In this document: positions 1-38,313 of the stretch, in pieces
Position numbering within the stretch: position 1 is the first letter of the stretch
Layout: every line of letters begins with the position of its first letter
IMG/VR virus record: IMGVR_UViG_3300044577_000032
Location: 1-38,313 of that record
DNA from: a virus
DNA length: 38,313 bases
Reading direction: 5' to 3' (one strand)
Translations under genes and position numbers: made by a program
The notes under the pieces: generated by a model
Databases searched by the model: none
What the model was told of the DNA's origin: nothing
The model's input: the letters and a program-made list of their open reading frames with translations, nothing else

Positions 1-217
<217 letters not shown>

Positions 218-243
218 TCGCGTTTGTGTCGAGCTAACGCACA

Positions 244-417
244 ATGACCCCCTCACAACAAGCAAAAGCAGCCGGATTAAAAAGTTTAACCCAGGCTGCT
301 GAGATCTGCAATAAACCCAGGCGCACACTTGAGAACTGGCACAGACATAATCCACAGCTATTTAAAGTTATAATCGACGGATGTGTTGTCAACAAAGAGA
401 GTCTAAACAAGAAATAA
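244..417 (+). CDS. small HTH-like phage protein (57 aa)
   Basis: Codes for 57 residues starting MTPSQQAKAAGLKSL. The segment GLKSLTQAAEICNKPRRTLE followed by NWHRHNP has the helix-turn-helix cadence of small phage DNA-binding proteins, in which a recognition helix ends in a conserved Trp and is followed by a Pro-Leu-Phe segment (residues 11-40). This suggests a role in transcription control. No strong Shine-Dalgarno is visible before the ATG. It lies just after the Ala-rich gene and 14 bases before the next small gene. The HTH call is from pattern only. Confidence 0.65.
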   Translation: MTPSQQAKAAGLKSLTQAAEICNKPRRTLENWHRHNPQLFKVIIDGCVVNKESLNKK

Positions 418-431
418 CCAGGTAAATTAAA

Positions 432-596
432 ATGAAATTCACTGTACGCAAGAAAGACCTACTAAAAGAGATCAAAAACACAGTTTGTTCAACGACTGGA
501 ACAGTATTAACCAATAAAGATATCTCAATGGTTCTGTATTTAGCGTATAAACACCAGAATGAACTCACAAAGAGAGCTTTAATAAGAAATAACTAA
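432..596 (+). CDS. small hypothetical protein (54 aa)
   Basis: Fifty-four residues, MKFTVRKKDLLKEIKN to the end, basic at the N-terminus and helical throughout by eye. It starts 14 bases after the previous stop; AGGTAAAT upstream is a weak ribosome site. It is in line with its neighbours in one run of small plus-strand genes. Not recognised. Being short, it could also be a chance frame, but the spacing and direction fit a real gene. Confidence 0.55.
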   Translation: MKFTVRKKDLLKEIKNTVCSTTGTVLTNKDISMVLYLAYKHQNELTKRALIRNN

Positions 597-604
597 GGAA
601 AATC

Positions 605-1054
605 ATGCAAGAATATATTGTAACTTTAAAAAATGTTGAAGCTCCAATTATCATTATAGCCGGTAAGTTTGAAGAAAAAGGGGGATTCTTAATTTTTTCT
701 GCATGCCGCAGAGCTATAAAAAATAACCTACTTTGTGACGCCTGGTTTGTAGTTGCTATGTTCTCGTACGATGCTATAGAGGGGAAAATAATAACTGCCG
801 CGAATATTCCTCTCAGTGAGGCAGAACAAGAAAATGATGACATAACCGTAGAACGATGCGGGGCTATGATGGAGAATGTCAAAAACACAGATACAACCGG
901 ATTATGCACTATCAGAGACTACGCGACAGAGATAATCAAAAATAAAGGCAATTATTCTTCAGTAATGGTGTTTGAATTGGACGGCAAGGAAGTCGTTGTT
1001 GAGACTGTTGTCACTTTTATCGACGGTCTTCCGCACGGTAAGCAATTTTATTAA
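605..1054 (+). CDS. hypothetical protein (149 aa)
   Basis: A 149-residue soluble-looking protein with alternating hydrophobic and charged segments and no clear membrane span or signal peptide. It has AAGGAAAA as a ribosome site 5-12 bases before the ATG. It contains four cysteines and a C-terminal beta-like stretch (SVMVFELDGKEVVVETVV). I do not recognise the family. It is the last gene before a promoter-containing gap of 146 bases, so it probably ends the first small transcription unit. Confidence 0.75.
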   Translation: MQEYIVTLKNVEAPIIIIAGKFEEKGGFLIFSACRRAIKNNLLCDAWFVVAMFSYDAIEGKIITAANIPLSEAEQENDDITVERCGAMMENVKNTDTTGLCTIRDYATEIIKNKGNYSSVMVFELDGKEVVVETVVTFIDGLPHGKQFY

Positions 1055-1142
1055 AATATAATACCGTCCGAATTGCACGAATTGACATGACCACTCGATG
1101 AAAATGTCTCAATCGTCCAATATAATCCTATTTAATAACATC

Positions 1143-1171
1143 TTGACGTTATAACGCTCTAGTGTTACTAT
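1143..1171 (+). promoter_or_regulatory. sigma70-type promoter
   Basis: TTGACG at 1143-1148 is followed after 17 bases by TACTAT at 1166-1171, close to consensus in both boxes. The start of transcription would fall near 1178, inside the palindrome at 1169-1200. A separate TTGACA (1082-1087) and TATAAT (1121-1126) lie upstream at the wrong distance from each other. Confidence 0.6.
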
Positions 1172-1200
1172 TAGTCGCTCCTTTTTGTGAGTGACTAATA
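1169..1200. promoter_or_regulatory. 12-bp palindrome over the -10 box and start codon (probable operator)
   Basis: TATTAGTCGCTC at 1169-1180 pairs with GAGTGACTAATA at 1189-1200 across all 12 positions with one G-T, around an 8-base loop. It begins inside the -10 box and ends exactly before the ATG at 1201. A dyad in this place is typical of a repressor operator. As RNA it would form a hairpin against the start codon, although the predicted transcript starts within it. Confidence 0.6.
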
Positions 1201-1494
1201 ATGATCTTAGAATTTAAAACAAAGATAGCTGATGGTTTTATTAAAAGACCAAAAAACTTCACAATCCATCATATAGCTGACGGATCATTATACAATCAGT
1301 CACAATTTGACAGATTCTTGTGGAAGTTATACAAAAAACAACCAGAATTAAGACTACCAAGAACTTTTACAAAAACTACCGCACCTAATTTTGTAACGAT
1401 TGATGATAGTAGGTTTTTAGCTGTTATCACTATAGATTACACGCTAACCAACCAACCGCCAACAAAGGAGGTGTATTCCCGACAATTTAAATAA
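1201..1494 (+). CDS. hypothetical protein (97 aa)
   Basis: Ninety-seven basic residues beginning MILEFKTKIADGFIKRPKNF. No family recognised. The ATG directly abuts a palindrome, and only GAGTG (1189-1193) could serve as a weak ribosome site. It is the only gene between a promoter and a strong terminator, so it appears to be a one-gene, separately regulated unit. Close to its end the DNA carries CTAACCAACCAACC, a motif that recurs near small genes at about 2090 and 2285. Confidence 0.65.
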   Translation: MILEFKTKIADGFIKRPKNFTIHHIADGSLYNQSQFDRFLWKLYKKQPELRLPRTFTKTTAPNFVTIDDSRFLAVITIDYTLTNQPPTKEVYSRQFK

Positions 1495-1514
1495 TATATA
1501 TATCTCAAATAGAT

Positions 1515-1538
1515 AAAGCCGCTTAATTGCGGCTTTTT
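1515..1538 (+). terminator. rho-independent terminator
   Basis: AAAGCCGC (1515-1522), loop TTAATT, GCGGCTTTTT (1529-1538): an eight-base-pair GC-rich stem running into a T tract. It closes the unit of the 97-residue gene. Confidence 0.9.
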
Positions 1539-1574
1539 GGGTGAAATAATTCAATTAAACAACAGGTGATAGAA

Positions 1575-1838
1575 ATGAAAAAAACTGTTCAAATAGTAGA
1601 GGTTGAAGACGAGGGTTTTTTAGCGCTAATGAACGAGGTGATTACGATATTCAGCTTGAACTATATTTATACTGGAAAGTTGATCGGAGTAAATGATACT
1701 TGTGTTCTGTTGGAGAATCCTGCAATCGTATATGAAACAGGTGATTTTTATACTGATAAATGGAAGAACCACCAAAAACTACCCAATAATTTGTACGTGC
1801 AAACAAACTGCATCGAGTCGTTCGGGATAGTCAAATGA
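1575..1838 (+). CDS. hypothetical protein (87 aa)
   Basis: Eighty-seven residues, MKKTVQIVEVEDEGFLALMN to a C-terminal FGIVK. The ATG at 1575 is preferred over an in-frame GTG at 1566 because AGGTGA (1564-1569) stands at the right distance before the ATG. Mixed beta-type sequence, not recognised. Its stop overlaps the next start as ATGA, so the following Ser-Gly repeat gene is probably translated by coupling. Confidence 0.75.
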   Translation: MKKTVQIVEVEDEGFLALMNEVITIFSLNYIYTGKLIGVNDTCVLLENPAIVYETGDFYTDKWKNHQKLPNNLYVQTNCIESFGIVK

Positions 1839-2110
1839 TCAGAGGCAAAAAACAAAAATGGTCGTGGTCGTCTAGGTCTAGGTCTGGATCTGGATCTGGA
1901 TCTGGGTTGTGGTCTGGATCTGGGTCGTGGTCTGGATCTGGATCTGGGTCGTCTGGTCCTTGGTCTATGTCTATGTCCAGGTCTTGGTCTAGGTCTGGGT
2001 ATAGGTCTGGGTCTGGGTCTGGGTCTGGATCTAGATCTGGGTCGTCTGGTCCTTGGTCTATATCTATACCTGGGTCAATTTTAACAACACTAACCAACCA
2101 ACAGAGATAG
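1835..2110 (+). CDS. Ser-Gly/Ser-Arg low-complexity protein (91 aa)
   Basis: Most of the protein is SG, SR and SW dipeptides (residues 9-80), with two diverged copies of a block containing SGSSGPWS. The short ends (MIRGKKQK and LTTLTNQQR) are ordinary. The ATG overlaps the preceding stop (ATGA), which supports real coupled translation. The opposite strand is also open over the tract (Asp-Pro repeats), but it has no comparable context. The role is unknown; a flexible or RNA-binding linker-like protein is possible. Confidence 0.55.
   Translation: MIRGKKQKWSWSSRSRSGSGSGSGLWSGSGSWSGSGSGSSGPWSMSMSRSWSRSGYRSGSGSGSGSRSGSSGPWSISIPGSILTTLTNQQR
1861..2075. repeat. GGTCTG/GGATCT hexamer tandem repeat
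   Basis: Imperfect hexamers of the type GGTCTG and GGATCT fill this tract. A higher-order unit containing GGGTCGTCTGGTCCTTGGTC occurs twice, near 1946 and 2039. The G-rich, C-poor strand bias is very different from the AT-rich flanks. All unit changes keep the frame. Confidence 0.85.
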
Positions 2111-2114
2111 AAAG

Positions 2115-2357
2115 ATGAACTCAACCGAAAAAGCACAACAGATGGACGTCGATAAAACCCACGCTTATAATTTGGCTGGTAAACTATTAAGCGAAGGTAG
2201 TGTTTTAGATTTACATAAAAATTTAGCTGATTTTATTTACAAAGCAATAAAAGAAAACCAACGACTTAAATCTTTTAACAAACCAAACCAACTCAACCAA
2301 CGGAGATACAACGATGAAACCAACTCAATTTATCAGAAAATGAAAAATTATTGTTAA
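2115..2357 (+). CDS. hypothetical protein (80 aa)
   Basis: Eighty residues, polar and helical, MNSTEKAQQMDVDKTHAYNL. It has AGAGATAGAAAG as the ribosome region. Residues 14-60 look like one or two amphipathic helices. Not recognised. The last 44 bases overlap the start of the broken frame described at 2314-2457, so its true C-terminus may have been altered by the same event. Confidence 0.6.
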   Translation: MNSTEKAQQMDVDKTHAYNLAGKLLSEGSVLDLHKNLADFIYKAIKENQRLKSFNKPNQLNQRRYNDETNSIYQKMKNYC

Positions 2358-2457
2358 TACAGTGTGGACAACACCAGTAACCACTAATTACGATTCAATC
2401 AACCAGGCTAAACGAGCAAGCAGAAAAATACAATTAAAAGAAAACTTTGAACTTTGA
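2314..2457 (+). pseudogene. small gene interrupted by an in-frame TGA
   Basis: Behind a good ribosome site (CGGAG) an ATG opens MKPTQFIRK, then TGA at 2341-2343. The same frame continues KIIVNTVWTTPVTTNYDS and INQAKRASRKIQLKENFEL to a second TGA at 2455-2457. The downstream part has convincing amino-acid composition and resembles a kind of small phage protein with an INQAKRASR-like stretch (recalled, not searched). Other genes here use TGA as a normal stop, so this is more likely a nonsense mutation than a recoded codon. The part after the stop could also restart at GTG 2362. Confidence 0.4.
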
Positions 2458-2467
2458 ACTTTGAACT
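2443..2467. repeat. AACTTTG heptamer, three copies
   Basis: AACTTTG occurs three times head to tail (2443-2463), followed by a partial fourth copy AACT. It sits over the 3' end of the interrupted frame. A seven-base unit shifts the reading frame with each gain or loss. Confidence 0.9.
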
Positions 2468-2519
2468 ATAACCATAACCAGCGGCTTTTTGCTGTAACTA
2501 ATTAATAGCGGAGAAAGAA

Positions 2520-2807
2520 ATGAAATTAACATTAAATTTAGTGTATAAAACTTACATAGATTACGAAAATAGAGAGCTTATAGTAACGCCGACTGAATAC
2601 GAAAGCGATTATGATATAATTGTTCGCTGCGTCACTGTCGATATACCTGACGGAATAGATTTAACTGAAAAAGAATTCAATTATGCAGTACAATTAAGAG
2701 AGCTGAGTGTTGCAGAAAAAGAAGTTGAAGTAAAACGCCGAGAACTTCATAAGGCTGAGGAAATAGTTAAAAACATGTTGGCTCTACCTGCTGAGATAAT
2801 TCATTAA
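2520..2807 (+). CDS. hypothetical protein with C-terminal coiled coil (95 aa)
   Basis: Ninety-five residues. The first 50 look beta-rich (KLTLNLVYKTYIDYENRELIV). Residues 55-88 form a charged helix (QLRELSVAEKEVEVKRRELH) likely to coil. Good ribosome site GCGGAGAAAG just before the ATG. Not recognised. It starts after a repeat-rich gap and heads the next run of small genes. Confidence 0.75.
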   Translation: MKLTLNLVYKTYIDYENRELIVTPTEYESDYDIIVRCVTVDIPDGIDLTEKEFNYAVQLRELSVAEKEVEVKRRELHKAEEIVKNMLALPAEIIH

Positions 2808-2862
2808 TACAGGAAATAGAAATGTATAAAAAACTACTAAAGACATACGGCGGAGAAATAAA

Positions 2863-2952
2863 ATGAATACGGCAGAAAGAATCCTACTAGATTACGGCAA
2901 AAATAAAACAACAACGATCAATCAAGCCAGCAGTTATATACAACCATCATGA
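2863..2952 (+). CDS. micro-ORF coupled to the Cro-like gene (29 aa)
   Basis: Twenty-nine residues, MNTAERILLDYGKNKTTTIN and nine more. It has a strong ribosome site (CGGAG) and its TGA overlaps the ATG of the next gene (ATGA). Preceded by another tiny frame (MYKKLLKTYGGEIK, ATG 2822). This arrangement suggests translational coupling or a leader peptide for the Cro-like gene. Too short to assign. Confidence 0.45.
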   Translation: MNTAERILLDYGKNKTTTINQASSYIQPS

Positions 2953-3137
2953 GACTATCAGAATACATTAAAAAGTATCACGGCGGTGTCGATGCGGATT
3001 TTGCCAGAGCATTCGACACAGTACCTCAGCGCGTATGGGAAATGAAAAATAAACCTGAGAGTTATCTAATACACATTGACGGTGACCAGCACTCACTCGT
3101 ATTTGTTAAGAAAACAATCAATCATTTTGTATTCTAA
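2949..3137 (+). CDS. Cro-like helix-turn-helix protein (62 aa)
   Basis: Sixty-two residues beginning MRLSEYIKKYHGGVDADFAR. The pattern LSEYIKKYHGG, then DFARAFDTVPQRVWEMKN, then a short beta tail (SYLIHIDGDQHSLVFVKK), is that of lambda Cro-type phage repressors, in which a helix-turn-helix is followed by a dimer strand. The HTH spans about residues 15-35. Likely a transcription regulator of early phage genes. Starts by ATGA overlap with the micro-ORF. Family call is from pattern only. Confidence 0.6.
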   Translation: MRLSEYIKKYHGGVDADFARAFDTVPQRVWEMKNKPESYLIHIDGDQHSLVFVKKTINHFVF

Positions 3138-3160
3138 GTAGCAAAACAGGAAGCAAACAA

Positions 3161-3700
3161 ATGAACATAAATTTACAATTAATTGCAGACAAATCGAGTC
3201 TTTTCTTTTTAGAACTTTTTAACATCAACGATAAATCGTTCAATAAAATCAAATCTCTTTTAAAGAGAAAAATAGACGGAGATGCACCAACGCAAGAAGA
3301 GTGGACCGTCGCCAGCATCAGCACCATCGCCGCCTCCAGAGCCATCGCCAACGCCAACGCCAACGCCATCGCCAGAGCCATCGCCAACTCCATCGCCACA
3401 GTAGATTATATTATTGATCTGTTGGGGGATGAGATTATTAAGATTGATGATTTAGATGTTAAAGTTTTATCACAAATTGAGGAAAAGGGTAATGCGCTAG
3501 ATATGGATTCATGGCACACCTGCAAAACAACTCATTGTAGGGCGGGATGGGAAGTAATAATCCACCCACAAGGACTGGAATTAGAAAAGTATTTCGGAAC
3601 CTGGATGGCAGCAAGCGTTATTCACAAGGCTGCTACAGGCAGGAATGTAAATTACTATGCAACAAATAGACAGACTATGAACGATTTAAGGCGCGCGTAA
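3161..3700 (+). CDS. CKTTHCRAGW-family phage protein with inserted Ala repeat (179 aa)
   Basis: Residues 1-50 match the first 50 of the gene at 4083 (IADKS, LKRKI, EEWT), so the two are paralogues. Residues 51-79 are an Ala-Ile/Asn/Arg/Ser repeat not present in the other copy. Residues 81-90 (VDYIIDLLGD) are again shared. Residues 118-130 carry WHTCKTTHCRAGW, a motif I know from phage proteins of unknown function. FGTWMAASVI is shared in form with GTCMADAV of the paralogue. Ribosome site AGGAAG. The stop shares a base with the next ATG (TAATG). Confidence 0.75.
   Translation: MNINLQLIADKSSLFFLELFNINDKSFNKIKSLLKRKIDGDAPTQEEWTVASISTIAASRAIANANANAIARAIANSIATVDYIIDLLGDEIIKIDDLDVKVLSQIEEKGNALDMDSWHTCKTTHCRAGWEVIIHPQGLELEKYFGTWMAASVIHKAATGRNVNYYATNRQTMNDLRRA
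3310..3400. repeat. GCCATC/GCCAAC hexamer repeat inside a CDS
   Basis: Imperfect GCCATC, GCCAAC and GCCAGA hexamers, locally very GC-rich against AT-rich flanks. They encode the Ala-rich insertion of the gene at 3161. The paralogous gene lacks the tract, so it probably arose by expansion within the gene. Confidence 0.85.
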
Positions 3701-4086
3701 TGAAACACTCTCAATTAGAACTAGAAAAAAAGAACACATTGGAAATAAACTTAATTGTAGGTATGTTGCTATTTCCAGATAAAAATATTCACGCTAATCC
3801 ACACTGCGACCTAGATACACGAGCTTATATAGCTGGTACACTATTGACCATGGATTACTGCAACAACCCGTCAGACATAATGCCAATAGCTATTAAACGT
3901 AACATTTCTTTGATAGCCCCTAATCAACATTCGTTTCCAGATAAAAGAGTTTGTCACTATGCCGAACATTGGGTAAACGTAGAACATGACGGGAATGTTG
4001 AATTGATCGGTAATTTAAACCAAAACCCATACCGAGCTATCTGCATTGTATTTATTCTCATGCAACAAGATAAGGAAAACAAATGA
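3700..4086 (+). CDS. DUF2591-like phage protein (128 aa)
   Basis: A 128-residue protein. The layout IMPIAIKRNISLIAPNQHSF, then NPYRAICIVFILMQ near the end, is that of a class of early phage proteins of unknown function (DUF2591-like: a residue-position block followed by a C-terminal helix that starts Asn/Asp-Pro-x-Arg-Ala). It overlaps its neighbours at both ends (TAATG upstream, ATGA downstream), so it is cotranslated with the two paralogues. Assignment is by resemblance only. Confidence 0.6.
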   Translation: MKHSQLELEKKNTLEINLIVGMLLFPDKNIHANPHCDLDTRAYIAGTLLTMDYCNNPSDIMPIAIKRNISLIAPNQHSFPDKRVCHYAEHWVNVEHDGNVELIGNLNQNPYRAICIVFILMQQDKENK

Positions 4087-4541
4087 ACGATATAGAATTA
4101 GAACGGATAGCAGATAAATCAAAGATATTTCTTTTAGAGCAGTTTGACTGTAAACATAGTGCATTTTTGCAATTAAAAGAAATGATTAAAAGAAAAATCT
4201 GCGGTGATAACCCAACCCATGAAGAATGGACGTTAAACGCTACGGTAAATGAATACGAGTTTGAAATTAATTGCGATATACCTGAATCATACGGTTATAC
4301 TATCTCCAGACATTATACTAACAACAGCAATAACGACGAATTTTTATTACGCCCTGAGCATAAAAACAAAATGGTAGATTATATCATTAGTTTATTAGGA
4401 GATAAGCTTATTCAATTTACAACCTTGGAAGCTATATCTAAACTAGAAAGACATTTAGGAACATGTATGGCAGACGCTGTTAGAAGCAGATTAGTGGAAA
4501 TTGATTTCAAAAGCTCCAACCTACATATAAAAAATGATTGA
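4083..4541 (+). CDS. paralogue of the protein at 3161 (152 aa)
   Basis: Residues 1-52 (LERIADKSKIFLLEQF, then EMIKRKICGDNPTHEEWT) parallel the protein at 3161. Where that protein has its Ala repeat, this one has a different segment (residues 53-97). It rejoins at MVDYIISLLGDKL and GTCMADAV. It lacks the CKTTHC motif. Function unknown. Starts by ATGA overlap and its end overlaps the terminase start by eight bases. Confidence 0.7.
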   Translation: MNDIELERIADKSKIFLLEQFDCKHSAFLQLKEMIKRKICGDNPTHEEWTLNATVNEYEFEINCDIPESYGYTISRHYTNNSNNDEFLLRPEHKNKMVDYIISLLGDKLIQFTTLEAISKLERHLGTCMADAVRSRLVEIDFKSSNLHIKND

Positions 4542-6186
4542 TTTCAAAAATCCTGACTACACGGAAGTATTCTATAACCGCCAACTAAGACTTGATCAGG
4601 TTCTATCCGATCCCCAGCTACTAGCAATAATGAAAGTCCACTATCGACACAATCCGATAGATTTTATCAATGATTGGGGTATGACGTTTGATCCCAGGCA
4701 AGTAGAAAAAGGCATGCTTGCAACCTTTCCATTTATTTTATGGCCAAGACAAGAGGAATATATCAATTGGCTAATGGAGAGATGGAAAACAGGAGAGTAT
4801 GGGCTAGCCGAAAAGTCCAGAGATTGCGGTGTAACTTGGCTATGTGTGGCATTTCAATGTGTTCAGTGGTTGTTTACTCCGGATTTCGCTGGTGGTTTTG
4901 GTTCTGCAAAGGTAACAAAGGTTGATAAAAAGGGCGATCCCGATTGTATTTTTGAGAAAATAAGGTTCTTTATACAGCACGTACCCAAGGTATTTATGCC
5001 AAAAGGATACAACGAGCGCTTACATAGCGGTTTCATGAAGTTAATCAACCCAGAGAATGGAGCAACCATAACGGGCGAAGGTGGTGACGACGTAGGGCGC
5101 GGAGGTCGCAAATCACTTTATATGGTAGACGAGGCCGCATCTATTGAACGCCAATTAGCCGTTGCCAACTCATTAAGCGCTACAACAAACTGCCAGATTG
5201 ATGTGAGTACGTACAAGGGTAACGGTAACCTTTTTTACAGAAATGCCATGAAATTTCACGGCACACCACAAAAATTTATCTTTGACTGGAAGCAAGATCC
5301 ACGAAAAGATGAGGCCTGGTACGCAAAACAAGTAAAAGACAAGGACCCGATCACAGTAGCACAAGAGATTGATCGTGATCCCAACGCATCATCAACGGAT
5401 GCATTTATACCAGCAAAATGGGTAAATGCTGCGATTGATTTACATAAACTCATTAAACTTGAACCGATTGGCATAAGAGCTACATCATTTGATCCTGCTG
5501 ACGTGGGAGACGCTAAAGCAGTCACATCTCGCCATGGTTACGTCATAACTGACGCAGAGCAGAAGACGGACGGAGATATTACGCAAGCAATTCCATGGGC
5601 TTATGAGTTGTCATTTAAACATAGGTCAGATGTACTAACATATGACGCGGATGGCATGGGCGCGCCTGCAATGAAACTAACATTTGACGCATACGCTGCC
5701 GGAAGAATGAATGTATTACCGTATTACGGATCTGGGAAAGTTGTTGATAAAAAGAAACGATACGGAGAAATACCAGGGGAGCCAGACCGCACATTAAAAA
5801 CAAATGAAGATCTATTTCTCAATTATAGAGCACAGACGGCTACATGGGCTAGAGATAGGTTCGAGGGAGCCTATAAACTAAGAAAACTGGTTGAAAGTGG
5901 TGCTGTAGCGTTGGAGGTTGATAGTGATAAAATAATATCCATTGATTCTACATGTGTTAACGCATTCGAGCTAATAGCGGAACTATCCAGACCAAAAAGA
6001 AAGTATACAGACAATGGTATAATAAGAGTAGAATCAAAAAAAGAAATGAAAGCCAGGGATATAGAGTCTCCCAACTTATTCGATACAACTATCATGTTGA
6101 TGGCTGTTAAAGTGCCTAGCTTACGCAGACGAAGAAAAGCACAAACACGAAGCATTCGAGCGAGAGATCGAGGGGTAGGTATGTAG
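4534..6186 (+). CDS. terL: large terminase subunit (550 aa)
   Basis: DNA-packaging motor and nuclease that fills the procapsid through the portal. ATPase part: adenine-side PFILWPRQEEYI (65-77), an atypical P-loop EKSRDCGVTW (93-102), and Walker B SLYMVDEAA with D199 E200. RNase H-like nuclease part: SFDPADVGD with D320, then TYDADGMGAP with D371/D373, and a C-terminal Asp in NLFDTTIML. The C-terminus is very basic (RRRRKAQTRSIRARDR). Length is normal for the family. No recognisable small terminase lies directly upstream, where paralogous small genes sit instead. Confidence 0.93.
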   Translation: MIDFKNPDYTEVFYNRQLRLDQVLSDPQLLAIMKVHYRHNPIDFINDWGMTFDPRQVEKGMLATFPFILWPRQEEYINWLMERWKTGEYGLAEKSRDCGVTWLCVAFQCVQWLFTPDFAGGFGSAKVTKVDKKGDPDCIFEKIRFFIQHVPKVFMPKGYNERLHSGFMKLINPENGATITGEGGDDVGRGGRKSLYMVDEAASIERQLAVANSLSATTNCQIDVSTYKGNGNLFYRNAMKFHGTPQKFIFDWKQDPRKDEAWYAKQVKDKDPITVAQEIDRDPNASSTDAFIPAKWVNAAIDLHKLIKLEPIGIRATSFDPADVGDAKAVTSRHGYVITDAEQKTDGDITQAIPWAYELSFKHRSDVLTYDADGMGAPAMKLTFDAYAAGRMNVLPYYGSGKVVDKKKRYGEIPGEPDRTLKTNEDLFLNYRAQTATWARDRFEGAYKLRKLVESGAVALEVDSDKIISIDSTCVNAFELIAELSRPKRKYTDNGIIRVESKKEMKARDIESPNLFDTTIMLMAVKVPSLRRRRKAQTRSIRARDRGVGM

Positions 6187-6187
6187 G

Positions 6188-6361
6188 ATGGGTTGTCCGC
6201 ACACAGAGTTCAGGAAAGGACAAAGACTAATTATTAGATTTAAGAATGGTGAAGTATTTATCGATCATTATGTGTCTAAAAAATCAGGAGTTATTATCCT
6301 GAAAAAACTAAAACGTGTACAGGTTAAAAAAATTAAAACTGTAGGAATTTATAAAAAGTAA
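6188..6361 (+). CDS. small basic protein (57 aa)
   Basis: Fifty-seven residues starting MGCPHTEFRKGQRLIIRFKN. Lys-rich, beta-like and SH3-like in cadence (GQRLIIRFKNGEVFIDHYV). Starts two bases after the terminase stop; the ribosome site would be GGTAGGTATG at the terminase end. Not recognised. Position and composition fit a small head-cluster gene. Confidence 0.65.
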   Translation: MGCPHTEFRKGQRLIIRFKNGEVFIDHYVSKKSGVIILKKLKRVQVKKIKTVGIYKK

Positions 6362-6375
6362 CAGAGGGTAGGAAT

Positions 6376-6765
6376 GTGAGCAAAGAACCAATGTATTTTA
6401 TGATTAAATTATCTCCAGCATATGAGGGATTTTTAGAAGACAAGAAAATGGACTGGAGAGATCTTGATGGCATCCTCCATAAACATGCAGCAAACCACAC
6501 TAAAAACTTTGTACGTAGTCTATATATGTCACCTGACATACTTCAAAAGATCGATCCCTTAGGACAGAGTGGTTATATTGGGTGGAGGGAATTACCCAAA
6601 GTGGGTGAAAATAACCATTACATCGACCGACCAACAAAACACCATTTTGAACACGGCAGCTGTGTAACAAAAGAAATAGCAATCTTTTGCAACCCTCCAC
6701 ACTTAAAAGAAGATTTCCCTTTTGAAGTAATTGGATTAATACCAGAGGAAAATAAGGAGAAGTAA
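6376..6765 (+). CDS. hypothetical protein (129 aa)
   Basis: Starts at GTG 6376 behind GAGGGTAGGA; the nearby ATG at 6374 runs straight into a stop. Soluble, rich in His and aromatic residues, no membrane span. Not recognised. It ends the unit that begins with the terminase, as a terminator follows within 60 bases. Confidence 0.7.
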   Translation: MSKEPMYFMIKLSPAYEGFLEDKKMDWRDLDGILHKHAANHTKNFVRSLYMSPDILQKIDPLGQSGYIGWRELPKVGENNHYIDRPTKHHFEHGSCVTKEIAIFCNPPHLKEDFPFEVIGLIPEENKEK

Positions 6766-6825
6766 AAACCAATTGACAACCAATAACTATTAATGCAAAC
6801 ATAGATATGTATCAGCTCTCTGGAG

Positions 6826-6870
6826 AAACCCCAAAGTCGTTCAATAAACGAAGTCTTTGGGGTTTTCTTT
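6826..6870 (+). terminator. rho-independent terminator after the terminase unit
   Basis: AAACCCCAAAG (6826-6836) pairs over eleven bases with CTTTGGGGTTT (6855-6865). A nested CGTT/AACG stem lies inside, and a T-rich tail follows. The stem would end transcription of the terminase unit just before the next promoter. Confidence 0.9.
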
Positions 6871-6898
6871 TGCCAACGATAAACCTATTTTCTATTAT
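6870..6898 (+). promoter_or_regulatory. sigma70-type promoter for the structural operon
   Basis: TTGCCA (6870-6875), 17-base spacer, TATTAT (6893-6898). It begins at the T tract of the preceding terminator and stands 60 bases before the ATG at 6960. This is the natural start of a separate transcript for the portal and head genes. Confidence 0.65.
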
Positions 6899-6959
6899 CC
6901 CCATATTATGTTATATTGAAATTTGTTTATTAAATAAGTTAACAATAGAGAGTAAAATC

Positions 6960-7190
6960 ATGAAAGGTTATCACGGTAAAAAGATGCACAAAGGCAAATC
7001 AAAGAGCAATAATAACATGTACGGTGATGGTGACAAATCATACGGTATGGGCGGCTACAGCATGGATATGAAAGGTGCTACCTCAGAAAAATCCTACTAC
7101 AGACCGATGGATAAATATTATCCTGGCATGGAAATGGGTTATCCGCCGGGATATAGCCATAATCCCCACGGCAAAGGCATGAAATATTAA
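6960..7190 (+). CDS. Gly/Met/Tyr/Lys-rich small protein (76 aa)
   Basis: Starts at ATG 6960 behind GAGAG; an in-frame upstream ATG at 6807 lies before the terminator and promoter and is rejected. The protein is strongly biased: MKGYHGKKMHKGKSKS, repeated YGMGGYSMDM-like segments, and an end in HGKGMKY. It has no hydrophobic core and is probably disordered. I do not know its function. First gene of the structural transcript, so possibly a minor virion component. Confidence 0.7.
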   Translation: MKGYHGKKMHKGKSKSNNNMYGDGDKSYGMGGYSMDMKGATSEKSYYRPMDKYYPGMEMGYPPGYSHNPHGKGMKY

Positions 7191-7224
7191 ACAACCCTCT
7201 CAAACTAACCTCATATAACCCCAA

Positions 7225-7261
7225 ACAATCTCTATGTTAATTAATGTAGAGGTTGTATAAT
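7225..7261 (+). promoter_or_regulatory. hairpin with overlapping TATAAT
   Basis: ACAATCTCTA (7225-7234) pairs with TAGAGGTTGT (7247-7256) with one G-T. TATAAT follows at 7256-7261 without a convincing -35 box. No T tract, so a terminator is unlikely. Either a processing hairpin or a weak promoter element in the 118-base gap before the gene at 7309. Confidence 0.35.
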
Positions 7262-7308
7262 CAAGCCTATTCTAAAAATCTTTAAACAAAACTCAGGAAA
7301 TTAAGACA

Positions 7309-7947
7309 ATGACTGAAACAACAATTCAAGGTGGACGCACAGGTCCCAGCACAGCTTCGGATGGAGGCACAGCCGCAAACCGTTTAGGTAAAAGAGGTGA
7401 GTCAATTATAGCTCAAGGTGTTGGCTCTCGTTATGAATCAGCGTCTCGTGGTGAAATCTTTATTGCAAGTACAGCGGTGGCAGGTGTTGCACCAGGTACA
7501 GCATTAAGTACTACTCCACCATTAGCACTACACAACCCCGAAGGTTCTGGAGTACTTCTATCTATTTTAGACGTATATGTTAGCTATGTGTCTGGAACTT
7601 TAGGGGCAGGCTCTATAGTTCACGCCAGAACTCCACAAACAACCGTACCAACTGGCGGAACCGATCTAACTATTTTAGGCGCTAAACTAGGTGATACAGC
7701 TGGCAAAGCGACAGCAGGACAAGGGCACACAGTTTCTGCAACTCCAACATTACTGAGAGGTAGTGGAATTACACTGGGCGCGAGCCTGGCTACTACAGCA
7801 GCTTTACCTGTTTTAATGCATGAAAATGTAGACGGCGGTATCGTTGTCCCAGAAAATAACGCTTATATCATAGAAGGTGTTGCCGCCGCTGGTTCAACCC
7901 CTTTAGTTATAATCAGTGTAGTATTCCAAGAAATACCACAAGCATAA
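7309..7947 (+). CDS. virion structural protein, head-fibre/decoration-like (212 aa)
   Basis: Thr, Gly and Ala make up much of the 212 residues, in a beta-rich pattern: a disordered N-terminus (residues 1-45), then strands such as GVLLSILDVYVSYVSG and NAYIIEGVAAAGSTPLVIISVVFQEIP. This composition is typical of capsid decoration or head-fibre proteins. It sits directly before the portal gene. Ribosome site CAGGAAATTAAG. The role is inferred from context and composition. Confidence 0.55.
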   Translation: MTETTIQGGRTGPSTASDGGTAANRLGKRGESIIAQGVGSRYESASRGEIFIASTAVAGVAPGTALSTTPPLALHNPEGSGVLLSILDVYVSYVSGTLGAGSIVHARTPQTTVPTGGTDLTILGAKLGDTAGKATAGQGHTVSATPTLLRGSGITLGASLATTAALPVLMHENVDGGIVVPENNAYIIEGVAAAGSTPLVIISVVFQEIPQA

Positions 7948-7960
7948 GACAGGCTTTAAA

Positions 7961-10300
7961 ATGGCCTACAAAAACAATACCGATGATGATGGGTACACTT
8001 CAGATCAACCCTACCAGATCAGAAACGATAGAGATCAACCTCTCACGGAAGAGGAAGAACTCTATTTCAGATTAGATCTGCTTGGTCTTAAGCTATCAAA
8101 ATCAAGAGCAGAAGCCATTGGAGGAAGGCAGGATTCAGGGATAGAAGAAGAGTGGCTTGAAGATGAGGAATATTACGAGGGCATTGACGATGCAAACCGC
8201 CAGGAACTTAAAGCCTGGCGCGGAAAACCATTAGGCCAGGCCGTTCCAGTTGACGAAGACAAGGACGACAGAGGCTCAACAATCTTTTTAAACATCACTA
8301 GACCTTACGTCGATGCGGTATCCGCTAAAGTAGCAGATATGCTAGTACCAACCGATGATCGTTCTTATTCAATCAAACCAACACCCATACCAGAATTATT
8401 AGCCATTTCCAAACGTGAGATAGATAAGGAAACCAGGCGAGACATATTATTAGAAAGCCCCACTGACACAGAAGCACAAGATAAAAAAACAGAAAAAATA
8501 ATACTTGATGCCAAAGAAACATTAAAAGCCGCTAAAGACTCAGCAAAAAAAGCAGAGGATCAGATCTGGGATTGGCATGTAGAATCACAGTACCACAATC
8601 ACAATAGACGATTAATTGAGGATGCAGCTAAAGTAGGAACCGGTATATTGAAAGGACCAATCCCTACCAAAAAAACTAAAACGGTGTTTAGAGATGGCGA
8701 GATACAACAAATATCAGACATAAAACCTGCTTCAGTCAGAATATTTTATCGTAATTTTTTCCCCGATCCAGCTTGTGGTGAAAACATACAGAATGGGAAT
8801 TACACCTGGGAGCGTGACGACATTACACGACACTCTCTATCAAGATTAATAGGTGCTAGAGGTTATATCACATCTCAAATTCAAAGGTGCATACAAGAGG
8901 GGCCACAAGAAGCTACTAAAGAATTTAGGGAGGACATGGACAACCCGGGATTAAAATCAACTACAGAGGCTAAAAGGTCGATGTTTGAAATTTGGTATCA
9001 TTACGGATCAATGAAACGTAGTGATTTATTACTGTTAGATTTAATGTCTGGAAAAACTCCAGAAGACGAAGGAACGCATAGTAAAGACTCTTATGAAGAG
9101 TGGGTAAGTATACATCTAATTATGGTTAACAACAGGGTTATTAAAGCAACTCTATCTCACATGGAGTCTGGCGATTTCCCTTATGATGTAATGATTTGGC
9201 AACGAAGAATTGGCATGCCTTGGGGAATAGGCGTGGCTAGACAAATACGAGCCCCCCAAAGAATGGTAGTTGGAGCCTCACGCCACATGTTAGATAATGC
9301 AGGGATAGCAGGTGGCCCCATGTTATTTCTAGACACAACAGTGATAGAGGCTGCTGACGGGGTGAACGAAATAAGACCATGGAAAATATGGATGGCCGCA
9401 GAAGAATACGAGTCTAGTGGAGCAGATAAAAAAAATATAAGGGAAGCTATTCAATTTTTGACAGCTCCAATGCTGCAAGCAGAATTACAAGCTATTATCG
9501 AATTAGCCTTAAAGCTAGCTGAAGATGTCACAGGCTTACCCATGATCATGAGGGGTCAGACGAACCAGCAGACGCCTACCACGTTAGGCGGGATGCAAAT
9601 ACAAAACAGTAACGCCTCAACCGTTTTACGCAGGGTCGCAAAACTTTATGATGATTTAATTACCACGCCCCACATAAGACGATACTACGATTATATTTTG
9701 CAATATCACGAAGACGACTCTTTAAAAGGTGAATTTAATGTCAATGCCCTGGGTTCTTCTACATTAGTTGAAAGAAACACGGCTGATGCTGCTGTTATAC
9801 AGTTAGGACAGTTTGTCAGAGAACCAATATTCGGAAAAGATCCAAAAAAGTGGATCAATGAAATGTTAAAAATCAACAAACTCAACCCAGAAAGGTTTGA
9901 TTATGAAGATGAAGAGTGGCAACGAATAGTAGAACAACTGAGCCAACCAACAGCAGATCCAAGAGTTGAAATAGCGCAGCTTAAAGCAGAGTCAGATCAA
10001 CAGATAGCCCAATTTAAAGCCCAGACGGAAGCAGAACTACTGCAATTAAAAGCCCAGGAAACAGACAGAGAAAGAATGTATAAATCTCAAGTATTACAAC
10101 TGGAGAAAGAATTTGAACAATATGTAAGCGAACTCAAGGAAAAGGGTAGTAGTGCTCGTAATTTAGATAACATCAAACAAAGAATACAAGATACGGTAAT
10201 GAAAATGAAGACTCAGATTGCATTAAGTGGCACTGAGGTAACAACACCGCCCGTTGAGCCACGAGGCAGGGCGCCCGATGGTCAATCATTCACAAAATGA
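7961..10300 (+). CDS. portal protein (779 aa)
   Basis: Forms the dodecameric ring at the capsid vertex through which DNA is packed and ejected. The stretch TGLPMIMRGQTNQQTPTTLGG followed by MQIQNSNASTVLRRVAKLYD and PHIRRYYDYILQY (about 525-590) is characteristic of podovirus portals. The N-terminus is acidic. Residues 150-200 include a charged helix. Residues 665-740 form a long Gln/Glu/Lys coiled coil (AQLKAESDQQIAQFKAQTEA), as in portal barrel tails. Its position after the terminase and before the scaffold and capsid genes agrees. Length is normal for a podovirus portal. Confidence 0.88.
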   Translation: MAYKNNTDDDGYTSDQPYQIRNDRDQPLTEEEELYFRLDLLGLKLSKSRAEAIGGRQDSGIEEEWLEDEEYYEGIDDANRQELKAWRGKPLGQAVPVDEDKDDRGSTIFLNITRPYVDAVSAKVADMLVPTDDRSYSIKPTPIPELLAISKREIDKETRRDILLESPTDTEAQDKKTEKIILDAKETLKAAKDSAKKAEDQIWDWHVESQYHNHNRRLIEDAAKVGTGILKGPIPTKKTKTVFRDGEIQQISDIKPASVRIFYRNFFPDPACGENIQNGNYTWERDDITRHSLSRLIGARGYITSQIQRCIQEGPQEATKEFREDMDNPGLKSTTEAKRSMFEIWYHYGSMKRSDLLLLDLMSGKTPEDEGTHSKDSYEEWVSIHLIMVNNRVIKATLSHMESGDFPYDVMIWQRRIGMPWGIGVARQIRAPQRMVVGASRHMLDNAGIAGGPMLFLDTTVIEAADGVNEIRPWKIWMAAEEYESSGADKKNIREAIQFLTAPMLQAELQAIIELALKLAEDVTGLPMIMRGQTNQQTPTTLGGMQIQNSNASTVLRRVAKLYDDLITTPHIRRYYDYILQYHEDDSLKGEFNVNALGSSTLVERNTADAAVIQLGQFVREPIFGKDPKKWINEMLKINKLNPERFDYEDEEWQRIVEQLSQPTADPRVEIAQLKAESDQQIAQFKAQTEAELLQLKAQETDRERMYKSQVLQLEKEFEQYVSELKEKGSSARNLDNIKQRIQDTVMKMKTQIALSGTEVTTPPVEPRGRAPDGQSFTK

Positions 10301-10312
10301 AGGTAAATAATT

Positions 10313-10705
10313 ATGGCTTACTGGTGTCAATTCTGCGATAAAAAAATGATCATCAAACAAAGTGTTATTCTTGTTGAAGATTATATAACGTGTGGATCAG
10401 CTAAATGTGGAGACCTGGCAAGAAGTACTAATAAGGCAGTAGTCAGGGAATTAAACACCCCACTAACACAAGACAATGTGGTTATATTTTCAACAGAGAC
10501 CCCTAAACTTAATGACACCTGGCGTATTTTAGAAGAAAGATATCATCCTGATTTTATAAAGAACCCAGATATAATGAGTAAAATGGTCGAAGGTCATATA
10601 GCTAGTTTGGGGAAAACAGATCCAAACACTATAAAGTATTTTTATCGCGCTCAAAAAGTTAGTGAAATATTAAAACAAAACATAAAGGTAAAGAAGAGTG
10701 AATAA
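10313..10705 (+). CDS. zinc-ribbon-like small protein (130 aa)
   Basis: C5-x2-C8 and C27-x4-C32 form a likely zinc-binding knuckle in the first 35 residues; the rest is helical and polar. Ribosome site AAGGTAAATAATT. Encoded between portal and scaffold, so perhaps a morphogenesis factor, but the family is not recognised. Confidence 0.65.
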   Translation: MAYWCQFCDKKMIIKQSVILVEDYITCGSAKCGDLARSTNKAVVRELNTPLTQDNVVIFSTETPKLNDTWRILEERYHPDFIKNPDIMSKMVEGHIASLGKTDPNTIKYFYRAQKVSEILKQNIKVKKSE

Positions 10706-10958
10706 AATTAAAGACATAGTCATAATAGACAACGATAAAGATCCAAAAATAGATATAGGGATATCCAATAAAACTTTAGAGAAAATAGCTAGACATTCAA
10801 GAAATAGAATGAAGCTAGTAAGAAAAATAATCCTTGAAAGAAATACTAACGAATTAGCTGTAACAGTTCGAGAAAAATTATATACCAGAGCTTACAGACG
10901 ACGAGGAATGAAAAAAAATGAACATAACACCCTTATTAACCGAACAAGAACGATCTAA
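10698..10958 (+). CDS. small basic hypothetical protein (86 aa)
   Basis: GTG start at 10698, overlapping the end of the previous gene by eight bases, with GGTAAAGAAG as ribosome site. Residues 25-75 are basic helices (RHSRNRMKLVRKIILERN, RAYRRRGMKKN). A nucleic-acid contact is plausible. Not recognised. Its end overlaps the next gene by 41 bases in another frame, so the true C-terminus may be earlier or the next start later. Confidence 0.55.
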   Translation: MNKIKDIVIIDNDKDPKIDIGISNKTLEKIARHSRNRMKLVRKIILERNTNELAVTVREKLYTRAYRRRGMKKNEHNTLINRTRTI

Positions 10959-11115
10959 CCCCATCACAATAAAGATTATAGATGAAATGCAATTACGGAT
11001 AGATAGATATCGAAAAATGAATGATTACCCTGACTGTGACCCCTTAATCAGGGGTAGAATTCAAGAATTGACATTATTACAAGCTAAAATTAATAGTAAA
11101 CCTAAAGGTAAATAA
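10918..11115 (+). CDS. small helical hypothetical protein (65 aa)
   Basis: Sixty-five residues, MNITPLLTEQERSNPITIKI, with a regular helix at 21-34 and a C-terminal helix. Ribosome site GACGAGGAATG before the ATG. Not recognised. Two bases separate it from the scaffold gene, so it is cotranslated with that gene. Confidence 0.65.
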   Translation: MNITPLLTEQERSNPITIKIIDEMQLRIDRYRKMNDYPDCDPLIRGRIQELTLLQAKINSKPKGK

Positions 11116-11117
11116 TT

Positions 11118-12155
11118 ATGGCCGATAAAAAAGAAACAGATCTGGTATTAGAAGATCAAGAAAAAGCAGATAAAGCGTTTGAGGCTGGATACGAAAGTGA
11201 TGACTCACATCAACTAGATGACACCAACAACAAAAGCACTACCAACGATAACCCTCAAGATGACAAAAATATTGATGATACATCTAAAGATCAAAAGATA
11301 GATATAGACCCAACAGTAAATATAGATGAGTGGGATGGCGTACCTGCACCCATAAGGGCAAAATTTGAGAAAATGTCTACAGCTTTGGATAACGCTACGA
11401 ACATAGCTAATTCTGCAAGCGGAAGGGCGAGCAAACTACAAAGTGAATTAACTAGATCCCAAAAAAAACAACAAGCTAAAATTATCCCTACAGATCAGCA
11501 ATTACGGGACGCTATGGGCGACCAGGAAAAACTAAATGCACTCAAAGAAGACTGGCCGGATCTAGCAGGAGCAATGGAAGAGCTTAAAAGTTCAGTAACC
11601 ACAGCGGTGGGTGGCGGATTAGATAGAGTGAAAAAAGAAGTCTTGACAGAAATGAAGAGCTACGCACATCAGTCACAAGAAGAGTTAACCAACAAAATTA
11701 AACTTGACACTTTACACCCTGGCTGGCAAGATACATCAAATAGTGAAGAATTTAAAAATTGGATCTATGAAGGTGGCCCCAATTCACAAGAACAGAGAGC
11801 GTATAATCAATTATTAGTTGACTCAGCTTACACTCAAAAAAGTTCACCAGGCAGATCTGCTGAACTAACTAGACAAGCAGCTGAATACTACGAAAGTTTG
11901 TTAACCCAATACCCTACCTGGGCAGGTGAAAAAGGAAATCTTTACGGCAACTCCTCTGGAGATGCAGCGGTAAAGCTACTCAACATGCATAAAAAGGAAT
12001 TTACAGTAGCAAAAAAGGATGATAATCGAAGGAAAAAACAAATGTTGGCTGCTAACGTTGCACCAACGTCTGGTAATGGCGTTAAACCACCACCAGATTC
12101 GAGTATTGATGTAGATGCAGCATTTGAAGAAGGTTTTACTAGCAACAATTATTAA
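11118..12155 (+). CDS. scaffolding protein (345 aa)
   Basis: An acidic, low-complexity N-terminus (residues 1-75, Asp/Asn-rich), helical middle, and position directly before the capsid gene are the hallmarks of podovirus scaffold proteins, which shape the procapsid and leave before DNA entry. A short motif near each end is similar (ADKAFEAGYES at the start, VDAAFEEGFTSNNY at the end), perhaps paired capsid-binding elements. A helix-rich segment SGRASKLQSELTRSQKKQQ lies about 100. Assignment by context and composition; sequence families of scaffolds diverge fast. Confidence 0.75.
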   Translation: MADKKETDLVLEDQEKADKAFEAGYESDDSHQLDDTNNKSTTNDNPQDDKNIDDTSKDQKIDIDPTVNIDEWDGVPAPIRAKFEKMSTALDNATNIANSASGRASKLQSELTRSQKKQQAKIIPTDQQLRDAMGDQEKLNALKEDWPDLAGAMEELKSSVTTAVGGGLDRVKKEVLTEMKSYAHQSQEELTNKIKLDTLHPGWQDTSNSEEFKNWIYEGGPNSQEQRAYNQLLVDSAYTQKSSPGRSAELTRQAAEYYESLLTQYPTWAGEKGNLYGNSSGDAAVKLLNMHKKEFTVAKKDDNRRKKQMLAANVAPTSGNGVKPPPDSSIDVDAAFEEGFTSNNY

Positions 12156-12197
12156 TTACTGGCGCATTTAGCCCCAGAAGATCTACCATAGAACAGC

Positions 12198-12269
12198 TTT
12201 AGCTCTTCAGTGGATGTAAACCCATTTTATAAGTGGGTTATATTTATTTACTGAATCTGGAGCTAAACC
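12198..12269 (+). promoter_or_regulatory. hairpin that can mask the capsid gene ribosome site
   Basis: TTTAGCTC (12198-12205) pairs with GAGCTAAA (12260-12267). CAGT (12208-12211) pairs with ACTG (12250-12253). A separate AACCCA/TGGGTT hairpin (12219-12224, 12234-12239) caps the structure. The outer right arm contains most of the GGAG ribosome site (12259-12262) of the major capsid gene at 12270, so folding would lower initiation until opened. Confidence 0.65.
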
Positions 12270-13322
12270 ATGGCAATTGTCAGTTACGATGTCAATACCC
12301 CTCGTATCGCAAAAACAAAAGGGGAAATACTCAAACATGCAGTACCGCGTATGGTACTGTCTATCACTGGAAGACAACACAGAATCGGACGAAACATGTC
12401 TGATACCGTTGTTTTTCGTCGCTGGTTGCCCTTTGGTGGCGCAACAACTAATTCAACAACTATCAATGATTGGGTTGTAGATCCCAACACTCATCTTACA
12501 ACGGATGGTGTCACCCCTATTGCGGATACAATCACACCTCAAGATATAACTGTTCAGCTAAATCAGTATAGTGTTTTATACGCTTATACAGATAAGACCG
12601 CTGAACTGTATGAAGATGATATCCCAACACCGATGAAAAAACAGGCTGGCCAGAGAATGGGGCTTGTTAAAGAGTTGATCGCTTATGGTATCTTGAAAGC
12701 TAGCACTAACAAGTTTTTTGCTGGCGGAACTTCAAGAGCTACGGTAGACGCTACTGTTACACTCAATCGATTACGTAATATGACGCGATCTTTAGAAGCT
12801 AACAGAGCAGATCAAATCACTGAAGTTCTCAAAGCGTCACATAACTATAATACCAGCCCTGTTGAATCGGGCTATCTGGTATTTTGTGGTACTGATTTAG
12901 CTCATGACATTAGAGAAATCGAAGGTTTCACAAAAGCTGCTGAATACGGTGAAAGGGGCATGAAGGCACACCCGAGAGAACTTGGAGCAGTGGACGAATA
13001 TCGTTTTATTACTTCACCAGAACTATCCCCCACCTTGGGCGCTGGCGCTGCTGTTGGAACGACTGGTTTACTATCGGTAGGCTCCGCCAATGTAGATATA
13101 TACTTTCTAATTGTTGTGGCCGACGATGCCTGGGGTGATGTAGCATTACGTGGATTAGACGGTTTTAGTCTTACTCACTTACCACACAACAAGAAAGACA
13201 AGCAAGATCCTCTGGGTCAACGCGGATATGTTGGTGGTAAATTTTGGGCGGCTCCATTTATGCAAAACGATGGTTGGGCTGCAATTCTAGAATGTGGCGC
13301 TACTGAATTAGCAGATAGCTAA
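12270..13322 (+). CDS. major capsid protein, N4-gp56 type (350 aa)
   Basis: Main shell protein. The N-terminus (ITGRQHRIGRNMSDTVVFRR), middle (LYAYTDKTAELYEDD) and C-terminal signature KDKQDPLGQRGYVGGKFW, then APFMQNDGWAAILE, match the N4-gp56 family of HK97-fold capsid proteins as I know it. Length is normal for the family. Strong GGAG ribosome site, but inside a hairpin. Follows the scaffold gene as expected. Confidence 0.92.
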   Translation: MAIVSYDVNTPRIAKTKGEILKHAVPRMVLSITGRQHRIGRNMSDTVVFRRWLPFGGATTNSTTINDWVVDPNTHLTTDGVTPIADTITPQDITVQLNQYSVLYAYTDKTAELYEDDIPTPMKKQAGQRMGLVKELIAYGILKASTNKFFAGGTSRATVDATVTLNRLRNMTRSLEANRADQITEVLKASHNYNTSPVESGYLVFCGTDLAHDIREIEGFTKAAEYGERGMKAHPRELGAVDEYRFITSPELSPTLGAGAAVGTTGLLSVGSANVDIYFLIVVADDAWGDVALRGLDGFSLTHLPHNKKDKQDPLGQRGYVGGKFWAAPFMQNDGWAAILECGATELADS

Positions 13323-13343
13323 AATTATCTAGGAGATATTAAA

Positions 13344-13835
13344 ATGCTAAACAACAACTTAAACAATGGTGGAACTATGAGTTTCACCAAGACTGTAGCT
13401 GTAGCTGGCACAACCTCAACAGTTACGACAAGTAATGCCACTGATTTTGTTATCAATGGCAAATTTGGTACACAACTGGACGCCTTAACGAACCAGGCAA
13501 CACCCACTACCGATCTAGGTACTGGGATCGCATTTCCCGCATTAGCGATTAATGAGGGCTGCGTTATTGTTTTAGGTACTTTGGCGGCTGGCGGCACAAC
13601 TTTAAGGGCTGTGCAAGGTGAGATAGAGTCTCTGGACTCTACGGGTGGGGAATTCATTATTGCCGCCTCTTTCCCTGCAATCCCCGATACAATGTGTCCC
13701 TTTGCTTATATTGTTATTCAAAACGGTAGTACGGGCGCAGCATGGACGTTTGGGACTACAAGTTTTGGGGCAACCGGGATCACTGATACTTTTGTCGATG
13801 TCGCGTTCTTACCAGATCGTCCGCAAGAATCATAA
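13344..13835 (+). CDS. structural protein, capsid-associated (163 aa)
   Basis: Beta-rich and Thr/Gly/Ala-rich (TVAVAGTTSTVTTSNATDF, FGTTSFGATGITDTFVDVAF). AGGAG ribosome site before ATG 13344; an in-frame ATG at 13377 is a less likely start. Directly after the capsid gene, so a decoration or head-completion protein is likely. Family not recognised. Confidence 0.6.
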   Translation: MLNNNLNNGGTMSFTKTVAVAGTTSTVTTSNATDFVINGKFGTQLDALTNQATPTTDLGTGIAFPALAINEGCVIVLGTLAAGGTTLRAVQGEIESLDSTGGEFIIAASFPAIPDTMCPFAYIVIQNGSTGAAWTFGTTSFGATGITDTFVDVAFLPDRPQES

Positions 13836-13875
13836 ATTTATTCCCTTCTTAACGGAGAGGGGTGAGTTACATTGA

Positions 13876-13947
13876 ATGCGTATCAAATACATGCACGACT
13901 TAGAGTATCAATCCAACTTCTTATTGTTATTTTTTGTGGATTACTAA
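13876..13947 (+). CDS. leader micro-ORF (23 aa) coupled to the next gene
   Basis: Behind a very strong ribosome site (GGAGAGGGGTGA, 13855-13866) lies MRIKYMHDLEYQSNFLLLFF plus three residues. Its TAA overlaps the next ATG as TAATG at 13945-13949. In another frame a TTG at 13872 would extend the next gene by 25 residues. The micro-ORF explains the strong ribosome site and the lack of one at 13947. Confidence 0.5.
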   Translation: MRIKYMHDLEYQSNFLLLFFVDY

Positions 13948-14870
13948 TGTCCAGTGTACCAAAAAACAAGTCCAACACATTAGTTCTGAATAGGGATGGG
14001 CCAGCTGATTATACCAAATTATCGTCTGCTGCTTTCCCAACTCCGCAGGCTGATGAAGTGGGGTCTATTTTAGAGGAAACGGATACAGGTACTCGATATC
14101 GCTGGTCGTCTACTAATTGGATATTAATTAGTACAGGCGGCGCATTAATGGTTGGCAACTTCTTTCTAGAGGTAGCTAAGGGTAATGTACCTGGGCATGC
14201 TGGTAGAACTGTAGTTGGCAGCAATCCAGCAGTCGGGTTAACAGTTGAGGATGTTTGGGATCCAGGTGGCGTATTAACTTACCCAACAGTAGGCGAGCAA
14301 TTGGAAGTATCATCAACCGATGCCAACGATACATCGGCAGGTACAGGCGCAAGGACGGTCAAATTATTTTACCAGGATGATAATTACGTCAGGCAAGAAG
14401 AAACTATTGCTTTAAACGGCGTTAGTGTCGTCACAACTACTGCAACAGACATACTTAGAGTTGAAGCAATGGAAGTAATGACAGCTGGGGCAACAAAAGA
14501 GAATACTGGTCAATTAAATCTTACGGTAGTCAGTGCTGGTGCAGCGAGGGGAGCAATATTAGTTGGCGAAAACTTCACAAAGGATGGTCATTACACTGTA
14601 CCAGCTGGTAAGACCGCCTTCCTCCTGAATCTATTTGAAGAAATCAATAAAAATGAGGATGTCGTTTTAAGGTACAAAATAACAAGAGGAACGAATGGAA
14701 TTTTTAGGACGGCTTTTAAATCTTCTGTTTATCAGTCCAACGTCGATATACCAATAATTTTTACCCAAAGCCCATTGGTTGAAAAAACAGATGTAAAAGT
14801 AACAGCAATATCTACCAATGCTGCTGCTTCTCCATCAACTATTATGCAGCTAATAGAGGTGGATAACTAA
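13947..14870 (+). CDS. virion structural protein (307 aa)
   Basis: Start taken at ATG 13947 (MSSVPKNKSNTLVLNRDGPA), coupled to the micro-ORF. A beta-rich fold with the stretch NFFLEVAKGNVPGHAGRTVV, YPTVGEQLEVSSTDANDTSAG, then GARTVKLFYQDDNY. I have seen this general pattern in podovirus structural proteins without an assigned role. Its stop overlaps the next ATG (TAATG). Head or head-tail location inferred. Confidence 0.6.
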   Translation: MSSVPKNKSNTLVLNRDGPADYTKLSSAAFPTPQADEVGSILEETDTGTRYRWSSTNWILISTGGALMVGNFFLEVAKGNVPGHAGRTVVGSNPAVGLTVEDVWDPGGVLTYPTVGEQLEVSSTDANDTSAGTGARTVKLFYQDDNYVRQEETIALNGVSVVTTTATDILRVEAMEVMTAGATKENTGQLNLTVVSAGAARGAILVGENFTKDGHYTVPAGKTAFLLNLFEEINKNEDVVLRYKITRGTNGIFRTAFKSSVYQSNVDIPIIFTQSPLVEKTDVKVTAISTNAAASPSTIMQLIEVDN

Positions 14871-15187
14871 TGGCATTGGTTGAAGGCGGAAATATAAACA
14901 GAAACACCGATGCAACGGTAGCTGACGGTGTTGAAATAACTGGCAATGTAGCGGTAACTGCGGTATCTGCTGATGAAAAACGGATCAGAGTAGCTATTAC
15001 GATAGCTATGTTTGATGCATGGGTAAGGTTGATACCTTCTGCAACAGACAACGCAGTTAGAAAAGGTGAATTCATTACCAAAGATACAACGTTTGTCCTT
15101 GAATCGAATGCTATATATACAGGTGAGATAAGTATCATTAATGCCCAAATGGGACAGACACCAACTTATTATGTGACAGAGTATTAA
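14870..15187 (+). CDS. small beta-rich structural protein (105 aa)
   Basis: One hundred and five residues, MALVEGGNINRNTDATVADG, ending in IINAQMGQTPTYYVTEY. It is translationally coupled at both ends (TAATG before, one gene directly after). Beta-rich, no motif. By position a head-completion or decoration protein. Confidence 0.55.
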   Translation: MALVEGGNINRNTDATVADGVEITGNVAVTAVSADEKRIRVAITIAMFDAWVRLIPSATDNAVRKGEFITKDTTFVLESNAIYTGEISIINAQMGQTPTYYVTEY

Positions 15188-15511
15188 ATGCCAACTAGAT
15201 ATAGCGAGTCAGGCGCTTTAACACTTGACACTAATTCATCTGGAGCGCTAACGAGTGAATATATGGTAGTAGAAGGCGCAAGCTTCAAAAGTATTTATGT
15301 CGTCCCTGCCACAGGTACTCATGCAACACACCAGGTACAAGTACAAGGAAGTCCTGACGGTGGTACAACATGGTTCGATATGTGGACAGCGATCACAGGA
15401 AAAAGTATGCTTATGCATCAACCATGCCAATGTGCTATAATGAGAGCGAAAGTTACTGTAGTGGAAGGCGCTCCTTCTACATGTGACATTTATTTTTTCA
15501 GTACTGATTAA
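15188..15511 (+). CDS. small structural protein (107 aa)
   Basis: Ninety percent beta-like by eye, with QVQVQGSPDGGTTWFDMWTA, a pattern seen in phage decoration domains that compare a measured signal strand with a turn containing Gly-Gly-Thr-Thr-Trp. Starts directly at the preceding stop. Function unassigned; head or tail surface inferred from its neighbours. Confidence 0.55.
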   Translation: MPTRYSESGALTLDTNSSGALTSEYMVVEGASFKSIYVVPATGTHATHQVQVQGSPDGGTTWFDMWTAITGKSMLMHQPCQCAIMRAKVTVVEGAPSTCDIYFFSTD

Positions 15512-15519
15512 CATTTACC

Positions 15520-15535
15520 CCCCTAATTTAAGGGG
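15520..15535 (+). other. GC hairpin in the gap before fibre 1
   Basis: CCCCT (15520-15524) pairs with AGGGG (15531-15535) around AATTTA, without a T tract. Possibly an RNA-stability or weak termination element between the head genes and the fibre gene, whose own ribosome site GGAGG follows at 15548-15552. Confidence 0.4.
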
Positions 15536-15560
15536 TGCAACTTCCTTGGAGGAATGACAA

Positions 15561-17165
15561 ATGTCTAAAAATTCACAAAGAACTAGAAACTTAACTGTTA
15601 CCGACAAATTAACACTTGGCATAAACTCTATTATTCGTAAGAAAAGTGGTAACGATTACATAGAAATTGACGTAGAAGATGTAGCGGAATTATCCAATAT
15701 TGTTGATGTTGATGGTAATACCCAAGTCGGTATTGACGCTGGTGACTCAATCACAGCAGGATCTGGACTTAACAATAGCTCATTCGGTCATAGTGCGGGG
15801 ACTGCAATTACAACTGGTGATGATAATGTATCAATCGGTCAGGATGCAGGATTGGCTATTACTACAGGCACTAATAATGTTTCTGTAGGTAGTAATGCAG
15901 GTGAAGCAATCATCACAGCAGATGAGAACACCCTGATAGGATATAATGCTGGGTTAAAAGTTACTTCAAGCGACATTGTTGCTGTTGGTGCTCTATGTTT
16001 AGATGCAAATACTTCTGGTACTGCAAATACAGGGGTAGGTACTTCATGTTTAAGCGGCATTTCAACAGGAGTTAATTGCACAGGCGTGGGCTTTAAGTCC
16101 ATGAGAAACAGTACTGGTAGCGATAATACTGCTGTGGGACATAAGGCGCTAGAAATTTGTGCTACAGGTGTGCGTAATGTCGCTGTAGGTAGTAATGCAG
16201 GTATCCTACAAACTGGTGTTACTGATGATGATAATGTCTGGATTGGAGCCAATGCGGGAGCAGTGGCAACAGGTTCAGCTAGTGGCGGTAATGTTGCAGT
16301 AGGTAGTAACGCAATGCTAGCAACTACCACTTCTATTGATTCTGTAGCTATAGGCTTCAACGCCGCCGCTGCACAAATCACTGGTAATAGTAATGTATCC
16401 ATTGGTGCAGATAGCTTACTGGTAGCAGCTGGGGTCACTGATGATGATTGTGTGGCGGTTGGTACAGGTGCATTGATTGCAATGAATGGCACTGGATCTG
16501 GTGAAAACACCGCTGTTGGTTCTACATCATTATCGGCGTTAACAACTGGAGTAAACAATACTGCTGTTGGTAGAGCAGCTGGATTAGTGGTAACTACAGG
16601 ATCAGCTAACACATTTTTAGGTAACGATTTAAGTGCAAGTGCTACGGGAGCAGCTAATCAAATTGTTATTGGCGATACCGTTGCCGCAACTGCTAACGAC
16701 CAATGTTCGATTGGCAAAAGTGGTGCAATCACCTCGAATGATTTCGGTACTGATGCAGTATGGACTAACGCGTCTGATGTTAGAAAGAAAACCAATATTG
16801 AAGACTCAACACTTGGACTGAGCTTTATTAATGCATTGCGACCAGTCACCTTTAACTGGAAACCTGCTTCAGAATGGCCTCAAGAATGGGATATCTCACC
16901 TGACACCTCAATCGACACCGATATAGTAATGACAGGTCTTATTGCACAGGAAGTCAAAGAGGCTTTAGATAATAGCAACATAGGTATTAGATTCCCTGGA
17001 TGGTCAGAAACACCCACAGGACAACAACAGATTGGTAAATCTGCTTTTATCTTTCCTATCATCAACTCTGTTAAAGAATTATCAGATAAAAACAAAGATC
17101 TGGAAGATTATTCAAAAAACTTGGAAGCTAGAATATTAGCCCTGGAAGCTATAATTAACCCTTAA
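15561..17165 (+). CDS. tail fibre 1 with collagen/YadA-like repeats and S74 chaperone (534 aa)
   Basis: Host-contact fibre. Residues 60-360 repeat units of the type NNVSVGSNAG and NTAVG, the left-handed beta-roll of trimeric adhesin heads. At S405 begins SDVRKKTNIE, the self-cleavage and chaperone module of the peptidase S74 (endosialidase-type intramolecular chaperone) family, followed by FNWKPASEWPQEW and a C-terminal coiled coil (SVKELSDKNKDLEDYSKNLE). The chaperone trims itself off after trimerisation. GGAGG ribosome site. It shares a 31-base identical stretch with fibre 2. Confidence 0.87.
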   Translation: MSKNSQRTRNLTVTDKLTLGINSIIRKKSGNDYIEIDVEDVAELSNIVDVDGNTQVGIDAGDSITAGSGLNNSSFGHSAGTAITTGDDNVSIGQDAGLAITTGTNNVSVGSNAGEAIITADENTLIGYNAGLKVTSSDIVAVGALCLDANTSGTANTGVGTSCLSGISTGVNCTGVGFKSMRNSTGSDNTAVGHKALEICATGVRNVAVGSNAGILQTGVTDDDNVWIGANAGAVATGSASGGNVAVGSNAMLATTTSIDSVAIGFNAAAAQITGNSNVSIGADSLLVAAGVTDDDCVAVGTGALIAMNGTGSGENTAVGSTSLSALTTGVNNTAVGRAAGLVVTTGSANTFLGNDLSASATGAANQIVIGDTVAATANDQCSIGKSGAITSNDFGTDAVWTNASDVRKKTNIEDSTLGLSFINALRPVTFNWKPASEWPQEWDISPDTSIDTDIVMTGLIAQEVKEALDNSNIGIRFPGWSETPTGQQQIGKSAFIFPIINSVKELSDKNKDLEDYSKNLEARILALEAIINP

Positions 17166-17185
17166 CCTATAACTGGAGTATAAAA

Positions 17186-17848
17186 ATGAACAAAGATCCA
17201 AACAAAAGACTGAGTCTTAAGTCAATCAATACAGAAATGAAAGAATCGAATGCGGAAGTAGATGATCGATTAACTTCAGTAGAGCAAACTATTGGTGATC
17301 TGGCTATCGATATGAAAACTAACTTTACAGAGCTTTTGAAAGCTGTTAATAACCCTGTTTCTATCACGAAAGACGGCAAACATTGCGATGATATTTACGC
17401 AAAGGAAGACATACGAGATGTTAAATTTGCTGACGTTCGACCAGAGGAAGATGCGTACCTTATTGAGCAATCATTAACTTCAGTACATAGCTCTGAGTTC
17501 AAGCTAAAAGCTGACCAGATGAAGTTTGATAATGAAAAAATTGAAATTATGGTCATGCCATCAATGTCAACCTACCCGGATAATGTTTTTTCAGTTGGTG
17601 TTAATGGTACAACATTAGCTATTCATAGAGGTAGAAAACAGTGGGTTCCACGAACTTATGTAGAGACCATATTGAGAGCTAAAACATCAACGTATGGGAA
17701 CGTAGAAACCCGAAACCCGTACAATAATGAAATGGAAGTTAAATGGCCTGAAAGCAGAGCATTTAGATACCCTCTACAAGTTATCCAGGATAAAAACCCT
17801 GCTGGATCTCATTGGCTTGAAAGGGTGATCAATGACCGTGCTGCATAA
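17186..17848 (+). CDS. structural protein with N-terminal coiled coil (220 aa)
   Basis: Residues 1-60 form a heptad-like helix (LKSINTEMKESNAEVDDRLT, SVEQTIGDLAIDM). The remainder is mixed (VMVMPSMSTYPDNVFSVGVN in form). The end is coupled to the adaptor gene (TAATG). Between the fibre and adaptor genes, so likely a head-tail or fibre-attachment component, not recognised by family. Confidence 0.6.
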   Translation: MNKDPNKRLSLKSINTEMKESNAEVDDRLTSVEQTIGDLAIDMKTNFTELLKAVNNPVSITKDGKHCDDIYAKEDIRDVKFADVRPEEDAYLIEQSLTSVHSSEFKLKADQMKFDNEKIEIMVMPSMSTYPDNVFSVGVNGTTLAIHRGRKQWVPRTYVETILRAKTSTYGNVETRNPYNNEMEVKWPESRAFRYPLQVIQDKNPAGSHWLERVINDRAA

Positions 17849-18573
17849 TGGCAACATACCTTCAAATATGTCAAGCCGTGGCGCGAGAATGCGGTATTGC
17901 CAGGGGTGCTGATGTATCCCCTGTGCCTACCTCTGTTGTTGGACAGAACGGAGAGTTAAACCGTGTTGTGAATTGGGTAACCGACGCTTATCTGGAGATA
18001 CAAAATTCCCAAGATTGGAGATTCTTAAGAAAAAAATTCACGCTCGACACAGTTGATGGTACAGATGCATACACATTTAGTGACTGCATAGATGTTGATT
18101 TAGCAGTACCGATCACCCGCTTTAAATCATTCCGTTTAAATGACAGAAGAAACCCACCAAAAATTTTCCTAAAATCCACAGGTGTAGGTAGTGAAGTATT
18201 TTTATCATTCACATCATGGAATAATTTTGAATACTTGTATAAAACTGGATCTCTCCAGGAACAAACCGCATTCCCCTTTCATGTGACTATTGATCCTAAA
18301 GATCAAATATTTCTTGGTGTTACACCAGATAATATTTATGTAATGACTGGCGATTACCATAAATCTGCACAAATATTAACCTTAGATGCAGACGTCCCCG
18401 AAATGCCAGCAGCTTACCATGATTTAATTAAATACCGGGCTATGGAATGGTACGCACTCTTTGAATCAGCTCCAGAAATTCTATCGAGGGCAGAAAGAGG
18501 GATTAGACGAGTAACCCACCAGTTACTCAAAAACCAAAGAGAGCAGTTTAGAACAGGGGGGCCATTAGCATGA
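17848..18573 (+). CDS. head-to-tail adaptor protein (241 aa)
   Basis: ATYLQICQAVARECGIARG, then VVNWVTDAYLEIQNSQDWRF, is the classic start of podovirus adaptor proteins (tail tubular protein A / gp4-like), whose ring sits below the portal. The C-terminal helices (PAAYHDLIKYRAMEWYALFE, RAERGIRRVTHQLLKNQ) also match. Length fits the family. Overlaps the next gene by four bases (ATGA). Confidence 0.82.
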   Translation: MATYLQICQAVARECGIARGADVSPVPTSVVGQNGELNRVVNWVTDAYLEIQNSQDWRFLRKKFTLDTVDGTDAYTFSDCIDVDLAVPITRFKSFRLNDRRNPPKIFLKSTGVGSEVFLSFTSWNNFEYLYKTGSLQEQTAFPFHVTIDPKDQIFLGVTPDNIYVMTGDYHKSAQILTLDADVPEMPAAYHDLIKYRAMEWYALFESAPEILSRAERGIRRVTHQLLKNQREQFRTGGPLA

Positions 18574-20642
18574 GTATTGCTAGGCTAGCTAGAGTAGATT
18601 TTGATCACATTCCTTTTGGTGGCGGATTTGATACAGAGTCTCGCCAATGGAACGGTATACCTGGTAGATTAAGGGAGTCTCAAAATTACGAAATCGGTGT
18701 AAATGGTCAAGGTTATGTTGATATAGAAGGTTATGAGATATTTGACGGACAACCCTCACCATCTTCCGCACAGTACGCCATTTTGGATGTCGTTATCACT
18801 GGATCATTTTCGGTGGGCGACACCATCACTCAATTAGTTTCTGGTGCTACTGCTGTAGTGATCGCTGTTGTTGTCTCGGAAACCCCTAACAACCTTTCTA
18901 TCACCAAAATAACAGGCACATTTGACGCAACTAATGATTTACAGGTTTCAGCTTCAACAGAGGGTACAGCCGCTTCTTTGGCTAGAACTAGTGCCGCATC
19001 AACTAATAAGCTAGACGCACAATATAATAATCTTGCTGCTGATGAATTACGTGCTGATATATCCGCTGTCCCCGGGTCTGGAAAAGTACTGGGGGTTTAT
19101 CTACTTGATGATATATGGTATGCGTTTCGCAATAATGCGGGGGCTACAGCAGCCGACTTATATAAATCGTCATCTTCAGGATGGGTGCAGGTCGCATTAG
19201 GTAGAGAACTATCGTTCACCTCTGGCGGTACTTATGTAATCAAAGAAGGTGACACCATTACTGGTGCAACCTCTGGTGCTACCGCAGTTATTACAAGAAT
19301 AGCATTAGAAAGCGGTACATTTGGCGCAGGTACTGCTTCTGGCAGATTAATATTCGCCTCTCAAACAGGCACATTCCAATCCGAAAATCTTGACGTTGGC
19401 GCTAATTTAAATGTAGCTACAATAGCTGGCGATAGCTCCGCTATAACATTATCAGTCAGTGGTCGATACGAAATGATCAGAGAAAATTTCGGCGGCGATG
19501 ATGGTACATTAAGAATTTATGGTTGTGACGGAGTAAATAGAGGGTTTGAATTTGATGGTACAGTTTTCGTACCTATCGACACAGGGCAAACAACAGACAC
19601 CCCAACACACGTACATAAATTTAAAAATCATTTGTTTTTTTCTTTTAACGGCTCTGCTCAACATTCTGGGATCAGTACGCCGTTCATATGGACTCCAATA
19701 TCTGGAGCCGCAGAATTAGCAACGGGCGATACAATTACTGGATTTATGGAGGAACCTGGATCGGAGGCCAGGGGCACACTAGGTATATATAATAGAAATA
19801 GAGTAAACGTATTATATGGGACATCTTCTGCTGACTGGAATCTAGTAAAATACAGAAAAGAAATAGGGGCATTTGAGCACTCTATCCAACAATTCGGCCA
19901 GACAATGTTTCTTGGAGATCGTGGTATTACAACACTCAGAACAGTGCTAGCTCATGGTAATTTCCAACACGCAACAATATCAAGAGATATACAAACCCAC
20001 ATTAACGCCAAAAGATTATTAATAAACGCCTCATGTGTAGTTAGGGATAAAAACCAATATCGGTTATTTTTTACAGATAAAACAGCACTATACATAACAA
20101 CACAAGACAACAGAATTGTTGGGATAATGCCGATTACATTAGCAGATACAGTAGAAGCTATTGCCTCTCTTGAGGATAATTCTGGGAATGAAATTATGAT
20201 GTTTGGTTCATCTGATGGAAAAGTATATCAATTAGATAAAGGAACCTCTTTCGATGGTGACGACATAGAAGCGTTCTTTAAAACCTTTTATAGTTTTGCC
20301 AGATCCATCAAGGTAAATAAAAAATATTTAGATATTACTTTGGAGGCGGAAGGGGATGGATATTCTGAATTTCAACTAGCTTTTGAATTAGGTTATAACT
20401 CAACTGATATACCGCAGCCATCTACACGAAACAATATACTAGATTTTAGAACCACAAGGTGGGATGAATTTATATGGGACGCATTCGTATGGGATGGATT
20501 AACATTACTCCCCGCTACTGCGAAATTGGAGGGCAGCGCCGAGAACATATCTATTGTTATTCGTAAAAGTAGTGACTTTCTATTCCCAATCAACCTAAGT
20601 GGCGCGCTAATACGGTACGCCGCAAGACGACAATTAAGGTAA
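18570..20642 (+). CDS. tail hub/nozzle protein, P22 gp10-like (690 aa)
   Basis: A large beta-rich protein encoded directly after the adaptor. The N-terminus IPFGGGFDTESRQWNGIPGR, then LRESQNYEIGVNGQGYVDIEG, and the propeller-like segments HKFKNHLFFSFNGSAQHSG and IFVHG-type turns are what I expect for packaged-DNA stabilising tail hubs. Residues about 80-150 and 200-260 each carry a GDTITGATSGATAVI-type repeat, a small inserted beta domain seen in phage tail proteins. The C-terminus (WDEFIWDAFVWDG) repeats a Trp-Asp motif. Assignment by position and style. Confidence 0.72.
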   Translation: MSIARLARVDFDHIPFGGGFDTESRQWNGIPGRLRESQNYEIGVNGQGYVDIEGYEIFDGQPSPSSAQYAILDVVITGSFSVGDTITQLVSGATAVVIAVVVSETPNNLSITKITGTFDATNDLQVSASTEGTAASLARTSAASTNKLDAQYNNLAADELRADISAVPGSGKVLGVYLLDDIWYAFRNNAGATAADLYKSSSSGWVQVALGRELSFTSGGTYVIKEGDTITGATSGATAVITRIALESGTFGAGTASGRLIFASQTGTFQSENLDVGANLNVATIAGDSSAITLSVSGRYEMIRENFGGDDGTLRIYGCDGVNRGFEFDGTVFVPIDTGQTTDTPTHVHKFKNHLFFSFNGSAQHSGISTPFIWTPISGAAELATGDTITGFMEEPGSEARGTLGIYNRNRVNVLYGTSSADWNLVKYRKEIGAFEHSIQQFGQTMFLGDRGITTLRTVLAHGNFQHATISRDIQTHINAKRLLINASCVVRDKNQYRLFFTDKTALYITTQDNRIVGIMPITLADTVEAIASLEDNSGNEIMMFGSSDGKVYQLDKGTSFDGDDIEAFFKTFYSFARSIKVNKKYLDITLEAEGDGYSEFQLAFELGYNSTDIPQPSTRNNILDFRTTRWDEFIWDAFVWDGLTLLPATAKLEGSAENISIVIRKSSDFLFPINLSGALIRYAARRQLR

Positions 20643-20653
20643 AGGGGAATCAA

Positions 20654-21853
20654 GTGGCTGCACCATACTATGAACCATCAGGAACACCAGCGAATAATGC
20701 TCAAGGATCATCGTCCGATATAAGGACTGAGCTTGGTCTAATCGAAACAGCTTTAGATAAAATGCCCGCTCTAACTGCTAATAATATTGTTGTGGTTAAT
20801 TCTGGCGGGACTGCATTAACTTCTGTGACTGGCGATCTAGTCACCACAGATCCTAATAGTACAACGAATACAAAATTAGGTGCAGGGGCTGGAGGTGTTT
20901 TGATTGGCGGCAGTATCGACAATACAGCGTTTGGTAATGGTGCATTATCCGCTGGTACAACTTGCGCTAGAACTACAGCATTTGGGAAGAATGCCGCAAA
21001 ATCTACTGTTGCATCTGGCAACAATACCGCCATTGGTTTTGATGCGTTAAGAGATAGTGTTTCAGGTGGTCAGAATGTCGCAGTAGGTGCAAATTGCCTT
21101 ACTCAATGTACATCAGCACTTAATACTGCTGTGGGTGAGGTAGCCATGTTTAGAACTGTTGGCGGTACTCGCAATACAGCTATGGGTAATGAAGCATATG
21201 AAACTAATATTAGTGGAGATGACACTACAGCGATAGGACATAGAGCGTTAGCCGCAGCCACTAGCGATAAAAACACTGCACTTGGATCATTTGCTGGGGA
21301 TGCTATTACTACTGGCATCGAAAACGTCATGTTGGGCTATAATGTAGATGCTAGTCTTTCTGCTGGATCTGGGCAGGTAACAATCGGTTCATCAGTTCAG
21401 TGCGATCAAAATAATCAAATAACAATCGGTAATTCTAGCGGAACCATTAAAAATGAATTCGATACTGATAACGCATGGACTCAATCATCAGACAAAAGAA
21501 AGAAAACCAACATAAAACCTGCTAAACTAGGGTTGAATTTTATTTGTGACTTAACACCAGTAACATATAACCTTAAACCTGCTTCAGAATGGCCTCAAGA
21601 ATGGGGCGTTCCTTCTGATACTAAAATAGATACAGAAAGGACAATGCACTCCTTTCTTGCTCAGGATGTTTTGCAGGCGATTAAAAAATCAGGAGTCAAT
21701 CCAGATACTTTCGCCGGATGGAGTGAAGACTCTCAAGGGCAAAGAATATCAAAAGAGATGTTTATATTTCCACTAGTGAATGCAGTAAAAGAATTAGTTC
21801 AACAAAACAAAGAACTACTACAGAAAATTGAAAAAATAGAGGGTAAATTATGA
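20654..21853 (+). CDS. tail fibre 2 with YadA-like repeats and S74 chaperone (399 aa)
   Basis: GTG start behind AAAGGGGAA. Residues 1-60 form an attachment part (SGTPANNAQGSSSDIRTEL). Residues 85-260 are YadA-like NTAFGNGAL and NTAIGFDAL repeats. SSDKRKKTNIK at S279 opens the peptidase S74 chaperone, with PASEWPQEW and a C-terminal coiled coil (VKELVQQNKELLQKIEKIEG). The chaperone domain is a paralogue of that in fibre 1, but the N-terminus differs, so the two fibres probably attach at different places. ATGA overlap with the next gene. Confidence 0.85.
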   Translation: MAAPYYEPSGTPANNAQGSSSDIRTELGLIETALDKMPALTANNIVVVNSGGTALTSVTGDLVTTDPNSTTNTKLGAGAGGVLIGGSIDNTAFGNGALSAGTTCARTTAFGKNAAKSTVASGNNTAIGFDALRDSVSGGQNVAVGANCLTQCTSALNTAVGEVAMFRTVGGTRNTAMGNEAYETNISGDDTTAIGHRALAAATSDKNTALGSFAGDAITTGIENVMLGYNVDASLSAGSGQVTIGSSVQCDQNNQITIGNSSGTIKNEFDTDNAWTQSSDKRKKTNIKPAKLGLNFICDLTPVTYNLKPASEWPQEWGVPSDTKIDTERTMHSFLAQDVLQAIKKSGVNPDTFAGWSEDSQGQRISKEMFIFPLVNAVKELVQQNKELLQKIEKIEGKL

Positions 21854-22125
21854 CCGCTGTATCTAGAGTAATTGCTGTAATTGATAATTTAACTAATAGA
21901 CAAATTACACCAGCAAAAGCAAAAAGAATAGTATCAGGATATCTATTAACTAAAGGGGTTGATACAACCTCTATGAATAACGAAGATAGCTGTAATTTAT
22001 TTTTGGATACTATTAGAGATATGATTAAAAGCAATGTTATGTCGTCTGCCGTACAAGTTGCACAAAAAAACAATAGATCGGTAGAAAATACTGCTGCTAA
22101 TAGCGCTCTCAATGATTTTAATTAA
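21850..22125 (+). CDS. small hypothetical protein (91 aa)
   Basis: Ninety-one residues, MTAVSRVIAVIDNLTNRQIT, coupled to fibre 2 by ATGA overlap. Mixed helix, no membrane span. Not recognised. Between the fibre and internal-protein genes, so perhaps a minor virion protein. Confidence 0.6.
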   Translation: MTAVSRVIAVIDNLTNRQITPAKAKRIVSGYLLTKGVDTTSMNNEDSCNLFLDTIRDMIKSNVMSSAVQVAQKNNRSVENTAANSALNDFN

Positions 22126-22136
22126 GAGTAAAAAAC

Positions 22137-23939
22137 ATGCCACACACACCACAACATTCACTTTTACAAAATGTACCCGATATAAAATTGGATAATGGTT
22201 TTAAGCCAGCAATAACACCTGGAATAACTACGCCACCTACTACCCAACCTATAATTGATCCTATAACGGCTGATCCATCCACAGGAACAGTAGAAGGGAG
22301 AATAGCTAACATCATTAAAAGAGAGGGGCCGCTACAGCAAGCCGCCCAAACTAGAGCCCTACAACGCCAAAACAGACTAGGTCTTTTAAGTACATCAATG
22401 ACAACAGGTGAAATACAAAAGGCTAATATTGAGGCTGCTCTACCCATAGCCCAACAAGACGCGGGATATTTCCAGCAGCGCGGTTTAATTGGGGTGCAAA
22501 CCGAAGCTCAATCCAGGCTATTAACAGAAAAAGGAGCGATAGATAAGGAGTTAATAACAGCAACTGGAGATGAGCAGCTTCGACTTGCGGATCGTCAAGG
22601 TAAAATCAACAGCGCTTTAGTAAAACTTCAAGGTGATATTGAGGGTGGTCTAATTGATCGAAGAGGACAAATACAAAAAGAATTACAAATAGCCGACGCC
22701 GCAACCAGAAGTACATTGCTTCAAGAGCAAGGTGAAATTGACAAACAATTAACTACCCTTAGAGGCGATGTCGAAACTCAATTAATAGGTCGTCGTGGAG
22801 AAATCCAAAAAGAACTACAAACAGCCGACGCCGCAACCAGAAGTACATTGCTTCAAGAACAAGGAGAAATTGATAAACAGTTAACTAATATTAGAGGCAA
22901 TGTCGAATCGCAATTAATAGATAGAAGGGGTCAGATCCAAAAAGAACTACAGACAGCTGATGCCGCAACCAGATCCGTATTGCTCCAGGAACAAGGAGAA
23001 ATAGATAGAGAATTAACCCGTATTAGAGGTGACGTCGAAACCCAACTAATTGATCGCCGTGGCGATATCCAAAAAGAACTACAAACGGCCGACGCTGCAA
23101 CCAGATCCACACTACTTCAGGAGCAAGGTGCGCTAGACAGACAACTCACTGAAATACGTTTCAATAATACACAAAACATCATGAGTAATCAGGAAGGCAT
23201 AGATTCACGATTACAACAAGAAAGAGCTAATATATCCGAAAGACTAATAGGGGCAGAAGGTGACGTCAGGTTAAATCTTATTAAAGAACAGGCGGTAATA
23301 GACTTTAACTTACAAAAAGAAAGAGGCAATACAGCTAGCAGGTTACAAGCTGAATTAGGGTTGATAAATTCAGATTTAGAAAGATTAAGAGCTACTGCAC
23401 GTACCGCAGATATCGCCCAACAAGGTCAAATTGAGTCTGGGTTAATTGCTCAACGTGGAGATATTCAAGACAGCATACAAAATTTAATAGGTAGACAGGC
23501 TCTCGAACAAATTGGGCTTAGAGGCGATCAAGCTCTTGAATTAACTCGTTTAGAAGGTGATTATAGAAACATGATCGCCACCAATCAGGCGGCATCAAAT
23601 CTTTTCTCTAACACATCTATCGCCGTTGGTAATATATTATCAAATCCAGATATACCAAACTCAGCCAAACCAGGGTTAATATCTCAACAAATGGCGTTAT
23701 TACAAGCTGGATTAGCAATTATGGGCGGTATAAGTGGTATGGATCTTGGTGGACTGTTAAATTTTGGCGGTTCTGCACCTCCAGGTGGCGGTATACCACC
23801 TGACTATAGCGACGAACCTAAGCCACCTGGACCACCCAGCATACCTGGGCCACCTAATGATTTTCTTGACATTGAAGCGATCAATAAATCGCCTGGTGAC
23901 GAACAAACTATACAACCAATAGAACCTATAACTACATGA
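22137..23939 (+). CDS. internal virion/tail protein with four 44-residue repeats (600 aa)
   Basis: N-terminus: KREGPLQQAAQTRALQRQNR, then LGLLSTSMTTGEIQKANIEA and ALPIAQQDA, a pattern I know from podovirus internal or tail-associated proteins. Residues 172-340 are four near-identical 44-residue helical repeats (IQKELQTADAATRS, LLQEQGEIDKQL) that likely form a long trimeric rod. Further diverged repeats run to about 480. The C-terminus is Pro/Gly-rich (PPGGGIPPDYSDEPKPPGPP). No catalytic motif is visible. It overlaps the next gene by four bases. Confidence 0.65.
   Translation: MPHTPQHSLLQNVPDIKLDNGFKPAITPGITTPPTTQPIIDPITADPSTGTVEGRIANIIKREGPLQQAAQTRALQRQNRLGLLSTSMTTGEIQKANIEAALPIAQQDAGYFQQRGLIGVQTEAQSRLLTEKGAIDKELITATGDEQLRLADRQGKINSALVKLQGDIEGGLIDRRGQIQKELQIADAATRSTLLQEQGEIDKQLTTLRGDVETQLIGRRGEIQKELQTADAATRSTLLQEQGEIDKQLTNIRGNVESQLIDRRGQIQKELQTADAATRSVLLQEQGEIDRELTRIRGDVETQLIDRRGDIQKELQTADAATRSTLLQEQGALDRQLTEIRFNNTQNIMSNQEGIDSRLQQERANISERLIGAEGDVRLNLIKEQAVIDFNLQKERGNTASRLQAELGLINSDLERLRATARTADIAQQGQIESGLIAQRGDIQDSIQNLIGRQALEQIGLRGDQALELTRLEGDYRNMIATNQAASNLFSNTSIAVGNILSNPDIPNSAKPGLISQQMALLQAGLAIMGGISGMDLGGLLNFGGSAPPGGGIPPDYSDEPKPPGPPSIPGPPNDFLDIEAINKSPGDEQTIQPIEPITT
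22650..23177 (+). repeat. four tandem 132-bp (44-codon) repeats inside a virion gene
   Basis: Units begin at 22650, 22782, 22914 and 23046, each opening with a Leu-Ile codon pair (TTAATA or CTAATT) and sharing the core GCCGACGCCGCAACCAG with few changes. Changes are mainly silent third-position ones, so selection keeps the protein while the DNA drifts. Confidence 0.85.
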
Positions 23940-24391
23940 ACAAAAAAAACACAAAAATTATTCGCAAGGCTGTACCAAACGATATTAACAGTATCGTTTA
24001 TTTGGGTGTTGAGGCGTTAAATAAATACTCTTACCCTAACCTGCTAATCGATAAAGATAAGATGCGCGAGATTGGCATGGAATGTATCTCGGCATCTTGT
24101 AATTTTTCCTGGGTTTCAGAAACAGATAATGAAATTACTGGGGCTGTTTGTGCGTTAGTACATCCTTTAATGTTCTATGAGAGAAGCCAGGCATCAGTCA
24201 TTCAGTTTTATTGCAAAACCCCCGGTGAAGGCATTAAACTTCTAAGAGAATTCCTAAAATGGGCTAGAAACAGGCCAGTCATTAAATTAATATGTTTTAC
24301 TTTAGAAGGAAGAATTGATCCGAGAGTAGGAAAAATGTTAAGCAGGTTAGGGTTAAGTCGAGAATTACCAGTATATCTGGAGATTAAGTGA
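23936..24391 (+). CDS. GNAT-like acetyltransferase fold protein (151 aa)
   Basis: KIIRKAVPNDINSIVYLGVE is the usual first strand-helix of GNAT proteins. ITGAVCALVHPLMFYE fits strands 3-4. IKLLREFLKWARNRPVIKLI fits helix 3 and strand 5. The acetyl-CoA loop normally written R-x-x-G-x-G/A is poorly conserved (KTPGEGIKLL). A host or virion target is unknown. Many podoviruses carry such a protein in the internal-protein cluster. Starts by ATGA overlap. Confidence 0.6.
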   Translation: MNKKNTKIIRKAVPNDINSIVYLGVEALNKYSYPNLLIDKDKMREIGMECISASCNFSWVSETDNEITGAVCALVHPLMFYERSQASVIQFYCKTPGEGIKLLREFLKWARNRPVIKLICFTLEGRIDPRVGKMLSRLGLSRELPVYLEIK

Positions 24392-24398
24392 GGCTAGC

Positions 24399-25022
24399 AT
24401 GAGTGGTATAGTAAAAGGTATTAAAAAAGTCGCCAAAGGCATATTTAAAGGTGTCAAAAAGGTTTTCAAAAAGATCACCTCTTCTACCATAGGGAAGGTG
24501 TTAATAGCTGCTGCTGTTATATATACCGGGGGTGTACTTTTTGGACAATGGGGAGCAACTGGGCCTCTTTCTTCCATACATGGCGCTTGGGGTGGAGCCG
24601 GAGCAGCCGGAGCCCCTGGTCTTGGTGTTGGAACTCCATCCGCTATACCAGCAGCCGCCCCAATAACTACAGTTGCAGGTGGTGCGGGACTTCCTTCATT
24701 AGGTGCAACTACAGTTGCAGGTGGTGCGGCACTTCCTCCATTAGGTGCAGCTACTCAAGCTGGAGGAGTTTTAAGTGGTATTTCACAATGGGCGCAAGCA
24801 AACCCACTTTTAGTAACAGCTGGTCTTCAAGGTATATCTAGCGCACTATCACCTGATGAAGAAGACATGTTGAGATTAAGAGAAGAGGCGCGCAAAGAAC
24901 GCTATTCTAGTCTGATTGGAGCTGGTGATATTGATTTAGGTGTAAGACCAAGTAGCACTGAACCACTCAAAGATATATCAGGCGTTCCCTGGCATGAAAG
25001 ATTAAGAAGGGGCGGCGTATAA
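24399..25022 (+). CDS. Gly/Ala-rich internal virion protein with membrane segment (207 aa)
   Basis: A basic amphipathic start (GIVKGIKKVAKGIFKGVKKV) leads into a hydrophobic span IGKVLIAAAVIYTGGVLF (residues 32-49). Gly/Ala/Pro-rich repeats follow, including two VAGGA..LP.LGA units (residues 90-115), then a charged tail. This is the profile of an ejection protein that enters the cell envelope. Stop overlaps the next ATG. The family is not recognised by sequence. Confidence 0.6.
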   Translation: MSGIVKGIKKVAKGIFKGVKKVFKKITSSTIGKVLIAAAVIYTGGVLFGQWGATGPLSSIHGAWGGAGAAGAPGLGVGTPSAIPAAAPITTVAGGAGLPSLGATTVAGGAALPPLGAATQAGGVLSGISQWAQANPLLVTAGLQGISSALSPDEEDMLRLREEARKERYSSLIGAGDIDLGVRPSSTEPLKDISGVPWHERLRRGGV

Positions 25023-25606
25023 TGGGCAGTCTATTACAAAGTGCTGGCATACAACCTAACCAGGACGATCTTACCCAAACTAACCAACAAGTTCCAGTTG
25101 AAGAAGGCGCGCAGGTTTCTGATCCTGACGCAACAACATCCGAAGAACAGGACGCATATGATCGGGTAGTTATGGCTGCTATGAAAGTTTTGTTTGATGA
25201 AGAATCAACACAAAAAGAAATAGTTGAGCAACTTAAAGCGGGTATTAACAACCCTGCGAAATCTATTTCAGACACTTCCCTTATGATTATCACGCAACTA
25301 GATAGAAAATCAGGTAATAATATTCCCAACGCTGTTATATTACATGCGGCGGCAGAAATTTTAGAACAAGTGTCCGAATTAGCAAAAAGTGCTGATTTAT
25401 TTCCTGTTGATGCCGCTGTTATGGGACATGCTGCTCAACTAATGGTTGTCGATTTAGCGGAAGAATATGGCGTCAATCCAGATGAAGTCAAAGGGATAAT
25501 GAGTTCAATTGGGCAGGAAGAGTTAAAACAAATAGAGGGCGAACAAGGTAATTTTGCACGTAAACAACCACCCATACAACCCCCCAACGGTGAACAAAAT
25601 GGCTAG
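25022..25606 (+). CDS. internal virion protein (194 aa)
   Basis: Acidic, mostly helical: VMAAMKVLFDEESTQKEIVE, HAAAEILEQVSELAKSADLF, AAVMGHAAQLMVVDLAEEYG. A disordered C-terminus (KQPPIQPPNGEQNG). Its position between ejection-type genes suggests the same complex. Ends overlapping the next ATG by eight bases. Confidence 0.6.
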   Translation: MGSLLQSAGIQPNQDDLTQTNQQVPVEEGAQVSDPDATTSEEQDAYDRVVMAAMKVLFDEESTQKEIVEQLKAGINNPAKSISDTSLMIITQLDRKSGNNIPNAVILHAAAEILEQVSELAKSADLFPVDAAVMGHAAQLMVVDLAEEYGVNPDEVKGIMSSIGQEELKQIEGEQGNFARKQPPIQPPNGEQNG

Positions 25607-26492
25607 TTTTTTTTCTAAATTTGCAAGGGGTGCGGCCACTACCGGAGCTAAATTGTTTGCCGATCAACATATGGAAAACATACGCGCTGATCTAATGTCT
25701 AAACGTGACGCGGTTCTCCATCAAAATAGAATGAGTGCACAAAGATCTAGCCAGAAATTCCAGACTGAACAGAGTAGGTTGAGAACAGAAGAGATACGCA
25801 AAGAGAGTGAACTGAAAGGCATCCAAAGAGGAGAGGAGATAACTGGTAGACAAGAGTTTCAAGCCGAAGAAAGCGAAAAACAACGCGCACTAGGTCGAAG
25901 CAAGTTAACACTTCAAGGCTACTTAAGGTTGGAAGATAAGGCGATCAAGTTAGCTGGGCAAAGAGAAAAAGTACAGGCTAATGAAGAATTACTAACTCAA
26001 TCACAACTCACCAATAGACTAAAACAAATAGATAAACAGATTGATGGTTATGGTGAGAAGATGAACAGGATGCTAACCAATAACCCAGAACTACAAAAAC
26101 TTGTCGGCTTAACGGAGGATTTAGACGTGACAGCAATACCAGATACACTACCAGATATTGAAACTGAAATAGGACAAGCAGTAAGCCAGGCAGAAATAAA
26201 AAAGGAACCACCAAAACCAACACGAACCCCAGAGGAATTTTTCTCTGATGTAAATCTGACCTCTGAGCAAAGAAGACAAATGACCCCTGAACTTTGGCGT
26301 AAACGCTTAGAAACACTCAAAACGGGACGTGCCACAGCACAAGAGAAAGAGAATATAGAAACACAAAGAGCACAGGAAGAACTTAAAACCATATACCCCA
26401 CATTAAACGAGAAAGATAAGAAACAGTGGAGGCTCGACAACTTACGGTATTTCACCTCAGAAGAAAGACGGGAAATATTAAAACCTACTTAG
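25599..26492 (+). CDS. coiled-coil internal virion protein (297 aa)
   Basis: Start taken at ATG 25599 (MASFFSKFARGAATTGAKLF), which overlaps the previous stop; the in-frame TTG at 25554 would only add residues that lie within the previous gene. A short hydrophobic N-terminus is followed by long Gln/Glu/Lys/Arg helices (TEQSRLRTEEIRKESELKGI, and residues 105-160). Likely part of the ejection apparatus along with the giant protein that follows. Confidence 0.65.
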   Translation: MASFFSKFARGAATTGAKLFADQHMENIRADLMSKRDAVLHQNRMSAQRSSQKFQTEQSRLRTEEIRKESELKGIQRGEEITGRQEFQAEESEKQRALGRSKLTLQGYLRLEDKAIKLAGQREKVQANEELLTQSQLTNRLKQIDKQIDGYGEKMNRMLTNNPELQKLVGLTEDLDVTAIPDTLPDIETEIGQAVSQAEIKKEPPKPTRTPEEFFSDVNLTSEQRRQMTPELWRKRLETLKTGRATAQEKENIETQRAQEELKTIYPTLNEKDKKQWRLDNLRYFTSEERREILKPT

Positions 26493-26501
26493 GATTTAAT
26501 T

Positions 26502-29500
26502 ATGCCTAGATATTTAGATATTTTCTCAGATCTTGGGATTGATCGTGATTATTTAACAGAAGAACCAGAGGCAATACCTACTGGTGCTGATAGATGGGAA
26601 ATAACAAAAGGTGTTATATCAGGAGTAGACCAACTTCAAGCCATAGGCGGCGGTTTAGTATCAATGGTGGGTGATGTTGTTGGAGTTGATAGTTTAAGAG
26701 ATTGGGGGATCGAAACTTACAAAAGAAACATAGAGGAAGCTAAGGTTAACGAAGCTAGAATAGGTAGGTATGAAGACATTGAAAATATTGGCGATGCCTT
26801 TGATTATGTGATGCATGGAATAGGTAGTGCTTTACCGATGTTTGTACCCAGTATGGTTTCTGGTGGTGTCGGGGCTATTGCAGCGCGAAAAGCGGCAGAG
26901 GCTGGAGTAAAAAAATTTTTAAGTGAGAGAGTATCTAAAAGTGTTGCTACTGGTTTAACTGAGAAAGCCGCCGCTAAATTAGCAGCCCAACAAGGATCCA
27001 AATATGCAGCATATGGACTTGGTGCTGGCGTTGGTGTTGGTAGTGTTGGGCTAGAGACTGGTAGTATTTTTGGTAAAATACAGGCAGAAACAGGCGAGTT
27101 TAGATCTGGGGTTGCAGTAAGCCATGGCGCTATTGCTGGTGTTCTTGATGCTTTACCTATTGGACGTGTCTTGAATAGGTTAGGGGTTGGACAACAAGCC
27201 AAACAGCAGATAGCTGGGGAGATCCAAGACGGTGCGACCTCTTATATTGGTAAGCAGATTTTAGCTGAAGCAGGGACGGAGGGGATCCAAACAATTATTG
27301 AGCGTCACGCGGTTAAATGGGTTGATAATAATAAAGCTGTTTTTACTCCTGAAGGATGGAGTGAAATAATTAATGCAACGTTGCTCGGTGGTGTAGCAGG
27401 TGGGGCTTTAGCTGCACCAATCTCTCTAACAAGAAAGCAAGAAAGATCTAAACAGATCTTTGAAGAGATAGAAAGTGATGTTACGGATATCGGGCAATCC
27501 AAAACAGCAGATGAAGCCATTATTAAAGGTTCAAATATTATTGATAGTGAGACTGATTCATTAGCACAAAGGGAAATAGAGCTAGAGGAAATAGAACCAG
27601 TAAAACCAGTAGAGCCAATTGTTGAAAAACCTTTCAAAGAATCAATAGAAGAATTCACACTATTAGAAAAAAATAGAGAGGCTGTTAAAAAGGCACTTGA
27701 TGAAGGCAGACCAGTTCCAGAAGAAATATTAAAGAAATATCCAGACCTAGTTGCTCCAGCAGAACCAGTCACACCTAAAATAGAACCAGAAAAACTAGTT
27801 ACACCCGAATTGGAGCCAGCTACACCCAAAATAGAACCAATAGCTAAAGAGGTGCTACCACCAACCGAAAAACCAATCGCACCCAAAAAAGAAATTATTA
27901 CTGAGCAAAAGATACCAGAAGGATTTAAAACAACTGGTGATAAATTCGAGGTGGGTCAAAGAGCTATTAAGTTAAAAGACGGCACAGTAGTTTTTGATGA
28001 TTCACCCTTACATGCGCTTCAAATAAATAAACTAAAGGCGGCTGGGATTGATATATCTGAAATTGAGAGCGGTGGTTTTATAAGGAAAGATGGTAGTTAC
28101 ATCAAAGGCAGTCAAGATGCTCCTGGTATTATTGCCAAAGAAATGGCTCAGAAGAAGGCAGAACTAGCAAAGGAGGCTGGTGTATTTATCGATAAAGACA
28201 TTGAAGTAAAAGAAAAGAAACAGCAACTTTCCGATATATATAATGTAAAGGTTACTTCAAAAGAAGTAGGTAGCCTAACTTCTACCACTGACACCATTCA
28301 TGACGAACAAGATTTAGCTGATCTGGTTATGGATGTCAGTCAAAAAGCACAAGAGCTATTTTTAGCCGTAGTAACAGATAGCAAAGGTAAAATATTACGT
28401 GTTATTAAGCACACCTCTGGGCTGAAAGCTTCTAGCAGTGTTGATCCGACAACAGTAGCGGCAGAGGTAGCAAGTATTAACAATGCAAAGTTTGTACATT
28501 TTGCTCACAATCATCCAGGTGGAGCATTAGAACCAAGCATAAGTGATATTGAGACAACAAAGGATCTTGTGGGTTGGCTAGACGGCACTGGTATTGAATT
28601 CGGCAATCATGTAATTACCTCACCAGGAGGGAAGGCCATAAACTTCAATATCTATGGCAATAATACTTTACCGGTCCCTGTCATTGAAGGGGTTAGTCCA
28701 CCAAAAGGAAAGGCTATAAAAATACCATACACGGAAAGATTTATTGATGAGGGTTCGGTTAAAGGTAAAGCTATTACAAACCCTGGCGAAGGTTTAAAAG
28801 TGGTTAAATCAATCCAATCCGATAATGCTATTTTGTTATTATCGAACGCGCATGAACCTGCAGGGGTGGTTTTTTTTGATGGGGTTGATATGAGACAGCT
28901 ACGTCAAAAAGGCGGCGTTAACCGTATATTAAAAGCTATAAATGCGACTAATGCTAGTGCAGCCATAGTTAAAACAGAATCAAATGAGGCCGCAGTAAAT
29001 GTAATTAATTTCCTTAATCGTTCCGGGGGGGTCAGGGTATTGGATTGGATGCATAAAGATAGTAAAGGTATCCTGATATCTGCATCCTCAGCAGGCGATC
29101 CAACAGTAAAAACCAAAGGCCCATTTTTTTCTCAATCACTAACAGGAGAAACAAAAACAACGTACACCAAACAATCTACAGAAAAAGCAATAGCGACCCC
29201 TATATCAAAAATAAATAAAACTCTAGGTATTAAAATTAAAGTTATTGGTTTCAATGAGATACCACCCTTGGTCAAAAAAGATGTAATTGCTGGCAAACGA
29301 CCTAAAGCCTACACAGAGGGCAACAATATTTTCTTGATACATGACAGTATAGAGAACGATAAGGACTCCTTGGTAACATTAGCTCATGAGTTAAAAGGTC
29401 ATGTTGGAGCTAATGGTATTATCGGTAAAGATAATTGGAATAAAGTTATTCCTTTGTATCGTGAACTGAAGAAAATAGGAGGTGATCGGTTTAATACCAT

Positions 29501-32351
29501 TAAAACAGAGTTGGATAAAAGATATGGCGATCTGAATGAAGAATCCGAACTAAAAGAGTTTATTGCTATTGCTGCTGAACATAGAGAAAAGGAGGGTTCA
29601 GTGGGTAAATTCATGAGAAAGGTTCGTGAATTTTTTAACGCTGGTTTACGTGCTATTGGCATTTCAAAACCAATAGGAATGTCAGATATTGATGTTATCC
29701 TTACTCGTTCAGAACAATTTTTAAAATATGGAGTTGCTCCATTACCTGAAATTACAGTTAAAGAACCCGATATAACTAAAGAGGGAATACCTAAAAAAAT
29801 AAAACCTACAGTTTCCTTTTCTTTAAAGGATCAAGGTTATTCAGATGACGCAATAGAGGCAGTCAATATAGGTGGGTTTGGACGTAAAACAAAAAAGGAA
29901 GGATTTATCGATCGTTTTAACAAAATGAAAGAAAACGGAGTTACAAAGTTTCGCCAGACTGTAGTTGATCAATTTGCATCATTCAGAAGTAATATGAAAG
30001 ATGAACGCACATGGATGTTGTCTCACTTAACAGCATCAGCCCCAGGCGCTCTTGAAGCAACGATTAATCTAGGCAGACCATACTTACATAAAGATGGTGT
30101 TATTGCTGTGGATACCTCTAAAAAGAGCTTAAATGATATCCTTAAACCGTTAGGGGATAACTTGGATAAGTGGACTCATTGGATAGCTGGACATAGAGCA
30201 GACAGACTAATGAAACAGGGAAAAGAACATCTATTTCCACAGAGATATATTGATGCACTAAAAACATTAAACAAAGGTAATGAAAAACTTTTCAATGATG
30301 TCAGAAAAGAGTTTGAATTAATGAATAACGCGGTCACTAAAATTGCTGTTGATACTGGATTAGTTAACGCGGACGAAGCAAAACAATGGAAGGAAGAGGG
30401 GTTTTATCTTCCTTTTTATCGAGTATTGGAGGAAGGTGAATCGAGAGGACCTAGAGCCATAGGCAATAGCGGATTAGTTAGGCAAACCGCATACAAAAAA
30501 TTAAAAGGTGGTGTTCAGCAATTAGACGATCTAATGGTTAACTCGCTTTCAAACTGGAATCATTTGATATCGGCATCTTTAAAAAATCAAGCAGCAAGAT
30601 CCGCTCTTAAAACAGCAGTTCAACTTAAAATAGCTCAAAGGGTGCCAAAGTCACAAAAAAGTAAAAACGCTGTATACGTGAGAGAAAACGGAAAAGAAAT
30701 TTGGTATGAGGTTGATGATCCTTTGGTTTTAGATTCCTTAATGTCTTTAAATTGGCAAGGGCTTGACGGAATGGTTATGAAGGCATCCAGGGCATTCAAA
30801 AGAGCTTTAACTATTGGGGTAACTGCGAGTCCAGAATTCAAAGTAAGAAACCTAATAAGGGACTCTGTTCACGCCATGGCAGTGACAGACATCAGCGTAA
30901 AGTTACATAAAAATTTATACGAAGGATGGAAGGCAACCGCAAAGACAAGTGATATATCTGCTCAAATGTTGGCTAGTGGTGGCTCATTTGGGCAGTCGGG
31001 ATATATTCACGGATCAGATCCAGAAGCCATTAAAAGCCTTATTAAAAAGGGTCAAACTGAAAAAAACATTAAAGAAAGTATATTAGATACTCCAGCTAAA
31101 CTTAAGAAAATATGGGACGCTTATCAGGATTTTGGGGCAAGATTAGAGAATATTAATAGAGCGGCAGATTATTCTCAAGCTGTAGATAGAGATGTGGATA
31201 GATTAACAGCCGCCTTTAAATCAAGAGATCATCTTGACTTTACCCGTACAGGATCATCTACAGCCGTCCGAGCAATAGCACAAATAGTCCCTTTCTTAAA
31301 TGCAAGGCTTCAAGGGCTAGATAAAATGGCAAGATCCGCCCCAAAAACAACTAAAGCATGGTTAGATCCCAGGGAGGCAACCCAATTTAAAGCTGTTATT
31401 GGGATATATTCCGCTATGTCTGTAGCCTTATATTTAGCCATGAAAGATGATGATGATTATAAAGAGGCGGAAGAGTGGGAAAAGAGAACATACCATCTAT
31501 TTAAAATACCGGGCAGTGAAATAATGTACCGCATTCCAAGACCGTTTGAGGTAGGCGCAGTTGCTTACATGGCTGAATCTATAGCACAACAAATGGTAGA
31601 CGATAAAGTGCATGGCAAGCTATTTGCGGAACGTTTGGGGCACACCATACATGATACTTTTTCATTCGATCCAATACCTCAAATATTTAAGCCAGGCTTT
31701 GAAGTAGCAATGAATAAAAATCTTTTTACTGGTAGAGATATAGAATCTATGTCCATGGAAAGATTGTCACCATCAAGAAGAAAAAATGCATGGACTAGTG
31801 AAACTGCCATTGCTATGTCTGAGGGCATGGATAAGATAACTTGGGGTAAAGTTGTTTTATCTCCGGTACAAATCCAACACCTAGTTAGGGGTTATTTAGG
31901 ATGGCTTGGTGCTACTGGGTTAGCTTCTGCTGACATATTGATTACAAGGCCATTCACGGATGCTCCTGCACCTCCAAAAATGAGAATAACTGAGTACCCA
32001 TTAGTTAAAGCGTTTGCTAGAACCGGCCCCGCTAGAAATACAAAATACACTACGGAGTTTTACAATAGGTTAAAGGAGATTAATAGAGCTTTTGCAGACA
32101 TCCAGGATGCAAGGAAAATGGGAGATCTCGAAGAAGAGCAAAGGCTGGTAGATAAAAATAGAGATAAATTAGTTAAGCGTAAATTCTACAACAAGCAAAG
32201 TAAAAATCTTTCTAACATTAACAAAAGAATGAAACAAATCAGAATGAGCAATATAGATCCTCTGGAAAAAAGAACAGAGTTAGATCGCTTAACAGTAATG
32301 AAAAATTTCATAACAAAAATGGTAAGTGAGCGTGAAGAACAGAAAAATTAA
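26502..32351 (+). CDS. giant polyvalent internal protein: JAMM/RadC-like and zincin domains (1949 aa)
   Basis: Probably injected with the DNA. Residues 110-200 and 250-310 are Gly/Ala-rich helices that could insert in a membrane. Residues 365-465 form a Pro/Glu/Lys-rich linker. Residues 575-720 resemble RadC/JAMM proteins: H669-x-H671-P-G-G and D682 in SISDIETT form the metal-binding set. A diverged similar unit follows at about 765-870 without the His pair. H962-E963-L-K-G-H967 is a zincin HExxxH-like motif. Residues 1447-1460 (KVRNLIRDSVHAMAV) resemble the large polyvalent protein-associated (LPD38-type) region. C-terminus 1700-1949 is helical and basic. Domain names are from memory of such phage proteins. 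Confidence 0.8.
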   Translation: MPRYLDIFSDLGIDRDYLTEEPEAIPTGADRWEITKGVISGVDQLQAIGGGLVSMVGDVVGVDSLRDWGIETYKRNIEEAKVNEARIGRYEDIENIGDAFDYVMHGIGSALPMFVPSMVSGGVGAIAARKAAEAGVKKFLSERVSKSVATGLTEKAAAKLAAQQGSKYAAYGLGAGVGVGSVGLETGSIFGKIQAETGEFRSGVAVSHGAIAGVLDALPIGRVLNRLGVGQQAKQQIAGEIQDGATSYIGKQILAEAGTEGIQTIIERHAVKWVDNNKAVFTPEGWSEIINATLLGGVAGGALAAPISLTRKQERSKQIFEEIESDVTDIGQSKTADEAIIKGSNIIDSETDSLAQREIELEEIEPVKPVEPIVEKPFKESIEEFTLLEKNREAVKKALDEGRPVPEEILKKYPDLVAPAEPVTPKIEPEKLVTPELEPATPKIEPIAKEVLPPTEKPIAPKKEIITEQKIPEGFKTTGDKFEVGQRAIKLKDGTVVFDDSPLHALQINKLKAAGIDISEIESGGFIRKDGSYIKGSQDAPGIIAKEMAQKKAELAKEAGVFIDKDIEVKEKKQQLSDIYNVKVTSKEVGSLTSTTDTIHDEQDLADLVMDVSQKAQELFLAVVTDSKGKILRVIKHTSGLKASSSVDPTTVAAEVASINNAKFVHFAHNHPGGALEPSISDIETTKDLVGWLDGTGIEFGNHVITSPGGKAINFNIYGNNTLPVPVIEGVSPPKGKAIKIPYTERFIDEGSVKGKAITNPGEGLKVVKSIQSDNAILLLSNAHEPAGVVFFDGVDMRQLRQKGGVNRILKAINATNASAAIVKTESNEAAVNVINFLNRSGGVRVLDWMHKDSKGILISASSAGDPTVKTKGPFFSQSLTGETKTTYTKQSTEKAIATPISKINKTLGIKIKVIGFNEIPPLVKKDVIAGKRPKAYTEGNNIFLIHDSIENDKDSLVTLAHELKGHVGANGIIGKDNWNKVIPLYRELKKIGGDRFNTIKTELDKRYGDLNEESELKEFIAIAAEHREKEGSVGKFMRKVREFFNAGLRAIGISKPIGMSDIDVILTRSEQFLKYGVAPLPEITVKEPDITKEGIPKKIKPTVSFSLKDQGYSDDAIEAVNIGGFGRKTKKEGFIDRFNKMKENGVTKFRQTVVDQFASFRSNMKDERTWMLSHLTASAPGALEATINLGRPYLHKDGVIAVDTSKKSLNDILKPLGDNLDKWTHWIAGHRADRLMKQGKEHLFPQRYIDALKTLNKGNEKLFNDVRKEFELMNNAVTKIAVDTGLVNADEAKQWKEEGFYLPFYRVLEEGESRGPRAIGNSGLVRQTAYKKLKGGVQQLDDLMVNSLSNWNHLISASLKNQAARSALKTAVQLKIAQRVPKSQKSKNAVYVRENGKEIWYEVDDPLVLDSLMSLNWQGLDGMVMKASRAFKRALTIGVTASPEFKVRNLIRDSVHAMAVTDISVKLHKNLYEGWKATAKTSDISAQMLASGGSFGQSGYIHGSDPEAIKSLIKKGQTEKNIKESILDTPAKLKKIWDAYQDFGARLENINRAADYSQAVDRDVDRLTAAFKSRDHLDFTRTGSSTAVRAIAQIVPFLNARLQGLDKMARSAPKTTKAWLDPREATQFKAVIGIYSAMSVALYLAMKDDDDYKEAEEWEKRTYHLFKIPGSEIMYRIPRPFEVGAVAYMAESIAQQMVDDKVHGKLFAERLGHTIHDTFSFDPIPQIFKPGFEVAMNKNLFTGRDIESMSMERLSPSRRKNAWTSETAIAMSEGMDKITWGKVVLSPVQIQHLVRGYLGWLGATGLASADILITRPFTDAPAPPKMRITEYPLVKAFARTGPARNTKYTTEFYNRLKEINRAFADIQDARKMGDLEEEQRLVDKNRDKLVKRKFYNKQSKNLSNINKRMKQIRMSNIDPLEKRTELDRLTVMKNFITKMVSEREEQKN

Positions 32352-32457
32352 TCCTTTAGGCTGGATAATAATAATTATGATTATTTTAATGATTGTTGGG
32401 ATCAATCAACCAGGCTGTTGCAATGTTGGCGGTTATGATTTTGTTAATTTATATTGA
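32332..32457 (+). CDS. candidate small membrane protein (41 aa)
   Basis: GTG start at 32332 inside the end of the giant gene with GTAAGTGAG before it. The product MKNRKINPLGWIIIIMIILM continues to INQPGCCNVGGYDF. One clear transmembrane span (about 11-23) after a basic end, then two cysteines. Its TGA lies in the -35 box of the next promoter. It could serve in lysis or envelope contact, but is too short to assign, and a later ATG (32377) is possible. Confidence 0.4.
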   Translation: MKNRKINPLGWIIIIMIILMIVGINQPGCCNVGGYDFVNLY

Positions 32458-32482
32458 CATACTATTTTATAAGTTATAATAT
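32454..32482 (+). promoter_or_regulatory. strong sigma70-type promoter of the accessory operon
   Basis: TTGACA at 32454-32459 is exact. TATAAT at 32475-32480 is exact but at 15-base spacing; TAATAT at 32477-32482 gives 17. A second TATAAT at 32480-32485 lies 20 away. The AT-rich region and both consensus boxes make this a likely strong promoter for 32516 onward. Confidence 0.7.
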
Positions 32483-32515
32483 AATTATCATGTTAACTAA
32501 ATTAGGTAGTTGTGT

Positions 32516-32719
32516 ATGTCTTCAGCTAGTGATAAATATTTAGAATCCGTTAAAACGTATAAATCTTTACGTTACTACGAACCTTTAAGATTTAACCACA
32601 AAGAAAGAATAACAAAAATTACTCATAAAGAAGCAATTAAAAAATTAAAAGTATTAGGCTTACCAACTAGAAATATTAAAGAATCCGAACACCATCCATA
32701 TCAAGAACATCGTCTTTAA
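32516..32719 (+). CDS. small hypothetical protein (67 aa)
   Basis: Start taken at ATG 32516 with AGGTAG before it; an in-frame TTG at 32510 is less likely. Sixty-seven residues, basic and helical (ASDKYLESVKTYKSLRYYEP, KEAIKKLKVLGLP). First gene of the accessory operon. Not recognised. Confidence 0.65.
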   Translation: MSSASDKYLESVKTYKSLRYYEPLRFNHKERITKITHKEAIKKLKVLGLPTRNIKESEHHPYQEHRL

Positions 32720-32743
32720 TAAAACTTATAATATAAGGTTGTT

Positions 32744-32950
32744 ATGAAAAAGATTAAAAATAGATTCCCAGGACGACCAAAACTAAGTGTACGTTTAGTC
32801 AGAAAAAGATTAAGTATATCCATACACCCAAATGTTAAAATATTTTTTGAAAACGAAACCGACAATCCGGGAAGGATTATAGATAAGCTTATCAGCGAAA
32901 GGTTTAATGTAGATATCAGTAATAATTACGATCAGGATAACAACAAGTGA
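32744..32950 (+). CDS. Arc/ribbon-helix-helix-like small protein (68 aa)
   Basis: The layout GRPKLSVRLVRKRLSISIHP (basic arm and strand), NVKIFFENETDN (helix), PGRIIDKLISERF (helix) is that of ribbon-helix-helix proteins that bind DNA as dimers through a paired strand. A regulator of its own operon is a reasonable guess. AAGG ribosome site; TATAAT at 32727-32732 just upstream may be a second -10. Stop overlaps the next GTG. Confidence 0.55.
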   Translation: MKKIKNRFPGRPKLSVRLVRKRLSISIHPNVKIFFENETDNPGRIIDKLISERFNVDISNNYDQDNNK

Positions 32951-33141
32951 GAGAGTTAGAGGAATTGTGTAATAAATTATTATCCAGGAGAAACTACCAC
33001 AGCAAAAAAGGACAATATAAGATTGCTTGCGCTTATTCAGTATGTGTATGTGAGATTAAGTTATATATAAAAAATATAAAAAACAATTCAAGTAAAGTTT
33101 TAGAACTTGTCGATGTTAACGAGGATAAAGAAAATGAATAG
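32947..33141 (+). CDS. small hypothetical protein (64 aa)
   Basis: GTG start overlapping the previous stop (GTGA). Sixty-four residues, MRELEELCNKLLSRRNYHSK, with three more cysteines (ACAYSVCVC). Not recognised. Overlaps the next start by eight bases. Confidence 0.6.
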   Translation: MRELEELCNKLLSRRNYHSKKGQYKIACAYSVCVCEIKLYIKNIKNNSSKVLELVDVNEDKENE

Positions 33142-33292
33142 ATGTTTTGAGATTGATAGAAGTAACAAGATTTATAATAAAGACAGGAAGATCCCTATCT
33201 CTTGCGTTAGCAGTTCCTATAAGTATAAGGATCTTAAAGGAAATGTAAAAGATGGCGATCTGGCTGCACACATAGTAAGGAAACCTAAATGA
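33134..33292 (+). CDS. small hypothetical protein (52 aa)
   Basis: ATG 33134 is preferred because GAGGATAAAG stands just before it; an upstream in-frame ATG at 33107 has no ribosome site and would lie inside the previous gene. Fifty-two polar residues, MNRCFEIDRSNKIYNKDRK. Stop overlaps the PagL-like start (ATGA). Confidence 0.6.
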   Translation: MNRCFEIDRSNKIYNKDRKIPISCVSSSYKYKDLKGNVKDGDLAAHIVRKPK

Positions 33293-33789
33293 AAAAATTC
33301 ATACTTTTGTTTGGAATATTATTTATTCCGAAATTCGTTAACGCCTCTGATATTTACGTAGGTATCGGTAATACATTCAAAGCTGATCACCCATCAAATA
33401 ATACCTTTTCAATATCATTGAAATCACAAGGCTGGACATACTCAGCTGATTATTTCAAAAAATACGAAAGAACCCCGTGGGTAGAGTGGTTGAATAGATA
33501 TCCTCAATGGGGGGTAGTCACCATAAAGGAACATATTGTTTTTTCTGTTACCAGAACATTGTTTAACTATAAAATCATTAAAGATTTTAATTTGTTTTAT
33601 GATTTAGGGTTATCGTACACAACCAATTTATCCCGCGCCACTTCAAGCCACTTTCTAGTTAAACAGAGACTGGGTATTGAATATAAACGAGTGAGGTTAT
33701 ATTACGCCCATGATTCGAATGCAGGCCTAGTGCCTCCCAATACAGGAGAGGATGTTATTACATTTGATTTTGAATTATATAGATTTTAA
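33289..33789 (+). CDS. pagL-like: PagL-like lipid A 3-O-deacylase (166 aa)
   Basis: Signal peptide MKKFILLFGILFIPKFVNA (19), then an alternating beta-barrel pattern ending in the outer-membrane C-terminal aromatic FDFELYRF. The active-site motif of PagL enzymes is visible: H141-D-S143-N-A-G-L-V-P-P-N-T-G, with an acid E154 or D155. In PagL the catalytic residues are His, Ser two later and Glu fourteen later; here +13 is Glu and +14 is Asp, a slight change. PagL removes the 3-position acyl chain of lipid A in the outer membrane. Length fits. A phage could use it to change the host surface. Confidence 0.8.
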   Translation: MKKFILLFGILFIPKFVNASDIYVGIGNTFKADHPSNNTFSISLKSQGWTYSADYFKKYERTPWVEWLNRYPQWGVVTIKEHIVFSVTRTLFNYKIIKDFNLFYDLGLSYTTNLSRATSSHFLVKQRLGIEYKRVRLYYAHDSNAGLVPPNTGEDVITFDFELYRF

Positions 33790-33800
33790 GGTAAAACAGA

Positions 33801-34094
33801 ATGAATATATATTTAATGTCTCAAGTTTTGAATGATGATTATGATACATATGACTCTGTAGTTGTGGCGGCAAAAAGTGCAGAAGACGCTAGAACGATAC
33901 ATCCCAACCCATGGGTCACACACATAAAAAATAACGAATGGATGGGTACTTATGTTAATGGCGGTGAATATGAAAAAAACAGTAGTGAGTGGGTAGTGTT
34001 TAACGACATATCTGAAATAAAAGTGAAGGTAATTGGTAAGGCTAATGCATCATTAGAAAGAGGCGTTATCAACTCTTCTTTCAATGCTGGTTAA
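33801..34094 (+). CDS. conserved phage hypothetical protein (97 aa)
   Basis: MNIYLMSQVLNDDYDTYDSV, then VVVAAKSAEDARTIHP, is a pattern I recognise from many small phage proteins (Tyr-Asp-Thr-Tyr-Asp, then an alanine-rich helix ending in HP). Function unknown. AAGGTAAAAC before the ATG; between the PagL-like and a coiled-coil gene. Confidence 0.65.
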   Translation: MNIYLMSQVLNDDYDTYDSVVVAAKSAEDARTIHPNPWVTHIKNNEWMGTYVNGGEYEKNSSEWVVFNDISEIKVKVIGKANASLERGVINSSFNAG

Positions 34095-34113
34095 TGTTTT
34101 AAGGTGAAACAAA

Positions 34114-34344
34114 ATGAATGAAGATATTATTAGTGAACTCAGGTTAAAATTAAAAAAACTTATCGAAGAAAAACCAAAATTACAGGAATATCAAAATAAA
34201 ATAGATATGATGTTAGGTTATTGTCTAACACCTGAAGATAAAATAAACGTATTTAAAGAGTTAGCTAAAGATTTATCTGATAATCTTCAGGATCATACAT
34301 CTAGACTTCACGATGAGTTAAAAAAGCTAAATAAAGGCGATTAA
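34114..34344 (+). CDS. small coiled-coil protein (76 aa)
   Basis: Seventy-six residues in two helices (SELRLKLKKLIEEKPKLQEY and EDKINVFKELAKDLSDNLQD) with a turn at GYCLTPED. AAGGTG as ribosome site. Not recognised. Its end overlaps a short sequence that resembles the start of the HNH gene (see 34329). Confidence 0.6.
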   Translation: MNEDIISELRLKLKKLIEEKPKLQEYQNKIDMMLGYCLTPEDKINVFKELAKDLSDNLQDHTSRLHDELKKLNKGD

Positions 34345-34356
34345 AATGTTAATCCA
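34329..34356. repeat. copy of the HNH gene start region
   Basis: AATAAAGGCGATTAAAATGTT here and AATTAAAGGCGATCAAAATG at 36929 match over 29 aligned positions with three substitutions and one gap, including the ATG and first codons (MLIQ against MLTQ). The frame here stops after nine residues. Looks like a relic or source of the HNH insertion. Confidence 0.55.
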
Positions 34357-34399
34357 AAAACCAGAAGCATGTTAAAACAGAGAGCGAGGAGATCACGTA

Positions 34400-34960
34400 A
34401 TGTTAGTTAAAAATATATTAATAATGATTTTAATTTTACCTTTAACAGTGGTTGGTAAAGAGGTTGTCTTAGATGTAATGATTACTATATCTGTAGTAAA
34501 AGACATATGTTTATCTTTGAAAGAAAACGATATTCTTAAGATTTCTAGTTATGGTGGTTACACGCTACCAGCAATAGAATTATCGTTATGTGTTAGAGAT
34601 AAAAGTGTAACGGTTTCGATAGATCATGCTGAATCAGCCGCCACTTTTATAGTGTTGGCGGCCAAAAAAGTGTGCTTTAATAAAAAGGTTGCTATAGGAT
34701 TTCATTCACCTATTTTTTTAAATAAAAAAACTAGAGAACCAGAAGATTTCAGTATTTCAAAAATGTCCAGGTATGTTGTTTTTATGCAATATTTTTATGA
34801 AAGGTGGGGTTATACACCAACACAGGTAGCAGCATTGTTAGTCATGGTTATAAAAACACCTCCAAGCGGGATGCATTACCTCAAACACGAGGAAGCAGTT
34901 ACTTTACTGGGCGATAGATACATAGGCAGTTGTGATAACGCTCAAAGCATTCCACAATAG
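34400..34960 (+). CDS. secreted ClpP/crotonase-fold protein (186 aa)
   Basis: A hydrophobic signal sequence (residues 1-19) precedes a ClpP-type pattern: ILKISSYGGYTLPAIELSLC (oxyanion-strand region; usually Ser-Pro-Gly-Gly), then DHAESAATFIVLAAKKVCF with S79 in the place of the nucleophile, then AIGFHSP with H102, 23 residues later as in ClpP-like enzymes. The third acidic residue is not clear. Family members include periplasmic serine proteases. Ribosome site GAGGAG. Follows the outer-membrane enzyme gene, which suggests the operon acts on the envelope. Confidence 0.65.
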   Translation: MLVKNILIMILILPLTVVGKEVVLDVMITISVVKDICLSLKENDILKISSYGGYTLPAIELSLCVRDKSVTVSIDHAESAATFIVLAAKKVCFNKKVAIGFHSPIFLNKKTREPEDFSISKMSRYVVFMQYFYERWGYTPTQVAALLVMVIKTPPSGMHYLKHEEAVTLLGDRYIGSCDNAQSIPQ

Positions 34961-34962
34961 TC

Positions 34963-35057
34963 ATTATAGTAAGTGGAACCATAATGTTAGTAGAGTTGTT
35001 GGTAGCACACATCTTTACAGTATAAGGCATAAGCTATTTGGTTCCACTCACTATGAT
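34963..35057 (+). ncRNA. candidate structured RNA closed by a 19-bp helix
   Basis: Positions 34963-34981 pair with 35039-35057 with one A-C mismatch and one G-U; the core AGTGGAACCA/TGGTTCCACT is uninterrupted. The 57-base apical part has no uninterrupted open frame. It sits between the ClpP-like stop and the next small gene, starting two bases after the stop. Without a T tract it is not a standard terminator. Could be an untranslated-region structure or a separate RNA. Confidence 0.55.
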
Positions 35058-35272
35058 TATTATCAACAATGGAGAAAATAGTGAACAATATATACAAACG
35101 CATTCTAAATACGGCAAAAATGATTAAGGAAGACAACCTGGCTATTTCAAAACAACCAATAGAAACAGTGTGTGGAACCAATGTAGATGTCAACATCTCA
35201 CATCATTCAACGGTAACTGAATTAAATGAAATTATAGACATTTGTCAAACTATAATTATTATCAACAATGGA
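35056..35272. repeat. 18-bp direct repeat before two consecutive genes
   Basis: ATTATTATCAACAATGGA occurs at 35056-35073 and again, identical, at 35255-35272, 199 bases apart, each just before a small gene. The first copy joins the 3' arm of the RNA helix at 34963-35057; the second copy lies at the end of the first gene. Confidence 0.75.
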
Positions 35273-35275
35273 TAG
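35081..35275 (+). CDS. small hypothetical protein (64 aa)
   Basis: GTG 35081 has GGAG six bases before it; an in-frame ATG at 35069 has no ribosome site. Sixty-four residues, MNNIYKRILNTAKMIKEDNL, with a helical middle and a hydrophobic end (IIDICQTIIIINNG). Not recognised. The leader repeats an 18-base stretch found again before the next gene. Confidence 0.55.
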   Translation: MNNIYKRILNTAKMIKEDNLAISKQPIETVCGTNVDVNISHHSTVTELNEIIDICQTIIIINNG

Positions 35276-35279
35276 AACA

Positions 35280-35492
35280 ATGGGCACAGATGAAAAAGTA
35301 TTAACGATGATTTTGGAAGGTAGGAAAAGCCAGCAAGCGCCTATCAAACAAACGAGAACACCGGATCACAGAAGTTATTTTTTTGCTATTGGTAATGATT
35401 ATTATGCTGAATTAATAATATCAGAAGATGCGATTGAATCATTGAAAGAAATTAATTTTCAGCAAAATAAACTTGACAGAAAAGAGAGTTAA
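35280..35492 (+). CDS. small hypothetical protein (70 aa)
   Basis: Start at ATG 35280 chosen by analogy with the previous gene (GGATAG before it); ATG 35268 in frame would add four residues (MDRT). Polar at the start, then SYFFAIGNDYYAELIISEDA. Not recognised. Its end contains the promoter for the RNA block. Confidence 0.6.
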   Translation: MGTDEKVLTMILEGRKSQQAPIKQTRTPDHRSYFFAIGNDYYAELIISEDAIESLKEINFQQNKLDRKES

Positions 35493-35500
35493 CGTAAAAT
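35473..35500 (+). promoter_or_regulatory. promoter for the structured-RNA block
   Basis: TTGACA (35473-35478), 16-base spacer, TAAAAT (35495-35500). The start would be near 35507, at a small ACTG/CAGT hairpin (35508-35511, 35520-35523), before the first long helix. It lies inside the end of the small gene at 35280. Confidence 0.65.
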
Positions 35501-35547
35501 ATATATTACTGATTAGAACCAGTGTAAAAAATCTCAAAAATAGACAG

Positions 35548-35638
35548 AAGCTTTAAAGCAAATTTCAGAGCCTTAGTTGTAACATTTTTTGAGTAACTAA
35601 ACGCTGTTCTAACTGAGGTTTGCTTTAAGGCTTTTTTT
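35548..35638 (+). terminator. long-helix terminator or RNA element A
   Basis: A 21-bp helix, 35548-35568 with 35613-35633, with three G-U pairs and no mismatch, runs straight into TTTTTTT (35632-35638). A nested TTAGTT/AACTAA stem (35573-35578, 35595-35600) lies in the loop. The T tract makes it able to end transcription. The 44-base loop is very large for a terminator, so a processed RNA is also possible. Confidence 0.65.
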
Positions 35639-35639
35639 A

Positions 35640-35696
35640 TGTCCATTGCACAGAGCCTAGTCCAGTTGACGTGTGTAGCTGTGATATCAATGGACA
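35640..35696 (+). ncRNA. candidate small RNA B (57 nt)
   Basis: TGTCCATTG (35640-35648) pairs perfectly with CAATGGACA (35688-35696). CACAG (35649-35653) pairs with CTGTG (35679-35683), leaving an ATAT bulge. The 25-base loop is open. It starts one base after the T tract of element A and has no open reading frame of note. Confidence 0.5.
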
Positions 35697-35709
35697 CCCT
35701 TCAAAGCAA

Positions 35710-35870
35710 TAAACCTATTTAGATGAGTATAAGGTAATTTCATGGTAGTCCGAAAGTTATGGGTGGAAAGGTAGCGGACGAGAAATTGTTAAATGACGAC
35801 CAAGAAATTAGCTATGGGTAAATCTACCGTACACTGTACCTTGAATAGCATACTCATTTAAGTAGGTTTA
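35710..35870 (+). ncRNA. candidate structured RNA C (161 nt)
   Basis: The closing helix has 21 pairs (35710-35730 with 35850-35870) with two G-U and no mismatch. A seven-base bulge follows, then six pairs (AAGGTA 35731-35736 with TACCTT 35837-35842). Inside, AATTTC/GAAATT (35736-35741, 35782-35787; the first base is shared with the stem below it) encloses GTCCG/CGGAC (35748-35752, 35775-35779). GGTAG at 35744 or at 35770 could pair with CTACC at 35824. No open frame. No resemblance to a known class by eye. Confidence 0.6.
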
Positions 35871-35880
35871 AATATTTTAT

Positions 35881-35954
35881 GACCAAGTAGCTTATATGGT
35901 AAAGCAGCCGACTAATAATCGGTGTTAAGCAAGATTCAAAGCTTGCCTTGGTCG
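35881..35954 (+). tRNA. tRNA-like gene, apparent anticodon AAU (Ile codon AUU)
   Basis: Acceptor GACCAAG with CTTGGTC (35947-35953) and discriminator G, then CC. D arm GCTT/AAGC with GG in the loop. Anticodon stem GCCGA/TCGGT with a seven-base loop CTAATAA, so anticodon AAT. Variable loop GTTAA. T stem GCAAG/CTTGC perfect, but its loop ATTCAAAG has eight bases and lacks TTC at the normal place; position 15 is T. All four stems are intact, but these departures, and an AAU anticodon that bacteria normally do not use, make a tRNA-derived RNA as likely as a working tRNA. Confidence 0.7.
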
Positions 35955-35960
35955 CCTTTT

Positions 35961-36103
35961 AAAGTATTTATATGTGGTGGAGTTGACAAGGTGGGCTTAA
36001 CAGTAGCCATCCTTTAAAGAGTAGAGTTAAATTGAACTACGTGAAAGAAAGTAGTTTCTTTTGGTGTAATAACACAGTTAGCTCCCCTTCATATAAATAT
36101 TTT
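35961..36103 (+). ncRNA. candidate structured RNA E (143 nt), cloverleaf-like
   Basis: Fourteen closing pairs (35961-35974 with 36090-36103, one G-U), then GGAG/CTCC (35979-35982, 36082-36085). Three separate hairpins follow: AAGG..GGCT/AGCC..CCTT (35988-36014), AACTAC/GTAGTT (36035-36056), GTGT/ACAC (36064-36075). This is a multi-branch fold. It begins five bases after the tRNA-like gene. The right arm ends in a T tract, so it might also end transcription. Confidence 0.6.
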
Positions 36104-36131
36104 TAATACACAAACATTAATTGAGATAGTT

Positions 36132-36296
36132 ATGAACGATGAAGAGGTTTCACCATTTGGCATTAAAGGATTTATTTATTACGTAATGGGCAAAGGATCA
36201 AATTTGACTTTATTCGGGAAGTTATTTTTTTCCCCATTACTCATTTTGATGCTTTTAACATATATAACCATTAGTTTTTTATTTTGTAAGAAGTAA
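36132..36296 (+). CDS. tiny membrane protein (54 aa) within the RNA block
   Basis: Fifty-four residues, MNDEEVSPFGIKGFIYYVMG, with a clear hydrophobic span at about 29-52 (LFFSPLLILMLLTYITISFL), a short acidic start and a basic end (CKK). Ribosome site GAGATAG, weak. The only credible coding gene between 35493 and 36575. Function unknown; small single-span phage proteins can serve in exclusion or lysis. Confidence 0.55.
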   Translation: MNDEEVSPFGIKGFIYYVMGKGSNLTLFGKLFFSPLLILMLLTYITISFLFCKK

Positions 36297-36302
36297 GTAA
36301 AG

Positions 36303-36529
36303 AGTCGCGGTGCATAGTGTATGCTCCACTAATAAAGAGATGTGAAAAGATGCAGGTAATAACCTAAAGTATCGTAATCTAAAACGTAATCCGAATTAGT
36401 GAATGAAGTCTTGAGTAAACTCGCATGAGATAAAAGGTAATCTCTAATCGGGGTGTAACAAGGTCGAGTATAATCAAGTAAATCTTAGCTTGTGAATCAG
36501 GACACTGAGAACACTATTTATAAGCGATT
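36303..36529 (+). ncRNA. candidate structured RNA F (about 227 nt)
   Basis: Closing pairs AGTCGC/GCGATT (36303-36308, 36524-36529) and ATAGTGT/ACACTAT (36314-36320, 36511-36517). Inside: CCGAATTAG with CTAATCGG (36391-36399, 36444-36451; the last base overlaps the next stem), GAGAT/ATCTC (36427-36431, 36440-36444), ACAAG/CTTGT (36458-36462, 36489-36493). A GCTCC/GGAGC hairpin (36531-36535, 36541-36545) follows. No open frame of note. Weaker than elements A, C and E because the helices are short. Confidence 0.42.
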
Positions 36530-36575
36530 AGCTCCCGTAAGGAGCCACCCAATCAAACCACAAAGAGGCTAAATA

Positions 36576-36785
36576 ATGATAGTACAAAAAGAGATGGCAA
36601 AGTTTTTTATGGATCAGGTTATCGGTGATTACGATGGTCATATGGCTCCTATACCTAATAATCCAGTATTAAACAGTATAGCAACAGCTTACGGTATTAA
36701 ATACCAACCAAAACAATTTGCTGAATTTTTGAGAGGTATCGCTGATGCTTTAGATGACCCATTTGTGAAAACTACAGTTATATAA
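36576..36785 (+). CDS. small hypothetical protein (69 aa)
   Basis: GAGG ribosome site before ATG 36576. MIVQKEMAKFFMDQVIGDYD, then NPVLNSIATAYGIKYQPKQF, AEFLRGIADAL. Compact helical protein, not recognised. Followed by a possible 17-residue frame (ATG 36797, GAGG before it) and then the promoter at 36819. Confidence 0.65.
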   Translation: MIVQKEMAKFFMDQVIGDYDGHMAPIPNNPVLNSIATAYGIKYQPKQFAEFLRGIADALDDPFVKTTVI

Positions 36786-36818
36786 AGAGGTAATTAATGC
36801 GCTGGTTTAATATAAAGC

Positions 36819-36846
36819 TTGAAATATTAACAAAGTGTAGTAAAAT
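36819..36846 (+). promoter_or_regulatory. promoter of the small RNA G
   Basis: TTGAAA (36819-36824), 16-base spacer, TAAAAT (36841-36846). Transcription would start at about 36853, which is the first base of the CGCGGC helix. The match of start and helix argues for a separate transcript. Confidence 0.6.
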
Positions 36847-36852
36847 TTAAAT

Positions 36853-36908
36853 CGCGGCTAGCTTGGATTAATTACCTAAGTGAAAGCCTAACGCCTTTGG
36901 TGGCCGCG
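36853..36908 (+). ncRNA. candidate small RNA G, three-way junction (56 nt)
   Basis: CGCGGCTA (36853-36860) pairs with TGGCCGCG (36901-36908) with one G-U. CTTGG/CTAAG (36862-36866, 36876-36880) and AAAG/CTTT (36883-36886, 36895-36898) form two inner hairpins. It lies just before the HNH gene in a GC-rich island within an AT-rich gap, and directly downstream of a promoter. It might regulate the HNH gene in cis (as a leader structure) or act as a small RNA. Confidence 0.55.
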
Positions 36909-36946
36909 CAACTTTTCTGAAAGGCGAATAATTAAAGGCGATCAAA

Positions 36947-37429
36947 ATGTTGACCCAAGAACAAGTCAGAAAATTATTTAATTACAATTCAGAAACAGGC
37001 GTTTTGACCTGGAAAATAAGACCTGCAAATAACGTTCAAATTGGCGATACGGCAGGCTCTGACAATGGCGAAGAATATCTGCAAACAAAAATAAACAGAA
37101 GGCTCCACTATAATCACCGAATTTCCTATTTGTGGTATCACGGCTATCTCCCTGAGTTTATCGACCACAAAAATGGCATGTCAAACAAAATCGACAATCT
37201 CAGAGAATGTACGCAGTCGCAAAACCAATGCAACAGAAAATTAAATAGAAATAATACCAGTGGAATAAAAGGCGTGTCATGGAATAAGCTCGCTAAAAAA
37301 TGGGTAGCTAAAGTTTATATTGACGGAAAGCAAAAACACCTAGGCTTTTTCACAGGATTATCAGATGCAGAATCAGCAGTAAAAGCCGCAAGAAAAAAGC
37401 ACCATGGTGAGTTTGTAAATCATGGATAA
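36947..37429 (+). CDS. HNH homing endonuclease with AP2 DNA-binding domain (160 aa)
   Basis: Residues 50-98 carry an HNH_3-type nuclease (HYNHRISYLWYHGYLPEFID, then HKNGMSNKIDNLRECTQSQN) with H57, D73-H74 and N80 as likely catalytic or metal residues. Residues 104-155 are an AP2-type DNA-binding domain (SGIKGVSWNKLAKKWVAKVY, LGFFTGLSDAESAVKAARKK). A free-standing homing nuclease that copies itself into phages lacking it. Ribosome region AAAGGCGATCAAA. It may have inserted recently between the RNA block and replication genes. Confidence 0.9.
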   Translation: MLTQEQVRKLFNYNSETGVLTWKIRPANNVQIGDTAGSDNGEEYLQTKINRRLHYNHRISYLWYHGYLPEFIDHKNGMSNKIDNLRECTQSQNQCNRKLNRNNTSGIKGVSWNKLAKKWVAKVYIDGKQKHLGFFTGLSDAESAVKAARKKHHGEFVNHG

Positions 37430-37461
37430 TAAAATTACAGACTCTTTGAGTTCGATAGATA

Positions 37462-38178
37462 ATGAATAACGGATTTATAACATTACACAGAAAAATCCTG
37501 GAGTGGGAGTGGTATGACGATCTAAATACAGCTAGATTATTTATTCACTGCTTACTCAAAGCTAATCATAAAGACGGAAAATGGCGCGGCATTATCATTA
37601 AGAGGGGGTCGTTTTTAACGTCAACAAATACATTATCTAAAGAAACTAAGCTTTCAACTAGTCAAATTCGCACGGCAATAAAAAAGCTAAAATCGACAAA
37701 CGAAATAACAAGCCAGTCGCAAGCTCAATACAGCGTCATTACTATGCTTGAGTATGATCGATACCAAACCAATGACAAACTAAATGACAAACCAATGACA
37801 AACCAATCACAAACCAATGACAAACCAATGACAACTAACAACAATGAAAACAATGAAAACAATGAAAACAATAAACCAAAAAAAGAAAAGATTCCCTACC
37901 AACATATTGTTGATTTATACAACGATATTTTAACAGACCTACCAAACGTTTTTGAATTAACCCCTAAGCGGAAAACAGGCATTAAAAAATTATACAATTT
38001 TAAGAAGGAACATAAAGATATTTCTTGGTGGAGAGATTATTTTACTTTCATAACCAAATCTAATTTTCTAATGGGTAGAGTTGAAATGAGTGGAAATCAC
38101 GAAAACTGGAAATGTGATTTTGATTTTATTATCAACATCAATAAATTCGTCAATATAATCGAAGGTAAATACAAATGA
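37462..38178 (+). CDS. phage replication initiator, O/DnaD-like (238 aa)
   Basis: Starts DNA replication by binding origin repeats and loading host replication proteins. Residues 1-60 (GFITLHRKILEWEWYDDLNT, ARLFIHCLLKANHKDGKWRG) and a winged-helix up to 100 (LSTSQIRTAIKKLKSTNEIT) are typical of phage replisome organisers. Residues 102-140 are an Asn-rich linker built from repeats. Residues 145-230 form a DnaD-like C-terminal domain (WWRDYFTFITKSNFLMGR, ENWKCDFDFIININKFVNII). As in lambda, the DNA of the linker may be the origin. ATGA overlap with the next gene. Confidence 0.8.
   Translation: MNNGFITLHRKILEWEWYDDLNTARLFIHCLLKANHKDGKWRGIIIKRGSFLTSTNTLSKETKLSTSQIRTAIKKLKSTNEITSQSQAQYSVITMLEYDRYQTNDKLNDKPMTNQSQTNDKPMTTNNNENNENNENNKPKKEKIPYQHIVDLYNDILTDLPNVFELTPKRKTGIKKLYNFKKEHKDISWWRDYFTFITKSNFLMGRVEMSGNHENWKCDFDFIININKFVNIIEGKYK
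37763..37875. repeat. iteron-like repeats in the initiator gene (candidate origin)
   Basis: The 12-base motif ACAAACCAATGA or close variants occurs at least four times in 37765-37830, then AACAATGAAA repeats four times to 37872. The order (repeats, then AT-rich tract, within the linker of the initiator gene) is that of the lambda origin. They also create the Asn/Gln-rich linker. Confidence 0.65.
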
Positions 38179-38313
38179 GCAGATATACTTTAAGCAACAC
38201 CAAACACAAAACCTACAAACACTTATTTCTTGTTTTAGATAACAACAAAAAAACAAAAGCGTTCGCATCTAAAGAAGTTTTGTTTAGCAACTCATGCGAG
38301 ATACTAAAAGGCA
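38175..38313 (+). CDS. hypothetical protein (3' partial, first 46 aa)
   Basis: ATG overlaps the initiator stop (ATGA). MSRYTLSNTKHKTYKHLFLV, then LDNNKKTKAFASKEVLFSNS, open to the window end. Coupled to the initiator gene; in this position helicase loaders are common, but too little is visible. Confidence 0.6.
   Translation, partial: MSRYTLSNTKHKTYKHLFLVLDNNKKTKAFASKEVLFSNSCEILKG

Follow-up and report, generated by a model that had tools for sequence, protein, structure and literature searches.

Genes and RNA elements at the locus

The window, by which we mean the whole stretch of DNA analysed, comprises the 38,313 bases of an IMG/VR virus record from a marine phage. Its genes code for a large terminase (46% identical to the best annotated relative, from Pseudoalteromonas phage TW1), a portal-type protein, an S74 tail-spike protein, a PagL-like protein, an HNH endonuclease and an O-like replication protein. 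In a noncoding stretch of the window, several long-stem RNAs lie end to end around a tRNA-like gene, which is the arrangement by which we define an array in this work. All elements described here lie on the + strand. Element Z (34957-35063), detected by the helix scan, is enclosed in a 23-bp stem (25 columns, 2 mismatches); it lies upstream of the block delimited by the sequence-only reading, which had missed it. Element A (35546-35635) is closed by a 23-bp stem with 4 G-U pairs and no mismatches (arms 35546-35568/35613-35635) and is followed by a U-run. Element B (35640-35696) is a 57-nt RNA with a 9-bp stem (arms 35640-35648/35688-35696) and an inner helix of 5 bp. Element C (35710-35870) is a 161-nt RNA in which internal hairpins are held by a 21-bp stem with 2 G-U pairs and no mismatches (arms 35710-35730/35850-35870). 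The tRNA-like gene, element D (35881-35954), comes next and is followed by element E (35961-36103), whose inner hairpins are enclosed by 25 pairs, with 4 G-U pairs and 2 mismatches (arms 35961-35987/36077-36103). The spacing between C, D and E is 6-10 nt. The helices that had been proposed for A, B, C and E were all recovered, and the accompanying claim that they are free of mismatches held for A, B and C and failed for E.

Downstream of E, the tiny membrane gene noticed earlier is present as a small ORF of 54 aa (36132-36296, + strand). It probably encodes a membrane peptide, judging by eye from its hydrophobic C-terminal half, and family searches gave no family for it. The last element of the earlier reading, F (36303-36525), did not stand out from chance as a structured RNA: its folding z-score was -1.25, 41 of 300 shuffles folded equally well, and a wider stretch gave a z-score of -2.4. 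A small hairpin without a U-run, GCUCC-CGUAA-GGAGC, follows at 36531-36545. Further downstream, the HNH endonuclease (36947-37429; HNH_3 and a weak AP2 match) is likely a homing enzyme near the array. The stem GCGGCUA/UGGCCGC upstream of its gene (36853-36910) was not above chance (z -0.26).

The promoter-like motif TTGACA-16-TAAAAT with which the earlier reading opened the block is present at 35473-35500 (+ strand). It is a consensus match only, at 11 of 12 positions, and overlaps the end of the ORF at 35268-35492; sites of such quality numbered 16 against 11.9 expected in the 3 kb scanned. Terminator-like sites were searched for in 34500-37500 and none was found. This bears on the explanation that the helices are independent regulatory hairpins between small genes, acting as intrinsic terminators, attenuators or stabilisers of mRNA 3' ends. 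The U-run after the stem of A and the small ORFs preceding Z and A would agree with such hairpins, but apart from the missing terminators, their loops are whole folded domains of ~40-119 nt, and C, D and E are consecutive with no genes between them. We consider this explanation very unlikely.

Non-randomness of the helices and strand preference

The long helices of Z, A, C and E are real. In a helix scan of the 38-kb contig, they were the top long-range helices, apart from a low-complexity TCTGGR repeat at 1866-2046 that ranked above them. Five helices of the contig scored at least 42, namely those of Z, A, C and E and one in the repeat. By comparison, two such helices arose altogether when the full 38-kb contig was dinucleotide-shuffled 100 times, and of 1000 shuffles confined to 34900-36150, 1 attained this score. 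The TCTGGR hexamer repeat itself (1866-2076) has a strong fold (z -6.75) and lies inside a + strand open frame.

On the + strand, the folding z-scores were -5.0 for Z, -5.0 for A, -3.1 for B, -4.9 to -5.3 for C, -3.2 for D and -6.1 to -6.2 for E. Folding of the - strand was weaker for Z, A, B, C and E and about equal for D. Read on the + strand, 12 G-U pairs and 1 A-C pair occur in the stems that close Z, A, C and E, a count that fits an RNA transcribed from this strand. The earlier argument that G-U pairs indicate selection on RNA is in line with this count and with the stronger + strand folding; in the other phage arrays described below, the excess of G-U over A-C is modest (211 vs 161).

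The strand preference also bears on the proposal that these are DNA-level inverted repeats, serving as recombination, replication or protein-binding sites and not as RNA. The O-like replication protein is encoded at 37462-38175, with the array ~1.5 kb upstream, and perfect inverted repeats are known in either role. Against a DNA-level role stand the bias towards G-U pairs and the better fold on one strand. In addition, the stems span folded inserts of 57-161 nt, unlike binding palindromes, the tRNA and tRNA-like genes of the arrays share their orientation, and the related marine array L168 (see below) adjoins the terminase gene and not a replication gene. We regard DNA-level repeats as unlikely. 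For integron attC sites, the layout, with stems in a row and no cassette genes, argues against such an assignment.

The tRNA-like gene D

The cloverleaf proposed for D was confirmed by Rfam, in which RF00005 scored 46.5 bits against a gathering score of 29. ARAGORN does not call D as a tRNA, and its T-loop, AUUCAAAG, has 8 nt where the canonical loop has 7. By reading of the sequence, the anticodon loop is CUAAUAA with an AAU anticodon (Ile-type), and the discriminator position after the acceptor stem is G. The 5' part of D is 82-85% identical to tRNA-Ile of Gamaleyavirus coliphages (85% over 48 nt), and the anticodon hairpin CCGACUAAUAAUCGG is identical in D and in the Gamaleyavirus tRNA-Ile(AAU). 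D is also related to the tRNA-like gene of L168 (shuffle test, z 11.3). A search of IMG/VR with the exact tRNA pattern of D gave no match, and relaxed patterns returned other tRNAs.

As a separate observation, the hairpin GACTAATAATC occurs in the variable arms of tRNA-Ser, tRNA-Tyr and tRNA-Thr of apparently unrelated phages (L131, L138, L141, L145 and L146) and also, within tRNA-Ile(AAU) genes, in the anticodon arm; it looks commoner than chance.

Searches for homologues and known families

A search of the window against Rfam, the GOLLD and ROOL models included, at the gathering score and E <= 5 returned only the tRNA, with no GOLLD, ROOL or intron, leaving the locus otherwise uncovered by Rfam. 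Matches to miRNA and archaeal sRNA families were under their cut-offs and were discarded as chance hairpins. The tmRNA covariance model had no match in 35000-37400, and a search for the RNA repeats of type III toxin-antitoxin systems revealed no repeat family in the window beyond short chance pairs.

At the DNA level, the RNA block had no match at 1e-5 among the annotated phages of INPHARED and no convincing homologue among plasmids. The 46 IMG/VR records with related proteins contained no homologue of the block, the only solid match being the 69-aa ORF, and the neighbouring proteins of 69 aa and 186 aa, used as bait, drew no relatives from IMG/VR. Elements A, B, C and Z had no homologue in anything searched. 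In Vibrio phages, the gaps that precede the replication gene seem to be small ORFs left unannotated and not arrays. A likeness by eye between the C stem and a Gamaleyavirus stem (CTAT..ATGAGTA) scored no better than other pairs.

Isolated long-stem noncoding elements were seen in IMG/VR phages whose portal or replication proteins are related (L008 782-915, L013 3736-3829, L018 8410-8531, L021 492-650, L053 668-811 and L082 4139-4329); they have no sequence match to the window.

A related marine array

Alignment of portal proteins (best segment 59% identical, i.e. ~60%) led to L168, which belongs to a 27-kb contig placed in the bin of a planctomycete genome; its array was recognised in part by its helices. 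The L168 array (6025-6700) precedes an exonuclease-like gene and the terminase. It contains stems of 25 bp, 12 bp and 21 bp in a row and a tRNA-like gene (33.2 bits) whose anticodon region is expanded and which lies inside an outer 10-bp stem. One of its elements carries two T-arm motifs. Another relative, the fragment L002 (64% portal identity), has no array upstream of its terminase.

We compared the elements of the two arrays pairwise. E and L168 element 3 share a closing stem with a joint score of 22, which was reached in 0 of 3000 shuffles; any other pairing scored 12 or less. Among the 22 pairs of this stem, 4 were changed on both sides with pairing kept, a level of covariation that 32 of 500 shuffles also reached and that comes from one related sequence only. 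The covariation anticipated for A, C and E has to that extent been seen for E, with A and C having no homologue. The inserts of E and L168 element 3 are unrelated (z -0.7), and this homologous stem around unrelated inserts is the window's own, single case of exchange. Z, A, B and C had no significant partner in L168; a likeness of Z to L168 element 1 was by eye only (P 0.28) and was rejected.

The insert of L168 element 5 is related to an insert of the Klebsiella phage Kpn BU9 (blastn E 3e-5, z 21). By reading of the sequences, the 12-bp stem of the Klebsiella element differs from that of L168 element 5 at 4 positions, all of them compensated. This kinship connects marine and enterobacterial arrays by more than a general likeness in shape.

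Arrays in N4, Gamaleyavirus and other phages

The match of D to tRNA-Ile led us to Gamaleyavirus, and the same layout was found in mostly unannotated noncoding regions of 1-2.4 kb in N4, Gamaleyavirus, two Ackermannviridae and a P1-like phage. In Gamaleyavirus, the N4 gp47-like and gp48-like genes are separated by ~2 kb in which annotated protein genes are few or absent. In N4 itself (EF056009, array at ~32.1-33.6 kb; L150 1813-3331), 1.5 kb between gp47 and gp48 carry no annotation, and we read in this interval tRNA genes for Asn, Ser and Thr and at least 3 stem-closed RNAs (24, 26 and 13 bp). In these intervals, RNAs closed by stems of 13-26 bp abut tRNAs and CCA-ended tRNA-like RNAs. The N4 relative Moo19, which has only ordinary tRNAs in its interval, has no long stem there. 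A blastn search with a Gamaleyavirus array as query gave piecewise matches in 661 phage records, among them Serratia phage 3M, Erwinia phage Bue1 (Ackermannviridae) and Ro157c2YLVW (Punavirus). Helices scoring at least 40 occurred at 0.78 per kb in 15 arrays, most of which had been found by sequence matches and not by their helices, vs 0.026 per kb across other phage loci totalling 703 kb.

Further RNAs were noticed in this material. An unannotated array RNA of Gamaleyavirus Uz-1 (L125 3057-3218) has a tmRNA-like reading frame, GCAAACGATGATGTTGTTCTGATGGCAGCC-TAA-TAA, with the tag ANDDVVLMAA; it matched RF04321 at 33.4 bits (E 3e-5), which is under the gathering score of 47. This RNA is also present in L152, L154, L164 and L167, and its families have weaker matches in Ackermannviridae, Akiravirus and Triduovirus arrays. 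At L110 4028-5290, 1.26 kb of noncoding sequence include a tRNA-Gly(UCC), an 18-bp stem and tRNA-like genes that carry large inserts. L111 (4293-4423, - strand) holds a tRNA-like gene with an insert of ~71 nt in the variable region, and this phage appears to read TGA as an amino acid.

Covariation of stems and exchange of inserts

In the other phage arrays, 10 distinct versions of one stem type could be aligned (set A1), with 94.7% of cells paired; the arms were trimmed by hand and chosen as already known to pair, so this percentage is biased upward and the double-sided changes are the informative part. Such changes affected 11 of 17 pairs, a level that none of 500 shuffles reached, and sliding the arms left at most 56.5% paired.

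Stems and inserts were found in different combinations. Identical or near-identical arms enclose unrelated inserts in TR2_2397 vs Uz1_2944 (z 0.5) and in PBM3 vs APEC5 (z -0.5). Conversely, TR2_2397 and E20_1646 have matching inserts (z 44) in different arms (z 0.5). Shuffle tests were used here since percent identities of inserts from gapped global alignments are inflated. T-arm motifs are found in inserts of L168 and of the enterobacterial arrays; by reading, the inserts of the window have none.

These results weigh on two further explanations. The first is that one giant ornate RNA of the GOLLD/ROOL type extends across the block, an alternative that the sequence-only reading had offered. 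GOLLD and ROOL are structured phage RNAs that often occur near tRNA islands (PMC12286853), the block likewise adjoins a tRNA-like gene in a phage, and a global fold can be drawn for all of its 1073 nt. Every element, however, has a closing helix of its own, the elements of other phages swap and vary in number independently, and neither Rfam model matches, so that a single giant RNA has hardly any chance of being the right description. The second is a decaying tRNA island, whose degraded tRNA genes would persist as stem-loops with no present function. The aberrant T-loop of D, its escape from ARAGORN and the T-arm motifs that persist in L168 inserts would suit decay. What decay does not produce is near-perfect stems of 21-25 bp; moreover, compensatory changes keep the stems in related arrays, and long noncoding stretches are retained in compact phage genomes. 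Decay therefore appears decidedly unlikely.

Interpretation and proposed mechanism

The analysis supports the other alternative of the sequence-only reading, a phage-encoded locus of several RNAs around a tRNA-like gene, of which Rfam covers only the tRNA. The block is probably a polycistronic + strand array of separate RNAs (Z, A, B, C and E) around D, with variable inserts in long stems. That it is an array of stem-closed RNAs is in itself very likely, and its membership in a wider class of cassettes is probable, at a slightly lower level than the full description of the block. Each RNA could be viewed as a cassette in which a terminal stem of ~9-25 bp holds a folded, variable insert. Transcription may start at the promoter-like site at 35473 and yield one or few precursors. 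The two-turn stems would then be RNase III processing stalks that release and protect each RNA, and D would be cut out by tRNA enzymes. Since many inserts of related arrays keep a T-arm and adjoin tRNAs and the tmRNA-like RNA, the released RNAs are proposed to be tRNA-like or tRNA-associated and to work, while infection proceeds, in host translation or tRNA metabolism, for instance countering tRNA-cutting defences as substitutes or decoys. Phage-encoded tRNAs that act against host tRNA-targeting defences and evade tRNA cutting have been described (PMC10264068, PMC11555353). Based on the T-arms of related inserts, the tRNA and tmRNA-like neighbours and these phage tRNAs, a function in translation or tRNA metabolism, perhaps directed against defences that target tRNAs, is conceivable but rather doubtful.

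Tentatively, several tailed-phage families may share an undescribed combinatorial RNA system, in which the long stems are interchangeable frames for processing or recombination and a pool of tRNA-like inserts diversifies fast because it counters host defences that target tRNA or translation; we hold this as a possibility that falls short of even chances. The data suggest a widespread but overlooked class of viral RNAs. We found no description of such arrays in the literature available to us, which covers only a minority of subscription papers and does not prove that none exists. Phage tRNA islands are usually annotated as tRNAs and empty space. If this space holds exchangeable stem-closed RNAs, as in N4 and marine metagenome phages, there is a viral RNA class absent from Rfam that is testable directly in laboratory strains.

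Comparison with known systems

A close likeness in organisation is to the gp47-gp48 arrays of Gamaleyavirus and N4 (Schitoviridae), which are also rows of stem-closed RNAs around tRNAs. They differ from the window in that none of A, B, C, E and Z matches them in sequence, that many of their elements are CCA-ended and that one has a tmRNA-like reading frame. In bacterial pre-rRNA, long complementary flanks around a functional RNA form RNase III stems. Compared with these, the window inserts are much smaller, many per array and exchangeable, and processing in the window is a proposal only. GOLLD and ROOL are each a single, elaborately folded RNA several hundred nt long, and the window has no match to their covariance models. 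The phage tRNAs that evade defences are ordinary tRNAs thought to work in translation, and most of the window RNAs are not tRNAs. Finally, T4 RNA C and D (species 1 and 2) are small stable RNAs of 119-139 nt in a phage tRNA cluster, and the window RNAs resemble them in position and size, with one tRNA-like gene in place of a full cluster. RNA C has a T-arm. When tested, neither T4 RNA had a long closing stem, and there are only two of them, with no modular array. The arrays described here bear on the old question of what purpose the RNAs of phage tRNA regions, such as T4 RNA C and D, serve.
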